From positions 248,001 through 312,000 of the forward strand of contig QWHH01000003.1 in assembly GCA_021404785.1 (NCBI GenBank): a stretch of 64,000 nucleotides of DNA, read 5' to 3'. Every line of letters starts with the position of its first letter. The first letter of the stretch is position 1. This stretch comes from Lysobacterales bacterium PRO7. GTDB lineage: Bacteria; Pseudomonadota; Gammaproteobacteria; Xanthomonadales; Rhodanobacteraceae. Below the pieces are notes generated by a model. The model made no database searches and was not told the DNA's origin. It saw nothing but the letters and a program-made list of their open reading frames with translations. A program made the position numbers and the translations under genes. Positions 1 to 64,000 of this stretch are shown here, piece after piece.

Positions 1-2088
1 TTCCTGCAGAACCTGCGCGCCACACTGATCGCGGCGATCGTGATCCCGGTCGCCCTGCTCGGCGGATTCCTGGCGTTGTCGGGCCTGGAATTCACCATCA
101 ACCAGCTTTCGCTGTTCGCCATGGTGCTGGCGATCGGCATCGTTGTCGACGACGCGATCGTGGTGATCGAGAACGTCGAACGCATCATGCGCGAGGAAAA
201 CCTCTCCCCGCGCGACGCCACGCGCAAGGCCATGCAGCAGATTTCCGGCGCCGTGATCGCGATCGCCCTGGTGCTGATGGCGGTATTCGTCCCGAGCGCG
301 CTGCAGACGGGCTCGGTCGGCGCGATCTATCGCCAGTTCGCGCTGACCATCGCGCTGTCCACGGCGTTTTCCGCGTTCCTCGCCCTGTGCTTCACGCCGG
401 CGCTGTGCGCGACCTTGATCAAGCCCACCCACGAGCATGCGCACAATCCGCTGTTCGTCTGGTTCAACAAGGCCTTCGACTGGACTCGCCATTCCTACAC
501 CGGACATGTGCGCAGCGCCGTGCGTCACGCGCCGCGCTGGATGATGGTGTTTGCCGCCGTGTCCGTGGTGTGCGGATTCCTGTTCTGGAAACTGCCTTCG
601 AGCTTCGTGCCGGACGAGGACCAGGGATACGCGCTGACGATCGTGTCCTTGCCGGCCGGCGCGACGATCGCGCGCACAAATGCGGTGATGGACCAGGTCA
701 GCGACATCATCCGTTCCAATCCGGAAGTCGAACGCGTGTTCGCGCTGTCCGGCTTCAGTTTCGTCGGCAGCGGCGAAAACGTCGGCATGGCGTTCATCGG
801 CTTCAAGCCCTGGGATCAGCGCAAGGCGAACGTGACGGAATTGATCCCGCGCCTGCAGGGCCAGCTGTTCGGCCAGGTCAAGGATGCGATGGTGTTCGTC
901 GCCAACCTGCCGACGATCCGCGGCCTGGGCCGCTTCGGCGGCTTCGATCTGTTCCTGCAGGACCGCACCGGCCAGGGCCACGAAGCGCTGATGAATGCGC
1001 GCAACATGCTGCTCGGCGCGGCGGCCAAGCATGCCGACACCCTGGTCGGCGTGCGCCCGAACGCGCTGGAAGACGCGCCGCAGTTGAAGATGACGGTCGA
1101 CCGCGTGCAGGCGCAGGCGATGGGCCTGAAGCTTTCGGACGTCTATACCGCCATCCAGCTGATGCTCGCACCGGTCTACGTGGACGATTTCGATTTCGGC
1201 GGCCGCGTGCTGCGCGTGATCATGCAGGCCGACGCGCCGTTCCGCGCCGGCGTCGACGCGCTGCGCCATTTCTATGTCGCCGGCAAGGCTCCCGCGAATG
1301 GCGGACCTGCGCCGATGATTCCGTTGTCGAACGTCGTGCAAACGCAATGGACCATGGCGGCGCCGAGCCTGACCCGTTACAACGGGTATGAAGCGGTCGA
1401 CATCGTCGGCGGCCAGGCGCCGGGCAAGAGCACCGGCCAGGCGATGGAACTGATGAAGAACCTGATCCAGAACGACCTGCCGCACGGCTTCGGTTTCGAA
1501 TGGACCGGACAGAGTTTGCAGGAAGTCCTGTCGGGCGAGCAGGCGCCGAAGCTGTTCGCGCTGTCGATCCTGGTCGTGTTCCTGTGCCTGGCCGCGCTGT
1601 ACGAAAGCTGGTCGATCCCGGTGGCGGTGATGCTGGTGGTGCCGCTGGGACTGACCGGCGCGCTGCTTGCGACCTGGGGGCGCGGCCTGTCGAACGACGT
1701 GTTCCTCAAGGTCGGACTCATCACGATCATCGGCCTGGCGGTGAAGAACGCCATCCTGATCGTCGAGTTTGCGGTGCAGGAGCAAAAACGCGGACGCCCG
1801 CTCGGCGTGGCCGTGGTCGACGCCGCGCGCCTGCGCCTGCGCCCGATCCTCATGACCAGCTTCGCCTTCATCCTCGGCGTGATGCCGCTGGTGGTGTCCA
1901 GTGGCGCCGGTGCGAACGCGCGTCACGCGATCGGCACCGGCGTGGTCGGCGGCATGCTGTTCGCAACCGTATTCGGCGTGCTGCTGATTCCGGTGTTCTA
2001 CGTCAGCGTGCGTCGCCTGCTTGGCGACAAGCTCGAATCCGAAGACGAAACCCTGCGCGAGACGTTGGACGAGCACCAGCACGGTTGA
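1..2088 (+). CDS. RND (HAE1-type) efflux pump permease, 5'-truncated by window edge
   Basis: This is the inner-membrane, proton-driven subunit of a tripartite RND multidrug exporter. Reading is open from base 1 (FLQNLRATLI), which aligns with the second transmembrane region of AcrB/MexB-type pumps, so roughly the first third of the protein lies before the window; 695 residues are visible. The proton relay is intact: the Asp pair in GIVVDDAIVVIENV (visible residues about 50-51) and the Lys in GLAVKNAILIVEF near the C-terminal half. The large periplasmic loop and the last six membrane helices are complete, ending in a short charged tail (EHQHG). The adaptor and outer-membrane channel genes are not seen downstream, so they would lie upstream. 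The substrate cannot be read from sequence. Confidence 0.95.
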   Translation, partial: FLQNLRATLIAAIVIPVALLGGFLALSGLEFTINQLSLFAMVLAIGIVVDDAIVVIENVERIMREENLSPRDATRKAMQQISGAVIAIALVLMAVFVPSALQTGSVGAIYRQFALTIALSTAFSAFLALCFTPALCATLIKPTHEHAHNPLFVWFNKAFDWTRHSYTGHVRSAVRHAPRWMMVFAAVSVVCGFLFWKLPSSFVPDEDQGYALTIVSLPAGATIARTNAVMDQVSDIIRSNPEVERVFALSGFSFVGSGENVGMAFIGFKPWDQRKANVTELIPRLQGQLFGQVKDAMVFVANLPTIRGLGRFGGFDLFLQDRTGQGHEALMNARNMLLGAAAKHADTLVGVRPNALEDAPQLKMTVDRVQAQAMGLKLSDVYTAIQLMLAPVYVDDFDFGGRVLRVIMQADAPFRAGVDALRHFYVAGKAPANGGPAPMIPLSNVVQTQWTMAAPSLTRYNGYEAVDIVGGQAPGKSTGQAMELMKNLIQNDLPHGFGFEWTGQSLQEVLSGEQAPKLFALSILVVFLCLAALYESWSIPVAVMLVVPLGLTGALLATWGRGLSNDVFLKVGLITIIGLAVKNAILIVEFAVQEQKRGRPLGVAVVDAARLRLRPILMTSFAFILGVMPLVVSSGAGANARHAIGTGVVGGMLFATVFGVLLIPVFYVSVRRLLGDKLESEDETLRETLDEHQHG

Positions 2089-2089
2089 G

Positions 2090-2134
2090 ATTGGCGCTCC
2101 ACGCGATGCGTTGAATCGCATCGCGTGCGCCAAT
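2090..2134. terminator. Long hairpin after the RND gene (bidirectional terminator-like)
   Basis: The arms ATTGGCG and CACGCGATGCG pair with CGCATCGCGTG and CGCCAAT around the loop TTGAAT. It starts two bases after the RND stop codon and lies between two convergent genes. No T-run follows on either side, so it may act as a Rho-type or stabilising hairpin and not as a classic intrinsic terminator. Confidence 0.5.
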
Positions 2135-2195
2135 CGAAGTGGAGGCAGGATGCCGACAGGAGGTGAGCTTCAGGGATGAACTATTGAGTTACGCC

Positions 2196-3395
2196 TCAAT
2201 CGAAACCGTTGGCGAAGATGCGGTCGAGGTCGATGAAGTTCACTTCGAAGGCGCCCATGTCGCAGATTGCCGTGGCTTTGCCGGTGGCATTGTAGGGACG
2301 GCCCTGGCCGCGCTGATCGGTCGATTCACAGGTTGCGTTGTTGCCTGCGTCGATGGCCGGCGAACCGGGCAGCAGGGCAAGCGTCTGGGTCGGTCCGCCG
2401 TAGTGGGCGAGAGCACCGAGTTTGGGATCCTGGCCGAAGATATTGCCGGAGCCGGTGAATGTGCCGCCGCCCGTGCATGCGTAGCTGCCTTTGATCAGGC
2501 TGTTATCCGCGGTGACGCTGCTCGCGCCGTTCGATTGTGCCGTGCAGGCAATCTCGCTCATGCTGGGTGCCGAATTGTTTGCGATGATGCTGTTGGTGAA
2601 GTAACCATTCTGCTTCGAGATCCAGGCTCCGCCGCCAATACTGTTGGCGGTATTGCCGCTGATCGTGCTGTTGAACACGTTGATGGTGGTGCGCGCGTAA
2701 AACCCACCGCCGGATCCGTTCGCAGTGTTGCCGCTGATGGTGGTGTTGATGAGCGAGGTTGTTGGGTAATTCGCGGCAAATCCGCCGCCTGCGCTGCCGG
2801 CATAATTGCCGCTGATGGTGCTGTAATTGACATTCAGGGTTCCGGAACCCTTGTAGAAACCGCCGCCGAAGGTCTGTGCGTAGCTGTCCTGGATCGCGAC
2901 GTGGCTCAGGGTCAGGTGGCCGTAGGCAAAATGCAATGCGCCACCCTTGCCGACAGTACGGCCACTGGACAAGGAGATGCCGGACAACGTCAACGAATTG
3001 CCCCCGACATAGACCCGGTCGTAGAAGATGCCGCCGTCGACGCCGCTGGCTACACCGCCGCCGGACACGGTAAGTAGATTCGCTCCGGGGCCCTGGATGG
3101 TCAGACTGTCGGTAATGGCGATATGCCCCTGGCTGGCGATGTCGAGCAGAATCGCGTCTCCCGACAGGCTCGATGCAAACGTGATGGTATCTGCGCCGGC
3201 GCTCAGGTTGGCCGCGGCAACGGCATCACGCAGGGTGCAGGCGTTGACTGTGCAGGTGCCAGTGCCGGCGTCGCCGCTGGTCGTAACGGTGTAGGTGGTG
3301 GCGTTGGCTACGCCCAACGCGACCGTCAGGGCAACAGCGAGTGGTACGCGCAGGGGTTTGCGAGTCCTAAGCAATTGCGGATTTGCGCTGAGCAT
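2196..3395 (-). CDS. Secreted right-handed beta-helix protein with Xanthomonadales-type C-terminal tail
   Basis: The 399-residue product has an N-terminal signal sequence (positive RTRKPLR, then a hydrophobic stretch ending near VANA) followed by many [12 protein letters not shown] repeats typical of parallel beta-helix or polymorphic outer-membrane-like proteins. Near the C-terminus are the motifs [12 protein letters not shown] and CDMGAFE, usual in proteins named choice-of-anchor Q. It ends in [11 protein letters not shown]. The start was chosen at 3395 because GGGAGG lies six bases upstream; an upstream in-frame ATG at 3479 has no such site. It is monocistronic and convergent to the RND gene. 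It is probably cell-surface or extracellular; the ligand or role is unknown. Confidence 0.8.
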
Positions 3396-3531
3396 GGTCG
3401 ACCTCCCGGAGGGATGGAAAGCCACCTGTTTTCGTGGCTGGCCCATGTCGAAACGCAAAAGCGGCGCAATTGCTATCACGCACCCTGACGCGGAACAATT
3501 ACAATATCCCGCTTACATTCGGGAGGAAACC

Positions 3532-4860
<1,329 letters not shown>

Positions 4861-4876
4861 CCACGAGGAGGTTGCC

Positions 4877-5809
4877 GTGAAAAAGCATACGTTTGCGCTT
4901 TCGATTCTTGCACTGACTTTGTCCGCCTGTGGCCAATCGCAGGCGCCCGCGCCGGAAACCGCGCCGCCGCCGAAGGTGGCTGACCAGCCGGCCAATCCGC
5001 CGCCACCGCAAAGCGCGCAGCAGATGTTCGACGCGAAGATCGACACAGTGCTCGCCGGCGCTTGGCGCGAGGCCGCGAACAAGGCGCGCGACCAGTACCG
5101 ACATCCGAAGCAGACGCTGGAATTCTTCGGCCTCAAGCCCGGCATGAGCCTGATCGAGATCACGCCCGGCGCGGGCTGGTACGCGGAAGTGCTCGCGCCG
5201 CTGATGAGAGACGACGGCAGCTACACCGCCGCGATCACCATTCCGAAAAAACCCGAAGGCGAGGCCGCGCAGGACAAGACGGCGATCGAGAAGATGTTCG
5301 CCGCCGATCCCGTGCAGTACGACAAGGCCAAGGTTGTGCAATACGACCCGAAAGCACCGAGCCTCGGCGCGCCGAACTCGGCCGACATGGTGGTGACATT
5401 CCGCAACGTGCACAACTGGGTCATGGGCGAGTACGCGCCGGGCATGTTCAGGGCCTTCTTCGACGTGCTCAAGCCGGGTGGCGTACTCGGCGTGGTCGAT
5501 CATCGCGCCACTGCCGGCGCGGACCTGGCCAAGATCAAGGACTCGGGCTATCTGCCCGAGGACTATGTGATCAAGCTCGCCACTGACGCCGGCTTCAAGC
5601 TCGAGGCCAAGAGCGAGATCAACGCCAATCCGAAGGACGACCACGACCATCCCAAGGGCGTGTGGACGCTGCCGCCGACCTTGACGCTGGGCGACAAGGA
5701 CAAGGACAAGTATCTCGCGATCGGCGAATCGGATCGCATGACGCTGCGCTTCGTCAAACCCGCGGGCGACAAGATTTTTTCCGCTCCGGCGGATGCTTCC
5801 GGAAAATAG
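4877..5809 (+). CDS. Lipoprotein-like class I SAM methyltransferase (COG4798-like)
   Basis: This 310-residue protein starts at GTG with GAGGAGG just upstream. It opens with a lipoprotein signal (MKKHTFALSILALTLSACG; lipobox LSAC, Cys18) and a Pro/Ala-rich linker to about residue 45. The rest resembles predicted methyltransferases: GLKPGMSLIEITPGAGWYAE is a Rossmann glycine motif I, followed by VTFRNVHNW and FDVLKPGGVLGVVDHR, the usual motifs of SAM enzymes. The substrate is unknown. It is odd that a SAM-type fold carries an export signal, since SAM is not expected in the periplasm; the protein may use another ligand or face the cytoplasm. It follows icd closely and is followed by a repeat. 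Confidence 0.8.
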   Translation: MKKHTFALSILALTLSACGQSQAPAPETAPPPKVADQPANPPPPQSAQQMFDAKIDTVLAGAWREAANKARDQYRHPKQTLEFFGLKPGMSLIEITPGAGWYAEVLAPLMRDDGSYTAAITIPKKPEGEAAQDKTAIEKMFAADPVQYDKAKVVQYDPKAPSLGAPNSADMVVTFRNVHNWVMGEYAPGMFRAFFDVLKPGGVLGVVDHRATAGADLAKIKDSGYLPEDYVIKLATDAGFKLEAKSEINANPKDDHDHPKGVWTLPPTLTLGDKDKDKYLAIGESDRMTLRFVKPAGDKIFSAPADASGK

Positions 5810-5816
5810 AAATCTG

Positions 5817-5922
5817 TCATCCCGGCAGGGAATGCCGGGATCCAGAACACATGGATGTGTGGGCAATTCGCGTCACCCAGTCGTCCATGACCACTAGATT
5901 CCGGCATTCCCTGCCGGAATGA
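5817..5922. repeat. REP-like inverted repeat element
   Basis: Two 25-base arms, 5817-5841 and 5898-5922, are inverted copies with about two mismatches, and each arm contains its own small dyad (CCGGCA...TGCCGG). The 56-base centre has no gene. This is the layout of a REP doublet as found between genes in Xanthomonadales; it may also end transcription of the upstream operon. Confidence 0.75.
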
Positions 5923-5932
5923 CGAGCTTGTA

Positions 5933-6475
5933 ATGCTCATCGCGCTCAACAAACCGTTCAACGTACTGTGCCAGTTCACCGACCGCAGCGGCGCGCGGCG
6001 CACATTGGCCGAATTCGTGAAAATCCCGGATGTCTACCCGGCAGGGCGGCTCGATTACGATTCGGAAGGCTTGTTGCTGCTTACCGATGACGGTGTGTTG
6101 TCCAAGCGCCTGACCGATCCACGCCACGAAACGCGGAAAACCTACCTTGTCCAGGTCGAGGGCGATCCGTCAGATACGCAAATTGCGCAATTGTGCAAAA
6201 GTGTACTCCTTAACGACGGGCCGACGTTGCCGGCGCAGGCGCGGCGTCTGGATGCCACGCCGGACTGGCTGTGGCCGCGTGATCCGCCGGTGCGCTTCCG
6301 CAAGTCCGTGCCGGACGCGTGGATCGAGCTGACCATACGCGAAGGCCGCAACCGCCAGGTGAGACGCATGACGGCGGCGGTCGGACTGCCGACGCTGCGC
6401 CTGATCCGCGTGCGCATCGGCGATGTCGGGCTGGACGACCTGGCGCCAGGCCAAACGCGAGTAGTGCAACGGTGA
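5933..6475 (+). CDS. rluE: 23S rRNA pseudouridine synthase RluE (U2457)
   Basis: The 180-residue enzyme converts a uridine of 23S rRNA to pseudouridine. Without an S4 domain it begins directly with the catalytic domain (LIALNKPFNVLCQFTD). The catalytic Asp is in AGRLDYDSEGLLLLT, and the family block EGRNRQVRRMTAAVGLPT is near the C-terminus. The order of motifs, including LNDGPTLPA and WLWPRDPPVRFRKSVP, matches E. coli RluE closely, which supports the name over RsuA/RluB. It starts 10 bases after the REP-like element and has no strong ribosome site. Confidence 0.92.
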   Translation: MLIALNKPFNVLCQFTDRSGARRTLAEFVKIPDVYPAGRLDYDSEGLLLLTDDGVLSKRLTDPRHETRKTYLVQVEGDPSDTQIAQLCKSVLLNDGPTLPAQARRLDATPDWLWPRDPPVRFRKSVPDAWIELTIREGRNRQVRRMTAAVGLPTLRLIRVRIGDVGLDDLAPGQTRVVQR

Positions 6476-6515
6476 GTGAATTCCTGCACTGCTCCTGCGG
6501 CTACGCCAGACGCGG

Positions 6516-7580
6516 CTAACGGTTCGTCAGCTGAATCTCGATGCGCCGGTTCTTCGCGTACGCTTCAGGCGTGTCGGCGGGATCCAGCGGCTGAAACTGG
6601 CCGAAACCATTGGCGGATAGCCGATTGGCGGGAATGCCCTGCACGACCAGATATTTGACGATCGCTACGGCGCGCGCGGTCGACAACTCCCAGTTCGAGG
6701 CGAATTGCGCGGTGTGGATGGGCCGCTTGTCGGTGTGGCCGTCGATGCGCACGATCCAGTCGAGGTTGGACGGAATCTCCGCCGCGACCTGATTCAAGGT
6801 CTCGGCAAGTTTCTTCATCTGCGCCAGCGCGGCCGGGCTCAAGTCCGCCGAACCGGATTCGAACAGCACATCGGTCGGCACCACGAAGCGATCGCCGACG
6901 ACGCGGATGTCGGCGCGGTCGCCAAGCGCTGCACGCAGCTTGCCGAAGAATTCCGAACGGTATTTTTCCAGCTGATTCACCTTGTTTGCGAGCGCGAGGT
7001 TGAGCTGCGCGCCAAGGTCCGCGATCTGCCGGTTCTTGTCCTTCACGTTGGCGTTGGCAAGATCGAGTGCAGCCGAAAGCTTGCTCAATTGCTCGCGCAC
7101 TGCGGCGAGCTGGCGATTGAGCAGTTCGACCTGTGCGGCGGATTTCGCATTGAGGTCGGTCGCGACGACGAGATTCTTTTTCGAGGTATCCAGTTCCGCG
7201 CTCATGCTCGCGACTTGTTGTTCGAGCTGGGCCTTGAGCGCCGCGAGCGCGGCGATGTCAGCGTTGAGTTTCGCCGCCTCGGCGTTCTTGGCATCGAGCG
7301 CCGCACTCGAGACGCCGAGCGAAGCGGACAACTCGTTGACCTTTACGTCGAGCTTGGCCTTCGCGTCCTGCGCGAGCGACAGCGTCTGCGCGAGTTGCGC
7401 AATTTGTGCGTTGAGATCGGCCAGCGCGCGGTTCTTGCCCGCGATGGTCTGCGACAGCACGAACTGGCCGATCGCGAAGATCAGCAACACGAACACCATG
7501 ACCAGGATCAGCGACGACAGCGCGTCGACAAATCCCGGCCAGATGTCAAGCGAGCGCCGGCGGCGCGCGAGCGAATGCAT
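6516..7580 (-). CDS. OmpA/MotB-like peptidoglycan-binding protein with coiled coil
   Basis: The 354-residue protein is built like a stator B subunit. It has a short basic N-terminus, one membrane helix (about 17-42) that begins with WPGFVDALSS and so carries an Asp19 in the place of the proton-binding Asp of MotB/ZorB, a long Ala/Leu-rich coiled coil (about 45-210) and a C-terminal OmpA-like domain (about 235-350; IDGHTDKRP, NWELSTARA, NRRIEIQL) for peptidoglycan binding. Its start overlaps by one base the stop of the MotA-like gene 7580-8554, so the two are translated together. The long coiled coil is unlike flagellar MotB. No flagellar genes are near; a role in envelope work or a Zorya-like motor is possible but not shown. 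Confidence 0.8.
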   Translation of the reverse strand: MHSLARRRRSLDIWPGFVDALSSLILVMVFVLLIFAIGQFVLSQTIAGKNRALADLNAQIAQLAQTLSLAQDAKAKLDVKVNELSASLGVSSAALDAKNAEAAKLNADIAALAALKAQLEQQVASMSAELDTSKKNLVVATDLNAKSAAQVELLNRQLAAVREQLSKLSAALDLANANVKDKNRQIADLGAQLNLALANKVNQLEKYRSEFFGKLRAALGDRADIRVVGDRFVVPTDVLFESGSADLSPAALAQMKKLAETLNQVAAEIPSNLDWIVRIDGHTDKRPIHTAQFASNWELSTARAVAIVKYLVVQGIPANRLSANGFGQFQPLDPADTPEAYAKNRRIEIQLTNR

Positions 7581-8554
7581 CAGTTGATCTCGCTGCGCTT
7601 GCCGTCGACGGCGGCGGCGATCGTGCGCGAGAGCAGGCGCAGTTCACCGCGCAATTCGTCCGACAGGCGATCACGGCCCAGCGAATCGGTCAGCCGCGCC
7701 AGTTGCGTGTTCAATTCGCTGAGCTGCTCGCTGGAATTGTGCCGCTCGCGCTCGGATTCGACGAGCGCGCGCTGCATGCGTTCGAGGCCGTCGGCGGTTT
7801 GTTCGAGCAGCGCCTGCACGTAGGCCGGCACGCTGGCTTCGCCGTCGCCATGCAGCGCGCCGGACGACAGCCGCGTCATGCTTGAAAGCCAATCCTCGAG
7901 TTCGTTGTAGAAGCGGTTCTGCGCATGGCCGGCCTGCAGGTCGAGAAAGCCCAGCACCAGTGACGAGGCGAGTCCGAACAGCGAGGTGGAAAAACTTGTC
8001 GACATGCCCGACAGCGGTTCCTTGAGATTCTCCTTGAGCGCGGTAAACATTGCCGCCGGGTCGGTGCCGACGCCAAGCGAGCCGATGATGTCGGCGACCG
8101 AGCGTATCGTGACCAGCAATCCCCAGAACGTGCCGAGCAGACCGAGGAAGATGGCGAGGCCAACGAGGTAGCGCGACAGGTCGCGCGATTCCTCAAGGCG
8201 CAGATACACACTGTCCAGCACGGAGCGCAGCGACTGCGTGGACAGCGAGAACTTCGCGCGTTCGCGGCCGGCGAACATGCGCGCCATCGGTGCAAGCAGG
8301 CGCGGCTTGACCGGCAGTGGGCGGTCCGGCGGCGAACGCTTGAACGTCTCGATCCACTCGATTTCGCGCGAAAGCAGCAACACCTGGCGGAAGTTGACGA
8401 CGATGCCGAACACCAGCACGGCCAGAATCACGCCGTTGAAAAACGGATTGGCTTGAAAGTTCGCGATCAGTTTCGTCGCTAGCAGGATCGCGAGCACGGC
8501 GACGGCGGCGAGAAAGCCAAGCATCCAGACGAGGGACTGCGAAGGTTTGGTCAT
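7580..8554 (-). CDS. MotA/TolQ/ExbB-type proton channel protein
   Basis: The 324-residue membrane protein has hydrophobic segments near residues 10-33, 37-62, 125-155 and 185-205, with the MotA/ExbB family region around GLAIFLGLLGTFWGLLVTI and STSLFGLASSLVLGFLDL. A C-terminal coiled coil follows (about 260-310). With the OmpA/MotB-like partner it should form an ion-driven complex in the inner membrane. The start at 8554 (MTKPSQS) was preferred to an in-frame upstream ATG at 8686, which would run into hrpB and add a non-hydrophobic Pro/Arg-rich tail. The ribosome site is weak. hrpB lies upstream on the same strand with an 82-base gap. Confidence 0.82.
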   Translation of the reverse strand: MTKPSQSLVWMLGFLAAVAVLAILLATKLIANFQANPFFNGVILAVLVFGIVVNFRQVLLLSREIEWIETFKRSPPDRPLPVKPRLLAPMARMFAGRERAKFSLSTQSLRSVLDSVYLRLEESRDLSRYLVGLAIFLGLLGTFWGLLVTIRSVADIIGSLGVGTDPAAMFTALKENLKEPLSGMSTSFSTSLFGLASSLVLGFLDLQAGHAQNRFYNELEDWLSSMTRLSSGALHGDGEASVPAYVQALLEQTADGLERMQRALVESERERHNSSEQLSELNTQLARLTDSLGRDRLSDELRGELRLLSRTIAAAVDGKRSEIN

Positions 8555-8636
8555 GACAAGAACTCTGGGGATGGATGCGTCCGGGCTTGGACTGGCCCCA
8601 CGTGGAATGGTTCCACGCGGATATGGCGGAATCCTG

Positions 8637-11123
8637 TCAATGTCTGGGTTTCGCGCGTGCCGTCGGTTTCGCGTTCCACGGATCATCGGGCCACGGGTGG
8701 CGCGGATAGCGGCCCTTCAATTCCTTTTTCACTTCCGGATACGTGCGTTCCCAGAAGCCGCGCAGGTCCTGCGTAACCTGGATCGGTCGCTGCGCCGGCG
8801 AAAGCAGGTGCAAGGTCACGGGAATCTTCCCGCGTGCGATGCGCGGCGTATCGGTCAGGCCGAACAGTTCCTGCAATTTCACTGCGAGTATGGGCGGCTT
8901 GCCGGGTTCGAAATGCAATTTGCGCTGGTTGCCACTAGGAACGGCGATCGACTCCGGCGCGAGTTCGTCTACCGTCTTGCGCTGCGCATGGTCCAGGCGG
9001 GAAGCCAGCGCTTCGCCGAGCAGTTGTGGGGTCAGTGCGTCGAGCCGCGTCTTGCCGGCGAGATACGGCGCCAACCATTCGTCGAGCGAATCGAGCAGCG
9101 CTGCATCGGCAAGATCGGGCAGTTCAAGTTCCGGACACCACTCGCGTAGGCAAGCCACGCGCGCGCGCAAGCCTTGCGCGTGTTCACTCCATGGCAGCGA
9201 CGCAAGTCCTGCATCGCGAATCGCCGCCAGCAATGCGGGCAGCGCGTCCTCGGGTTGCGCCGGCACGCTGCGCCGTTCGAGCACGATTTCGGCGAAACGG
9301 CGTTCGGCGAATGTCTCGATGGCTTGCTTGTCGCGATTCCAGCACGAGACGCGCGTTTGTGCGAAATGCGCAGCGAAATCGCGCTCGAGAATATCCGGAT
9401 CGAACGGCGCGGCGGCGAGAATCAAACTGTCACGTTCGTCGAAGCGCAGATCAGCGACGACCAGCCACGCTTCGCCATACAACTGCGTATTTGGATGCAG
9501 ATGCGCGCCGCGTCCATTGCTGAGCCGGTAGCGATGCGCGTCACTACTGTCCTGATGCGCGATGCGGTCAGGAAACGCGTGGATGAGCAAGTTGCCAAGC
9601 GCAAGTCTGTCAGCGCTGTTCGACACGGCGGCTTTCGCGTCGAAGCGCCGTCGCCAGCCGGAAGCGGCACGGTCGATTGCAGTCAGCGCCGTGGCGTCAG
9701 CATCGCGTGAGCTGCGTTTGGTTGATCGCCATGCGTACACGGCATCCAGCCGCGCGTGAAAGTCATCATTGCGCCCGCTTTCACCGCGCAACGGATTGCG
9801 CGCTTCGACCAGCGCGAGGACATCGCAGGCCAGCGCGCGCTGCGCATGGGGCGCGCGCAAGGCCATCGCGGCCAGGCGCGGCGATGCGCCGGTAGCGAGC
9901 ATGTCGCGGCCGAGTTGGGTGAGATGTCCATTTGCATCCAATGCGCCGAGCAGGGCCAACAGATCACGCGCGCTGGCGAGCGAACCCGTGGGCGGCGCAT
10001 CGAGCCAGCGCAATTCGCGAGAGCCCCAGGCCGCGAGTTCGAGTACGAGCGAAGACAATTCGACTTGCGCGATCTCGGCGCGCCGCGAGGGTTCCAGGCG
10101 CTGGCTTTGCGGCCACAAGCGATAGGCCACGCCTTGCGCAATGCGACCGGCGCGGCCTGCGCGCTGGTCGGCGGATGCCTGCGAAATCGCGACGGTTTGC
10201 AGGCGCGAAAAACCCGAGTTTGGATCGAAGCGCGGTTCACGTGCAAGCCCCATGTCGATCACGGCGCGGATCCCGGGCAAGGTGACGCTGGATTCGGCCA
10301 CGTTCGTCGCCAGTACGATGCGCCGCGTGCCCGCGCGCGTGGGCGCGAGCGCGGCGTGCTGCTCGGCCAGCGAAAGCTCGCCGTGCAACGCCACAATCTG
10401 TGCAGTCGCGCTTGCGTCCAGCACGCGCCGTGTCTGCTCGATCTCGCGCCGCCCCGGCAAGAAAACGAGGATATCGCCATCGGTCTCGCGCAGCGCAACG
10501 TCGACGATTCGGCGCAGATGGAACGGCCAGTCCTCGTTCGCCTTGGCCGGCGGATACTCGATGCGCACCGGAAAGCTGCGTCCTGCGGACGTGATGCGCG
10601 GCGCATCGAACCAGCGCGCGACGCGCTCGCCGTCGAGTGTCGCCGACATGATCGCGAGGCGCAGGTCGGGTCGCAGCGAGGCCTGCACGTCCAGCGCGAG
10701 CGCGGCGCCGAGATCGCCGTGCAGATGGCGTTCGTGGAATTCGTCGAACAGGATTGCGCCGATGCCGGACAATTCCGGGTCGGATTGGATCATGCGCGTG
10801 AGGATGCCTTCGGTCACGACTTCCACGCGAGTTCGCGCAGAAGTCTTTGCCTCAAAGCGAATGCGGTAGCCGACCGTGTCGCCGACGTCTTCGCCGAGCT
10901 GTGCTGCCATGAACTCCGCCGCGGCGCGCGCGGCGATGCGGCGCGGTTCAAGTACCAGAATCTTCTTGCCCGCGAGCCAGTCCGCATCGAGCAGGGCCAG
11001 CGGCACTTGCGTGGTCTTGCCCGCGCCGGGCGGGGCTTCCAGCACCAGGCGCGGATGGCCGGCGAGACTCGCCAGGATTTCAGGCAAAGCCTCATGGATG
11101 GGGAATTGTGTACTTTTCATCAT
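8637..11123 (-). CDS. hrpB: ATP-dependent RNA helicase HrpB
   Basis: This is a DEAH-type helicase of about 828 residues, the usual length for HrpB, unrelated to type III secretion HrpB. Motifs run in order: Walker A EAPPGAGKTTQVP, LEPRRIAARAAA, DEFHERHLHGD (motif II as DEFH), MSATLDGERV, then ATNVAESSVTLPG and QRAGRAGRIAQGVAYRLW for motifs V and VI, and a HrpB-specific C-terminal part with PVTLHLLSPAQRPIQVTQDL. The start is uncertain between the adjacent ATGs at 11123 and 11120; longer extension would enter the upstream terminator. The cellular role in most bacteria is unclear (RNA metabolism). Confidence 0.93.
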   Translation of the reverse strand: MMKSTQFPIHEALPEILASLAGHPRLVLEAPPGAGKTTQVPLALLDADWLAGKKILVLEPRRIAARAAAEFMAAQLGEDVGDTVGYRIRFEAKTSARTRVEVVTEGILTRMIQSDPELSGIGAILFDEFHERHLHGDLGAALALDVQASLRPDLRLAIMSATLDGERVARWFDAPRITSAGRSFPVRIEYPPAKANEDWPFHLRRIVDVALRETDGDILVFLPGRREIEQTRRVLDASATAQIVALHGELSLAEQHAALAPTRAGTRRIVLATNVAESSVTLPGIRAVIDMGLAREPRFDPNSGFSRLQTVAISQASADQRAGRAGRIAQGVAYRLWPQSQRLEPSRRAEIAQVELSSLVLELAAWGSRELRWLDAPPTGSLASARDLLALLGALDANGHLTQLGRDMLATGASPRLAAMALRAPHAQRALACDVLALVEARNPLRGESGRNDDFHARLDAVYAWRSTKRSSRDADATALTAIDRAASGWRRRFDAKAAVSNSADRLALGNLLIHAFPDRIAHQDSSDAHRYRLSNGRGAHLHPNTQLYGEAWLVVADLRFDERDSLILAAAPFDPDILERDFAAHFAQTRVSCWNRDKQAIETFAERRFAEIVLERRSVPAQPEDALPALLAAIRDAGLASLPWSEHAQGLRARVACLREWCPELELPDLADAALLDSLDEWLAPYLAGKTRLDALTPQLLGEALASRLDHAQRKTVDELAPESIAVPSGNQRKLHFEPGKPPILAVKLQELFGLTDTPRIARGKIPVTLHLLSPAQRPIQVTQDLRGFWERTYPEVKKELKGRYPRHPWPDDPWNAKPTARAKPRH

Positions 11124-11125
11124 CG

Positions 11126-11159
11126 TATAAACAACGATCCCGCCACGCGGGCGGGATCG
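11126..11159 (-). terminator. Intrinsic terminator of the gene 11179-12357
   Basis: A ten-pair stem (CGATCCCGCC with GGCGGGATCG, loop of five) is followed on the minus strand by a T-rich stretch (TTGTTTAT). It sits 19 bases beyond the stop of the secreted-protein gene and only a few bases before the hrpB start. Confidence 0.75.
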
Positions 11160-11178
11160 TCGTTGATGCAAGATGCAA

Positions 11179-12357
11179 TCACATGCACGTCAGGCCATTC
11201 ATTTGAGTAAGCCGGGTCCACGACTTTGTGCCGCTTCCGGTCGGTACGCCCGCTGGCAATCCGGCAGCCGATTGGTAGGTGAACTGCATCGTGTTGCAGC
11301 TTGGGAACTGCACGTTGAATGTACCCCACAACTTCTGGGTAGCCGAAGCGCCGCTGCCAGCGAAACTGCCGCCGCTGGAATAGCCCAGCGTTACGGTCGC
11401 CGACGTATCGCCTGAGTTGAATACACCGCTGCCGAACAGCCAGTATGGAATGCCGGCAGAGTCATAGGTATACCAGGCAATGGTGATGTAGCGGGGGTTG
11501 TTGCTACCCTGAAGTTCACCGACTTCGACCTGGATGCCTTCGCCGCTATGCGTTATGTCGTACCAGTTGCCGGTCATGTAGCCGCTGATCGGCAGCGACA
11601 GCGCGGCCGCCGGGTACTGCGAGGGATTGTAGTTCGACAAGGGAAAGTTGGTATAGCGGTTCGGATCGTTGTTGTTCAGCGTATCGACGGTAAGCGTCAA
11701 TGCGTTGTTGTAATTGAGCTGGATCGAGCCGCCGTAAAAATTCTCCAGCACGAATACGTCGCTGTTGATCAGCGGATTGAGCGAATACGCTGTCGAAAAA
11801 AACGTGTTTGGGTCATTGGCAAGGCGCACATAGATGTTGTTGCTGCCTTGCGCGACGGATACGGCCGGAAGCGTCGGATATAGGCTGGTGTTGCCTTCCA
11901 TGCTCGATGGCCGGTCGATTTCCATCAAGGTCGCTGACAGGCCGCTCGTGCAGGCAACGCGAAATACGTAAATCTTGACGGTTTCGCTATAGGTCGCTTC
12001 ATTGCCGCCAGCGTAGGGGTCGCCAATCAATTTGACCTGGCCGACCAGCGCATTCGGATCGTTCTGCCACATACCAAGCGGCATCGGCGAGTTCAGGCAG
12101 CTCGGCGGGTAGGCGCGATCGGGATTGGCAAACAATTCCGACGCATGTGTGCCGCCCGGCTTGGCACCAGCGACGCCGGTCTTCGTTGCTGCAACTTTGG
12201 CACCGGTGATTTGTGCCTGTACTTGCGCACGCGCCTGCTGCGCCAGCGCCAGATCCACCTGTGGCGTTGCAGCAACCTCAGGCACGGCTGCCTGGACGAG
12301 TGTGGCCACGCCTAATGCGGCGGTGCCGACGCAAGAAAAAAGGATGGACTGCTTCAT
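11179..12357 (-). CDS. Secreted protein of unknown function, Xanthomonadales type
   Basis: The 392-residue product has a clear signal peptide (MKQSILFSCVGTAALGVATL, cleavage near VQA-AV). A low-complexity Ala/Gln segment (about 30-65) leads to a beta-rich domain. The last 130 residues carry SGYMTGNWYDITHSGEGIQ and IAWYTYDSAGIPYWLFGSG, a module I recognise from many extracellular proteins of this order but cannot name. Two Cys near the end (FPSCNTM, LTCM) may form a disulphide. The start was placed at 12357 because GGGAG is seven bases upstream; the ATG at 12363 is too close to it. It is monocistronic with its own terminator. Function unknown. Confidence 0.75.
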   Translation of the reverse strand: MKQSILFSCVGTAALGVATLVQAAVPEVAATPQVDLALAQQARAQVQAQITGAKVAATKTGVAGAKPGGTHASELFANPDRAYPPSCLNSPMPLGMWQNDPNALVGQVKLIGDPYAGGNEATYSETVKIYVFRVACTSGLSATLMEIDRPSSMEGNTSLYPTLPAVSVAQGSNNIYVRLANDPNTFFSTAYSLNPLINSDVFVLENFYGGSIQLNYNNALTLTVDTLNNNDPNRYTNFPLSNYNPSQYPAAALSLPISGYMTGNWYDITHSGEGIQVEVGELQGSNNPRYITIAWYTYDSAGIPYWLFGSGVFNSGDTSATVTLGYSSGGSFAGSGASATQKLWGTFNVQFPSCNTMQFTYQSAAGLPAGVPTGSGTKSWTRLTQMNGLTCM

Positions 12358-12443
12358 GGACATGCTCCCGTATCGAATCCCCGTGTGCGCAGCCTGTGGC
12401 GCAGCCGGTTAACCAGCCGTGAACGCGCGCCGCGCGGTATGGG

Positions 12444-12449
12444 CATAAT
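12444..12449 (+). promoter_or_regulatory. Putative -10 element for tatD
   Basis: CATAAT lies 27 bases before the tatD start in an otherwise very GC-rich region; no convincing -35 is seen at 17 bases. Confidence 0.3.
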
Positions 12450-12476
12450 GCCAGACCCCATCGATAACGCACCAGC

Positions 12477-13265
12477 ATGCAACTCGTCGACATCGGCGCC
12501 AACCTGACCCATGAATCCTTCCGGCACGATTTCGATGCGGTGCTGGCGCGCGCACATGCCAACAGCGTGACACAGCTCGTCGTCACCGGCGCATCCTTGC
12601 AGGGCTCGCGCGACGCGCTGGCCCTGGCGCGAGCGCATCCCGGCGTGCTGTTCGCAACCGCCGGCGTGCATCCGCATCACGCGGCGGATTTCGATGCCGA
12701 TACGGAAAGTGCGCTGCGCGAATTGCACACGCAACCGGAAATTGTGGCGGTCGGCGAAACCGGGCTGGACTATCACCGCAATTTTTCCCCGCGTACGGCG
12801 CAGCTGTTCGCGTTCGAGCGCCAGCTTGAGCTGGCCGCAGAATGCGGCAAGCCGTTGTTCCTGCACCAGCGCGACGCGCATGCCGATTTCATCGCCTGCA
12901 TGGACAATGTTCGCGGCCGCGTCGGTGCGGCCGTCGTGCATTGCTTCACCGGGGAGAAAGATGAGTTGTTCGACTATCTCGACCGCGATTTTTACATCGG
13001 CATCACCGGCTGGATTTGCGATGAGCGCCGCGGCACGCATCTGCGCGAACTGGTGAAGTCGATTCCATCCGATCGCCTGATGCTGGAAACCGACGCGCCG
13101 TACCTGTTGCCGCGCACCGTCAGCCCTGCGCCGTCACATCGGCGCAACGAGCCGATGTATCTCGCCCATATCTGCGCCGAAGTCGCGCGCGATCGCGGCG
13201 AGGAAGCGGTGGTCACCGCCGCGAAAGCGACGGCGGCAGCCAAAGCGTTTTTCGGACTGCCCTAG
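12477..13265 (+). CDS. tatD: TatD family metal-dependent DNase
   Basis: This 262-residue TIM-barrel hydrolase resembles E. coli TatD along its whole length (DIGANLTHESF, AGVHPHHAADF, VGETGLDYHRNFSP, LHQRDAHADF, VVHCFTGEKDE, GITGWICDERRG, LETDAPYLLPR, SHRRNEP). TatD is a 3'-5' exonuclease acting in DNA quality control. Metal ligands expected in this family are visible: Glu in GETGLD, His in FLHQRD and VHCFTG, Asp in ETDAPY. The stop overlaps the stop of the convergent yadH-like gene by four bases. No tatABC genes are adjacent. Confidence 0.95.
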   Translation: MQLVDIGANLTHESFRHDFDAVLARAHANSVTQLVVTGASLQGSRDALALARAHPGVLFATAGVHPHHAADFDADTESALRELHTQPEIVAVGETGLDYHRNFSPRTAQLFAFERQLELAAECGKPLFLHQRDAHADFIACMDNVRGRVGAAVVHCFTGEKDELFDYLDRDFYIGITGWICDERRGTHLRELVKSIPSDRLMLETDAPYLLPRTVSPAPSHRRNEPMYLAHICAEVARDRGEEAVVTAAKATAAAKAFFGLP

Positions 13266-14049
13266 GACCGCAGCCCAACGCCACGTTTGAGAAGCGTCAG
13301 GCAGAACGCGCCGAGCACGACGACAAAGATCAGCATCACCGCATACGCCCAGGCCAAGTTGATTTCGTTGACGCCGAGCAAGCCGTAGCGGAACGCGCCG
13401 ACCATGTACAGGATCGGGTTGAGATGCGAGATTTCCTTCCACGGACTCGGCAATTGCGCGACGTTGTAGAACACGCCGCCCAGGTAGGTAAGTGGCGTCA
13501 GGATGAAGGTCGGGATGATCGCGATGTCGTCGAACTTGCGCGCGAAGATCGCGTTGATGAAGCCGAGCAGGCCGAAGATCGTCGCGGCCAGCACGAAGGT
13601 GCTGAGCGTGACGAACGGATGGTAGAGGTGGATCTTGGTGAAGAACAGGGAAATGCCGAGCACGATCACGCCGACCATGAAGCCGCGCAGCACCGCGCCG
13701 GAAATGTAGCCGGTCAAAATCGTCCAGCTCGGCATCGGCGAAACCAGCATTTCTTCGACAAATCGTTGAAATTTCGCACCGAAGAAGGAACTGGTGATGT
13801 TGCCGTAGGCGTTCTGGATCACGCTCATCATGATCAGCCCGGGCGCGATGTATTCGATGTAGGAAATCGGCGCACCGGCATCCGTGCGCGCCATCTCGCC
13901 GATGCGGCTGCCGATCAGCGCCCCGAAGATTATGAAGTACAGCGTCACCGTGATCGCCGGCGGCAGCAGGGTCTGCGTCCAGATGCGCAGGATGCGCATC
14001 ACCTCGCGGCGCACGATGGTGCCAAGCGCGATCAGTGTCAGTTCGGCGT

Positions 14050-14053
<4 letters not shown>
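13262..14053 (-). CDS. yadH: ABC-2 type transporter permease (YadH-like)
   Basis: The 263-residue polytopic protein has about six hydrophobic segments and the ABC-2 family signature region FQRFVEEMLVSPMPSWTIL followed by LTPLTYLGGVFYNVAQLPSPW. Gene order and sequence match the E. coli YadG/YadH exporter, whose substrate is not established. Its start ATG overlaps the stop of the ATPase gene by four bases (ATGA at 14050-14053), so the two subunits are translationally coupled. Confidence 0.92.
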
Positions 14054-14985
<932 letters not shown>

Positions 14986-15048
14986 GGGCTGCATATTCGG
15001 TGCGGGACGGGTAGTATAGCGGCCCTTTCGATTTGCCGAATTCGCATC

Positions 15049-15789
15049 GTGGCCGATCACTTCCAACTCCGTTTGGTCGAAAGCCGCATGCTCGCGCCTG
15101 CGGTGCGGCACATGGCATTTGAGCGTGCCGACGGCGCGCCGTTCGCGTTCGTGCCCGGCCAGTTCGTGCAAATCCATTTCAATTATGCGGACGGCAAGCC
15201 GACCAAGCGCAGCTATTCGGTGGCGACAATCGGCGATGGCAGCGCGGTGGGGCGCATCGAGATCGCGGTCTCCTACGTCGAGGGCGGCGCGGCCACGAAC
15301 CTGCTCGCGAACCTGCCGGACGGCGGGATGGTCGACGCGAGCGGCCCGTACGGGCGCTTCTGCCTGGACGACAAGGACGCCAATCGCCGCTACCTGCTGG
15401 TCGCCACCGGCACCGGCGTGACGCCGTATCGCGCGATGCTGCCGCAACTGGATAAGCTCGGCGCGCGCGGTGCTGAAGTTGCACTGGTCTATGGCGCGCG
15501 CAACGAAACCGAGTTGCTCTACAGTGAGGAATTCGAGGCGTTCGCGAAGAAGAATCCACATTTCCACTTCTATGCCTGCTTCTCGCGAGCGCCACGCTCG
15601 CAACCGCGCGCGCACGACCGCAATGGCCGCGTGCATGTTGCGCTGGATGAATTGAAGCCCGACGCCACGCACGACATCGCCTACTTGTGCGGCAATCCGG
15701 ACATGGTCGACCAGGCGTTCGCGATGTTGAAGGAAGCCGGGCTGCCGGTGCCGCACATCAGGCGCGAGAAATACGTCTCGTCCCGGTAA
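15049..15789 (+). CDS. Ferredoxin/flavodoxin NADP reductase-like flavoprotein
   Basis: The 246-residue protein has the two domains of the ferredoxin-NADP reductase fold. The FAD-binding barrel carries RSYSVATIG (the RxYS motif) after PGQFVQIHF, and the NAD(P) domain carries VATGTGVTPYRAM, LVYGARNETELLY and YLCGNPDMVDQAF. It should pass electrons between NAD(P)H and a small iron-sulphur or flavin carrier. The start is GTG (MADHFQLRL); no earlier start in this frame is free of the divergent yadG promoter region. There is no partner carrier gene nearby, so the physiological acceptor is open. Confidence 0.85.
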   Translation: MADHFQLRLVESRMLAPAVRHMAFERADGAPFAFVPGQFVQIHFNYADGKPTKRSYSVATIGDGSAVGRIEIAVSYVEGGAATNLLANLPDGGMVDASGPYGRFCLDDKDANRRYLLVATGTGVTPYRAMLPQLDKLGARGAEVALVYGARNETELLYSEEFEAFAKKNPHFHFYACFSRAPRSQPRAHDRNGRVHVALDELKPDATHDIAYLCGNPDMVDQAFAMLKEAGLPVPHIRREKYVSSR

Positions 15790-15795
15790 TCTTCC

Positions 15796-15813
15796 TGTAA
15801 AGGATGCTTGACA
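15796..15813. promoter_or_regulatory. Operator 1 of the XRE/NatAB operon
   Basis: TGTAAAG-GATG-CTTGACA is a near-perfect dyad (TGTMAAG-N4-CTTKACA). It contains the whole -35 hexamer TTGACA, so a bound protein would block RNA polymerase. The inverted copy lies at 15843-15860 with all 14 arm bases identical; only the four central bases differ. Confidence 0.7.
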
Positions 15814-15836
15814 CATCCGGCATCCGCCGCTACAGT
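15808..15836 (+). promoter_or_regulatory. Sigma-70 promoter of the five-gene operon
   Basis: TTGACA (15808-15813), a spacer of exactly 17 bases and TACAGT (15831-15836) give a strong predicted promoter. Transcription should start near 15843, at the edge of operator 2. Confidence 0.75.
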
Positions 15837-15842
15837 GCGGCC

Positions 15843-15860
15843 TGTCAAGTTAGCTTTACA
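15843..15860. promoter_or_regulatory. Operator 2 of the XRE/NatAB operon
   Basis: TGTCAAG-TTAG-CTTTACA is the inverted twin of operator 1 and covers about +1 to +18 of the predicted transcript. The centres of the two sites are 47 bases apart. The likely ligand is the small XRE regulator encoded at 16472-16675. Confidence 0.7.
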
Positions 15861-15878
15861 TGTTGAGGAATGGCTGCG

Positions 15879-16475
15879 ATGGTCCGCCTGAGCCGGCAAG
15901 CACACCAGCGTCGCATCATGATCGCCATGACGATCTACGTGGTCGTGCTGCTTTTGGTCTGGCCACTGGCGCGGTCCGAAACGGCGCTCTGGCTCAAGGC
16001 CCTGTATGCGCTCGCACCGGTGCCGCCGATCCTTTACGTGATCTGGTTGATGGCGCGCTGGGTGCTCGCCAGCGACGAACTCGAACAACGCACGCACCTG
16101 ATCGGCCTCGGCGTGGCCGCGGCGACGGTTTCGGTCTTTGGCATCGTCACCGGCTTCCTGGCGGTGGCGCACGTGTTCACGCTGGACTGGGCGGCGACGG
16201 CGCTGATCTGGATATTCCCGCTGCTGATCGTCGTCTACAGTGCGGGTCGTGCCTATGCCGCAAGGCGCTACGGCAGCGGCACCTGCGACGAAGGTACGCC
16301 GGTCGCGGTGCGCTTTTTGTACGTGGCCGGGCTGTTGACCGTGGCAGCCGCCTACATGTATTGGCACAAGGGCGACGCCGGGAGTGCGGGATTCGCAGCC
16401 GGCATGGGCGCCGGCATGCTGGGCGGTGCGCTGTTCTTCGCTGTGCGCCAACGCCTGCGCCGGTCGGACGAATGA
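15879..16475 (+). CDS. Polytopic membrane protein, first gene of XRE/NatAB operon
   Basis: The 198-residue product has a basic N-terminus (RLSRQAHQRR) and about six hydrophobic segments, with a charged loop SDELEQRTHLIG after the second and GKARRYGSG-like basic turns between later ones. I do not recognise a named family. Small membrane proteins encoded directly before a short XRE regulator are common in bacteria, and some influence that regulator. The ATG at 15879 has GAGGA nine bases upstream, which suits better than the ATG at 15870, where the spacing is one base. It overlaps the regulator gene by four bases. Confidence 0.75.
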   Translation: MVRLSRQAHQRRIMIAMTIYVVVLLLVWPLARSETALWLKALYALAPVPPILYVIWLMARWVLASDELEQRTHLIGLGVAAATVSVFGIVTGFLAVAHVFTLDWAATALIWIFPLLIVVYSAGRAYAARRYGSGTCDEGTPVAVRFLYVAGLLTVAAAYMYWHKGDAGSAGFAAGMGAGMLGGALFFAVRQRLRRSDE

Positions 16476-16675
16476 AGAACCGCGTGCGCGAGCTGCGCGA
16501 AAAGCACGGTTGGTCGCAGGGCGAGCTGGGCGAAAGGCTCGATGTGTCCAGGCAGACGGTGAACGCCATCGAGACCGGCAAGTACGATCCGAGCCTGCCG
16601 CTGGCATTCAAGATCGGGAAATTGTTCGGACAGCGCATCGAAGCATTGTTCGAGTACGACGAGGAGACGAGATGA
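16472..16675 (+). CDS. Small XRE-family transcriptional regulator
   Basis: At 67 residues this is essentially a lone helix-turn-helix domain: VRELREKHGWSQGELGERL, then DVSRQTVNAIETGKYDPSLP, the recognition region, and a short tail (LFGQRIEALFEYDEE) typical of the YozG/compact Cro-like group. There is no sensing domain. It overlaps both neighbours by four bases (ATGA), so it is made with the membrane protein and the hydrolase. The paired operators upstream of the operon (15796-15813, 15843-15860) are its likely targets, giving autoregulation; this is inferred. Confidence 0.9.
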   Translation: MKNRVRELREKHGWSQGELGERLDVSRQTVNAIETGKYDPSLPLAFKIGKLFGQRIEALFEYDEETR

Positions 16676-18231
16676 AACTGGATACACGAACCGTCTTGCG
16701 CATCGCCATTGCCGTCGCGGTAGTCGGCTATCTGGCGTTCACGCAATTCGCCAAAACGCATGACGGCGACAGGCACGCGCCCAAGCTGGCTGCGCCAATT
16801 GCAGCGAACGCGAAGGCGTTCACGCTGGGCGCGCTGGCGTTCAAGACCTGCGAGCTGGCGCAGAAACATTCCGGTGCGACCACGAGCGCGTTCTGCGCGC
16901 CGTTTTCGGTGCCAGAGAATCGTGCGGATGCGAATGGCCGCAAACTTCAGCTACGTCTGGCGCTGATCAAGTCAGACGCGGCTGCCGCCGACAGCGATAT
17001 CGTCGTGTTTCTCGCCGGCGGTCCCGGACAGTCGGCGGTCGATACCTGGCCGCAGGTCGCGCCGGCGTTCGCGCCGCTGCTCGCGCATCATCACGTGTTG
17101 CTGCTCGACCAGCGCGGCACTGGCGGTTCCAACGCACTGGAATGCAAAGGCGACGGCGCGGACAAGGAAGATGCCGACCGTGATGGCGGTTTCGATGCAG
17201 CCAAGGCGAAGCGTCATACGCAAGAGTGTCTGGATCTGGTTTCCAAACACGCCGATCCGCGCTTCTACACCACCATCGACGCGGTTGCCGATCTGGAAGC
17301 CGTGCGCCAGGCGCTCGGCGCGCCGCAATTCGATCTGGTCGGCGTGTCCTACGGCACGCGTATGGCGCAGCAGTACGCGATGCGCCATGCGGACGGCGTG
17401 CGCAGCATCGTGCTCGATTCGGTGGCGCCGAACGAGATCGCGTTGGGCCAGGACTTCGCCGAGAATCTCGACAGCGCGCTGAAACTGCAATTCGCGCAGT
17501 GCGACAAAACGCCGGCGTGCAAGAGCGCGTTCGGCGATTCCTACGTGAACCTGATGAAGCTGCGCGATGCCTTGCGCGACAAGCTGCAGGATTACATCTA
17601 CCGCGACCCGGTCACATTCGAAACGCAAACGAAACATCTGAATGGATCGTCGTTGGCCGGTCTTGTGCGCATGTTTGCTTACACACCGGAGACAGCCGCA
17701 TTGCTTCCCCTGTCGATCGCGGAAGGATTGAAGGGCGACTTCACGCCGCTTGCCGGGCAGACCCAGGTGCTGACCGGCGACATGGCCGATCTGGCCGAGA
17801 ACGCGATGCAGTTGTCGGTGATCTGCAGCGAGGATGCGGACTTGCTCTCTCCAAGGTCACAGGATGAAAACCTGCTGCTCGGCAACCATCTCGTGAACGG
17901 CATCAAGACGGCGTGCGAGGTCTGGCCGCACGCTGCGCGGCCGGCCGATTTCCACGCGCCGCTGAAAACGGACAAGCCAGTCCTGATCCTGGAAGGCGCG
18001 TTCGATCCGGTCACGCCGCCGCGCTATGGCGAACAGGTAATGAAAGGTTTCTCGAATGCGAAGCTGATCGTCGCAAAAGGTCAGGGCCACAACGTCATCG
18101 GCCGCGGCTGCATTCCGAAACTGGTCGGCGAGTTCGTCGACAAGCTCGATCCGAAAACACTCGATGCGATGTGCGTGGATCGCCTCGGCCCGATGCCGGC
18201 GTTCGTCAACTTCAACGGTTCATCTCCATAG
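16672..18231 (+). CDS. Membrane-anchored alpha/beta hydrolase, S33 aminopeptidase type
   Basis: This 519-residue protein has an N-terminal signal/anchor (LRIAIAVAVVGYLAFTQF) and an alpha/beta hydrolase fold. It shows FLAGGPGQSAV (oxyanion region), LLDQRGTGGSN, the nucleophile elbow GVSYG with Ser226, the acid in EGAFDPVTPPRYG and the His in KGQGHNVIGRGC, followed by a TAP-like C-terminal domain. This is the pattern of proline iminopeptidase or tripeptidyl aminopeptidase relatives (SlpD/E type). It should act in the periplasm on short peptides or an ester; the substrate is unknown. Ten bases separate it from the ABC genes, so export and hydrolysis probably serve one process. Confidence 0.85.
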   Translation: MKLDTRTVLRIAIAVAVVGYLAFTQFAKTHDGDRHAPKLAAPIAANAKAFTLGALAFKTCELAQKHSGATTSAFCAPFSVPENRADANGRKLQLRLALIKSDAAAADSDIVVFLAGGPGQSAVDTWPQVAPAFAPLLAHHHVLLLDQRGTGGSNALECKGDGADKEDADRDGGFDAAKAKRHTQECLDLVSKHADPRFYTTIDAVADLEAVRQALGAPQFDLVGVSYGTRMAQQYAMRHADGVRSIVLDSVAPNEIALGQDFAENLDSALKLQFAQCDKTPACKSAFGDSYVNLMKLRDALRDKLQDYIYRDPVTFETQTKHLNGSSLAGLVRMFAYTPETAALLPLSIAEGLKGDFTPLAGQTQVLTGDMADLAENAMQLSVICSEDADLLSPRSQDENLLLGNHLVNGIKTACEVWPHAARPADFHAPLKTDKPVLILEGAFDPVTPPRYGEQVMKGFSNAKLIVAKGQGHNVIGRGCIPKLVGEFVDKLDPKTLDAMCVDRLGPMPAFVNFNGSSP

Positions 18232-18240
18232 GATCAGGCC

Positions 18241-18987
18241 ATGATCGAAGTCAGAAATCTGCACAAGGCGTTCGGCAAGGGCGCCAAGCGCATGGTCGCG
18301 GTGGATGGCGTGTCGTTCGTCGCGCGCGACGGCGAAATCACCGGTCTGCTCGGCCCGAACGGCGCCGGCAAGACCACCACGCTGCGTTGCCTGTACACCC
18401 TGATGAGCCCCGATTCCGGGCAGGTGCTGGTGGACGGCATCGACGCTGCAGTCGACCCGGTCGCGGTGCGCCGGCGCCTGGGCGTATTGCCGGATGCGCG
18501 CGGTCTGTACAAACGTCTGACCGCACGCGAGAACATCGATTATTTCGCGCGCCTGCACGGCATCCAGACGCAGACCATGCACGCGCGGCGCGAATCGCTC
18601 GCCGATGCGCTGGAGATGCGCGACATCCTGGATCGCCGCACCGAAGGCTTCTCGCAAGGCCAGCGCGTCAAGACCGCGATCGCGCGCGCGCTGGTGCACG
18701 ATCCGAAAAACGTGATCCTCGACGAGCCGACCAATGGGCTGGACGTGATGTCCACGCGCGCGATGCGCACGTTCCTGAAATCGATGAAGACGGAAAGGCG
18801 CTGCGTGCTGTTCTCCAGCCACATCATGCAGGAAGTGGCGGCGCTGTGCGATCGCATCGTCGTCATCGCGCGCGGCCGTGTCGTCGCCGACGAGTCGCCG
18901 GATGCGCTGCGCGCGCAAACCGGCGAGACGAACCTGGAAGACGCATTCGTCAAATTGATCGGCACCGATGAAGGACTCGCCGCATGA
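18241..18987 (+). CDS. natA: ABC transporter ATPase, NatA-like
   Basis: The 248-residue ATPase has Walker A GLLGPNGAGKTTTLRC, an atypical signature FSQGQRVKTAIARAL (Q in place of the second G), Walker B NVILDEPTNGLDV and SSHIMQEVAALC for the switch region. NatA of Bacillus and its relatives share this signature and pair with NatB-type permeases that have a large external loop. It overlaps natB by four bases. Sodium export is the founding function, but many homologues have unknown substrates, so the symbol is by similarity only. Confidence 0.85.
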   Translation: MIEVRNLHKAFGKGAKRMVAVDGVSFVARDGEITGLLGPNGAGKTTTLRCLYTLMSPDSGQVLVDGIDAAVDPVAVRRRLGVLPDARGLYKRLTARENIDYFARLHGIQTQTMHARRESLADALEMRDILDRRTEGFSQGQRVKTAIARALVHDPKNVILDEPTNGLDVMSTRAMRTFLKSMKTERRCVLFSSHIMQEVAALCDRIVVIARGRVVADESPDALRAQTGETNLEDAFVKLIGTDEGLAA

Positions 18988-20159
18988 ACTCCGCCATCAC
19001 CGTATTTTTCAAGGAAGTCCGCGAGAATATTCGCGACCGCCGCACCGTGATCAACACGCTGTTCGTCGGCCCCCTGATGGCGCCGCTGATCTTCGTGCTG
19101 CTGATCAACACCCTGGTCACGCGCGAGCTGTCGAAGGCGGAAAAGCCGCTGCCATTGCCGGTCGTCGGTGCGCAATACGCGCCGAACCTGATCGCGGCGC
19201 TCAAGCAGAACAACGTGGACATCAAGCCCGCACCCGAAGATCCGGATGCCGCCGTGCGCAACCAGGATGCCGACGTCGTGCTGCGCATCGGCCCGGATTT
19301 CGTGAAAGCATGGGACAAGGGCGAACCGGCGCAGGTCGAGATGATCTACGACGCCTCGCAACAGGACGCGCGCGGGCCGACCGAACGCCTGAAGAAACTG
19401 ATCGAGGGTTATGGCCAGCGCACCGGCGCTTTGCGCCTGCTTGCGCGCGGGCTGTCGCCGTCGATCCTGAAACCCGTGGTGATTGCCGACCGCGACCAGT
19501 CCACGCCGCAAAGCCGCGCCGGACTCATGTTCGCGATGCTGCCGTACTTCTTCATACTCGGCGGTTTCATCGGTGGCATGGCGCTGGCCATCGATACCAC
19601 TGCCGGTGAACGCGAGCGTCAGTCGCTGGAGCCCTTGCTTGCCAATCCGGTGCCGCGCTGGAAGATTCTCGGCGGCAAGTTGATGGCGACAACCGCGTTT
19701 GCGATCACGACGGTGGCGTTGTCGATCATCGCGTTCGCCGTCGTCGGCCAGTTCCTGCCGACGGAAAAGATCGGCATGAGCCTGACCCTCGGCCCGCGTT
19801 TCATCGTCGCCACCGTGTTCGTGATGCTGCCGCTGGCCGCCTTGCTCGGCGCCTTGCAGACGCTCGTCGCCGCGTTCGCCAAGAGTTACCGCGAAGCGCA
19901 GACTTATCTGTCGCTGCTCATGCTCGTGCCGATCATCCCGACCTTGCTGTTGTCGATCCTGCCGATCAAGACGCAGTTGTGGATGTACGCCGTGCCACTG
20001 CTCGGCCAGCAGGTCACGATCATGCGCCTGATGCGCGGCGATCCGGTATCGGACATGGCCTTGCTGATCTGCTTCGTTTGCACGTCCATCGCCGCGCTCG
20101 TGGTGTGTGCGGTCACCGCGCGGATTTACTACAGCGAGCGCCTGGCGATTTCGGCGTAG
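18984..20159 (+). CDS. natB: ABC transporter permease, NatB-like
   Basis: The 391-residue permease begins with KEVRENIRDRRTVINTLFVGP, the family's cytosolic lead, then one membrane helix (about 25-45), a large external domain (about 50-180) and five or six helices in the C-terminal half (MLPYFFILGGFIGGMALA, ETIAGERERQSLEPLL-like coupling segment, LLMLVPIIPTLLLSIL). This is the ABC-2 type 3 layout of NatB. It is the last gene of the operon and is followed by convergent comM after three bases. Confidence 0.85.
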   Translation: MNSAITVFFKEVRENIRDRRTVINTLFVGPLMAPLIFVLLINTLVTRELSKAEKPLPLPVVGAQYAPNLIAALKQNNVDIKPAPEDPDAAVRNQDADVVLRIGPDFVKAWDKGEPAQVEMIYDASQQDARGPTERLKKLIEGYGQRTGALRLLARGLSPSILKPVVIADRDQSTPQSRAGLMFAMLPYFFILGGFIGGMALAIDTTAGERERQSLEPLLANPVPRWKILGGKLMATTAFAITTVALSIIAFAVVGQFLPTEKIGMSLTLGPRFIVATVFVMLPLAALLGALQTLVAAFAKSYREAQTYLSLLMLVPIIPTLLLSILPIKTQLWMYAVPLLGQQVTIMRLMRGDPVSDMALLICFVCTSIAALVVCAVTARIYYSERLAISA

Positions 20160-20162
20160 GGA

Positions 20163-21671
20163 TCAACTGCTGCCGAGCGCGCGTCGATACTGGATCGCCT
20201 CGGTCAGGTGCGCCGTGGCAACACGTTCGGCACTGTCGAGGTCGGCGATGCTGCGTGCGACGCGCAGCACGCGGTGGTAGGCGCGCGCGGACAGGCCAAG
20301 CTTGTCGAGCGCGCGTTCGAGCAGGGCGCGGTCGGAAGGGGTAAGTGCGCAATCACGTGAAACTTCACGGTTGGACAATTGCGCGTTCGCCTTGCCAGCG
20401 CGTTGCAGTTGCCGGTCGCGCGCGGCGACGACGCGTGCGCGTACGACGCAGCTGCTTTCTCCACCGGGCGTCGTTTCGCCGAGTTCGACCAGCGCCACGC
20501 GCGGCACGGCAATCTGCAAGTCGATGCGATCGAGCAAGGGGCCCGACACACGCGCGCGGTAGCGGCGCACCTGCTCTGGCGTGCAGACGCAGCGGCCGGA
20601 TGGATCGCCCGCGTATCCGCAGGGACAAGGATTCATCGCCGCGACGAGCTGGAACGCGGCGGGAAACTCGGCCTGGCGCGCCGCGCGCGAGATCACGATG
20701 TGTCCGGATTCCAGCGGTTCACGCAGCACTTCCAGCACGCGGCGGTCGTACTCCGGCAGTTCGTCGAGGAACAGCACGCCGCGATGCGCGAGCGAGATCT
20801 CTCCTGGGCGCGGCACCGGCCCGCCGCCAACCAGGGCGACGGCGGAGGCGGTATGGTGCGGCGCGCGAAATGGCCGCATTTTCCACATGTGGAAATCGAT
20901 ACCGCAACCGGCCACGGAACGGATTGCCGCCGCTTCCAGCGCCTCGGCTTCGGTCAACGGCGGCAGGATGCCGGGCAGGCGGCTGGCCAGCATGGTCTTG
21001 CCGGTGCCGGGTGGGCCGACAAAAAGCGCGTGGTGATTGCCGGTGGCGGCGATCTCCAGCGCGCGCCGTGCATGCGGCTGGCCGCGCACATCGGCCAGGT
21101 CGAGGCCAGGCGCTATCGCGGTGTCGACCGCTGCGAGACTCGTTGCGGCCGGGAGTTGCAATACGCCGCGCAGGAATGCACACACTTCCAGCAGCGATCC
21201 GGCGCCGTGCGCGGTTCCGCCACTTGCCAGCGCCGCCTCCGCGCCATTTTCGCGCGGCACGATCAGTGCGCGGCCGGATTTTGCCGCCTTCAGCGCGGCT
21301 GGCAACACGCCAGTGACCGCGCGCAGTTCGCCCGACAACGCAAGTTCGCCGAGAAATTCGTATTGCGCGAGACTTTCCTTCGGCAAGTGGCCTTGCGCGG
21401 CGAGAATACCGAGTGCGATCGGCAAGTCGAAACGTCCTCCATCCTTGGGAAGATCTGCTGGAGCGAGACTGACCGTAACGCGCCTGGCCGGATATTCCAA
21501 CTGCGCATTCTGGATCGCCACGCGTACACGGTCGCGTGCCTCTTTTACCGCCGCTTCCGGAAGGCCGACGATATTGGTTCCGGGAAGCCCGCCGGACAGA
21601 TGCACTTCCACCGTCACCGGCGGCGCCGAGACACCTTCTTGCGCGCGACTGTGGACGATGGCGAGACTCAT
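20163..21671 (-). CDS. comM: ComM/YifB Mg-chelatase-like AAA+ ATPase
   Basis: The 502-residue protein has the N-terminal Lon-S5-like domain (VTVEVHLSGGLPGTNIVGLP, SLAPADLPKDGGRFDL), the AAA+ core with Walker A LFVGPPGTGKTMLASRLPG and Walker B HRGVLFLDELPEY, and the C-terminal Mg-chelatase domain with the Cys cluster PCPCGYAGD...CVCTPEQV. ComM is a hexameric branch-migration motor that extends recombination tracts in natural transformation, so this supports, but does not prove, competence. It follows ubiK on the same strand after 63 bases. Confidence 0.95.
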   Translation of the reverse strand: MSLAIVHSRAQEGVSAPPVTVEVHLSGGLPGTNIVGLPEAAVKEARDRVRVAIQNAQLEYPARRVTVSLAPADLPKDGGRFDLPIALGILAAQGHLPKESLAQYEFLGELALSGELRAVTGVLPAALKAAKSGRALIVPRENGAEAALASGGTAHGAGSLLEVCAFLRGVLQLPAATSLAAVDTAIAPGLDLADVRGQPHARRALEIAATGNHHALFVGPPGTGKTMLASRLPGILPPLTEAEALEAAAIRSVAGCGIDFHMWKMRPFRAPHHTASAVALVGGGPVPRPGEISLAHRGVLFLDELPEYDRRVLEVLREPLESGHIVISRAARQAEFPAAFQLVAAMNPCPCGYAGDPSGRCVCTPEQVRRYRARVSGPLLDRIDLQIAVPRVALVELGETTPGGESSCVVRARVVAARDRQLQRAGKANAQLSNREVSRDCALTPSDRALLERALDKLGLSARAYHRVLRVARSIADLDSAERVATAHLTEAIQYRRALGSS

Positions 21672-21734
21672 GCAAAACCTCCGGACAAAACCGGCCCGTG
21701 CCGCGCGCGGCAGTCCGGGCGGTGTGGGGGAAAT

Positions 21735-22465
<731 letters not shown>

Positions 22466-22468
22466 CGT

Positions 22469-23632
22469 CTACTTTGCCGACGCTGGTGTTTCGCTGGCGA
22501 ATCCGCGCTCGACCAGCGGCACCAGCGCGGTGGTGTAGCGTACGGCATCATCCGGTTTCAGGTGCGACCATTCCGGCGGATCGAAGCCTTGCAGTTCCGG
22601 ATAATCCTCGAAATGAATGCCTGGCGCGCCGGTTTTGGCGAGCAGCACATCCCAGGTCTTTGCGCGCGGAAACACATGTTCGTCGAATTCGTGATACGGC
22701 CCGGCGTCGGGCGGACGCACGAACACGACTTCGACACCGCGTGCGCGCAGCTTGGCCGTCGCGTCGACCGCGCGCTGAATCTGCGTTTCGATCGCCTTCG
22801 CCACTTTTTCCGGCGTGTCCATATCCGGTGGCGGTGGGCCGTTCAGATGCTGCGCCCAGATGCTGCGCGCGAGATCCCGGTACGCGACATCGGTATAGAC
22901 CTTGTCCCACATATGCGTGTTGCGGTCGGCTTCGCTGACGCTGAGTTTGCGCACATCGAGCCGGTTCGGTACGCCCGGTCGCGCCGGCCAATCCTGGCGC
23001 TTGGCTACTTTGGGCAGCGCGAAATCCTCATCGAAAAACGCGAAGTACGGTTCGATCAACTTGCGCGATAGCCAGTTGCCGATGCGCTGCGACGGTGTTT
23101 CCTTTTGATAGTATTTCAACGCGTCACCGCGATAGGCGAAGCCGCTGAAGAACAGATCCGGCGCCACGCCCACCAGCAAATGCCCGGTGAAATTCGGATC
23201 AGCGGCCAGGTTCTCCATCGTCACCAGCGACGTCGTGCCTTCGAGCGCCAGCTGAATCGGACGTTCGCCGGTCAATTTTTCCCACACCGGCAACTGCACG
23301 TCGAACAGCACGCGCGAGGAGCCGATCAGTACGGTCTTGTTGCCTTCGCCATTGTCGATACGGCGGCGCTGCTGCGCCCACTCGGCATTGCTGTTGTAGT
23401 AATCGGGCACGGCGCCCCACGCACGCCAATACCATTCCCAGACGCCGATCAGCACTGCGAACAGCACGAATGCGCCGAGCAGAATGCGCCCCCAAGGCTG
23501 CGCCGGCACCTCGCGCAGCGGCACCGGCTGGGCCACGCCGGGACGATCGGCGGCGGTGACGCGCGCGTAATCGCCGCGGCGCAGGTAGCGTGCCTGATCT
23601 TCTGGTGAAACTTCGCTGCGGCGCATGTCCAT
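22469..23632 (-). CDS. SGNH/DltD-like membrane-anchored protein paired with MBOAT
   Basis: The 387-residue protein has a cytosolic N-terminus, one membrane helix (about 50-70, ILLGAFVLFAVLIGVWEWYW) and an extracytoplasmic domain. The segment VLIGSSRVLFD resembles the Ser block of SGNH-type hydrolases (DltD also has GSS), and EWSHLKPDDA near the C-terminus gives a D/H-containing block V. Its ATG lies two bases after the MBOAT stop, so the two genes form one unit. By analogy with DltB/DltD and AlgI/AlgJ-X, the MBOAT protein would move an acyl group across the membrane and this protein would hand it to a polymer. The polymer is unknown; sequence assignment is moderate. Confidence 0.65.
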   Translation of the reverse strand: MDMRRSEVSPEDQARYLRRGDYARVTAADRPGVAQPVPLREVPAQPWGRILLGAFVLFAVLIGVWEWYWRAWGAVPDYYNSNAEWAQQRRRIDNGEGNKTVLIGSSRVLFDVQLPVWEKLTGERPIQLALEGTTSLVTMENLAADPNFTGHLLVGVAPDLFFSGFAYRGDALKYYQKETPSQRIGNWLSRKLIEPYFAFFDEDFALPKVAKRQDWPARPGVPNRLDVRKLSVSEADRNTHMWDKVYTDVAYRDLARSIWAQHLNGPPPPDMDTPEKVAKAIETQIQRAVDATAKLRARGVEVVFVRPPDAGPYHEFDEHVFPRAKTWDVLLAKTGAPGIHFEDYPELQGFDPPEWSHLKPDDAVRYTTALVPLVERGFASETPASAK

Positions 23633-23634
23633 GA

Positions 23635-25050
23635 TCAGAATTGAAAATAGATGAATGCCGCGCCTTCGCCCTGGGCGATGACGATGGCGAACGCAAGCAG
23701 GCCCCAGACCAGGCACAGCGCCGCCGGATGCGCGCGCGCGATTACCGACTCGAGCGTGCGAGCACGCATGAACCAGTGCGTCAGCACCAGACCGCCGACG
23801 ATGACCGCGACGCTGAGCAGAAAGAACGTCGACAGAATCGGCTTGGCCGCCGCATTTGTGCCGAACATGCCGCCGAGCACCGTCCACGCCGTGCCGAAGG
23901 TCTTGGCGCGGAAGAACACCCAGGTGATGTTGACCAGTGCGTAGGTGAGCAGACCCAGCGCCACGAGCGCGAGCGTGCCGGGCCGGTAGCTGGAGAAATG
24001 CTTGCGCAGCAAGCGTTCGGCTGCCAGATACACGCCGTGCAATCCGCCCCAGACGACGAAAGTCCAGCTCGCGCCGTGCCACAGGCCTCCGAGCAGCATC
24101 GTCGTCATCAACGCGGCCAGGGTGCGGCGCTCGCCGTGGCGATTGCCGCCGAGCGGGATGTACAGGTAATCGCGCAGCCACGCCGACAGGGTGATATGCC
24201 AGCGCCGCCAGAAATCGGAAAAACCGATCGCCGCGTACGGAAAACGGAAGTTGTCCGGCATCGCGAAGCCCAGGCACAGCGCCGCGCCGATCGCGGTGGT
24301 CGAATATCCGGCGAAATCGCAGAAGATCTGTCCGCTGAAAGCGAGCGTCGCCGCCCAGGCATCGAGCGCGCCGGGAATCGCCTGCGCGTCGTAGATTTTC
24401 TCGGCCACCGGCGCGAGAAATCCGTCAGCCAGAACGACCTTGTTGAACAGGCCCAGCGTCATCAGGGCGAGGCCGAAGCGCAACTGATCGGCGCTAGCGC
24501 GACGCGGCTGCTCGAACTGCGGCACGAGTTCGGTCGGACGCATGATCGGGCCAGCGACCAGATGCGGGAAGAAGGTGACAAACAGCGCGTAGTCGAGGAA
24601 ATTCTCTGCCGGCTCTGCGCGGCGCAGATACACGTCAAGCGTGTACGCCAACGTGGCGAACGTGTAGAACGAGATGCCGACCGGCAGCACGATGTCGTGT
24701 GGCGCTGGCTGGTAGGCAACGCCGGCTGCGTGCAGAATCGCAGCGAAGTTGTCGAGCAGGAACTGGCCGTACTTGAAGTAACCGAGCATGCCGAGGTTGG
24801 CGACCACCGACAACACCATCCACGCGTGCCGCGCCGATTCGCGCTTGGCTTTCACCAGTCCCTGCGCCGCATACCAATCGACGACGGTGGAGATCCACAA
24901 CAGGATCACGAACGGCGGATTCCACGCCGTGTAGAACAGGTAACTGGCGAGCAGCAAGTTGACCTTGCGCCAAGTCCACGGCAACGGCAGGTTGTGCACA
25001 ACCAGCACGAGCGCGAAGAACGCCACGAATGTGAGCGAGTTGAAAACCAT
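23635..25050 (-). CDS. MBOAT family membrane-bound O-acyltransferase (AlgI/DltB-like)
   Basis: The 471-residue polytopic protein contains the MBOAT core: FAGYSTTAIGAALCLGF, then FSDFWRRWHITLSAWLRDY, YIPLGGNRHG and the catalytic His in LGGLWHGASWTFVVWG. It should transfer acyl (often acetyl) groups from a cytoplasmic donor to an exported glycan. The start at 25050 has GGGGGAGG upstream; an in-frame ATG nine codons earlier lacks one. It is divergent from the indolepyruvate oxidoreductase gene. No exopolysaccharide biosynthesis genes are adjacent, so the target is not deducible. Confidence 0.92.
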   Translation of the reverse strand: MVFNSLTFVAFFALVLVVHNLPLPWTWRKVNLLLASYLFYTAWNPPFVILLWISTVVDWYAAQGLVKAKRESARHAWMVLSVVANLGMLGYFKYGQFLLDNFAAILHAAGVAYQPAPHDIVLPVGISFYTFATLAYTLDVYLRRAEPAENFLDYALFVTFFPHLVAGPIMRPTELVPQFEQPRRASADQLRFGLALMTLGLFNKVVLADGFLAPVAEKIYDAQAIPGALDAWAATLAFSGQIFCDFAGYSTTAIGAALCLGFAMPDNFRFPYAAIGFSDFWRRWHITLSAWLRDYLYIPLGGNRHGERRTLAALMTTMLLGGLWHGASWTFVVWGGLHGVYLAAERLLRKHFSSYRPGTLALVALGLLTYALVNITWVFFRAKTFGTAWTVLGGMFGTNAAAKPILSTFFLLSVAVIVGGLVLTHWFMRARTLESVIARAHPAALCLVWGLLAFAIVIAQGEGAAFIYFQF

Positions 25051-25170
25051 TTCCCGGCCTCCCCCGAGAAAGGTCAACGGCGTGGATCATACAGGTTCCG
25101 GCTTGCGCCGCCACGGTCGCTGGGCGAGCGGCTGGTAGAATGGGCATCCAATCCGCCGTCACGACCGCCT

Positions 25171-28100
25171 ATGTCCGTCCCCGCTGCCAAACTCGACCTC
25201 GATTACACCCTCGAGCACAAATACACCCGCGAGGCTGGGCGCATTTACCTGTCCGGCGTGCAGGCGCTGGTGCGGCTGCCGCTGATGCAGCAGATGCGCG
25301 ATCGCGCGGCGGGACTGCACACGGCGGGTTTCATCTCCGGCTACCGCGGCTCGCCACTCGGCGGTTTCGATCTGGAGTTGTGGAAGGCGAAAAAGCATCT
25401 TGCCGCTTCCAATATCGAATTCACGCCGGGATTGAACGAAGATCTCGGCGCGACCATGGTCTGGGGCACGCAGCAGGCCAACCTGTTCCCGGGCGCCAAG
25501 TACGATGGCGTGTTTTCGATGTGGTACGGCAAGGGTCCGGGCGTTGATCGTTGCGGCGACGTGTTCAAGCACGGCAACGCAGCGGGTACGTCGAAAAACG
25601 GCGGCGTGCTCGCGCTCGCCGCCGACGACCACGCCTGCCGCTCGTCCACGCTGCCGCATGGCTCGGAACTAGAATTCGTCAGCGCGATGATGCCGGTGCT
25701 CAATCCCGCCGGCGTGCAGGACATTCTGGATATGGGCCTGCTCGGCTGGGCGATGAGTCGCTTCACCGGACGCTGGGTCGGCTTCAAGACGATTGCGGAA
25801 ACCGTGGAGTCGAGCGCGAGCGTCAACGTCAATCCGCATCAGCTCGACATCGTGATTCCGCAGGATTTCGAGCTGCCACCGGGCGGCTTGAATATCCGCT
25901 GGCCCGATCCGCCGCTGGATCAGGAAATGCGCCTGCACCAGTATGCGGTGAAGGCGGCCTGCGCGTTCGCGCGCGCGAACCAGCTTGATCGCATCGTGCT
26001 CGATTCACCGAAGGCGCGGCTCGGCATCGTCACTACCGGCAAGAGTTACCTCGATGTCTTGCAGGCGCTGGAATACCTCGGCATCAGCGAATCGGATGCG
26101 CGCGAAATAGGTATACGCGTCTACAAGGTCGGCATGACCTGGCCGCTCGAGCCGATCGGCATCCGCGAGTTTGCCAAAGGACTGGAAGACATCATCGTGG
26201 TCGAGGAAAAACGCTCCTTCCTCGAATCGCAGATGAAGGAATACATGTTCAATTGGGACACTCGACCACACATCGTCGGCAAGTACGACGAGGACGGCAA
26301 CTGGATCTTGCCGTCGACGAATGAATTGACGCCGGCAATGATCGCGCTGGTCATCGCCAAACGCCTGTCGCGTTTTTTCAGCAGCGAGGCGATGACTTCA
26401 CGCGTGGCCTGGATCGAAGCCAAGGAACATGAACTCACCCTGCCACGCGCGAATTTCCCGCGCGTGCCGCATTACTGCTCCGGCTGCCCGCACAACACCT
26501 CGACGAATGTGCCGGAAGACTCGCGCGCGCTCGGCGGCATCGGCTGCCATTACATGGTGACGTGGATGGATCGGCGCACCGACACGTTCACGCAGATGGG
26601 CGGCGAAGGCGCGACCTGGTGCGGGCAGGCGCCGTTCACGGCGACGAAGCACGTGTTCCAGAACCTCGGCGATGGCACGTATTTCCATTCCGGCTCGCTC
26701 GCGATCCGGCAGGCGGTCGCGGCCAAGGTCAACATCACCTACAAGATTCTGTACAACGATGCGGTCGCGATGACTGGCGGCCAGCCGGTGGACGGGAAAC
26801 TGTCCGTGCCCGACATCGCTCACCAGGTGCGCAGCGAAGGCGTGCAAACCATCATCGTGATGAGCGACGACATCGAGAAGTGGTCGGATCATTCGATTTT
26901 CCCAAGCGATGTGGAATTCATCCACCGCGACGAACTCGATGCGGTGCAAAAGCGTCTGCGCGAGGTGACTGGCGTGTCCGTGCTCATCTACGACCAGGTT
27001 TGCGCGACCGAGAAACGCCGCCGCCGCAAGCGCGGCAAGCTGGAAGACCCCAAGAAGCGCGTATTCATCAACTCGCTGGTCTGCGAAGGCTGCGGCGATT
27101 GCGGCAAGGAGTCATTCTGCGTTTCCGTGCTGCCGAAGGAAACCGAGTACGGGCGCAAGCGCGAGATCGATCAGTCCAGCTGCAACAAGGATTTTTCCTG
27201 CGTCAAGGGCTTCTGCCCGAGCTTCGTCACCGTGCACGGTGGCGGATTGAAGAAGCGCAAGCCCGGAAGCACCAAAGTGGATTTCTCCACATTGCCGCAA
27301 CCACAATTTGCGAGCGACCTGTCCAAACCGTGGAACATTCTCGTCACCGGCATCGGCGGCACGGGCGTGGTCACCATCGGCGCGCTGATCGGCATGGCCG
27401 CGCATCTGGAAGGCAAGGGCAGCACCGTGCTCGACCAGACCGGCCTCGCGCAAAAGGGCGGCGCGGTCACCTGTCATCTGCGCATCGCCAAATCGCCCGC
27501 CGACATCCACGCCGTGCGCATTGCCGCGGGCGAGGCTGACGCCGTGCTCGGCTGCGACATGGTCGTGGTCAACGATTACTGGTCGCTGTCGAAAATCCGT
27601 GCCGGGCGCTCGCGCGTGCTGCTCAATTCCTACGAGGCGATGCCGGGCAGTTTTACGATGAAGCCCGACATGCAGTTTCCCGCCAATGGCATTGTCGATG
27701 CCGTGAAAACGGCGCTGGGTGGGCAGATGCCGGAAATCGTCGACGCGACGGATCTGGCCGTGAAACTGCTCGGTGATTCCATCGGCGCGAACCTGTTCAT
27801 GCTCGGCTACGCTTGGCAAAAAGGCTGGGTTCCGTTGTCGCAGGATGCGCTGATGCGCGCGGTGGAATTGAATGGCGCCGCGGTGGAGATGAACAAGGCT
27901 GCGTTCAACTGGGGACGCATGGCGGCGCACGATATTGCGAAGGTCGAAGCCGCGACAGCGGCTGAGGGTGAGGCATGGATGCCGAACGGCGAACGCGCCA
28001 AGGATGGCTACTTGCCATTGGACGATTCGCACCTGAGCACCACGCTGGACGAGCGCATCGCGCGTCGCGTCGCTTTCCTCACCGATTATCAGAACGCGGC

Positions 28101-28695
28101 GTATGCGCAGAAATTCAAATCGCTCGTCGACAAGGTGAGTGTCGCCGAACAGGCGAAAACGCCGGGCTCCAGCGCGCTAACCGAAGCCGTGGCGCGCTAC
28201 GCGTTCAAGCTGATGGCCTACAAGGATGAATACGAAGTTGCGCGGCTGTATACCAGCGGCGACTTCGAGAAACGCATCCGCGAACAATTCGACGGCGACT
28301 TCAAGCTGCACTTCCATCTCGCGCCGCCGCTGCTCGCGCACCGCGACAGCGAAGGCAAGCTGCGCAAGGGCGAATACGGATCATGGGTATTCGGCGCCTT
28401 CAAGCTGCTGGCGAAACTGCGGTTCTTGCGCGGCGGCGCGTTCGATGTCTTTGGCTACACCGCCGAGCGCAAGACCGAGCGCGCGTTGATCGATGAATAT
28501 TTCGCCACGGTCGAGGAATTGCTGGCGACGCTGAGTCGCGAGAATCTTGCACTCGCCGTCGACATTGCCAGCGTGCCCGAACAGATTCGTGGCTACGGAC
28601 ATATCAAGCACACGCATCTGGAGAAGGCACGAGCGCGCCGCGAGCAGTTGCTCGGCGCGTGGCGCAATCCGGCGGCTACAAAAGCGGCCGCGTGA
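25171..28695 (+). CDS. Indolepyruvate ferredoxin oxidoreductase, fused subunits
   Basis: This 1174-residue enzyme joins the alpha and beta functions of 2-oxoacid:acceptor oxidoreductases (aerobic proteobacterial type), which decarboxylate aryl-pyruvates to aryl-acetyl-CoA in amino acid breakdown. In order: pyrimidine-binding domain (GFISGYRGSPLGGFD), TPP domain with GIGCHYM, QMGGEGATWCGQAPF and NDAVAMTGGQP, a Cys-rich [4Fe-4S] region (CEGCGDCGKESFC, CNKDFSCVKGFC) near residues 635-690, the gamma domain (GIGGTGVVTIGALIGMA, DQTGLAQKGG) and a C-terminal domain of unknown fold. The start is ATG at 25171; the frame stays open far upstream but that region is antisense to the MBOAT pair. Confidence 0.92.
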   Translation: MSVPAAKLDLDYTLEHKYTREAGRIYLSGVQALVRLPLMQQMRDRAAGLHTAGFISGYRGSPLGGFDLELWKAKKHLAASNIEFTPGLNEDLGATMVWGTQQANLFPGAKYDGVFSMWYGKGPGVDRCGDVFKHGNAAGTSKNGGVLALAADDHACRSSTLPHGSELEFVSAMMPVLNPAGVQDILDMGLLGWAMSRFTGRWVGFKTIAETVESSASVNVNPHQLDIVIPQDFELPPGGLNIRWPDPPLDQEMRLHQYAVKAACAFARANQLDRIVLDSPKARLGIVTTGKSYLDVLQALEYLGISESDAREIGIRVYKVGMTWPLEPIGIREFAKGLEDIIVVEEKRSFLESQMKEYMFNWDTRPHIVGKYDEDGNWILPSTNELTPAMIALVIAKRLSRFFSSEAMTSRVAWIEAKEHELTLPRANFPRVPHYCSGCPHNTSTNVPEDSRALGGIGCHYMVTWMDRRTDTFTQMGGEGATWCGQAPFTATKHVFQNLGDGTYFHSGSLAIRQAVAAKVNITYKILYNDAVAMTGGQPVDGKLSVPDIAHQVRSEGVQTIIVMSDDIEKWSDHSIFPSDVEFIHRDELDAVQKRLREVTGVSVLIYDQVCATEKRRRRKRGKLEDPKKRVFINSLVCEGCGDCGKESFCVSVLPKETEYGRKREIDQSSCNKDFSCVKGFCPSFVTVHGGGLKKRKPGSTKVDFSTLPQPQFASDLSKPWNILVTGIGGTGVVTIGALIGMAAHLEGKGSTVLDQTGLAQKGGAVTCHLRIAKSPADIHAVRIAAGEADAVLGCDMVVVNDYWSLSKIRAGRSRVLLNSYEAMPGSFTMKPDMQFPANGIVDAVKTALGGQMPEIVDATDLAVKLLGDSIGANLFMLGYAWQKGWVPLSQDALMRAVELNGAAVEMNKAAFNWGRMAAHDIAKVEAATAAEGEAWMPNGERAKDGYLPLDDSHLSTTLDERIARRVAFLTDYQNAAYAQKFKSLVDKVSVAEQAKTPGSSALTEAVARYAFKLMAYKDEYEVARLYTSGDFEKRIREQFDGDFKLHFHLAPPLLAHRDSEGKLRKGEYGSWVFGAFKLLAKLRFLRGGAFDVFGYTAERKTERALIDEYFATVEELLATLSRENLALAVDIASVPEQIRGYGHIKHTHLEKARARREQLLGAWRNPAATKAAA

Positions 28696-28707
28696 GGCGG
28701 CCGCTTT
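28681..28707. terminator. Bidirectional terminator-like hairpin between convergent genes
   Basis: AAAGCGGCCGC pairs with GCGGCCGCTTT across a five-base loop. The stop codon of the oxidoreductase gene is inside the loop. It lies seven bases from the stop of the S10 peptidase gene. Confidence 0.7.
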
Positions 28708-28713
28708 CGGATA

Positions 28714-30210
28714 TCAGCGCAACCCGTACAACTTCATCGCATCTGCGCGCAATTCGGATTGGCTGTCGGCACGCGCGTAGAACATGTGGCCGCCGTTGTA
28801 TTCCTTGACCTGCACGCGCGTCGGATCGCCCATCGCCGGCATCTGGTCGACGATCAACACCGAGGTCATGAACGGGCAGGACAGATCGTCCCAGCCGTGT
28901 GCGATCAGCACGCGCAGGCCTGGATCGTTCGCAACGGCTTGACGCAGTTGCTTGACCGAACCCATCTGCGCGTCATCGTCGTTGTGCCACAGCTTGTTCA
29001 CCTGGTAGCTGAGCGCATTGTAGCGCGCGTCGATTTTCCAGCCGACGATGCGGGTGACGAAATCGACCATCGCGGTGGTGGTCGGCGCGATGATGCCGTT
29101 GAGCAACGGGTCGCCGGTCATCTGGTGCGGCGCATACGGGAACGGATCCCACGCGGTGACGTTGGAATCGTAACGGCTGCCGAGTTTGCCTTGCGCGCGA
29201 TAGATTTCGCGCAAGTAGGCTTGCGTCTCGATGCGCCCGCCGGAGCGTTTGACGAAAACGGGATCCAGTCCCGTCAGTTCTGTGACCTTGGCGATCATCG
29301 CGTCGGTCGCGGCCGGATCGCTGCGGCCTTTCATCAACGTTTGCGCGTAGGTGGTGCGGGTGTAGTCGATGATGGGAGCCATCGCGGCGGCGGTGAGCTT
29401 GTGTTCGCGTTCCAGATTCGCTGCGGCAATCGAAGGCAAGGTCTGCATCCACGGCAGCGGCGAGACGTTGTCGTCATCGAACGCAGCCGGATCCAGGTAA
29501 GGTGACAGCAGCACCACGCCATTCATTGCGACGCCGAGCTGGGTTTGCATGTACTCGGTAATGCGCGGGCCGCGGAAGCCGCCGTAGCTTTCGCCGATCA
29601 GGTACTTGCGCGATTGCAGCCGATCATTTTTTACCAGCCAGTCGTAGATGATGCGCGACAGGTAGTGGATGTCGCTGTTCGTCGAATAGAAATCCGTGGT
29701 CGCCTGTTTGTCGTCGACCAGTGAACGGCTGAAGCCGGTGCCGACCGGGTCGATAAAGACGATGTCAGTGAAGCCCAACCAGGTGCCGGGATTGTCGCGC
29801 AGCACGGGCGGATCGGAAGGATTGTCGCCCTCCGCACCGAAGTTCACTTTCTTGGGCCCGATCGCGCCGAAATTCAGATACACCGACGATGCGCCGGGTC
29901 CGCCGTTGAGCGCGAACGTGACCGGACGATCCTTGCCGTCCATCGTGTAGGCGGTGAACACGACCTCGGCGATCTTCTTGCCCTTGGCGTCGCGCACCGG
30001 CAACGAGCCGACCGTGGCGGTGTACTTGAGCGTGCGCCCGTCGACCGTGACCGACTGGGCGACGTGCGCATCCTTGGGCAACGGCGGCAGGTTGAATTCG
30101 GATTTCTCGCCGGTATCGGCCGGGGCTGCCGCTTTGTGCGCGTCGGCGGCAAACGCAGCGGTTGTGGTCAAGGAAAGCGCGAGCAAGGCGATAAACGGAT
30201 AGATGCGCAT
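28714..30210 (-). CDS. Secreted S10 family serine carboxypeptidase
   Basis: The 498-residue protein has a signal peptide (MRIYPFIALLALSLTTTAAF, cleavage near AFA-AD). The S10 fold is clear: FALNGGPGASSVYLNFGAIG, FIDPVGTGFS, the nucleophile in IGESYGGFRG, the Asp in HGWDDLSCPF and the His in YNGGHMFY near the C-terminus. It should remove C-terminal residues of peptides in the periplasm or outside the cell. It is monocistronic and convergent to the oxidoreductase; the neighbours do not suggest a pathway. Confidence 0.93.
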   Translation of the reverse strand: MRIYPFIALLALSLTTTAAFAADAHKAAAPADTGEKSEFNLPPLPKDAHVAQSVTVDGRTLKYTATVGSLPVRDAKGKKIAEVVFTAYTMDGKDRPVTFALNGGPGASSVYLNFGAIGPKKVNFGAEGDNPSDPPVLRDNPGTWLGFTDIVFIDPVGTGFSRSLVDDKQATTDFYSTNSDIHYLSRIIYDWLVKNDRLQSRKYLIGESYGGFRGPRITEYMQTQLGVAMNGVVLLSPYLDPAAFDDDNVSPLPWMQTLPSIAAANLEREHKLTAAAMAPIIDYTRTTYAQTLMKGRSDPAATDAMIAKVTELTGLDPVFVKRSGGRIETQAYLREIYRAQGKLGSRYDSNVTAWDPFPYAPHQMTGDPLLNGIIAPTTTAMVDFVTRIVGWKIDARYNALSYQVNKLWHNDDDAQMGSVKQLRQAVANDPGLRVLIAHGWDDLSCPFMTSVLIVDQMPAMGDPTRVQVKEYNGGHMFYARADSQSELRADAMKLYGLR

Positions 30211-30335
30211 GGCGGTGTCCGGTGGGGAAACCCGCGTACTCTAGCAGCGTCGCCGCCGCACACCTGTGCCCAAAGGCATGGGCAGCCGGCATCGAACCGA
30301 TTGCAAATGCTCGTTGCTTCGGGCTACATGCGCAC

Positions 30336-31565
30336 ATGCTCAACCTCATCTGGCTCGGGTTCTTCGTCGCGGCGATGCTGGCGGGTTTGGCGCAGTGGCT
30401 GATCGGTGGCCATCCGGAAGTGTTCGCGGCAATGGTCGACAGTTTGTTCGAGATGGCCAAGCTGTCGGTCGAGGTGATGATCGTGCTGTTCGGCACGCTG
30501 GCGCTGTGGCTGGGGTTCCTGCGCATCGCCGAACAGGCGGGGTTGGTGGAAAAACTCGCGCGCTTTCTTGGCCCGCTGTTCGCGCGCCTGATGCCGGAAG
30601 TCCCGCGCGGGCATCCGGCGATAGGACTCATCACGCTCAACTTCGCCGCGAACATGCTTGGCATGGACAACGCCGCCACGCCGATCGGACTGCGTGCGAT
30701 GCGTGAGCTGCAAACACTCAATCCCCGCGCTGACACGGCGAGCAATGCGCAGATCCTGTTCCTGGTGCTGCATTCCTCATCGCTGGTGCTGCTACCGGTC
30801 ACGATCTTCATGTACCGCGTGCAGCAGGGCGCGCACGATCCGACGCTGGTTTTTTTGCCGATCCTGCTCGCCACCTGTGCATCGGCTGCGGCCGGATTAC
30901 TCAGCGTCGCCTTCGTGCAAAAATTAAAATTGTGGAATCCGGTGGTGCTCGCCTATCTGGGCGGATTCGCCGTGCTATTCGCGGCGTTCGTCACGATGCT
31001 CGCCGCGATGACGCCGACGGCGCTCGCTGCGTTTTCGTCCCTGCTCGGCAATCTCGCCATGCTCGGCATCATCGTGCTGTTCCTGATCGCCGGCGCGATC
31101 CGCCGCGTGCCGCTGTATGAATGCTTCGTCGATGGCGCCAAGCAGGGTTTCGACGTGGCGAAGGACATCCTGCCGTATCTCGTCGCCATGCTGTGCGCGA
31201 TTGGCGTGCTACGCGCATCCGGCGCGCTGGATTTCCTGCTCGGCGGCATCCGCTGGTTGGCCGAGTCAGCGCATCTGGACACGCGTTTCGTCGACGCGCT
31301 GCCCACCGCGCTGGTCAAGCCGTTCTCCGGCTCCGCCGCGCGCGGCATGCTGATCGAGACGATGAAGAATTACGGCGTGGACAGTTTCCCGGCGTTGACC
31401 GCCGCGACCGTGCAAGGCAGCACGGAAACCACGTTCTATGTCATCGCCGTGTACTACGGCGCCGTCGGTATCCGCCGCATCCGCCACACGCTTGGCTGCG
31501 CGCTCATCGCCGATCTCGCCGGCATCGTCGCGTCGATAGGAGTGTGCTACTGGTTCTTTGGCTAA
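30336..31565 (+). CDS. Nucleoside recognition/SpmA-SpmB fusion membrane protein
   Basis: The 409-residue polytopic protein carries two Gate (nucleoside recognition) domains. The first half has TLALWLGFLRIAEQAGLVE and LNFAANMLGMDNAATPIGL, the SpmA pattern; the second half has FVDGAKQGFDVAKDILPYL, KPFSGSAARGMLIE and AATVQGSTETTFYVIAVY, the SpmB pattern. The two are separate genes in spore formers; a single fused gene in a non-sporulating bacterium shows the role is general, probably transport-related. Its stop overlaps that of the convergent response regulator gene by four bases. An upstream extension in the same frame has no hydrophobic or conserved content. Confidence 0.85.
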   Translation: MLNLIWLGFFVAAMLAGLAQWLIGGHPEVFAAMVDSLFEMAKLSVEVMIVLFGTLALWLGFLRIAEQAGLVEKLARFLGPLFARLMPEVPRGHPAIGLITLNFAANMLGMDNAATPIGLRAMRELQTLNPRADTASNAQILFLVLHSSSLVLLPVTIFMYRVQQGAHDPTLVFLPILLATCASAAAGLLSVAFVQKLKLWNPVVLAYLGGFAVLFAAFVTMLAAMTPTALAAFSSLLGNLAMLGIIVLFLIAGAIRRVPLYECFVDGAKQGFDVAKDILPYLVAMLCAIGVLRASGALDFLLGGIRWLAESAHLDTRFVDALPTALVKPFSGSAARGMLIETMKNYGVDSFPALTAATVQGSTETTFYVIAVYYGAVGIRRIRHTLGCALIADLAGIVASIGVCYWFFG

Positions 31566-32515
31566 GCCCGCATCGTCCCGAGCAGGCGTCCCGGCAATGA
31601 ACGGATGCGATTGAGCAAGGCGGCGGGCAGGCGCAGCGCGGACGTCGAGCTTTCGGCGTTCGGCGCGGCGGCGACAAAACGGCGCGCGGCCTGCGGATTC
31701 TGTTTTAGCTGCCAGTAGCGGCCGATCGCCGAATCCACGCTCAGGCGGCAGGTGCCCATGCGCACCGGCTTGATCAGCATGCGATAGACCTGACCCTCGT
31801 TGATCAGCTCGATCGCCGTCGCCGCATTCGCGCGTTCGGTCACGACCACGGTGGCGATGTGCGGGTGGTGCAGCTTGAGCGCCTTGAGCAGGGCGGTCAG
31901 GTCGCTGCGTCCGGCCTCGGTTTCGGAAATCACCACGCCGGTTTCGTTCTGCTCCATGATCTGCAGGGCGCGTTCGGCGTTGTTGGCGAAATTCACCTTG
32001 TAGTACGGCTGCAGGATTTCGCGCAGGCGCTGCTGCACGGCGGTGTCGTCTTCGATCACGAGGACGCCGACCTGGGTGCGCGCGCGGTCGTGTTCGGCCT
32101 GTGGCAGCACGTCGCGCGCGATCACTGGAGCTTCGCGCGCGATCTGGCCGGCGCTGGCGACGAGGTCGCGAAGCTCGGTGTTGTTCCATGGCTTGTTGAC
32201 GAAGCGGAACACCTCGCCTTCGTTGACCGATCCGAGCACCGCCTTCAGGTCGGAATAGCCGGTGAGCAGGATGCGCAGCGCGCGTGGATGGGTTTCCTTG
32301 ATTTCGCGCAGCACGTCGACGCCGACCTTTTCCGGCATGCGCTGGTCGCAGATGACCACATCGACGTCGTGCTGCTTCGCCAGCGTCGCCGCCTCCAGCG
32401 GATTGGTGGTCGTGAACGTGGTGTATTCGCGCAGCAGGGCCTTGAGCGCGCGCAGGATGCGCGACTCGTCGTCGATCATCAAAATGCGCAATGGATTGGC
32501 AGGCGTGTCGGTCAT
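31562..32515 (-). CDS. Response regulator with two receiver domains, second one degenerate
   Basis: The 317-residue protein has a normal receiver (about 8-125): acidic pair IDDE, phospho-acceptor Asp57 in VVICDQRMP, LLTGYSD and FVNKPW. A second receiver follows (about 147-260): VLVIEDD is kept, but the acceptor position reads VVISETEAG, with Glu for Asp, which can mimic phosphorylation; MLIKPVR supplies the Lys. The last 55 residues have no recognisable output domain. It lies four bases after the histidine kinase gene, so the kinase is its presumed partner. It may work through protein contacts; the target is unknown. Confidence 0.87.
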   Translation of the reverse strand: MTDTPANPLRILMIDDESRILRALKALLREYTTFTTTNPLEAATLAKQHDVDVVICDQRMPEKVGVDVLREIKETHPRALRILLTGYSDLKAVLGSVNEGEVFRFVNKPWNNTELRDLVASAGQIAREAPVIARDVLPQAEHDRARTQVGVLVIEDDTAVQQRLREILQPYYKVNFANNAERALQIMEQNETGVVISETEAGRSDLTALLKALKLHHPHIATVVVTERANAATAIELINEGQVYRMLIKPVRMGTCRLSVDSAIGRYWQLKQNPQAARRFVAAAPNAESSTSALRLPAALLNRIRSLPGRLLGTMRA

Positions 32516-32519
32516 CGAT

Positions 32520-33533
32520 TCAGGCGGCTTCGGCCGCGGCCGCGCCGCTGCCATCTACCGGCAGGCTAACCGAGAACGTGGTGCCTTTTCTGGGCGTCGT
32601 TCGCACTTTGATCGTGCCGCCGTGGCCCTTGACGATCTTGTGCACGATGGAAAGACCCAGTCCGGTACCTTCGCCGACCGGCTTGGTGGTGAAGAACGGA
32701 TCGAAGATCTTCGGCAGAACGTCGTCAGGAATGCCGCAACCGGTATCGGTGAAGTCCATTTGCACCTGGCCACCCTCGGCACGGCTGTCGATGGTCAGGG
32801 TGCCGTCGCCGTCGATGGCCTGCGCGGCGTTCGTGATCAGGTTCAGGAACACCTGGTTCATCTGCGACGGCATGCAGCGCACCCTGGGCAGCGGTTGCAG
32901 GTGCTTGACCACCTTGACGCGGTCACGCAACTGGTGCTGCGCAATCATCAGCGCGCTTTCGATGCCCTCGTTGAGGTCCATCGTGTCCATGCCGTCGCGA
33001 TCCACACGCGAAAAGCCTTTCAGGTTCAGCACTAGCGACGACAGCTGCGCGAGGCCTTCGCTGGCGTCGCCGAGCAATTCTTTGGCGTCCTTGAGCAGCG
33101 GACTCTTTTCGACGGCGGCGCGCGCCTCGAACAGCTTGCGCCGCGCTTCCTCGACATGCTTGACCAGCTTGTCGAGGCTGGCCTTGTCGGCATTGAAGAT
33201 CAGGTCGACCGGCTGCAGGCAGACCTGCACGGCGGCGTCGTACTGCTTGACCAGTTTGCGGTAGTCGTCGAGCAGGTCGCCGACCACCTCGACATTGCTC
33301 TTGACGAATCCGAGCGGCGTGTTGATCTCGTGCGCCACGCCCGCGACCATCTGCCCGAGCGAGGCGAGCTTGGTGGTGTGGATGACCTGCGACTGGCTGG
33401 CCTGCAGGCGCTTGAGTTCTTCTTCGGATTCGGCGCTGCCGGCGCGCAGCACCAGCATCTGCCGGCGCGTGCGCATCAATTCGTAGCCGAGCCCGGCGCA
33501 AGCCGCGAGCAGCAAAATGATCACGAGCAGCAT
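32520..33533 (-). CDS. Membrane sensor histidine kinase, partner of tandem-receiver regulator
   Basis: The 337-residue kinase has one N-terminal membrane helix (LLVIILLLAACAGLGYELM), no periplasmic sensor and a short coiled region. The H-box LASLGQMVAGVAHEINTPLG carries the His, and the ATPase domain shows NQVFLNLITNAAQAI (N), DTGCGIPDDVLPKIFDPF (G1/F) and GTGLGLSIVHKIV (G2). Between them is a long helical dimerisation segment (about 80-190). The start was placed at 33533, ten bases after GGAGGAGG. The signal is not deducible; single-helix kinases of this kind often read a cytosolic partner. Confidence 0.9.
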   Translation of the reverse strand: MLLVIILLLAACAGLGYELMRTRRQMLVLRAGSAESEEELKRLQASQSQVIHTTKLASLGQMVAGVAHEINTPLGFVKSNVEVVGDLLDDYRKLVKQYDAAVQVCLQPVDLIFNADKASLDKLVKHVEEARRKLFEARAAVEKSPLLKDAKELLGDASEGLAQLSSLVLNLKGFSRVDRDGMDTMDLNEGIESALMIAQHQLRDRVKVVKHLQPLPRVRCMPSQMNQVFLNLITNAAQAIDGDGTLTIDSRAEGGQVQMDFTDTGCGIPDDVLPKIFDPFFTTKPVGEGTGLGLSIVHKIVKGHGGTIKVRTTPRKGTTFSVSLPVDGSGAAAAEAA

Positions 33534-33704
33534 GGGCGATACCTCCTCCGTGACGGCGCAGTATAAGCGCGGCAATGCCGCAAAAGCGCGACGGCTTTGC
33601 CGATCGTCGCCGTTTCAGCGCGCCCGGCCACCTTGCGGCACTTGACGGGCTGCGCGCCTTCGCCGACGCTCGCGGTCGATTCGACAGTCCGGGGGGAGGG
33701 ACTC

Positions 33705-35045
33705 ATGAAATCCATGCTCTTGCTGGCCTTGCTGATGGTGTTGTGCGGGTTTGCCGGTGTTCCTGCGCACGCCGCAGACGCCGATGCGCGCGACCTGGCG
33801 CCTGGATTGCAGATTCCCGCCGCCGCACGGCCCGGCCCGAATTTCGATGTCGACAAGGCCACTGACGCCTACCTGAACCTGCTGTCGCCGCAGCAGCGCG
33901 CCCAATCCGACGCCTATTTCGAGGGCGGTTACTGGCTGCAACTGTGGGAATTCCTTTACGGCCTCGCCGTGGCGGCCCTGCTCCTGTGGGGCGGCATCTC
34001 GTGGCGCATGCGCGATATCGCGCGGCGAATGAACGCGCGACCCTGGGCGTATACCTGGATGTACGCGGTGTTGTTCGTACTCGCTTATTTCGTGCTGAGC
34101 CTGCCGTGGTCGATCTATGCCGGCTTCGTGCGCGAGCACCAGTACGGCCTGGCGACGCAGGATTTCGCCGGCTGGTTCGGCGATGCGCTGAAATCCCTTC
34201 TGGTCAGTGCGATCGTGCTGCCGCTGGTACTGGTTGCGATCTATGCGGCGGTGCGCCGCGCAGGCGCGCGCTGGTGGATCTGGGTCAGCGGCATCGCCTT
34301 CGTCTTCATCGTATTTGCGATGATGCTGGCGCCGGTGTACGTGGAACCGCTGTTCAACGACTACAAACCGCTGCGCGCGGGCCCCGCTCGCGACGCCGTG
34401 TTGTCGCTGGCGCGCGCCAACGGCATTCCCACCAATCACGTCGTCGAGTTCGATGCCTCGCGCCAGACTACGCGCATCAGCGCCAACGTCGCCGGCTTCG
34501 CCGGCACCACACGCGTCGCGCTCAACGACAATCTGCTGAACAAGACCTCATTGCCGGAAATCAAGGCCGTGCTCGGTCACGAGATGGGCCATTACGTGCT
34601 CAACCACGGACTGCGCCTGACAATCTATTTCACCCTCGTACTCGCGTTCGGCTTCTGGTTCACGCATCGCCTGTTCGACGGGTCGCTCAAGCGCTGGAGC
34701 GGACGCTTGCAACTGGAAGGACGCGGCGATCCGGCCGCACTGCCCCTGGCGTTCGCGATCCTGTCCATCTTCTTTTTCCTCGCCACGCCGCTGACCAATT
34801 CGGTCGTGCGCCAGGCGGAAGCCGAGGCGGATGCCTTCGGCCTGAATGCGGCGCGTGAGCCAAATGGATTTGCGATGGTGGCAATGCGCCTGTCGACCTA
34901 TCGCAAGATCCATCCCGGGCCGCTGGAGGAGATGGTCTTCTACGACCACCCGAGTGGTTATCAGCGCGTGCATGCGTCGATGGTGTGGCTCAAGGAAAAT
35001 CCAGACAACCCGACCGCGAACGCGCCGCTGCCGCCGCCAGGCTGA
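33705..35045 (+). CDS. M48 metallopeptidase, STE24/CAAX protease-like
   Basis: The 446-residue protein has a signal sequence (MKSMLLLALLMVLCGFAGVP), a hydrophilic segment, four or more membrane helices and the zinc motif HEMGHYVLNH at residues 292-301 with the third ligand Glu in RQAEAEADAFGL. The conserved substrate-cleft segments RISANVAGFAGTTRVALND and DHPSGYQRVHA are those of Ste24-type proteases. It probably degrades or processes membrane proteins. GGGGGGAGGG precedes the ATG. It is divergent from the kinase gene. Confidence 0.92.
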   Translation: MKSMLLLALLMVLCGFAGVPAHAADADARDLAPGLQIPAAARPGPNFDVDKATDAYLNLLSPQQRAQSDAYFEGGYWLQLWEFLYGLAVAALLLWGGISWRMRDIARRMNARPWAYTWMYAVLFVLAYFVLSLPWSIYAGFVREHQYGLATQDFAGWFGDALKSLLVSAIVLPLVLVAIYAAVRRAGARWWIWVSGIAFVFIVFAMMLAPVYVEPLFNDYKPLRAGPARDAVLSLARANGIPTNHVVEFDASRQTTRISANVAGFAGTTRVALNDNLLNKTSLPEIKAVLGHEMGHYVLNHGLRLTIYFTLVLAFGFWFTHRLFDGSLKRWSGRLQLEGRGDPAALPLAFAILSIFFFLATPLTNSVVRQAEAEADAFGLNAAREPNGFAMVAMRLSTYRKIHPGPLEEMVFYDHPSGYQRVHASMVWLKENPDNPTANAPLPPPG

Positions 35046-35158
35046 ACCGCGGACAACGCCATGCGCGTGGATACGTGCCGCGTCAACCGGCGCGGCCGCG
35101 ACGCGTTGCAGATCGTCAACCAGCCAGACGCTGGGCAAACCCAACCATGGAGACGACG

Positions 35159-35746
35159 ATGCACCGCACCCTAATAGCCCTGGCATTGACCGCCGTATTT
35201 TCGGCCAGCGCCTTCGCCCAGAACGCCGCCACCGAAACCCAACGCGACACCAACCAGCAAAATCGAGTTGAACAAGGCCTGAAATCCGGCCAACTCACGA
35301 CCAAGGAAGCCGGACAGCTCGAACGCGACGAGCAACTCATCGATCGCACCCAGGCCCACGACATGAAGGACGGCACGCTGAGCGCGCAGGAAAAAGCGCA
35401 GATCCAACGTGAGCAGAACCGGGCCAGTCGCCAGATCGACCAGGACAAGCACAATGCCGCGACCGGCAACCCCGCTTCGAAGTCGTCCGAACGCATGCAG
35501 GCCGACGTGCAACGCAACGCGAATCAGCAGGCGCGCATCAACCAGGGTGTCCGCTCGGGCCAACTGACCAACAAGGAAGCAGGATCGCTCGAAGGCGGGC
35601 AAGCACATGTGGATCGTTCCGAAGCGAACGCTGCGCGCAATGGCCGCGTGAGTGCGCGCGAGCAGGCGCGCACGCAAGGCAAGGAAAACCGCCAGAACGG
35701 CCACGTCTATCGCAAGAAGCACAACGACGCCACGCGTGACGACTGA
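35159..35746 (+). CDS. Secreted Gln-rich protein with an internal duplication
   Basis: The 195-residue product has a signal peptide (MHRTLIALALTAVFSASAFA). The mature part consists of two copies of a roughly 60-residue unit: QNRVEQGLKSGQLTTKEAGQ and QARINQGVRSGQLTNKEAGS, each followed by a second GxLSAxE/GRVSAREQ segment, so each unit itself looks like two EF-hand-sized helix-loop pieces. It is rich in Gln, Asn, Arg and Lys and has no Cys. The second ATG (35159) was chosen because GGAG lies six bases upstream. It is followed by a strong terminator. The family seems to be an uncharacterised proteobacterial periplasmic one; no function assigned. Confidence 0.8.
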   Translation: MHRTLIALALTAVFSASAFAQNAATETQRDTNQQNRVEQGLKSGQLTTKEAGQLERDEQLIDRTQAHDMKDGTLSAQEKAQIQREQNRASRQIDQDKHNAATGNPASKSSERMQADVQRNANQQARINQGVRSGQLTNKEAGSLEGGQAHVDRSEANAARNGRVSAREQARTQGKENRQNGHVYRKKHNDATRDD

Positions 35747-35771
35747 TTGCCTTCCTGCAAAGGGTCGACCG

Positions 35772-35797
35772 ACGGGCGCTTCGGCGCCCGTTTTTTT
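35772..35797 (+). terminator. Intrinsic terminator with UUCG loop
   Basis: ACGGGCGC-TTCG-GCGCCCGT is followed by a run of seven T. It ends the transcript of the duplicated periplasmic protein gene. Confidence 0.93.
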
Positions 35798-35869
35798 GGC
35801 TAATCGGCAGTTCGGATTATGATGGCGGTTCCCCGCAGCCGAGGCAGCGGGTTTCCGCAGGGAGGACGC

Positions 35870-37207
35870 ATGGCCGAACTCAAGCAAGCCAAGGTGCCGG
35901 ATATCGGCAATTACACCAACATCCCGGTGATCGAGGTGTTGGTCAAGCCGGGCGACATCGTCGCCAAGGACCAGGGCCTGGTTACGCTCGAATCGGACAA
36001 GGCGACGATGGAAGTCCCGGCGCCGTTCGCGGGTGTCGTGAAAGAGGTCAAGGTCAAGCTTGGCGACGAGGTGTCGGAAGGCGCGGTCGTGGCGCTGATC
36101 GAAACCGGCGACGCGGTTGCGGCGGCAAAACCGGCGGCACCTGCCAAAGCCGAAGCTCCGGCACCCGCTGCGCCGGCGCCCAAATCGGCGCCTTCCATGA
36201 CGGCTCCAGCTCCGACTCCGGCGCCTGCTCCCGTATCGTCGCCTCGGCCAAGCTCGCCGCCGGTGGCTTTCGGCGCGGATACCGTCCTGCCGGGCAAGGT
36301 GCCGCTGGCCAGTCCCGTCGTGCGCATGATCGCGCGCGAGCTGGGCGTGGACCTGGCGCAAGTGACCGGCAGCGAACGCAACGGCCGCATCACCAAGCAG
36401 GACGTGCGCGCCTACGTCAAGCGCATCCTCGAAGGCGGCGGTCCGGCACGCGCTGCAGGCGGTAGTGGATTGAACTTGCTGCCGTGGCCAAACGTGGATT
36501 TTTCCAAGTTCGGCGAAATCGAAACGCGCGCGCTGTCCAAGATCAAGAAGATTTCCGGCGCGAACCTCGCGCGCAACTGGGCGATGATTCCGCACGTCAC
36601 CCAACACGACGACGCCGACATCACCGAACTCGAAGCGCTGCGCGTGCAGCTCAACAAGGAACACGAGAAGGCGGGAATCAAGTTCACCATGCTCGCCTTC
36701 ATCATCAAGGCCATGGTCGCGGCGCTGAAGAAATATCCGGATTTCAATTCGTCGCTGGATGCGTCCGGTGAAAACCTGATCCTGAAAAAATATTTCCATG
36801 TTGGCTTTGCCGCCGACACGCCGAACGGACTCGTCGTGCCGGTGTTGAAGAACGCGGATCAGAAGGGACTGGTCGAGATCGCCACGGAGTCGAGCGAACT
36901 GGCGAAGAAGGCGCGCGACGGCAAGCTTGGCCCGGCCGACATGTCCGGCGGCTGCATTTCGATTTCCTCGCTCGGCGGCATCGGCGGCACGGCGTTCACG
37001 CCGATCGTCAATGCGCCGGAAGTGGCGATCCTCGGCGTGTCGAAATCGGCGATCAAGCCGGTGTGGGACGGCAAGGCGTTCGCGCCGCGCCTGCTGCTGC
37101 CGCTGTCGCTCAGCTACGACCATCGCGTGATTGACGGCGCCGCCGCCGCACGCTTCACCGCGCATTTGGCGACGCTGCTCGCGGACATGCGCCGCAGTTT
37201 GCTCTGA
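35870..37207 (+). CDS. aceF: Pyruvate dehydrogenase E2, dihydrolipoyl acetyltransferase
   Basis: The 445-residue subunit moves the acetyl group from E1-bound hydroxyethyl-TPP to CoA. It has one lipoyl domain (about 1-80; LESDKATMEVP with the lipoylated Lys), a Pro/Ala linker (about 85-145), the peripheral-subunit-binding domain (ASPVVRMIARELGVDL...NGRITKQDV) and the catalytic domain ending with LSYDHRVIDGA, whose His and Asp are the active-site residues. GGGAGG precedes the ATG; an in-frame ATG 17 codons earlier lacks a site. aceE is not in the window between the previous gene and this one. lpdA follows after one intervening gene. Confidence 0.95.
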   Translation: MAELKQAKVPDIGNYTNIPVIEVLVKPGDIVAKDQGLVTLESDKATMEVPAPFAGVVKEVKVKLGDEVSEGAVVALIETGDAVAAAKPAAPAKAEAPAPAAPAPKSAPSMTAPAPTPAPAPVSSPRPSSPPVAFGADTVLPGKVPLASPVVRMIARELGVDLAQVTGSERNGRITKQDVRAYVKRILEGGGPARAAGGSGLNLLPWPNVDFSKFGEIETRALSKIKKISGANLARNWAMIPHVTQHDDADITELEALRVQLNKEHEKAGIKFTMLAFIIKAMVAALKKYPDFNSSLDASGENLILKKYFHVGFAADTPNGLVVPVLKNADQKGLVEIATESSELAKKARDGKLGPADMSGGCISISSLGGIGGTAFTPIVNAPEVAILGVSKSAIKPVWDGKAFAPRLLLPLSLSYDHRVIDGAAAARFTAHLATLLADMRRSLL

Positions 37208-37217
37208 CGCGACCGGC

Positions 37218-37841
37218 ATGGACGAGTTCACCGACATCGTCATCGTCGATCTGGACGTAAACCGCACGACCTGGTCGCGCGTGCATTCGTCCATGCGTAC
37301 CTTGCATCTTAAGCTCAACCGCGATCCGAATCCGGAATGGACGCGGCTGTTCTTCGAGGAACGCAATTCGCGCGTCGAACTCAAACGCCACGGTTTGTGG
37401 GTCGAGGATGGCTACATCGTCTTCGACTGTTTGCTGATCGACGTCGACGATTACCACCTGCCCGACATCCGCCAGTCGATCGACTACGCGAATGCGCGCT
37501 CGCGCGTGCTGGTCGAGGCGCGCCACGCCGAAGTCGAACGCTTGCGCGATGAAGCGCAAAGCGAAGCACACATGCTCGGCGCACTGCGTGCAGCCATCCG
37601 CACGCCAGTCGCTGCGCCGTCCCCAGCGCCAGTTGCCGCGCCGGTGACGGTTGTGGAACCGGCCAAGGCCGTGGAGCCGGTCACAACGGTTGTCGCAGCC
37701 GAAGCCGTGCCGGCGCCGGAATTGCCCATGCCCCCGGATGCGCACGTCGAGCCACTACACGCCGAACGCGAGGCCGTGCTTGAGGCCAGGCGCAACGACT
37801 GGCGCGCGCGTTTTCGCGCCGCGCTTCATCGCAACAAGTAA
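37218..37841 (+). CDS. Unknown protein encoded between E2 and E3 of PDH
   Basis: The 207-residue protein starts 10 bases after aceF and ends 12 bases before lpdA, so it is very likely in the same transcript. Residues 1-115 form a mixed alpha/beta region (MDEFTDIVIVDLDVNRTTWS, DGYIVFDCLLIDVDDYHLPD) leading to a helix with RHAEVERLRDEAQSEAH. A Pro/Ala/Val linker like that of E2 follows (about 125-175), then a basic C-terminal helix (EARRNDWRARFRAALHRNK). No domain is recognised. The linker style and position suggest a part in the PDH complex, but this is inference. Confidence 0.75.
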   Translation: MDEFTDIVIVDLDVNRTTWSRVHSSMRTLHLKLNRDPNPEWTRLFFEERNSRVELKRHGLWVEDGYIVFDCLLIDVDDYHLPDIRQSIDYANARSRVLVEARHAEVERLRDEAQSEAHMLGALRAAIRTPVAAPSPAPVAAPVTVVEPAKAVEPVTTVVAAEAVPAPELPMPPDAHVEPLHAEREAVLEARRNDWRARFRAALHRNK

Positions 37842-37853
37842 AAGGAGTACGCC

Positions 37854-39614
37854 GTGGCGACGACGGAAGTCAAGGTTCCGGATATCGGCAACTACACCAA
37901 CATCCCCGTGATCGAAGTGCTGGTGAAAGCCGGTGACACGGTGAAGAAGGATCAGGGCCTGGTCACGCTTGAATCCGACAAGGCGACGATGGAGGTTCCA
38001 TCCACTGTCGCCGGCGTGGTCAAGGAGGTGAAGGTGAAACTCGGCGACGAAGTTTCGGAAGGCGCGGTCGTTGCGGTGATTGATGCCATTGGTGCAACGA
38101 CCGCACCAGTCGCCAGGGCGGAAACGCCTAAGCCAGCTCAACCGGCGAAGACGGAAAATGAGACACCCGCCCCGAAGGCGGCGAATTCTTCTGGCCGCAA
38201 AGCCGACATCGAATGCCAGGTGTGCGTGCTCGGGTCCGGCCCCGGCGGCTACAGCGCGGCGTTTCGCGCGGCGGATCTGGGCCTCAACACCGTGTTGATC
38301 GAACGCTACGCGACACTCGGCGGCGTGTGTTTGAATGTCGGCTGCATTCCATCCAAGGCGCTGCTGCATGCCGCGAAGGTCATCGACGAAGCCGCGCATG
38401 CGGCAGACATTGGTATCACCTTCGGCGCGCCGAAAATCGACATCTCCAAGCTGCGCGGTTTCAAGGACAAGGTCGTCGCGCAATTGACCGGCGGCCTGGC
38501 TGGCATGAGCAAGCAGCGCAAGGTTACGGTCGTGCAGGGCGTGGGCAAATTCGTTTCGCCGAATGAAATCGAAGTCGAAACGCAGGATGGAAAGAAACTC
38601 GTGCGCTTCGAAAAGGCCATCATCGCTGCCGGTTCGCAGGCGGTAAAGCTGCCGGGATTTCCGTGGGAGGATCCACGCATGATGGATTCCACCGATGCGC
38701 TGCTGCTCACCGACGTGCCGAAAAAATTGCTCGTGGTCGGTGGCGGCATCATCGGTCTGGAAATGGCTTGTGTGTACGAAGCGCTCGGCTCGCAAGTCAC
38801 CGTGGTCGAGATGCTCGATCAATTGATGCCCGGTGCGGATGCGGACCTGGTGCGGCCGCTCGCGCAGCGGCTGGGCAAGCGCTACGCCGGCATTCATCTC
38901 AAGGTAAAGGTCGCCAAGATCGAAGCGACCAAGGCCGGTTTGAAAGCGACATTTGAGGGTGACAAGGCTCCCGAACCGCAAGTTTACGACCGCGTGCTCG
39001 TCGCCATTGGGCGCTCACCGAACGGCAAAAAAATCGACGCCGACAAGGCCGGTGTGCAGGTCACCGAGCGTGGATTCATCCCGGTCGACAAACAGATGCG
39101 CACCAATGTGCCGCATATCTTTGCGATCGGCGATCTGATCGGCCAGCCCATGCTCGCGCACAAGGCGACGCATGAAGGCAAGGTCGCCGCGGAAGTGTGC
39201 GCCGGACAAAAAAGCGAATTCGTTGCGCGCGTGATTCCGTCCGTGGCCTATACCGATCCGGAAATCGCCTGGGTTGGCGTCACCGAAGCCGAGGCGAAAC
39301 AACAGGGACTCAAGTACGGAGTCGGCAAATTCCCGCACGCGGCTTCCGGTCGCGCCATCGGCATCGCGCGCACCGAAGGCTTCACCAAACTCATTTTCGA
39401 CGAAGCGACACACCGCATCATCGGTGCCGGCGTCACCTGCCCGAACGCGGGCGAGTTGATCTCGGAACTCGCGCTCGCGATCGAGATGGGCTGCGAAGCC
39501 GGCGACATCGGCCTGACCGTGCATCCGCATCCGACCTTGTCCGAATCCGTCGGCATGGCCGCCGAGGTCTATGAAGGCACGGTCACGGATTTGTATATTC
39601 CGAAGCGAAAATAG
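37854..39614 (+). CDS. lpdA: Dihydrolipoyl dehydrogenase (E3) with N-terminal lipoyl domain
   Basis: The 586-residue E3 reoxidises dihydrolipoamide with NAD. It starts at GTG with AAGGAG upstream. Residues 1-80 are a lipoyl domain nearly the same as that of aceF (LESDKATMEVP), then a Pro/Ala linker. The flavoenzyme has the FAD motif VLGSGPGGYSAAF, the redox-active Cys pair in GGVCLNVGCIPSK, the NAD motif VVGGGIIGLEMA, FAIGDLIGQPMLAHKA and the catalytic HPHPTLSES near the C-terminus. Lipoyl-E3 fusions occur in several proteobacteria and Neisseria. It serves PDH here. Confidence 0.96.
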   Translation: MATTEVKVPDIGNYTNIPVIEVLVKAGDTVKKDQGLVTLESDKATMEVPSTVAGVVKEVKVKLGDEVSEGAVVAVIDAIGATTAPVARAETPKPAQPAKTENETPAPKAANSSGRKADIECQVCVLGSGPGGYSAAFRAADLGLNTVLIERYATLGGVCLNVGCIPSKALLHAAKVIDEAAHAADIGITFGAPKIDISKLRGFKDKVVAQLTGGLAGMSKQRKVTVVQGVGKFVSPNEIEVETQDGKKLVRFEKAIIAAGSQAVKLPGFPWEDPRMMDSTDALLLTDVPKKLLVVGGGIIGLEMACVYEALGSQVTVVEMLDQLMPGADADLVRPLAQRLGKRYAGIHLKVKVAKIEATKAGLKATFEGDKAPEPQVYDRVLVAIGRSPNGKKIDADKAGVQVTERGFIPVDKQMRTNVPHIFAIGDLIGQPMLAHKATHEGKVAAEVCAGQKSEFVARVIPSVAYTDPEIAWVGVTEAEAKQQGLKYGVGKFPHAASGRAIGIARTEGFTKLIFDEATHRIIGAGVTCPNAGELISELALAIEMGCEAGDIGLTVHPHPTLSESVGMAAEVYEGTVTDLYIPKRK

Positions 39615-42600
39615 CCGAACCTTGCGGCAGCTTTGCGCGCGGCTTGGCATCCATCGGCGCATAATCGCCAGCCCAGAGCGAGTCTTCTCCTGCGTGTGCC
39701 TCACTTTCCTGCTGCTGTTGATATTGACAGGCACGCTTTGTGCGCAAGTTGCACAGGGCGCGCCGGTCGCATCCGGCAACGCGCCGGTTGGCAGTTTGCA
39801 ATTCCACTCGGTGGGTAGCGACCGGCCATTCCAGGCCGAAATCATCACCGAAGTGATGTTCGACCACGTCGGGTTTTTGTGGATCGGCACGCGCGAGGGC
39901 TTGTTCTTGCACGATGGCCGGCAGTTCCGCAAATTCCAGCACGAGGTGCAGAACCCGGATTCGATTTCCAGCAACGGCATCCGTGGCGTGTTCGAGGATA
40001 GTCACGACAGGTTGTGGATCAATACCATCAGCGGTGGGCTCAACCTGCTCGATCGCGCGAGTTGGCGCTTCCGCAGCTGGCGGCATAAACGCAACGACCC
40101 GGACAGTCTCGTCCACGATGGCGTGTTTGCCCTCGCCGAAGCGCCTGTCGGCAAGTTGTGGGTAGGCACGCAGGCAGGGCTAGATCTGTTCGATCCCGAA
40201 ACCGGCAAATTTGCGCACCAGTTTCTGGTGACGGGAGGCGAGTTCGTGATCGCCTTGTTCAACGATCGCGATGGACGGTTATGGGTCGCCACGCTCGGGC
40301 AAGGCCTGTTTCGCCAACGCTCCGACCAAAGCGGTTTTGATCCGGTGCAAGGTGCAAACGGATCCGCGCCGCTGGAACCGTTTTCGCTGGCGCAGGCGGC
40401 CGACGGTACGCTCTGGGTCGGGGCACGCGATGGCCTGTATCGAATCGATTCCGGCAGTGGCCGTATCGTGCCCGCCGCGCTTGCGCCGAAAGCAGCGGCG
40501 GACAAACTCACTTTGGTCACGGCGCTATTGCCGACACCCGAGGGTGGACTGTGGATCGGCACGTTTGGCAACGGGCTTTTTCGGTTGCCGTCGAATTCAT
40601 CGGTAGTGAGCGCAGTTGCACTGGCGCCGGGAGATCCAGGCGCGCAAGAAATCGATTCCGGTGCGATGGCACTGGATCGCAACGGTGACCTGTTTGTCGG
40701 CACGTTTGGTGCCGGATTGCTGCGGACCAGCCCCATGATCAACGGCCTGCAAACGTGGCAAGCCGCAGATGATGGCCATCCCGGGCTCACCGGTCAGGAC
40801 ATATACGCGCTGCTGGTCGAACCGGCTCCGAGCTCTGGCGGCAGCGCCAGTTTGCTGGCTGGAAGTTTCGGTGGAGGCATCGACGACATCGCGCTTGCCG
40901 ATGGCACGATCCAGCATGCCCCGCTGCCGGTACCGAATGCGATGCAAGTGTATCTGGGCGGCATCACCGACCTGATGCGTACGCTTGATGGCGAGATTTG
41001 GGCGACAACCAACCAGGGCGTGTTCCGGTGGAATCGAAACAATGGCCGGTTTCATTTCTATCCGCCTGATCAACCGCCCGGTGCGAGTACCAATCCCGAC
41101 TACAGCTTTGCCTTGCTGCAGGATCGGGAAAATCGGATCTGGGTGGGTAGTGCAGGCGGCGGGTTGTATCTCTACCAGCCGGAACGGGATACCTTCCGCA
41201 ATTTCCGTCCCGTGCGCGGTGATCCGCGTTCCTTGCCCGACGATTTCGTGACCAACCTCATCGAGGACAGACGCGGCCGCTTATGGGTTGCCACGCGCTC
41301 TGGCGGTATTGGAGTGTGCCGGTTCGACGGCAAACTCGCATGCCAGCATATCGCGGCCGGTCCAGGCTCCAGGCAAATCAGCCATGACCAGGTTACTGCC
41401 ATGCTCGAAGCCCGCGACGATGCGATCTGGGTCGCGACCGCAGGCGGTGGGCTGAATCGGCTGGCGCTCGACGCGGCGGGGGACGTGGCTTCCGTACGCC
41501 GCTGGTCTCTCGACGACGGGCTCAATGACGACAACGTGATGGCACTGGTGTACGGACCTGACGGTGCGCTATGGCTGACGACGCACGGCGGCATCTCGAG
41601 GCTGGATCTGCAAACGGACAAATTGACCAACCTCACGCCGACCGACGGCCTGCCGACGGCGATATTCAATCCCAAGGCCGCGCTGGTGTACGGACAGCGC
41701 CTGTATTTCGGTTCGGCCAAGGGCGTGGTCTCGCTGGATCCGCGCGCCATGCCGAAGGCAAAGGCGCCGCCGCCAACTGTCATCGAAGCCGTCTCCGGCC
41801 TGGACCAGGCGCACACGCCTGTCCATCCGGCATGGCAGCTCGATGCGCTGACTGTGCCGTGGCGTATGCCATTTTCGCTGGAATTCGCCGTGCTCGACTA
41901 CTCCGGCGGATCTGCGCGTTTCCAGTACCGGCTCGGTCATTCCTCCGCGTGGACCGACCTGGGCGATCGCGGGCAACTGACCCTGCATGCGCTGGAACCG
42001 GGAAGTCATCGTCTTGAAGTGCGCGGCCGCCGCGATGGCCAGGGCTGGACGCTGGCGCAACCGTTGCTGCTCGACATCGTGCCACCCTGGTGGCGCAGGA
42101 CCACAACCCAGATAGTCGCGGCGATACTGATGATGGCGATCGTTCTCGGCGGATTCGCCTGGCGCGTGCGCGAGCTCAAATCCCGCAATATCGCGTTACT
42201 GCGCGCGCACGATCTGCGCGAGCTTGCTTTGGCCGATGCGCATGCCAGCCAGCAACAATTGCAGGAGGCCTTCGCGATGTTGCGGCGTACGACCATGCGC
42301 CTGGAAGCGGCCACGGAGAATGAACGCAAGCGACTTGCGCGCGAACTGCATGACGAATTCGGCCAGGCGCTGACTTCGGCGAAAATCAATCTCGGCCTGG
42401 CGTTGGCGATGTCGCCAGAGCACGGCAGCGCGGCGCGCATCAGCGACACGATCGGCCTCATGGACCAGTTGATCGGCCAGGTACGCGCCTTGTCGCTGGA
42501 TTTGCGCCCGCCCTTGCTCGATGAAATGGGGTTGGTGCCGGCGCTGGAGGGATATCTGAATGCGGTGTCGGTGCGCAGTGGCGTACCGATCGACTTCCGC

Positions 42601-42936
42601 TTCGATGACGGTCTCGCGTTCGCCGCGGTCGAACAGGAAATTGCCGTGTTCCGCGTCGTGCAGGAGGCGATCACCAATGCCATGCGCCACGCCGGTGCAA
42701 GCGCGCTGGAAGTGGATTTGACGGCGCAAGATGGCGGCGTCGCCATCCGCGTGCAAGACGACGGCAATGGATTCGATGCCGAGGCGATGCTGGCAACCGG
42801 AGGACCCGGACTGGGCTTGTTTGGCATGCGCGAACGAATCCACGACCTGGGCGGTACCTGGTCGGTGGAATCCCGCCCCGGTAGCGGTACGCTGATACGC
42901 GCGTTCGTGCCCACGCGCGACACCATCGAGGCCTGA
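39571..42936 (+). CDS. Two-component-propeller sensor histidine kinase (NarL-type)
   Basis: The protein (up to 1121 residues) has a signal-like N-terminus (CVCLTFLLLLILTGTLCAQ), about 13 Reg_prop repeats (FLWIGTREGLFLHDG, RLWINTISGG, GLWIGTFGNGLFRL, RIWVGSAGGGLYLY and others) forming two large periplasmic propellers, a Y_Y_Y-type beta domain (about 740-830), one membrane helix (TQIVAAILMMAIVLGGFAW), a HisKA_3 domain with LARELHDEFGQ (His) and an HATPase with DDGNGFD and GLGLFGMRERI. The first ATG overlaps lpdA by 44 bases; a TTG near 39622 or a later start is also possible, so the start is open. The LuxR-type regulator gene follows four bases later. Such kinases often sense glycans; the ligand here is unknown. 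Confidence 0.88.
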   Translation: MKARSRICIFRSENSRTLRQLCARLGIHRRIIASPERVFSCVCLTFLLLLILTGTLCAQVAQGAPVASGNAPVGSLQFHSVGSDRPFQAEIITEVMFDHVGFLWIGTREGLFLHDGRQFRKFQHEVQNPDSISSNGIRGVFEDSHDRLWINTISGGLNLLDRASWRFRSWRHKRNDPDSLVHDGVFALAEAPVGKLWVGTQAGLDLFDPETGKFAHQFLVTGGEFVIALFNDRDGRLWVATLGQGLFRQRSDQSGFDPVQGANGSAPLEPFSLAQAADGTLWVGARDGLYRIDSGSGRIVPAALAPKAAADKLTLVTALLPTPEGGLWIGTFGNGLFRLPSNSSVVSAVALAPGDPGAQEIDSGAMALDRNGDLFVGTFGAGLLRTSPMINGLQTWQAADDGHPGLTGQDIYALLVEPAPSSGGSASLLAGSFGGGIDDIALADGTIQHAPLPVPNAMQVYLGGITDLMRTLDGEIWATTNQGVFRWNRNNGRFHFYPPDQPPGASTNPDYSFALLQDRENRIWVGSAGGGLYLYQPERDTFRNFRPVRGDPRSLPDDFVTNLIEDRRGRLWVATRSGGIGVCRFDGKLACQHIAAGPGSRQISHDQVTAMLEARDDAIWVATAGGGLNRLALDAAGDVASVRRWSLDDGLNDDNVMALVYGPDGALWLTTHGGISRLDLQTDKLTNLTPTDGLPTAIFNPKAALVYGQRLYFGSAKGVVSLDPRAMPKAKAPPPTVIEAVSGLDQAHTPVHPAWQLDALTVPWRMPFSLEFAVLDYSGGSARFQYRLGHSSAWTDLGDRGQLTLHALEPGSHRLEVRGRRDGQGWTLAQPLLLDIVPPWWRRTTTQIVAAILMMAIVLGGFAWRVRELKSRNIALLRAHDLRELALADAHASQQQLQEAFAMLRRTTMRLEAATENERKRLARELHDEFGQALTSAKINLGLALAMSPEHGSAARISDTIGLMDQLIGQVRALSLDLRPPLLDEMGLVPALEGYLNAVSVRSGVPIDFRFDDGLAFAAVEQEIAVFRVVQEAITNAMRHAGASALEVDLTAQDGGVAIRVQDDGNGFDAEAMLATGGPGLGLFGMRERIHDLGGTWSVESRPGSGTLIRAFVPTRDTIEA

Positions 42937-42940
42937 CAGC

Positions 42941-43603
42941 ATGGCCATGCGAGTAATTTTGGCGGACGATCATCAACTGGTGCGCGCGGGCCTGCGTTCG
43001 CTGCTGCAATCGTTTGCCGATGTCACGGTCCTGGCCGAATGCAGCGATGGGCGCGACGCCTTGAAGCGCGTCGAAGCCATGCAGCCGGATGTGCTGTTGC
43101 TGGACATCACCATGCCCGGACTAAACGGGCTCGAAGTCGCGCGGCGAGTGCCGGCGATAAGCCCCTCGACCAAGGTGCTTGTGCTGTCGATGCATGTCGG
43201 CCCGGAATACGTGACCCAGGCCTTGCGCGCCGGCGTATCCGGCTACCTGATCAAGGACGCGGCCGTCGAGGAACTGCGCCTGGCGCTGGATGCGCTGGCC
43301 ATGGGCAAGGCGTATCTGAGTCCGGCGATCTCGCAGTCCGTGCTGCATGAATTCATGCGCACCGGCAAGGAAGACCCGGATGCGGACAGTCAGCTGCAAA
43401 AACTGACTGCGCGACAACGCGAGATCCTGCAGTTGCTGGCGGAGGGGCACGCAACTCGCGAGATCGCGGCGCGCCTGTCGCTGAGTGCCAAGACGGTTGA
43501 AAGCCATCGCAGCCAATTGATGGATCGCCTGGACATTCACGATGTACCGGGCCTGGTGCGATTTGCGATACGCGTTGGCCTGGTGTCGGCAGACCTGGTC
43601 TGA
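42941..43603 (+). CDS. NarL/LuxR-type response regulator
   Basis: The 220-residue regulator has a receiver (about 1-120) with LADDHQ, acceptor Asp in VLLLDITMPGLNG and the KD switch YLIKDAAVEE, and a LuxR-type HTH (about 150-210; LTARQREILQLLAEGHATRE, then LSLSAKTVESHRSQLMDRL). It forms a pair with the propeller kinase just upstream. A likely target is the secreted-protein/protease operon that starts 160 bases downstream, but no binding site was identified. Confidence 0.93.
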   Translation: MAMRVILADDHQLVRAGLRSLLQSFADVTVLAECSDGRDALKRVEAMQPDVLLLDITMPGLNGLEVARRVPAISPSTKVLVLSMHVGPEYVTQALRAGVSGYLIKDAAVEELRLALDALAMGKAYLSPAISQSVLHEFMRTGKEDPDADSQLQKLTARQREILQLLAEGHATREIAARLSLSAKTVESHRSQLMDRLDIHDVPGLVRFAIRVGLVSADLV

Positions 43604-43606
43604 TCA

Positions 43607-43632
43607 AGCCGGAGCGGGTGCGCTTCGGCTTT
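43607..43632 (+). terminator. Hairpin after the response regulator
   Basis: AGCCGGAGCG and CGCTTCGGCT pair with one mismatch around a GGTG loop, with a short TTT after it. It is a weak intrinsic terminator that would separate the two-component genes from the protease operon. The rest of the gap to 43766 shows no gene. Confidence 0.45.
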
Positions 43633-43766
43633 CCGCGAACTCAGGTTTTTCCCTAGTCCAAATTGCGGATACGCCTCATTGTGGGCGATGCCATGGCGCA
43701 ATACGGTTGCCGGGCCGCACGCTGCAGGGGTGGCGGTAACCGTTTCATCATCCGCGGGGATTTCTC

Positions 43767-44402
43767 ATGAAAGTGTCCAAGTTGTGCAAACGGCTGCTCG
43801 TGGCTGCCGTCATGGCACTGACGTTGGCGGTCGCCAATGTCGACGACGCGCGCGCCAGCGTGCAAAAACAGAATATCGTCCAGCTCATCGCCAGCTCGCA
43901 GAGCATCGTGGCGGGTACGGTCAGCAAGGTTTCCGACGGCATCGATGCCAATGGATTGCCGTACACCGAAGTCACCATTGCGGTGGGCATCAGTCCCAAG
44001 GGCAAGATCGGGCATGGCGAATACACCTTTCGCCAATTCGGCCTGATCAAACCGCGCAAGCTGCCCAATGGACACACCATGCTGATGGTGACACCGGCGG
44101 AATTCCCGCAGTGGCATGAAAACGAATATGTGGTCGCCTTCCTGTATCACCCGGCAGCCAGGACCGGCCTGCAGACAACGGCAGGTTTGGCGCAAGGCAA
44201 GCTGGTGATGGTCAACAACAAGCTGTCGAACCAGTTCGACAACGCAGGCCTGTTCGACAACGTCAAGGTTGCTGCCGGAGTACTGCCAGCGTCCGAGCAG
44301 AAATTGTTCGAGTCGCATGGTCCGGTCGAGGCACAGACGCTGTTGAGCATGATCAAGCACGTTGTGCAGGGGCAACTGATCGAGAAGGGGAAAATCAAAT
44401 GA
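43767..44402 (+). CDS. Secreted protein of unknown function, upstream of metalloprotease
   Basis: The 211-residue product has a signal peptide (KRLLVAAVMALTLAVANV, cleavage near ARA-S). The mature domain begins with a segment QNIVQLIASSQSIVAGTVSK followed by beta strands (PYTEVTIAVGISPKGKIG, EYTFRQFGL), reminiscent of small OB-like or export-sensor folds, but I cannot name a family. It overlaps the metalloprotease start by four bases (ATGA), so the two are made together; it could be a chaperone, inhibitor or secretion partner of the protease. No Cys in the mature part. Confidence 0.75.
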   Translation: MKVSKLCKRLLVAAVMALTLAVANVDDARASVQKQNIVQLIASSQSIVAGTVSKVSDGIDANGLPYTEVTIAVGISPKGKIGHGEYTFRQFGLIKPRKLPNGHTMLMVTPAEFPQWHENEYVVAFLYHPAARTGLQTTAGLAQGKLVMVNNKLSNQFDNAGLFDNVKVAAGVLPASEQKLFESHGPVEAQTLLSMIKHVVQGQLIEKGKIK

Positions 44403-46921
44403 GCAAGGCGATCAAATTCCCCGTACTCCTCGGCCTGGCAATTGCGGCCGCATCCGCGCAGGCCGCTGGACCGCTGATCATCAGCGATGAAACCGGCACG
44501 CTCAAACCGCTGGTGTGGGACACGAGCGTCGGCACGATCCCGGTGTACACGGATGGTGGCGCGGCATTCACCTTCAATTTCGATGGCGTCACGCCGTTCG
44601 TGACCATTGAACGTGCAAACACGATCACTGCCAATGCGTTCGCGCAGTGGAGCCAAGTGCCGACATCGACGTTCCGCGCCGCGATCGCGGGCACGATCGA
44701 ATCGCAAACCGGCGATGCCGACGTGACTGCGGACAATGTGGCCAATTACGTCGGCGTCGAGAATGGCCCGGGCTTCTGGGTCATCTACGACACCGACGGC
44801 AGCATCATGGAAAACTTCTTTGGCGTCGACAAGTACTCGGTGCTGGGCATTTCCTCGCCGGAGTTCGGCGACGGTAATGGTCACATCACGGAAGCGTGGA
44901 CGGTATTGAACGGTTTTGCCGTTGGCATCAGCGATAACGGTGGCGACGGCTCGGACGATCCCGACGTCATCCTGCGCAACGGATTTGAAGAAAACAAGCG
45001 CGGTTCGGAATTCGCCGGAGTGTTCACGCACGAAATCGGTCATGCCATCAACCTGTCGCACTCGCAGGTCAACGGCCCGATGGGTTACCAGAGCTATACC
45101 TTCTATCCGTTGTATCCGGGCGTGCCCGGCTGCGTGAGTCCGCTGTTCAGCTACAACGATTATTCCGCCGATCCTTCGCAAATGATCGATCCTTCTGCGA
45201 TCGAAACCATGTTCCCGTTCATCGACCCGTACGGTAAGGGTGGCGAGGAACAGTCCAGCGTCAATGTGTCGGACGATATCACCGGCATTTCGAACTTGTA
45301 TCCGACGGCTGCCTACCTTGCCAATACCGGCACGATCAATGGCATCCTGCATCTGAAGGATGGCGTCACCCAGTACAGCGGCATCAATGTGATCGCGCGC
45401 AATCTCGCCAATCCGCTGTTTGACGCAGTATCGGACATGACCGGCAGCGCAACGCAGGGCAAGCTCGGCCCGGATGGCCACTTCAGCATCCGCGGGCTGA
45501 CGCCGGGCGCGCAGTACCAGGTCTATATCGAGGCGATCACTTCGGGCGGCTACCCGACCACGCAGCAGATGATGTTGTCCGAAGGCGAATACTGGAATAT
45601 CGGCGAAAGTGCCGATCCGGTTTCCGATGCGGCGTGCAAATCGACTGCAATCACGGCAGTGGCGGCAACTTCGGCCGAAGCCGACATCACCTTCAATGGT
45701 TATAGCGACGGCGTGCAGCTCACGCCATTGGTCAGTGCCTACATGACCTCGTTGTCCTATGACGGTACCAAGGCAGGTGGTTCGACGGCAGGTGGTACCC
45801 GGACGGTGTACTGGGACAAGAGTTCCGGCGTGCAGCTGCTGCCGGTGTGGCTGGCCACCTTCAACGGCAACATCGACGGACCCGGCGCGCATGTGGCGGT
45901 GCAGGTCGATCCGGATGGCAATGGCATCCGGGAGCCGGCGATCTGGTCCCTGGATGGACACCTGGATTATCTGGGTGACTTGAACGGCAACACCTGTGGT
46001 GGCGGCAGCCAAAGCGGAACCGATAGCGCGGTAACCTTTGGCATGGACAAGTCGGCCCTGAAGCTGGTCGGCCTGGCATACCGGGACAACGACCACAACG
46101 GCACTTGCCAGGGCTCGGGCGATGTCGTGCCCTTCATCTGGGACAAGACCGGCGGCATGCGCACGCTGGACTACGATCCTGCCCAGTACTGGACGCGCGC
46201 CAATGCGATTTCCGGCAACGGCCGCGTAGTCGTGGGAACTTCAAACTTGCAGCAAGCCTGGGCGTGGGTCGATGAAGGCTCGCGCATCGACCTCACTGCC
46301 GTCACCGGTGCCATGGATGTCAACGGCGTCAACTACAACGGCAGCATTGTGGCCATGAACAGCATGGACATGAACACCTACCGCAATACCGGCATCGTGT
46401 TGTGGGATGCGCGCACCGGCAGTACCGATCCGAGCCTGTTCACCAATATCGACAGCCTGCGTTGGTGCGTCGACATGCCGTATTACGACTTCTTCGGCGA
46501 CAACCTGTGCCAGACGATGACCGCGCAGGAGGTCTACGATCAGTACGGTGCGGTTCCGGTCAACGTATTTGCCATCAATGATGCGGGAACCGTCATGGTC
46601 GGTCGCGCCGGCGATTTCTTCACCGGCACCGCGGGTGCGATCTGGGTCAAGGATGTCGGCTGGATGGTGATCAACGACTTCCTGAAAAAGCAGGGCGTGA
46701 TCTCGGCAGCGAACTTCTCGATCGACAGCCCGTTCGTGATCAGCGGCGATAGCCAAACGATCATCGGCGGAATCGCCGGGCTGGAGTTCTCCTGGCTGAT
46801 CGATTTGCACCAGGTCTACGTGTGCAAGAACGGCGCTTCGATTGCGACCACCTTCCCGGATGGACTGCGCACCGAAGTTGCTAATGGCGCCCAGTTCGGC
46901 CGCTGCGATTTCATCAACTGA
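44399..46921 (+). CDS. Secreted matrixin-like zinc metalloprotease with HAF-type repeats
   Basis: The 840-residue protein has a signal peptide (MSKAIKFPVLLGLAIAAASA). The zinc motif HEIGHAINLSH at 211-221 fits the metzincin pattern HExxHxxGxxH in length but has Asn, not Gly, at the usual Gly place; a Met-turn is not obvious. A Fn3/CarboxypepD-like beta segment (about 315-395, GTINGILHLKDGV...FSIRGLTPG) precedes a C-terminal half (about 440-840) with repeats of the kind IWSLDG, AISGNGRVVVGTS and AINDAGTVMVGRAGD, a beta-propeller (HAF-like) layout. It is probably exported and acts outside the cell. A strong terminator follows. Confidence 0.82.
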   Translation: MSKAIKFPVLLGLAIAAASAQAAGPLIISDETGTLKPLVWDTSVGTIPVYTDGGAAFTFNFDGVTPFVTIERANTITANAFAQWSQVPTSTFRAAIAGTIESQTGDADVTADNVANYVGVENGPGFWVIYDTDGSIMENFFGVDKYSVLGISSPEFGDGNGHITEAWTVLNGFAVGISDNGGDGSDDPDVILRNGFEENKRGSEFAGVFTHEIGHAINLSHSQVNGPMGYQSYTFYPLYPGVPGCVSPLFSYNDYSADPSQMIDPSAIETMFPFIDPYGKGGEEQSSVNVSDDITGISNLYPTAAYLANTGTINGILHLKDGVTQYSGINVIARNLANPLFDAVSDMTGSATQGKLGPDGHFSIRGLTPGAQYQVYIEAITSGGYPTTQQMMLSEGEYWNIGESADPVSDAACKSTAITAVAATSAEADITFNGYSDGVQLTPLVSAYMTSLSYDGTKAGGSTAGGTRTVYWDKSSGVQLLPVWLATFNGNIDGPGAHVAVQVDPDGNGIREPAIWSLDGHLDYLGDLNGNTCGGGSQSGTDSAVTFGMDKSALKLVGLAYRDNDHNGTCQGSGDVVPFIWDKTGGMRTLDYDPAQYWTRANAISGNGRVVVGTSNLQQAWAWVDEGSRIDLTAVTGAMDVNGVNYNGSIVAMNSMDMNTYRNTGIVLWDARTGSTDPSLFTNIDSLRWCVDMPYYDFFGDNLCQTMTAQEVYDQYGAVPVNVFAINDAGTVMVGRAGDFFTGTAGAIWVKDVGWMVINDFLKKQGVISAANFSIDSPFVISGDSQTIIGGIAGLEFSWLIDLHQVYVCKNGASIATTFPDGLRTEVANGAQFGRCDFIN

Positions 46922-46950
46922 GTCAAGCGCAAAACGACAATCGTTACCCT

Positions 46951-46978
46951 AGAGGCGGGAAAACCCCGCCTCTTTTTT
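46951..46978 (+). terminator. Intrinsic terminator of the protease operon
   Basis: AGAGGCGGG and CCCGCCTCT form a nine-pair stem with loop AAAAC, followed by a run of six T. It lies 29 bases after the protease stop. Confidence 0.94.
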
Positions 46979-46982
46979 GCGA

Positions 46983-47330
46983 TCACTTGCGTTTCCTGCG
47001 CTCGGTCTTGCCATCGTACGGCGGGGTGATCTGCTCGGCCACCTCGTAATGCCGCACCAGCGGTTCCATTTCGAGCAGGTAACGATCGTCTTCGGGGTAA
47101 TAGACCGACTTGTCGGGATTCTCGCCGGCGAACGCGCGCACGGCGTCCATCGAATCCCAGAGCGAGATCAACATGAATTCGCAGTGTTCGCCTTGCTCGC
47201 GGCGCAGCACCGTGACGCCGCGATTGCCGGGTGTCGCCGCGTAGTCCTTGAGTCCGGTTTCCTGCAAATAGGCCAGGTAATCGTCGGCCTTGTCCTTCTG
47301 CGTGATTCCGCGCCAGATGCGAGCGATCAT
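46983..47330 (-). CDS. Antibiotic-biosynthesis-monooxygenase (ABM) fold protein
   Basis: The 115-residue protein fits the dimeric alpha+beta barrel family: MIARIWRGITQKDKADDYLA, then RREQGEHCEFMLISLWDSMD and the helix AVRAFAGENPD. Members include heme-degrading and quinol-oxidising enzymes, and many have no known function. The start ATG 47330 has GGGAGG at a good distance; a GTG two codons earlier is less likely. The C-terminus is strongly basic (KTERRKRK). Confidence 0.8.
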   Translation of the reverse strand: MIARIWRGITQKDKADDYLAYLQETGLKDYAATPGNRGVTVLRREQGEHCEFMLISLWDSMDAVRAFAGENPDKSVYYPEDDRYLLEMEPLVRHYEVAEQITPPYDGKTERRKRK

Positions 47331-47390
47331 GGGCACCTCCCGCCAGGATGCGAGCGCAGCATACCCGAGTGTGCTTAAGTTTGCGTTTGC

Positions 47391-48437
47391 CTAGGATTCG
47401 GCGATCCCCGCGCGTCCGCGCAGGATCGCGGCGAGCACGTCGGGCGCGTAATCGAAGGAATCGTAGAACAAGCGGTCTTCCGGCAGGCTGGCGGCGACGA
47501 ACGCACGCCGGCCCGCGTCGATCAGCGCAGGCGGGCCACTCATGTAGACGTCGAATGCGGACAGATCGGGATGATCTTCGAGTACCGCTTCGTGCACGAA
47601 GCCATGCCGTGTGGCATGACCATCTTCGGAAATCACCGGAACGAAGCGCAGGCTCGGCGCGACCGTCGTCCAGATCTCCGGCAGGTTGCGCAGGTACAGT
47701 TCCGCCGCGTTGCGCGCGCCCCAGTACAGCGTCATCGCACGGCGCGTGCCCAGGTGCAGGAAATGCTCGATCAGTGCCTTGACCGGCGCAAAACCGGTGC
47801 CACCTGCGACGAACAGCAATGGGCGTTCGGAATCTTCGCGCGGGACGAAGGTACCGAGCGGGCCCTCGATTCGCAGCGTCGCGCCCGTTTCCAGATCGGC
47901 GAAGACGTGGCGGGTGAAATCCCCACCGGCGACGTGGCGCACGTGCAGTTCGATCTCGCGGCCGGTGTGCGGCGCGTTGGCAATGGAAAACGCGCGGCGC
48001 TTGCCGCCGGCCAGCAACACGTCGAGATATTGTCCCGGCAGTCGATTGAGTGATTCGCCAGCAGGCGGCGCCAGGCGCAGCCGCATCACGTCCGGCGCGA
48101 GTCGATGCTTGTCGATCAGCGTCAACGTGAGCACACGCTTGGGCATAGCCGCCACGGAGGCGACTTCACGCGCGGCGACGACCAGATCCGAACGCGGCAC
48201 GGCCTGGCACAACAACACCTGCCGATGCGCGACTTCAGCAGCGTTCAACGCGCGCGGCGGATTGTGCGGGTAGTGGCAATCGCCGGTGACTAGCGTCGCC
48301 TTGCAACTGCCGCACACGCCAGAAAGGCATGAATACGGCAACGCCAGGCCCGCGCGCCGCGCCGCTCCGAGCACGCTTTCGTCCTCGCCGACGGCAAACT
48401 GTTTGCCGCTGGCCTGCAGGGTGACGGTGAATTCCAC
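47391..48437 (-). CDS. Plant-type ferredoxin/flavin reductase (AscD/RfbI-like)
   Basis: The 348-residue protein has an N-terminal [2Fe-2S] domain with CLSGVCGSCKATLVTG and LLCQA (the four Cys of plant-type ferredoxin), then an FAD barrel (GQYLDVLLAGGKRRAFSIAN) and an NAD(P) domain (FVAGGTGFAPVKALI, YMSGPPALI). This is the layout of CDP-6-deoxy-glucoseen reductases and phenol hydroxylase reductases; the substrate partner here is unknown. It starts at GTG (MEFTVTLQASGK), where homologues also begin; upstream in-frame ATGs would invade the thioesterase gene. It is divergent from the thioesterase gene. Confidence 0.85.
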   Translation of the reverse strand: MEFTVTLQASGKQFAVGEDESVLGAARRAGLALPYSCLSGVCGSCKATLVTGDCHYPHNPPRALNAAEVAHRQVLLCQAVPRSDLVVAAREVASVAAMPKRVLTLTLIDKHRLAPDVMRLRLAPPAGESLNRLPGQYLDVLLAGGKRRAFSIANAPHTGREIELHVRHVAGGDFTRHVFADLETGATLRIEGPLGTFVPREDSERPLLFVAGGTGFAPVKALIEHFLHLGTRRAMTLYWGARNAAELYLRNLPEIWTTVAPSLRFVPVISEDGHATRHGFVHEAVLEDHPDLSAFDVYMSGPPALIDAGRRAFVAASLPEDRLFYDSFDYAPDVLAAILRGRAGIAES

Positions 48438-48492
48438 GCGGCGATTGTCGCCGATGTTGCTATCCTCACGCGAGACACGTTTGGAGAGCGCT

Positions 48493-48924
48493 ATGCCAAT
48501 CTGGAAACAACCCGTCACCCTTGAACAGCTCAACGCGCTCAACCGCAACACGATGTTGAACGCCATCGGCATCATCTTCACCGAAATCGGCGACGACTAC
48601 CTGCGCGCGACCATGCCCGTGGATGCGCGCACGTACCGGCCGTACGGACTGCTGCACGGCGGCGCCTCGGCTGCGCTCGCCGAAACGCTTGGCAGCACGG
48701 GCGGGATGATGACGATCGGCACGGAGTATGGGGACGCCGTCGGCATCGAAATCAACGCCAACCACGTGCGCGCCGTGAAATCCGGCGTCGTCACCGGCAC
48801 GGCGCGGCCGCTGCATCTTGGCCGCAGCACCCAGATCTGGGAAATCCGCATCGAGGACGAGCAACAGCGCCTAGTCTGCATTTCACGGCTGACCCTAGCG
48901 GTAGTGCCGCGCAACGCCATCTAG
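48493..48924 (+). CDS. Hotdog-fold acyl-CoA thioesterase (MenI/YdiI-like)
   Basis: The 143-residue protein resembles E. coli YdiI/EntH along its length: PVTLEQLNALNRNTM, TMPVDARTYRPYGLLHGGAS with the family Glu in AALAETLGS, and VGIEINANHVRAVKSG and TARPLHLGRSTQIW. YdiI hydrolyses 1,4-dihydroxy-2-naphthoyl-CoA and aromatic acyl-CoAs. No menaquinone genes are in the window, so its role could be general acyl-CoA clearing. It may be transcribed with the following acyltransferase. Confidence 0.9.
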   Translation: MPIWKQPVTLEQLNALNRNTMLNAIGIIFTEIGDDYLRATMPVDARTYRPYGLLHGGASAALAETLGSTGGMMTIGTEYGDAVGIEINANHVRAVKSGVVTGTARPLHLGRSTQIWEIRIEDEQQRLVCISRLTLAVVPRNAI

Positions 48925-48980
48925 CAAAAACCCGTAATGCTGCATTGCGGCGAAAAGCGCATCTGGATAACATCGCATGG

Positions 48981-49787
48981 ATGCATTCCACGGCTGATCC
49001 ATCGACCGAAACACGCCGTGACTGGCGACGACCGTTGCGTTATTTGTGGCGCACGCCGTGGATTTTCGTCCATGTCGTCGTTGCCGTACCGCTGACGTTG
49101 GTCGCGTTCAGTCCGGTCGGGCGAAATCTGCATTTGCGCGGCGAGCGCCTGGACTGCTGGCTGCAACGCTGGTGGTCGGCCGGCATCGTGCGGCGCTGCG
49201 GTTTCCGCATCGTGCGCGTGGGCGAACCGCTGCCCGGCCCGGTGCTGTTCGTGGCCAATCATGTTTCATGGCTGGACATCGAACTGATGCACAGCCAGCG
49301 CGTGATGAGTTTCGTCGCCAAGGCCGAGATCGCGCGCTGGCCGCTGATCGGTTGGCTGGCCTCGCGCGCCGGCACCATCTTCCATCGTCGCGGCAGCGGG
49401 CATTCGCTCAACGCGGTGATGGAACAGGCCGTCGAACGTCTGCGCGATGGCATGGCCGTGGGCGTGTTTCCCGAAGGCGGCACCGGACCGGGCGATCGCT
49501 TGCGCACCTTTCACGCGCGCATTTTCCAGATCGCCGCGGATGCGCAGGTGACTGTGCAGCCGGTCGCGATCAGTTACGGCAACAACGGCAAAATGGATTT
49601 GCGCGTGCCGTTTGCCGACGGGGAGAGTTTCTTCGCGAACGTCGTGCGCCTGCTCGGCGACCCTGGCGTCGAAGCTCACGTGCGCTTTCTCGATCCGGTC
49701 GAACTCAATGCCGAAGGCCGCCGACAGACCGCCGAAGCCGTGCGCACCGCCATTGCACTAGCCCTGGACTACACCGACGACGCATGA
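48981..49787 (+). CDS. 1-acyl-glycerol-3-phosphate acyltransferase-like (PlsC family)
   Basis: The 268-residue membrane-associated protein has an N-terminal hydrophobic segment (PWIFVHVVVAVPLTLVAF) and the acyltransferase motifs NHVSWLD (HX4D), GTIFHRRGSGHS and VGVFPEGGTGPGD. It acylates lysophosphatidic acid or a similar lysolipid. The start ATG 48981 has no strong ribosome site; the ATG at 48945 in the same frame is also possible. The ORF overlaps the next gene by four bases, indicating coupling with the hydrolase. Confidence 0.88.
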   Translation: MHSTADPSTETRRDWRRPLRYLWRTPWIFVHVVVAVPLTLVAFSPVGRNLHLRGERLDCWLQRWWSAGIVRRCGFRIVRVGEPLPGPVLFVANHVSWLDIELMHSQRVMSFVAKAEIARWPLIGWLASRAGTIFHRRGSGHSLNAVMEQAVERLRDGMAVGVFPEGGTGPGDRLRTFHARIFQIAADAQVTVQPVAISYGNNGKMDLRVPFADGESFFANVVRLLGDPGVEAHVRFLDPVELNAEGRRQTAEAVRTAIALALDYTDDA

Positions 49788-50794
49788 CCGACTCTGCGCG
49801 CACGGATTCTGGTGTGTTCGATCCGCCGTTGCTGTTGCGCAATGCGCATGTGCAGTCGGTGTTGTCATCGAGTTTCCTGCGCCGCGCCGCGTTTCGCCGC
49901 AACGACGCAACGCTGGAGAACACGGCGGACGAGTGCATTCTCGACTGCGGCAATGGCGTGCGCTTGCAGGGGTTTCATTCCGCGCAACGCGTGCGTTCCG
50001 AGCCGCGCGCACTGGTCGTGTTGCTGCACGGATGGGAAGGCAGCGCGCAATCGAACTACATTTTGCATACCGGCGCGCGCCTGCTCGCCGAAGGCTGCGA
50101 CGTGTTCCGGCTGAATTTCCGCGATCACGGCGGCACGCAAGCGCTCAATCGCGAGCTGTTCCATTCCTGCCGCATCGCCGAAGTCGTCGGCGCGGTCGTG
50201 GAAATCGCGCGACGGTTTCCAGTGCGGCCGCTCGTGGTCGGCGGATTTTCCCTCGGCGGCAATTTCGCCCTGCGCGTGGCCTTGCGCGCGCCCGCGGCGG
50301 GAATCCCGCTGGCGTGGACGTTCGCGGTGTGTCCGGTCATCAGCCCGCGCGCCGGTTTACGCGCCATCGAGGACGCGCCGTGGTTTTACGAGTTCTATTT
50401 CATGCGCAAATGGCGCGAGTCCTTGCGCCGTAAACAGGCGCTGTTTCCCGAGCTTGAATTGTTCGCGCGCGAACAACTGCGTGGCGGGCTGCGCGACTTG
50501 ACGCGCCAACTGGTCGAGCAGCACACGGATTTCGGCACCCTGGAAAATTACCTGGATGGCTATTCCATAGCCGGCGACACACTCGCTGCGCTCACCGTAC
50601 CGGCGAACATACTCACCGCCGAAGACGATCCGGTGATTCCGGTTGCAGGATTTCGCGAACTGAAACTGGCACCGCAAACCGAATTGACCATCGTCCCGCA
50701 CGGTGGGCACTGCGGCTTCATCCGCGATTTTTCATTGAACAGCTGGGCGGAGGATTTCATCCTCGCGCAGATGCAACGGCGCTTGCCGATCTAA
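49784..50794 (+). CDS. YheT-family alpha/beta hydrolase
   Basis: The 336-residue protein opens with the YheT-type lead (FDPPLLLRNAHVQSVLSS), then LLHGWEGSAQSNYI, RLNFRDHGGTQALN and the nucleophile elbow VGGFSLGGNFALR; the Asp and His are in LTAEDDPVIP and PHGGHCGF. Homologues are lipid or ester hydrolases of poorly known substrate. Overlap with the PlsC-like gene (ATGA) suggests a lipid-related role. Confidence 0.9.
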   Translation: MTDSARTDSGVFDPPLLLRNAHVQSVLSSSFLRRAAFRRNDATLENTADECILDCGNGVRLQGFHSAQRVRSEPRALVVLLHGWEGSAQSNYILHTGARLLAEGCDVFRLNFRDHGGTQALNRELFHSCRIAEVVGAVVEIARRFPVRPLVVGGFSLGGNFALRVALRAPAAGIPLAWTFAVCPVISPRAGLRAIEDAPWFYEFYFMRKWRESLRRKQALFPELELFAREQLRGGLRDLTRQLVEQHTDFGTLENYLDGYSIAGDTLAALTVPANILTAEDDPVIPVAGFRELKLAPQTELTIVPHGGHCGFIRDFSLNSWAEDFILAQMQRRLPI

Positions 50795-50806
50795 ACCCAG
50801 ACGCGC

Positions 50807-51493
50807 CTAGACCCTGCCCATTACCGGTACCAGCGCGCCGGTCACTGCGCTGGCGCGATCCGAAAGCAGGAACACGATCACGTTGGACAGTTGTGCGGGC
50901 GTGACCCAGCGCGAAAAATCCGCCTTGGGCATGTCGGCGCGGTTCGCCGCGGTGTCGATGGTGCTGGGCAGGATCGCGTTGACGGTGACGCCGCGATCCT
51001 TGAGTTCCTCGGCCAGTGCTTCGGTCAGACGCGCGACGCCGGATTTGGACGCCGCATACGCGCCCATGCCGGCGGCGGCCTTGATCGAGCCGGCTGCGCT
51101 GATGTTGACGATGCGTCCCGCACCGCTCGCCACGAGATGCGGAATCGCGGCCTTGCTCGCCGTGACGGCAGTGCGCAGGTTCACGCGATAGAGCAAATCC
51201 CAGGTGTCGACGCTGCCGTCGGCGAGCGTTTCCCAGCGAAACGTGCCGGCGATATTGACCAGGCCATCCAGCCCGCCGAGCGCCTTGGCTGCGGCGTCGA
51301 TGGCGGTCCGGGCGGCATTCGCATCCGCCAGATCGACATTGCCGATGGCCGTGGCAGCGACGAAGCCATTCGGGACTGCTGCACGATCGATCGCGGCGAC
51401 GCGCGCGCCAGCCGCGGTCGCCGTCTGCACCATCGCCGCGCCGAGCGCGCCGAACGCGCCGGTCACGGCGATGCGTTTGCCTTGAAGTTCCAT
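50807..51493 (-). CDS. Short-chain dehydrogenase/reductase
   Basis: The 228-residue SDR has the nucleotide motif VTGAFGALGAAM, NIAG at the strand 4 site and the catalytic Ser-Tyr-Lys set (NISAAGS and AYAASKS). GGAGG precedes the ATG. Substrate unknown. It is convergent with the hydrolase gene, 12 bases apart. Confidence 0.92.
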   Translation of the reverse strand: MELQGKRIAVTGAFGALGAAMVQTATAAGARVAAIDRAAVPNGFVAATAIGNVDLADANAARTAIDAAAKALGGLDGLVNIAGTFRWETLADGSVDTWDLLYRVNLRTAVTASKAAIPHLVASGAGRIVNISAAGSIKAAAGMGAYAASKSGVARLTEALAEELKDRGVTVNAILPSTIDTAANRADMPKADFSRWVTPAQLSNVIVFLLSDRASAVTGALVPVMGRV

Positions 51494-51672
51494 CGGCGTG
51501 CCTCCGTTCTAATGCGGGTGTCCATTATCACCGAACCATCCCCGCGTGGTGCTCTCCAGCCGATCAGGCTGTTACCGGGCAAGTCTGCCGTTGGTAATAC
51601 ACTGCTTGTCAGAGGCGCATCGAACGTTTGCTAAAGCAATCAGATCCGCTCGTCATTCAAAAAGAGAGTGAC

Positions 51673-51704
51673 TTGACAGGTTAAAGGGGGGGGGGGGCTA
51701 GCTT
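51673..51704 (+). promoter_or_regulatory. Putative promoter with a G12 tract in the spacer
   Basis: TTGACA (51673-51678) is a perfect -35. A candidate -10, TAGCTT (51699-51704), is 20 bases away, three more than ideal; the excess lies in the G run at 51686-51697. With nine Gs the spacing would be 17. The -10 match is weak. Confidence 0.4.
51686..51697. repeat. Homopolymeric G tract (12 G)
   Basis: Twelve consecutive G between TTAAA and CTAGC, upstream of the AT-rich secreted gene. Such tracts are prone to slippage. Confidence 0.9.
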
Positions 51705-51745
51705 ATCAGCATCGGCGAAACGAGCTGGTTCTGAAGATAGGGATT

Positions 51746-52270
51746 ATGGGGAAAATCGATATGGTCAGGACTTTGACATGTTTTCTTTCGGGAGCGTTGC
51801 TGTGCGTACTTGGGTTCAGTCTTCATGCAGTTGAACGGGTCACAACTACCCAAATTGAAAAACAGCATTACGTAGTAGATGCAGGCAGCTCAAATGGGGC
51901 AGCAGTAATATCTTGGTTACAGCAGCGCGAGAGCGAAGGTCAATCGAGTGCGTTGATGGACAAGGGATTGATCAAGGGATTGGTTTTTTCGATCGACATA
52001 AGCACAACCGCTCAGCATACAAATGCGTTGTCGAATGCAGGAATGAACGAGAAGCTTGGCGGGGACTTTGGACCACCTCCGTCTACTGGAGTGGTCTTAC
52101 CCAAGACGGGGTCGCCTGGCCAGACTATTACGATAACATCTTGCGAACCGGGTGTTGGCACGGTTTCTGAGACATATACTTGGAAGGTGGGGAAAGACGG
52201 TCGGGGAAGTTGGGAACTCACCGATGTAAAAACCCATCTCAACAGTAGCGTTACCTGTATCAGCCCATAG
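51746..52270 (+). CDS. Secreted orphan protein in an AT-rich island
   Basis: The 174-residue product has a signal peptide (LTCFLSGALLCVLGFSLHAV). The mature part contains a Pro/Thr-Ser-rich stretch (GGDFGPPPSTGVVLPKTGSP) and two Cys (TSCEPGVG, VTCISP) that may pair. I do not recognise a family. Codons are visibly AT-richer than in every neighbouring gene, which points to recent acquisition. The ATG at 51746 has AGGG three bases away; the ATG at 51761 has GGGGAAAA at a better distance and may be the true start. A REP-like element follows. Confidence 0.65.
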   Translation: MGKIDMVRTLTCFLSGALLCVLGFSLHAVERVTTTQIEKQHYVVDAGSSNGAAVISWLQQRESEGQSSALMDKGLIKGLVFSIDISTTAQHTNALSNAGMNEKLGGDFGPPPSTGVVLPKTGSPGQTITITSCEPGVGTVSETYTWKVGKDGRGSWELTDVKTHLNSSVTCISP

Positions 52271-52287
52271 CGACATGTCGGAAATTG

Positions 52288-52373
52288 TGTAGGGCGGGAG
52301 CAGCGAAGCGAATCCCGCCAGTCGGCGTCGGCTTGGATACACAGCGCCGCTGCGCGGCTTCTGCCGCTCTACA
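52288..52373. repeat. REP-like element with complementary ends
   Basis: The 86-base element has ends TGTAGGGCGG and CCGCTCTACA (inverted, one mismatch) and an inner dyad GGCGGGA/TCCCGCC (52293-52319). It lies between the orphan gene and the TPR operon and may end transcription. No ORF lies in it. Confidence 0.7.
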
Positions 52374-52408
52374 ACTGCTGTACGCAGACCAGAGTACCGC
52401 GCCTGCGG

Positions 52409-52414
52409 CATAAT
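52409..52414 (+). promoter_or_regulatory. Putative -10 element of the TPR operon
   Basis: CATAAT in a GC-rich context, 28 bases before the GTG start; no clear -35. Confidence 0.3.
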
Positions 52415-52441
52415 GGCGACCCGTCCCATCGCTGTTTGCCC

Positions 52442-53437
52442 GTGTCCGATCTTCAACAAGCACTGAAACTTCACCGCGCCGGCGACCTCGACGGCGCCGA
52501 GGCGGCTTACCGCGCGCTATTGATCGAAAACCCCGACGACACGGACGCGCTGCACCTGCTCGGCGTGGTGCTGCACAAGCGCGGCGACGCCGCGCGGGCC
52601 GAGGAATCGATCCGTGATGCGCTGATGCGCGATCCGGAATGCGCGCAGTTCCACTTGTCGCTTGGTGGCGTTCTGATGCAACAGGGCCGCGACGACGAGG
52701 CCCATGCCGCGTTCGAACGTGCCCTCGAGCTCGACCCGAATGCACCGGAAGCGCATGCGTTGCTCGGCTTCGTGCATGCGCGCTCGGGCGATCTGTCCGC
52801 GGCCGAGGAACGTTTCAAGATCGGCCGGCGCGCCGAGGCGGACGATCCGCTGTTGCTGCTCGGATTGGGCAATCTGTACCTGGCGCGCGACCAGCCGGAC
52901 AACGCGCTCAAGTTCCTTGCGCGCGCTGCAGAGAACAAGCCGGAAGATGCATCAATCCAGTTCAGTCTCGGCCGTGCGTTTTTCGAACAGGGCAATTTCG
53001 CATTCGCTGACAAGGCGTTCGAGAACGCCTTGCGCCTGGATCCGGCGATGTCACGTGCGCGCCTGTTTCGCGGCCGCGTGTGCGTGCGCGAGAAGCGGCT
53101 CGCCGATGCGCAGGCGATCTACGGGGATTTGCTTGCGCGCAACGAACAGCAATTCGGCGCGCTGGCGGGGCTCGGTGACGTGGCGCGTCATCGCGGCCAC
53201 GTGCTGCGCGCGCTGAAGTTCTATCGACGCGCGTTGGCCATCGAGCCGAATAATCCCGGCGCGGCGAATGCCTGTGCGTGGTGCCTGGAGCAGCTCGGTG
53301 ACCTGTCCGGCGCGGCTGAATTTCTTTCCGGCGCATTGCAACGCGCGCCGGATGCCGATTGGGTGCGCACCCCGCTCGCCGGCCTGCTCGAACGCCTCGG
53401 CCGCGGCGAAGAAGCGGCGCGCGTGCGGGCCGGCTGA
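52442..53437 (+). CDS. TPR repeat protein
   Basis: The 331-residue protein consists of about nine tetratricopeptide repeats (HRAGDLDGAEAAYRALL, QQGRDDEAHAAFERALELDP, EQGNFAFADKAFENALRLDP), with no signal peptide and no other domain. The GTG at 52442 (MSDLQQALK) was preferred over a TTG two codons earlier. Its last base is shared with the ATG of the next gene, so the operon 52442-55841 is tightly coupled. Probably a scaffold. Confidence 0.85.
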   Translation: MSDLQQALKLHRAGDLDGAEAAYRALLIENPDDTDALHLLGVVLHKRGDAARAEESIRDALMRDPECAQFHLSLGGVLMQQGRDDEAHAAFERALELDPNAPEAHALLGFVHARSGDLSAAEERFKIGRRAEADDPLLLLGLGNLYLARDQPDNALKFLARAAENKPEDASIQFSLGRAFFEQGNFAFADKAFENALRLDPAMSRARLFRGRVCVREKRLADAQAIYGDLLARNEQQFGALAGLGDVARHRGHVLRALKFYRRALAIEPNNPGAANACAWCLEQLGDLSGAAEFLSGALQRAPDADWVRTPLAGLLERLGRGEEAARVRAG

Positions 53438-54534
53438 TGCGCGCCGGCCTGTTCGTGGCTTGCCTGGCACTGGCGCCTGCGCTGGCCACCACCGCGGATG
53501 CCTTGCGGCTGGATGAGCTGCAATTGCCGCCCGGTTTCCATATTGCCGAATTTGCGCGCGTGCCGAATGCGCGCGAGATGACGCTTGGCGCGCACGGCAC
53601 GCTGTTCGTCGGCTCGATGGGGGCTGGCAAGGTTTACGCGATCACGCCGGCCAGCGACGGCACGCATGCGGACAAGGTGCGCACGATCGCCGAAGGCTTG
53701 CGCATGCCTGTCGGTGTCGCGTTCAAGGATGGCGCGCTGTACGTGTCGGCAGTGGATCGTATCCTGCGTTTCGACGCGATTGAATCGCACCTGGACGATC
53801 CGCCCAAACCATTGGTCGTTACCGACAAGTTGCCAGCCGATACCGCGCACGGCTGGCGTTTCATCGCGTTCGGTCCGGACGCCAAGCTCTACGTGCCGAT
53901 CGGCGCGCCCTGCAACATCTGCGACAAACCCGGCTACGCCCGTCTTACGCGCATGAACGCCGATGGCAGCGGCGTCGAGGATGTCGCATTCGGCATTCGC
54001 AACACCGTCGGCTTCGACTGGCAGCCGGGTACCCAGTCGTTGTGGTTCACCGACAACGGCCGCGACTGGCTCGGCGACGATGCGCCATCCGACGAATTGA
54101 ACCGCGTCTCGCGCAGCGGCGAGCATTTCGGATTTCCCTACTGCCATCAGGGCGACATACCCGATCCCGAATTTGGCAAGGGCCATCCGTGCAGCAACTA
54201 CACGCCGCCGGTGCTCAAGCTCGGCGCGCACGTGGCGTCGCTGGGCATGCGCTTTTACACCGGAACGCAGTTTCCCGCCGAGTACAAAAATTCCATCTTC
54301 ATCGCCGAACACGGCTCGTGGAACCGTTCGCGCAAGGTTGGTTATCGCGTCGTCAACGTTCGCGTGAACGGTGCGAAAGTAACCGGCAGCGATGTCTTTC
54401 TCAGTGGCTGGTTGCGTCCCGATCAACGCGTGTGGGGCCGGCCGGCCGACGTGCTGGTCATGCCCGACGGCGCCTTGCTGGTGTCCGACGATCTCGCCGG
54501 CGCCATTTACCGGATTACCTGGTCGAAACCATGA
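53437..54534 (+). CDS. Secreted sorbosone dehydrogenase-like beta-propeller protein
   Basis: The 365-residue protein has a signal peptide (MRAGLFVACLALAPALATTA) and the six-bladed propeller of PQQ-dependent sugar/sorbosone dehydrogenases: LPPGFHIAEFARVPNAREM, VGSMGAGKVYAI, HGWRFIAFGPD, WFTDNGRDWLGDD, LNRVSRSGEHFGFPYCHQG, IAEHGSWNRSRKVGYRV and VLVMPDGALLVSDD. Two CxxC-like Cys (PCNICDK) are near residue 155. Some members bind PQQ; the substrate is unknown. It overlaps both neighbours. Confidence 0.85.
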   Translation: MRAGLFVACLALAPALATTADALRLDELQLPPGFHIAEFARVPNAREMTLGAHGTLFVGSMGAGKVYAITPASDGTHADKVRTIAEGLRMPVGVAFKDGALYVSAVDRILRFDAIESHLDDPPKPLVVTDKLPADTAHGWRFIAFGPDAKLYVPIGAPCNICDKPGYARLTRMNADGSGVEDVAFGIRNTVGFDWQPGTQSLWFTDNGRDWLGDDAPSDELNRVSRSGEHFGFPYCHQGDIPDPEFGKGHPCSNYTPPVLKLGAHVASLGMRFYTGTQFPAEYKNSIFIAEHGSWNRSRKVGYRVVNVRVNGAKVTGSDVFLSGWLRPDQRVWGRPADVLVMPDGALLVSDDLAGAIYRITWSKP

Positions 54535-55841
54535 ATGCGAATGTCGATATCGTTGCTGCCGCGCTCGAACGCGCACGCCAGCTCAGCGCCGAGGGTCGCG
54601 GTGAAGAAGCATTGCCCGAATACAACCGCGTCCTTGCGGCGCTACCCGAACATGCCGAGGCGTTGCTGTTCCTCGGTTCGCGCGAGATGGCTTTGGGCCG
54701 GCCGCAAACCGCGATCGAATATCTTCAGCGCGCGGCGCAGTCCAGCCCGGACGAGGCGCAAGTCCACCTGACGCTGGGCAGTGCATACCTGGCAGCACGC
54801 CGGCTCGAGGAAGCCCGCACGACGCTCGCGCGTTGCCTGGAGCTGGCGCCGAGGGCCTACGTCGCGCGCTTGCAGTACGCGATCGCGCTGGAACAGTCCG
54901 GCGATACAAAAACGGCGCTGCCGAATTTCTTCGGCGCGATCATGCAGGCGCAGGAGCAAGGGCGCTGGATGAGCGATGCCAGCACCGCGCCGATGTTGCG
55001 CGCGCAGGTCAAGCACGCGATGCGCGTGACCTACGAAGGACGCAAGCGCCTGTTCGAAGCGCTGCTCGCACCGTATGTCCAGCGCCACGGCGAAGCGGAA
55101 ATGGCGCGTGTGGCCAAGTGCCTGAAAATCTATCTCGGCGAGATTCCGCCGAACTATCCGGATCCGCGCCAGATTCCGAAGTTCCTGTATTTTCCGGACT
55201 TGCCGGCTGCCACGTATTTCGATCGCAAGCTGTTTGCATGGTACGAAATCCTGGAAAGCCAGTGGACGGATGTGCGCGACGAGATGAAATCCGTCCTGCA
55301 TGAGCCGGATGCATTGGCGCCGTTTCTCGGCGAGCATCCGCCCGAGGCAATGAAAAGTTATCTCGGTGGCATCGAAAATCCGGTCTGGGATGCGTATTTC
55401 TTCTATCGCCACGGCGATCGCTTCGACGCGCATCACACGCGCTGCCCGCGTACCAGTGCCGCGCTAGAATCATTGCCGACCCTGGTACGCATTCGCGACC
55501 ATGCGCCGGAAGTGTGCTACTCGGTGCTTACGCCCGGCACGCATATCCTCAAGCACCGCGGTGTCACCAACACACGCCTGGTCACGCACTTGCCGCTGGT
55601 CATTCCGGAAAACTGCGCGATCAATGTCGGTGGCGAGGAAAAGGTCTGGCGCGAAGGCGAGGTCTTCAGTTTTGACGACACCTACGAGCACGAAGCCTGG
55701 AACCGCAGCGACAAAACGCGCGTGGTCATGCTGATGGATGTGTGGAATCCGTACATGACTGCCGCCGAGTGCGAAGCGGTCACGGGTCTGATCGAAGGCA
55801 TCGGCGATTTCAATGAGGTTGCCGGCATCGATCGGGATTGA
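54531..55841 (+). CDS. TPR plus aspartyl/asparaginyl beta-hydroxylase
   Basis: The 436-residue protein has N-terminal TPRs (about 10-150; EALLFLGSREMALGRPQTA, LTLGSAYLAARRLEEARTTL) and a C-terminal 2-oxoglutarate/Fe(II) dioxygenase of the Asp_Arg_Hydrox family: CYSVLTPGTHILKHRGVTN, RLVTHLPLVIP, and the metal/2OG block VFSFDDTYEHEAWN with His ligands. Such enzymes hydroxylate protein Asp/Asn or lipid A (LpxO). No signal peptide is seen, so action is cytosolic. It ends the operon with the TPR and propeller genes. Confidence 0.9.
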   Translation: MNANVDIVAAALERARQLSAEGRGEEALPEYNRVLAALPEHAEALLFLGSREMALGRPQTAIEYLQRAAQSSPDEAQVHLTLGSAYLAARRLEEARTTLARCLELAPRAYVARLQYAIALEQSGDTKTALPNFFGAIMQAQEQGRWMSDASTAPMLRAQVKHAMRVTYEGRKRLFEALLAPYVQRHGEAEMARVAKCLKIYLGEIPPNYPDPRQIPKFLYFPDLPAATYFDRKLFAWYEILESQWTDVRDEMKSVLHEPDALAPFLGEHPPEAMKSYLGGIENPVWDAYFFYRHGDRFDAHHTRCPRTSAALESLPTLVRIRDHAPEVCYSVLTPGTHILKHRGVTNTRLVTHLPLVIPENCAINVGGEEKVWREGEVFSFDDTYEHEAWNRSDKTRVVMLMDVWNPYMTAAECEAVTGLIEGIGDFNEVAGIDRD

Positions 55842-55858
55842 TGCATCGTATTAGTGCT
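55842..55858. promoter_or_regulatory. Upstream NtrC-like site of glnA
   Basis: TGCATC-GTATT-AGTGCT matches the NtrC palindrome TGCACY-N5-RGTGCA at most arm positions. Its centre is about 129 bases before the predicted transcription start. Confidence 0.45.
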
Positions 55859-55873
55859 ATTTGGATTTACAGC

Positions 55874-55890
55874 CGATTCATATTGGTGCA
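55874..55890. promoter_or_regulatory. Second NtrC half-site of glnA
   Basis: GGTGCA (55885-55890) is an exact right half-site; the left half is degenerate. The centre is 32 bases from the first site, the spacing known between the two enhancer sites of E. coli glnA. Confidence 0.45.
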
Positions 55891-55951
55891 AAGCAATTCG
55901 GAAAGTCCGCTGGATTAGATGCAACATATTGATTTGATTGAATGATCATCG

Positions 55952-55968
55952 TTGGCATCGGCCTTGCT
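55952..55968 (+). promoter_or_regulatory. glnA: Sigma-54 promoter of glnA
   Basis: TTGGCA-TCGGCC-TTGCT has the sigma-54 GG (55954-55955) and GC (55966-55967) dinucleotides exactly ten bases apart in the right context (consensus TTGGCACG-N4-TTGCT). Predicted start near 55979, 23 bases before the glnA ATG. Confidence 0.85.
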
Positions 55969-56001
55969 GTATTTGCGGCGTCCCCCAATCCGGAGCCCGC
56001 G

Positions 56002-57411
56002 ATGTCCACCGAAAAAGTCTTCGATCTGATCAAGAAGCACAACGTCGAATTCGTCGACCTGCGCTTTGCCGACATGCTTGGCAAACAGCACCACGTTACT
56101 TTTCCCGCTCACGCTGTCGACGCCGGCACGTTTGAAGACGGCAAGATGTTCGACGGCTCCTCGATCACCGGCTGGAAGGGCATCAACGATTCGGACATGG
56201 TGCTGATGCCCGATCCGGCCAGCGCCGTGATCGATCCGTTCACCGCGCATCCGACCTTGAACCTGGTCTGCGACGTACTTGAACCGTCGACTATGCAGGC
56301 CTATTCGCGCTGCCCGCGCTCGATCGCCAGGCGCGCGGAAGCCTTTTTGAAATCCACCGGTGTCGCCGATACCGCGTTCTTCGGTCCGGAGCCGGAATTC
56401 TTCATCTTTGATTCGGTGCGCTGGCACAACGACATGCACGGCGCCGGTTTCAGCATCGATTCCGAAGAAGGCGCGTGGAGTTCCAACCGCGAATTCGAAG
56501 GCGGCAACAGCGGACATCGGCCGGGTGTGAAAGGCGGCTATTTCCCTGTGCCGCCGGTGGATTCGTTGAACGACCTGCGTGGCGAGATGTGCAAGATCCT
56601 CGAGCAGGTCGGCCAGATCGTCGAGGTGCATCACCACGAAGTCGCCACCGCCGGCCAGTGCGAGATCGGCACCAAGTTCAGCACCCTCGTGCACAAGGGC
56701 GATGAGCTGCTCACGCTCAAGTACGTACTCAAGAACGTCGCGCACGCGCACGGCAAGACCGTCACCTTCATGCCCAAGCCCATCGTCGGCGACAATGGTT
56801 CCGGCATGCACGTACACCAGTCGTTGGCCAAGGGCGGCACGAACCTGTTCGCGGGCGACCTCTACGGCGGCCTGTCGCAGACGGCGTTGTACTACATCGG
56901 CGGCATCTTCAAGCACGCGCGTGCGATCAACGCGTTCACCAATTCCACCACGAACAGCTATAAGCGCCTGGTACCGGGTTTCGAGGCGCCGGTGATGCTG
57001 GCGTACTCCGCGCGCAACCGGTCCGCGAGCTGCCGCATCCCGTTCGTGCATTCGCCCAAGGCGCGTCGCATCGAAGTGCGCTTCCCGGATCCGATGAACT
57101 CCGGATACCTCGCGTTCACCGCGCTGATGATGGCGGGCCTGGATGGCATCCTGAACAAGATCGATCCGGGCGCGCCGATGGACAAGGATCTGTATGACTT
57201 GCCGCCGGAGGAGGAAAAGAACATCCCGACGGTATGCAGCAGCCTTGACCAGGCATTGGAATCCCTCGACAAGGATCGCGCGTTCCTGAAAGCCGGCGGC
57301 GTGTTCAGCGACGATTTCATCGACGCCTATATCGAAACCAAGATGGTCGAAGTGACGCGCTATCGCGCGGCAGCGCATCCGGTGGAATTTGCCATGTACT
57401 ACAGCATCTGA
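56002..57411 (+). CDS. glnA: Glutamine synthetase, type I-beta
   Basis: The 469-residue enzyme makes glutamine from glutamate and ammonia, and is the NtrC-controlled centre of nitrogen assimilation. Motifs: [41 protein letters not shown] and [10 protein letters not shown]. Tyr398 in [10 protein letters not shown] is the adenylylation site, so the activity is also set by GlnE with PII. GGAG lies six bases before the ATG. It has its own sigma-54 promoter. It overlaps the convergent Y-family polymerase gene by 13 bases. Confidence 0.98.
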
Positions 57412-58736
57412 TTGCGGTTGTGTGGCCGCGTCGGCTGCATGCCGGCGCGGTTGAACGGGCGGGCACGTTGGCGCCATGGCGTACCGCGTTCACTGTCGCA
57501 TTCCAGTTGCGTATTCGGAATCGTGCTGAACGGAATGCGCATCGGCGCGGCGTCGAGCGCGCCTTGCATGCTGCCGAAGTACAAGGTGTTGCCGCCATAG
57601 CGGCGGTTGATTCGGTCGAGCACACTATTCACCGCGCGGGATTTCGTCTCGTCCACGAATAGGCAGGCCGTGCTTTCGTCGCGTCGCTGCAGGCGGTGCA
57701 AGGTCACGCTCACTGCCAACGGCAGCGGGCTGGTGTCACGCAACGGCAGGCGCAGCGTGTCACGGTCGCGCTGCTCGAGCGCGCGTGCGAACTGGCGCAG
57801 GAATTCGCGGCTGTCGTCGGTGGCGTCGAAACGGATTTCTCCGTGCCAGGCGTCGGCGCGCAGATGGCGCACGCGCACCGACATCGCCTGCGCGACATAG
57901 CCCTCGTGGCGCAGCCGCATCGCCGCCTTGACCAGCAGTTTCTTCAGCACTGCGCGCGCCCCGGCGGGCGTGCGCCATTCCGGACCGAGCACATGGGAAT
58001 GGCCGAGACTGGCGCGCGCGGATTCGCGGCGCACCTGCCACTGTCCGCGCAGCGCGTCGAAGAAACGCTCACCTTCGATGCCGCCCCACACGTCGCGCAG
58101 CGCTGTCGCATCCAGCGCGCACAACTGCGCGACGCTGCGGATACCGTGCGCGTGCAGACGTTGTTCCATCGCCGGGCCGATGCCGCACAGGTCGGACAAT
58201 TCCAGCCGATACAGTGCGTGTGGAAGATCAGCATCCTCCAGCACGACCAGGCCGTCTGGCTTTTGCATGTCGGTGGCGGTCTTGGACAGGAAATGATTCG
58301 GTGCAATGCCGATCGAGCAACGCAGCCAGTCACCGACGCCGCGCACAGCGGCCTTGATGTTGCGTGCGATGGCAATGGCATTTGCGCGCGTGCGTTCGCG
58401 TCCGATCAGTTCGCAGGCGACCTCGTCGATCGAGCCGACGTAGGCGATCGGAATACAGGTTTCGATCGCCTGCTTCAGACGATGGTGGTAGTCCACGTAC
58501 AGCGGCGGCTGCGCGAGCACGAGCTCGATCTGCGGACACAATTTGCGCGCATCGCGCACCAGCGTGCCGGTGCGCACGCCGAAGGTTTTCGCCTCGACGC
58601 TGGCGGCGATGCAGCAAGTGGTCTGCGCCATCACTGGCACCACGCCGACCGGTCGCCCGCGCAGCGCCGGATCGGCCTGTTGTTCGACCGAGGCGAAATA
58701 GGAATTGAAATCGACGAACAGACTGCGCAGACTCAT
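57399..58736 (-). CDS. Y-family DNA polymerase (UmuC/DinB-like)
   Basis: The 445-residue protein begins with the Y-family motif [15 protein letters not shown] (metal Asp) and has [12 protein letters not shown] (catalytic Asp/Glu), KTFGVRTG and [20 protein letters not shown], followed by HhH ([17 protein letters not shown]) and little-finger regions. All acidic residues needed for catalysis seem present, unlike the ImuB branch. Databases often mislabel relatives as ImpB of type VI secretion, which does not apply. It lacks umuD or lexA neighbours; no LexA box was found. The 13-base overlap with glnA is convergent. Confidence 0.88.
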
Positions 58737-58837
58737 GGCACGTTTCCGGCGAACGGTGCCGGGAGTTGAGCGTACTCCGATCTCAACGCGGGAGACTCAA
58801 AAATAATTTGCAGACTCGGCGCGCCCATCGCCATTTC

Positions 58838-58854
58838 TGCACTAAAATGGTGCA
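58838..58854. promoter_or_regulatory. Perfect NtrC-binding palindrome before ntrB
   Basis: TGCACT-AAAAT-GGTGCA fits the NtrC consensus at all arm positions and ends at the base before the ntrB ATG. Such a placement suggests that NtrC shuts its own operon when bound, as at E. coli glnL. Confidence 0.85.
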
Positions 58855-59875
58855 ATGTTCGCAAGTAGCGAAAGCACCAGCATTTCCACGGATGTCGTGA
58901 CTTTGCTCGACCAGTTGACGACGGGCGTTGCGGTGCTCGATGACACCCTGCGTTTCGTGCATGCGAATCCAGCGTTCGTCGAATTGACCGGTCTGGCGCG
59001 CTGGCGCGGATGCCCGCTGGAAACGTTGGGCGAATCCAGCTGTGCGCTGACGGCGCTGATCGAACGTGCGTTCGTGGCAGATTCGGCGTCGATGCAGCGT
59101 GGCCTGGAACTCTCCGTTCGTTCCGCGCACATTCGTATCGATGTCACCGCCAGCCGCTGCGACGCCGGCGTGTTGCTGGAAATGCATCCGCACAGTCCGC
59201 TTGATTCGACATCGGCGCCGGTGTCACAGTCCCTGCGCGGACTCGCGCACGAGGTGAAAAATCCGCTCGCCGGACTGCGTGGCGCGGCGCAACTGTTGCG
59301 TCGTCGCCTCGGCGACCCTGACCAACAGCGTCTTGCCGAACTCATCATCGCCGAGGCCGACCGCCTCGGCACACTGACCGATCGCCTGCTGCACCCGGGC
59401 GGCAAGCCGCATTTGTCCGTGGTCAACCTGCACGAAGTGGCCGAACGTGCGCGCGCGCTGATCGCTGTCGAAGCCGCGCCGGAAACTCGCCTCGAACGCG
59501 ATTACGACCCCAGTCTGCCGGTATTCCGCGGCGACGCCGATCGCCTGCTGCAACTGCTGCTCAACCTGTTGCGCAATGCGCTACAGGCCGGAGCGACCAC
59601 AATTCGTTTGCGCACGCGCGCCGAACATGCCGCCGTACTCGGCGGCCAATCCGTGCGCCTGGCGCTGCGTCTGGACGTGATCGACAACGGGCAAGGCGTG
59701 CCGGAGTCCTTGCGCGAATCGCTGTTCGCGCCATTGGTGTCTGGCCGCGCCGGCGGCACCGGGCTCGGTCTCGCGCTCGCGCGCGAAGTTGCCATTGAGC
59801 ATGGTGGGCAACTGGATTTCCGCAGCCGACCGGGCCACACCGTGTTCAGTGTCTTGCTGCCGCTGGAGTTTGCGC

Positions 59876-59883
<8 letters not shown>
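58855..59883 (+). CDS. ntrB: Nitrogen sensor kinase NtrB (GlnL)
   Basis: The 342-residue cytosolic kinase has a PAS-like N-terminal domain (TTGVAVLDDTLRFVHANPAF), the H-box LRGLAHEVKNPLAG with His132, and an ATPase with LLNLLRNALQAG, DNGQGVPESLRESLF and GGTGLGLALAREVAIEHGG. No membrane helix is present. It should be inhibited as a kinase by PII under nitrogen excess. Its stop lies seven bases inside ntrC, so the two genes overlap by eight bases. Confidence 0.95.
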
Positions 59884-61260
<1,377 letters not shown>

Positions 61261-61264
<4 letters not shown>

Positions 61265-61767
61265 TGCAAGGCGAAGCAGTTCGCATTCGTGCCGCGCGCG
61301 CCAGCGATCTGGACACACTGGTGGCGTACAACGCCGCGATGGCGCTCGAAACCGAAAGCAAGACGCTGGACCCCGCCGTGTTGCGCGCCGGTGTCGCAAG
61401 GGTGCTCGCCGAACCCGCGCGCGGCTTCTACCTGGTCGCCGAAGTCGAAGGGGCCGTCGCCGGTTGCCTGATGATCACGTTCGAATGGAGCGATTGGCGC
61501 AACGGCGACTGGTGGTGGCTGCAAAGCGTCTACGTCGTGCCGGCGCATCGCCGGCATGGCGTGTTCCGCGCGTTATATCAGGAAGTCGAACACCGCGCGA
61601 CGGAACGTGCCGATGTCGTTGGCGTCCGCCTGTATGTCGAGCGCGACAATGCGCGCGCGCAGCAAACATACGAAGCGTTTGGCATGTGCGAGGATCAGTA
61701 CCGCATGTACGGCAAGAAATTGCGTCCCCCTGTCGGTAAGGCAGTCGATGTCGACGTCGATGCTTGA
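61261..61767 (+). CDS. GNAT family N-acetyltransferase
   Basis: The 168-residue protein has the GNAT acetyl-CoA region (VAGCLMITFEWSDW, WWLQSVYVVPAHRRHGVFRA, RLYVERDNARAQQTYEAFGM). It overlaps ntrC by four bases (ATGA), so it is in the ntrBC transcript. The substrate is unknown. It ends 20 bases inside the following broken acyltransferase gene. Confidence 0.88.
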
Positions 61768-62628
61768 GCGCCTGCGCAACGCCGCCGCCGATGCACTGAT
61801 GCTGTTCGTCGTGCCATGTTTCGTGGCGCTATTGCCGTGGCGAATCGGCTTTGCTTTGCTCAAGCGCTTGGCGCGGAGCGAACGGTTGTATCGTCTTAGC
61901 GTGGAACCGGCTTGGAATGCCGCCCGCGCGCACTGTCCGGGCGCCGACGAACGTGAATGGAAGCATCGCTTCCGTCTGTTGCGCCTGGTCGATCATGTCG
62001 ATGTGTATCTGACGTTGTTGCGCGGAGTGCGCTGGCGGAAGCGGCAGGTCGTCGAGACCGGAGGATGGCCCGCACAAGGGCCGGCGGATGGATCTGGCCG
62101 CGACTTCGCGAACTGGGATTCGATGCACACTTCGTCGCGCGCAGGGCTTCTGGCCGGGCTTTGGGAATGACACGCTTGTCGCATCGTTTCGGGATTTTTC
62201 GCGCGTGGGCGTTGCGTAGGAGTGGAAGCGCCGCCCCGATATTCACCGGCGCGAGCGCGAGCGAGGTTACGCAAGCGCTGCGTTCCGGCTGCAGCATTGT
62301 GGGAATGCTTGACCTGCCAGCACGTTCGGAACAGCAGGCAATGACAGTGCCGTTGCTTGGCCGGAGTGCGCATCTGCCCACCGGGATGGCGCGGATTGCC
62401 GTGTCTGCGAATGTGCCCATTGCCCTGATCAGTTGCGGCTTGGATCCGAACAGCGGGCAACGCGACATCCGCGTCGAAACACTGGCTCCGGGCCAGACGC
62501 TTGAGCAGATAATGCAGCGATACGCGACGCACCTGGATATGCGGTTGCGCGAAATTCCGGCCTATTGGCAGATCTGGCGAGAGGCGCCAGGACTTTTCGT
62601 CGACATGCCTGACGATCAGACGTTATGA
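61748..62628 (+). pseudogene. Lipid A acyltransferase (LpxL/HtrB-like), frameshifted
   Basis: The first part reads MSTSMLERLRNAAADALMLF ... LLRLVDHVDVYLTLL in the frame of 61748, and the second part reads LRELGFDAHFVARRASGRAL ... STACSIVGMLDLPA-like ... IPAYWQIWREAPGLFVDMP in the frame one base back. The switch falls near 62060-62090. There the segment that in homologues carries the catalytic His (FHWGAG-like) is missing, which fits a small deletion of about ten codons plus a shift. The total of 881 bases compares with about 900 for an intact homologue. A sequencing error alone would not remove the active-site segment. The start may be 61748 or 61760. Confidence 0.65.
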
Positions 62629-63332
62629 CCCTTGTACAAGGTACTGTGTGCCGGACGCCGCTCGTGTTCAGGCCGGTTCGTGGTGTAGTAGTACAAGGCG
62701 AGTGATTGCCGGTAGGTGCCTTCCGGAGCGGCCCAGGGTACCGGGTGCCCGTGGAACGTATCCGAGCGTGTGACGAACAGCACGGCGCGGTTGAACACCG
62801 GCTCGACCGTGCGCACTTTGCGTGTGCCGGTCGTGTCCCACAATTCGAGCTCACCGCCAAAACCGCTTTGCCAATGTGGCGTCAGGTAGACCAGCAGGTT
62901 CAGGCGCCGGTGCGCTTCAAGCTGCGGATGCCAGTTGAAGTCTGCATGGATCCCGAGGTGATCGCCAAGACGACTCAGGTGCAGTCCGCCACCGGCGAGA
63001 TGCGGATCCGGCAGCAAATGTTCGATTCCGCTCAGGCGTTCGAGAAAACTCAGGAACGGGCCGGAATTCAGATCGTGCAAGGCCTGCCTGTGCGGCGCAG
63101 GAAAGCGTTCTTCGTGCGAGCTGCCGAGCTTCATTTCGACCGTCTGGATATTGAAGCGGTCCCACGCGATGGCGTCGTCTGGCCGTGGGAAAAGACGCGC
63201 AAGTTCCTCGGCACGATCGGTCCGCAAGAAATCATCCATGATGAGGTGTGGGTACGGATCGGCGCCCGCAAATTCCCCTTGCCTGATTTCAGCAAGGCGT
63301 GTCAGGGTATCCAGATCGAAAACGTAAGGCAT
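62616..63332 (-). CDS. 2-oxoglutarate/Fe(II)-dependent oxygenase
   Basis: The 238-residue protein fits the prolyl-hydroxylase-like 2OG-Fe(II) group: HLSRLGDHLGIHADFNWHPQ gives the His-x-Asp pair, DTFHGHPVPW the distal His and YRQSLALYYYT the 2OG-binding Arg. The substrate is unknown; related enzymes modify proteins or small peptides. It overlaps the broken acyltransferase by 13 bases at the 3' ends and is divergent from the thiolase gene. Confidence 0.85.
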   Translation of the reverse strand: MPYVFDLDTLTRLAEIRQGEFAGADPYPHLIMDDFLRTDRAEELARLFPRPDDAIAWDRFNIQTVEMKLGSSHEERFPAPHRQALHDLNSGPFLSFLERLSGIEHLLPDPHLAGGGLHLSRLGDHLGIHADFNWHPQLEAHRRLNLLVYLTPHWQSGFGGELELWDTTGTRKVRTVEPVFNRAVLFVTRSDTFHGHPVPWAAPEGTYRQSLALYYYTTNRPEHERRPAHSTLYKGHNV

Positions 63333-63404
63333 ACAATACGGAACATTGGCAGGCCGGGCATGATATCAGCACGGCCACGAGTACCCGTGCGAAAGGACGT
63401 TATC

Positions 63405-64000
63405 GTGACCACACCGCAACGCGTCGCCATCCTCGGCGGAGTTCGCATTCCGTTCTGCCGCAACAATACCGCCTATGCCGACGTCGGCAATTTCGGCATG
63501 GCGGTGAAGACGCTCGGGGCGTTGGTCGAAAAGTTCGGGCTGCATGGTGTGGAACTGGGCGATGTCGCCTTCGGCGCGGTGATCAAGCACGCCTCGGACT
63601 GGAACCTTGCGCGCGAGGCGACGCTGTCCTCTGGTTTGGCGCCGACCACGCCGGGCATCACCACGGCGCGCGCCTGCGGCACCTCGCTCGACAACGCGAT
63701 CATCATCGCGAACAAGATCGCGACCGGACAAATCCAGGCCGGCATTGCCGGCGGCGCGGATACCACCAGCGACGTGCCGATCGTTTACAGCCGCGCGTTG
63801 CAGCAACGCTTGCTGCGCGTGAATCGCAGCAAGGGCGGCTGGGACAAGTTCAAGACCGCGATCAGCGGTTTCTCGCTTTCGGAACTCAAGCCCAGTTTTC
63901 CTGGCGTGATGGAACCGCGTACCGGCATGTCGATGGGGGACCACTGCGAGTTGATGGCCAAGGAATGGAAGATCTCGCGCCAGGATCAGGACGCGTTTGC
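63405..64000 (+). CDS. Acetyl-CoA C-acetyltransferase (thiolase), 3'-truncated by window edge
   Basis: The visible 198 residues match thiolase N-termini: VAILGGVRIPFCRNNTAYAD, GAVIKHASDWNLAREATLSS, the acyl-accepting Cys in ARACGTSLDNAIIIA, AGGADTTSD and EPRTGMSMGDHCELMA. It joins or cleaves acetyl groups in fatty acid breakdown or polyhydroxyalkanoate synthesis. The GTG at 63405 has AAAGGA upstream; an in-frame ATG at 63360 is less likely. The reading frame is open at base 64000. Confidence 0.92.
   Translation, partial: MTTPQRVAILGGVRIPFCRNNTAYADVGNFGMAVKTLGALVEKFGLHGVELGDVAFGAVIKHASDWNLAREATLSSGLAPTTPGITTARACGTSLDNAIIIANKIATGQIQAGIAGGADTTSDVPIVYSRALQQRLLRVNRSKGGWDKFKTAISGFSLSELKPSFPGVMEPRTGMSMGDHCELMAKEWKISRQDQDAF

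Follow-up and report, generated by a model that had tools for sequence, protein, structure and literature searches.

The window analysed here is a stretch of 64,000 nucleotides from contig QWHH01000003.1 of Lysobacterales bacterium PRO7. Within it, a reading frame ending at 15789, which we take from its sequence type to be a ferredoxin-NADP-reductase-like protein, is followed by two operator-like dyads, a promoter and an operon of five genes, each of which overlaps or nearly touches the next:

15796..15813 (+): operator 1, TGTAAAG-GATG-CTTGACA, exact motif match, right arm including the -35 hexamer
15808..15813 (+): -35 hexamer TTGACA, from the promoter scan
15831..15836 (+): -10 hexamer TACAGT, spacer 17, from the promoter scan
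15843..15860 (+): operator 2, TGTCAAG-TTAG-CTTTACA, exact motif match, starting 6 bases past the -10 hexamer
15870..16475 (+): membrane protein, 201 aa, first gene, six membrane helices by hydropathy
16472..16675 (+): putative XRE/HTH_3 repressor, CylR2-like, 67 aa, second gene
16672..18231 (+): alpha/beta hydrolase, TAP-like, 519 aa (PF00561 95.1 bits, PF08386 55.3 bits)
18241..18987 (+): ABC transporter ATPase, 248 aa (PF00005 108.7 bits)
18984..20159 (+): ABC-2 type permease, 391 aa (PF12698 87.5 bits, PF12679 86.6 bits)

The membrane gene may start at 15879, as in its orthologues. Stop and start codons overlap between the membrane and XRE genes (ATGA) and again between the XRE and hydrolase genes, and the permease gene overlaps the ATPase gene. 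The 67-residue XRE gene, which the initial annotation had placed in the operon, is real (PF01381 HTH_3, 57.8 bits with a cut-off of 23). Just upstream of the reductase gene, frames on the minus strand (13262-15118) resemble another ABC-2 exporter, consisting of ATPase and permease.

Both 18-bp sites lie where the initial annotation had put them, with 0 mismatches to TGTMAAG-N4-CTTKACA; operator 2 is the exact inverse of operator 1 across all 14 arm bases, and the operator-to-operator spacing is 47 bp. As had also been claimed, the pair brackets a sigma-70-like promoter, TTGACA-17-TACAGT, the sole match in a scan of 14800-18800, whose -35 hexamer forms the last six bases of operator 1. The promoter has 10/12 consensus matches, a score that is not significant alone because shuffles of the region average 0.7 such matches. 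If transcription starts 6-7 bases past the -10 hexamer, operator 2 would cover about +1 to +18. A search of the whole genome (2.81 Mb) with TGTMAAG-N4-CTTKACA returned 2 exact copies, namely these two, 0 at one mismatch and 1 at two mismatches, with a chance expectation for uniform bases of about 0.001 exact sites per 64 kb and 0.04 per whole genome. At three mismatches the count in the window is ordinary (3 found, 2.6 expected), and thus only the exact pair is significant.

Bacterial genomes were scanned for orthologous loci with the membrane protein, not with the sites, which delivered 41 loci, including named records of Rhodanobacter, Dyella, Rudaea, Fulvimonas, Dokdonella and Mizugakiibacter, a set indicative of Rhodanobacteraceae. 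The initial annotation had staked its proposal on the dyads being conserved upstream of orthologous operons, and this was found throughout, the pair being present in 41/41 loci. Exactly two exact sites occur in the whole stretch in 40 of them; the remaining locus (L044) combines an exact site with a singly mismatched one at a spacing of 46 bp, so that 1 of 82 sites is mismatched. The XRE gene comes next in 40/41 loci, L036 ending before its position, and the hydrolase is matched in 40/41, the ATPase in 39/41 and the permease in 38/41, the remaining loci ending before the ATPase and before the permease, respectively. When the window is added to the 41 loci, the spacing is 43-47 bp in 41/42 pairs and 28 bp in one, and, the single mismatch aside, the arms of the 42 pairs vary only by A or C at position 4 and its mirror position. 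A consensus -35 hexamer TTGACA is present in 41/42 loci, and a TANNNT -10 hexamer at spacer 17 or 18 in 35/42. The closely spaced pair (L034, 2983-3028) consists of two copies of one fully symmetric site (TGTAAAGCTTGCTTTACA), and their spacing of only 28 bp is too close for the usual bracketing of the promoter.

At least one exact site was found in 120/148 genomes of the same family (two in 96, one in 6, three or four in 18), and the reversed motif pattern in 0/148. The membrane protein is present in 117/148 genomes. Both features occur together in 116 genomes, the membrane gene only in 1, sites only in 4 and neither in 27, with 11 membrane-negative genomes assigned by elimination; this co-occurrence has a Fisher p of 3e-24 with kinship ignored, and 5 genomes are discordant. 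The sole genome with only the membrane gene (G064) has a pair with one mismatch in each site, 44 bp apart, and among the 148 genomes scanned the membrane gene was not detected in four that bear sites. Some of the losses are found in genera whose other members have both, e.g. G017 and G078. Three genomes of one genus (G042, G084 and G129) carry a second twin directly before another gene (L099 2020-2080, L100 2010-2070 and L101 2039-2098), whose product in L099 and L100 begins much like a signal peptide and matches a Sel1 repeat weakly, below the cut-off. The repressor therefore probably has a second target in trans in this genus, and autoregulation is not the sole use of the twins.

A search of 398 genomes of the phylum with the DNA twin alone matched 10 genomes, three of them from the own family, and the reversed twin pattern occurred in none of the 398. 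The seven matched genomes outside the family contain eight twin loci, seven of which have an XRE gene 57-75% identical to that of the window, with a membrane gene before it; at the eighth (L098) neither gene was found nearby. The perfect twin at L098 (1987-2041) is the second one in its genome, G521, and a glycosyltransferase-like frame begins about 380 bases downstream. Applied to 369 genomes of the class (gap 10-30), a twin search added three loci, two with both genes; at L106 neither gene was found, and the contig ends about 320 bases past the twin. Altogether the XRE gene was recovered at 9/11 twin loci outside the family, by a profile partly built from the first seven loci; a plain tblastn with the window XRE recovers the same seven. 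A membrane profile built from the own family only matches 8/9 of the XRE-bearing twin loci, and L105 was matched only by a second profile. The initial annotation had named the XRE protein as the likely ligand of the sites, a proposal strongly supported by co-occurrence and by this reverse search.

In the forward direction, the XRE-protein profile matched in 64/398 genomes. The discovery set of 40 loci comprises the best 30 of these 64 and 10 plasmid loci, the latter taken from 30 listed matches in a search of 345 plasmid records. A twin was defined as TGWMAAG-N4-CTTKWCA with at most 3 mismatches in total and sites 18-60 bp apart. It lies upstream in 28/40 discovery loci, as compared with about 0 in random sequence, and the reversed pattern in 0/40. 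The discovery set is not independent, as it includes the window (L056), the family members L055 and L058 and six loci from the DNA search (L059, L062, L066, L069, L074 and L082); without these nine the twin is found in 19/31. In 25 of the 28 twin loci the operators are located 435-960 bp upstream of the XRE gene. Less certain among the 28 is L096 on a Deinococcus taeanensis plasmid, where 1.6 kb separates the twin from the XRE gene downstream. Between this twin (207-266) and the XRE gene stand a hypothetical gene and, after it, an epimerase gene, a layout that suggests other cargo inside the operon.

The twin was missing in 12/40 discovery loci (12/31 after the exclusions), and the recognition helix of these is mostly SRQA, not SRQT or SRQS. 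A prediction based on residue 29 was fixed beforehand and then checked on 40 further fetched XRE loci. Among these held-out loci the twin occurs in 18/32 with Thr or Ser at residue 29 versus 0/7 with Ala (p 0.01), and a looser twin, GTCANG-N4-CNTGAC, occurs without the first twin in 5/7 Ala29 versus 2/32 Thr/Ser29 loci (p 0.0007). One held-out locus of another residue-29 type has neither version, and the reversed patterns were found in 0/40. In the discovery set, under the 1200-bp limit also applied to the held-out loci, the twin is present in 26/31 Thr/Ser29 loci (17/22 without the nine) and 0/9 Ala29 loci, and the looser twin in 6/9 Ala29 loci. One family, f45, contributes 11/16 Ala29 loci; inside f45 the twin occurs in 13/21 Thr/Ser29 versus 0/11 Ala29 loci (p 0.0006), a comparison within one family, the other residue-29 counts being uncorrected for kinship. 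The held-out loci are weaker XRE matches with a clearly lower twin rate than the discovery set (twin missing in 22/40), and in 14/18 held-out twin loci the operators lie more than 400 bp upstream of the XRE gene. Which version of the operator a locus carries is thus predicted by recognition-helix residue 29 (Thr/Ser versus Ala), held-out loci included.

The window membrane protein matches no Pfam family at E 0.001 and none at 0.1, and 29 relatives and 8 plasmid partners gave scattered weak Pfam matches only. Its AlphaFold model is all-helical (pLDDT 86), with structure matches to generic bundles only. The membrane proteins share a conserved acidic loop, which reads DELEQRTHL within the family. 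In 24/30 XRE loci a gene for a protein with two or more predicted membrane helices ends within 60 bases of the XRE start; in the other 6/30 none was seen immediately upstream of the XRE gene, and tblastn finds a membrane gene in one of these six. When a profile of 30 family members was compared with one of 10 partners from Streptomyces and other families, the probability was 98.9 and E 1.6e-17 over 119 columns, so that the two groups very probably form one protein family. Relatives of the membrane protein usually accompany the XRE gene in other proteobacterial families, and probably farther.

Beyond the phylum, a plasmid of Streptomyces caniferus carries a perfect twin at 30-bp spacing upstream of the XRE gene, and another Streptomyces plasmid has three poorer sites, 21 bp apart. 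On a Staphylococcus xylosus plasmid an A-rich version, TGTAAAA-N4-TTTGACA with its inverse TGTCAAA-N4-TTTTACA, 47 bp apart, surrounds TTGACA-17-TATACT; with two mismatches per site it falls outside the twin counts. A Bacillus subtilis plasmid has one site with one mismatch, and at the Deinococcus gobiensis plasmid locus no operator site was found. A small neighbour gene with two to four membrane helices by hydropathy is present in 9/10 plasmid loci, the tenth, D. taeanensis, standing outside this count; in some of these loci the membrane-type neighbour comes after the XRE gene, not before it. The module of sites, XRE gene and usually membrane gene looks like a widespread, little-studied switch and not a one-off, because the twin travels with the XRE gene, and usually the membrane gene, in many bacterial groups.

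CylR2 is a five-helix HTH bundle with a small beta sheet. The 67-residue XRE protein is a close structural relative, being of CylR2-like type in its length (about 66 residues), its HTH bundle and the lack of any other domain. Its closest relatives are CylR2 of Enterococcus faecalis and DR_2454 of Deinococcus radiodurans (PDB 9k3w), the latter named just as putative transcription regulator; for DR_2454 the literature search found no description of an operator or partner. As with CylR1/CylR2, a membrane gene lies beside the repressor gene, here encoding 201 aa and overlapping the XRE gene; the likeness of the membrane partner to CylR1 noted here is one of gene position and membrane nature. According to PMC3709268, transcription of the cytolysin regulators CylR1/CylR2 runs divergently from that of their target operon, and the signal to which they respond is a secreted subunit. 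Unlike in this divergent, lantibiotic-type layout, the present pair heads the regulated operon on the same strand, with a hydrolase and an ABC-2 exporter as cargo. The initial annotation was correct on the sites and the promoter, very probably also on the XRE protein as ligand and on the double-repressor layout, and had missed the membrane protein, the wide distribution and the relatives CylR2 and DR_2454.

XRE autorepressors with palindromic operators are already known as a kind. The survey PMC12565409 (Life 2025) describes autoregulated XRE dimers whose genes are preceded by palindromes, 9/10 tested interactions having bound. The survey covers the 200 bp preceding the XRE reading frame and would mostly miss the present arrangement, because the operators mostly lie more than 400 bp upstream of the XRE gene. 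In the literature searched we found no published description of the twin operator, with overlap possible in the motif tables of PMC12565409. What is new is that a CylR2-type repressor comes with a defined twin operator and a membrane partner family lacking annotation, and in this lineage with an exporter operon as cargo.

Judged by their conservation, the operators belong to the operon's own XRE protein, and on the evidence of the sequence it very probably represses through both of them. We infer that it would bind each operator as a dimer and repress by steric block, with operator 1 covering the -35 hexamer and operator 2 the start site. Encoded by the second gene of the operon, the XRE protein would therefore limit its own synthesis together with that of the hydrolase and the ABC-2 exporter. 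The membrane protein may sense a membrane signal, bind the repressor and so relieve repression, with the proposal for CylR1 acting on CylR2 as the model; by this analogy, its role as anti-repressor of the XRE protein is for us about an even call.

An unlikely variant of the steric block has the operator-bound dimers touching across the promoter, in a cooperative bridge or small loop, with the contact as the switch. In the window and the 41 loci the inner arms are almost always of the C form (CTTGACA 41/42, TGTCAAG 37/42) and the outer arms are mixed, which makes the pair itself a large dyad, and the spacing within the family is narrow. Yet this range of 43-47 bp already spans 0.4 helical turn, exact twins across lineages are 28-47 bp apart, i.e. 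2.7 to 4.5 turns with no obvious preferred phase, and weaker twins also occur at 19-22 bp (L070, L072, L076 and L131). Two sites at different positions relative to one promoter would also suit a protein acting as activator at operator 1 and as repressor at operator 2, but operator 1 sits on the -35 hexamer itself, not upstream of it, and the nearly invariant consensus TTGACA needs no activator, which leaves such dual regulation improbable.

It is very improbable that the membrane and XRE genes are a toxin-antitoxin pair and the sites the usual antitoxin autoregulation. A small XRE protein does adjoin a small partner, with weak similarity to Y4mF-type and HigA antitoxin models; the scores, however, are far below cut-off (Y4mF-type 39.3 versus 71.65, HigA 19.4 versus 47.7, HipB 18.7 versus 79 bits), and the partner is a multi-helix membrane protein whose gene, in the family, heads a conserved five-gene operon with an exporter. 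The few twins without a nearby XRE gene (L098 and L099-L101) would fit a regulator encoded elsewhere, with the XRE gene as a mere passenger; against this stand the recovery of the XRE gene at 9/11 loci of different families and the prediction of the operator version by residue 29, and we consider it extremely improbable.

Beside repression by the XRE protein through both operators, we see a wider reading as evenly balanced: an unnamed one-step membrane-signalling system, in which a Pfam-less helical membrane protein controls a CylR2-like repressor at promoter-bracketing TGWMAAG-N4-CTTKWCA twins, across Pseudomonadota and, with parts changed or reordered, Actinomycetota and Bacillota, with recognition-helix residue 29 largely deciding the choice of operator. 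For CylR1/CylR2, the transfer of a signal from a membrane protein to a 66-residue repressor without a sensing domain is described in PMC3709268 as not understood. The module poses this problem again in environmental bacteria, where the operator is defined and natural variants number in the dozens. The correlation of residue and base is directly testable, and genome searches with the operator offer a way to find the genes controlled by a regulator family that otherwise lacks annotation.

In L021, L023, L033, L038 and L042, and also in the genomes G018, G106 and G147, the membrane gene is closely followed by another, diverged copy of itself.
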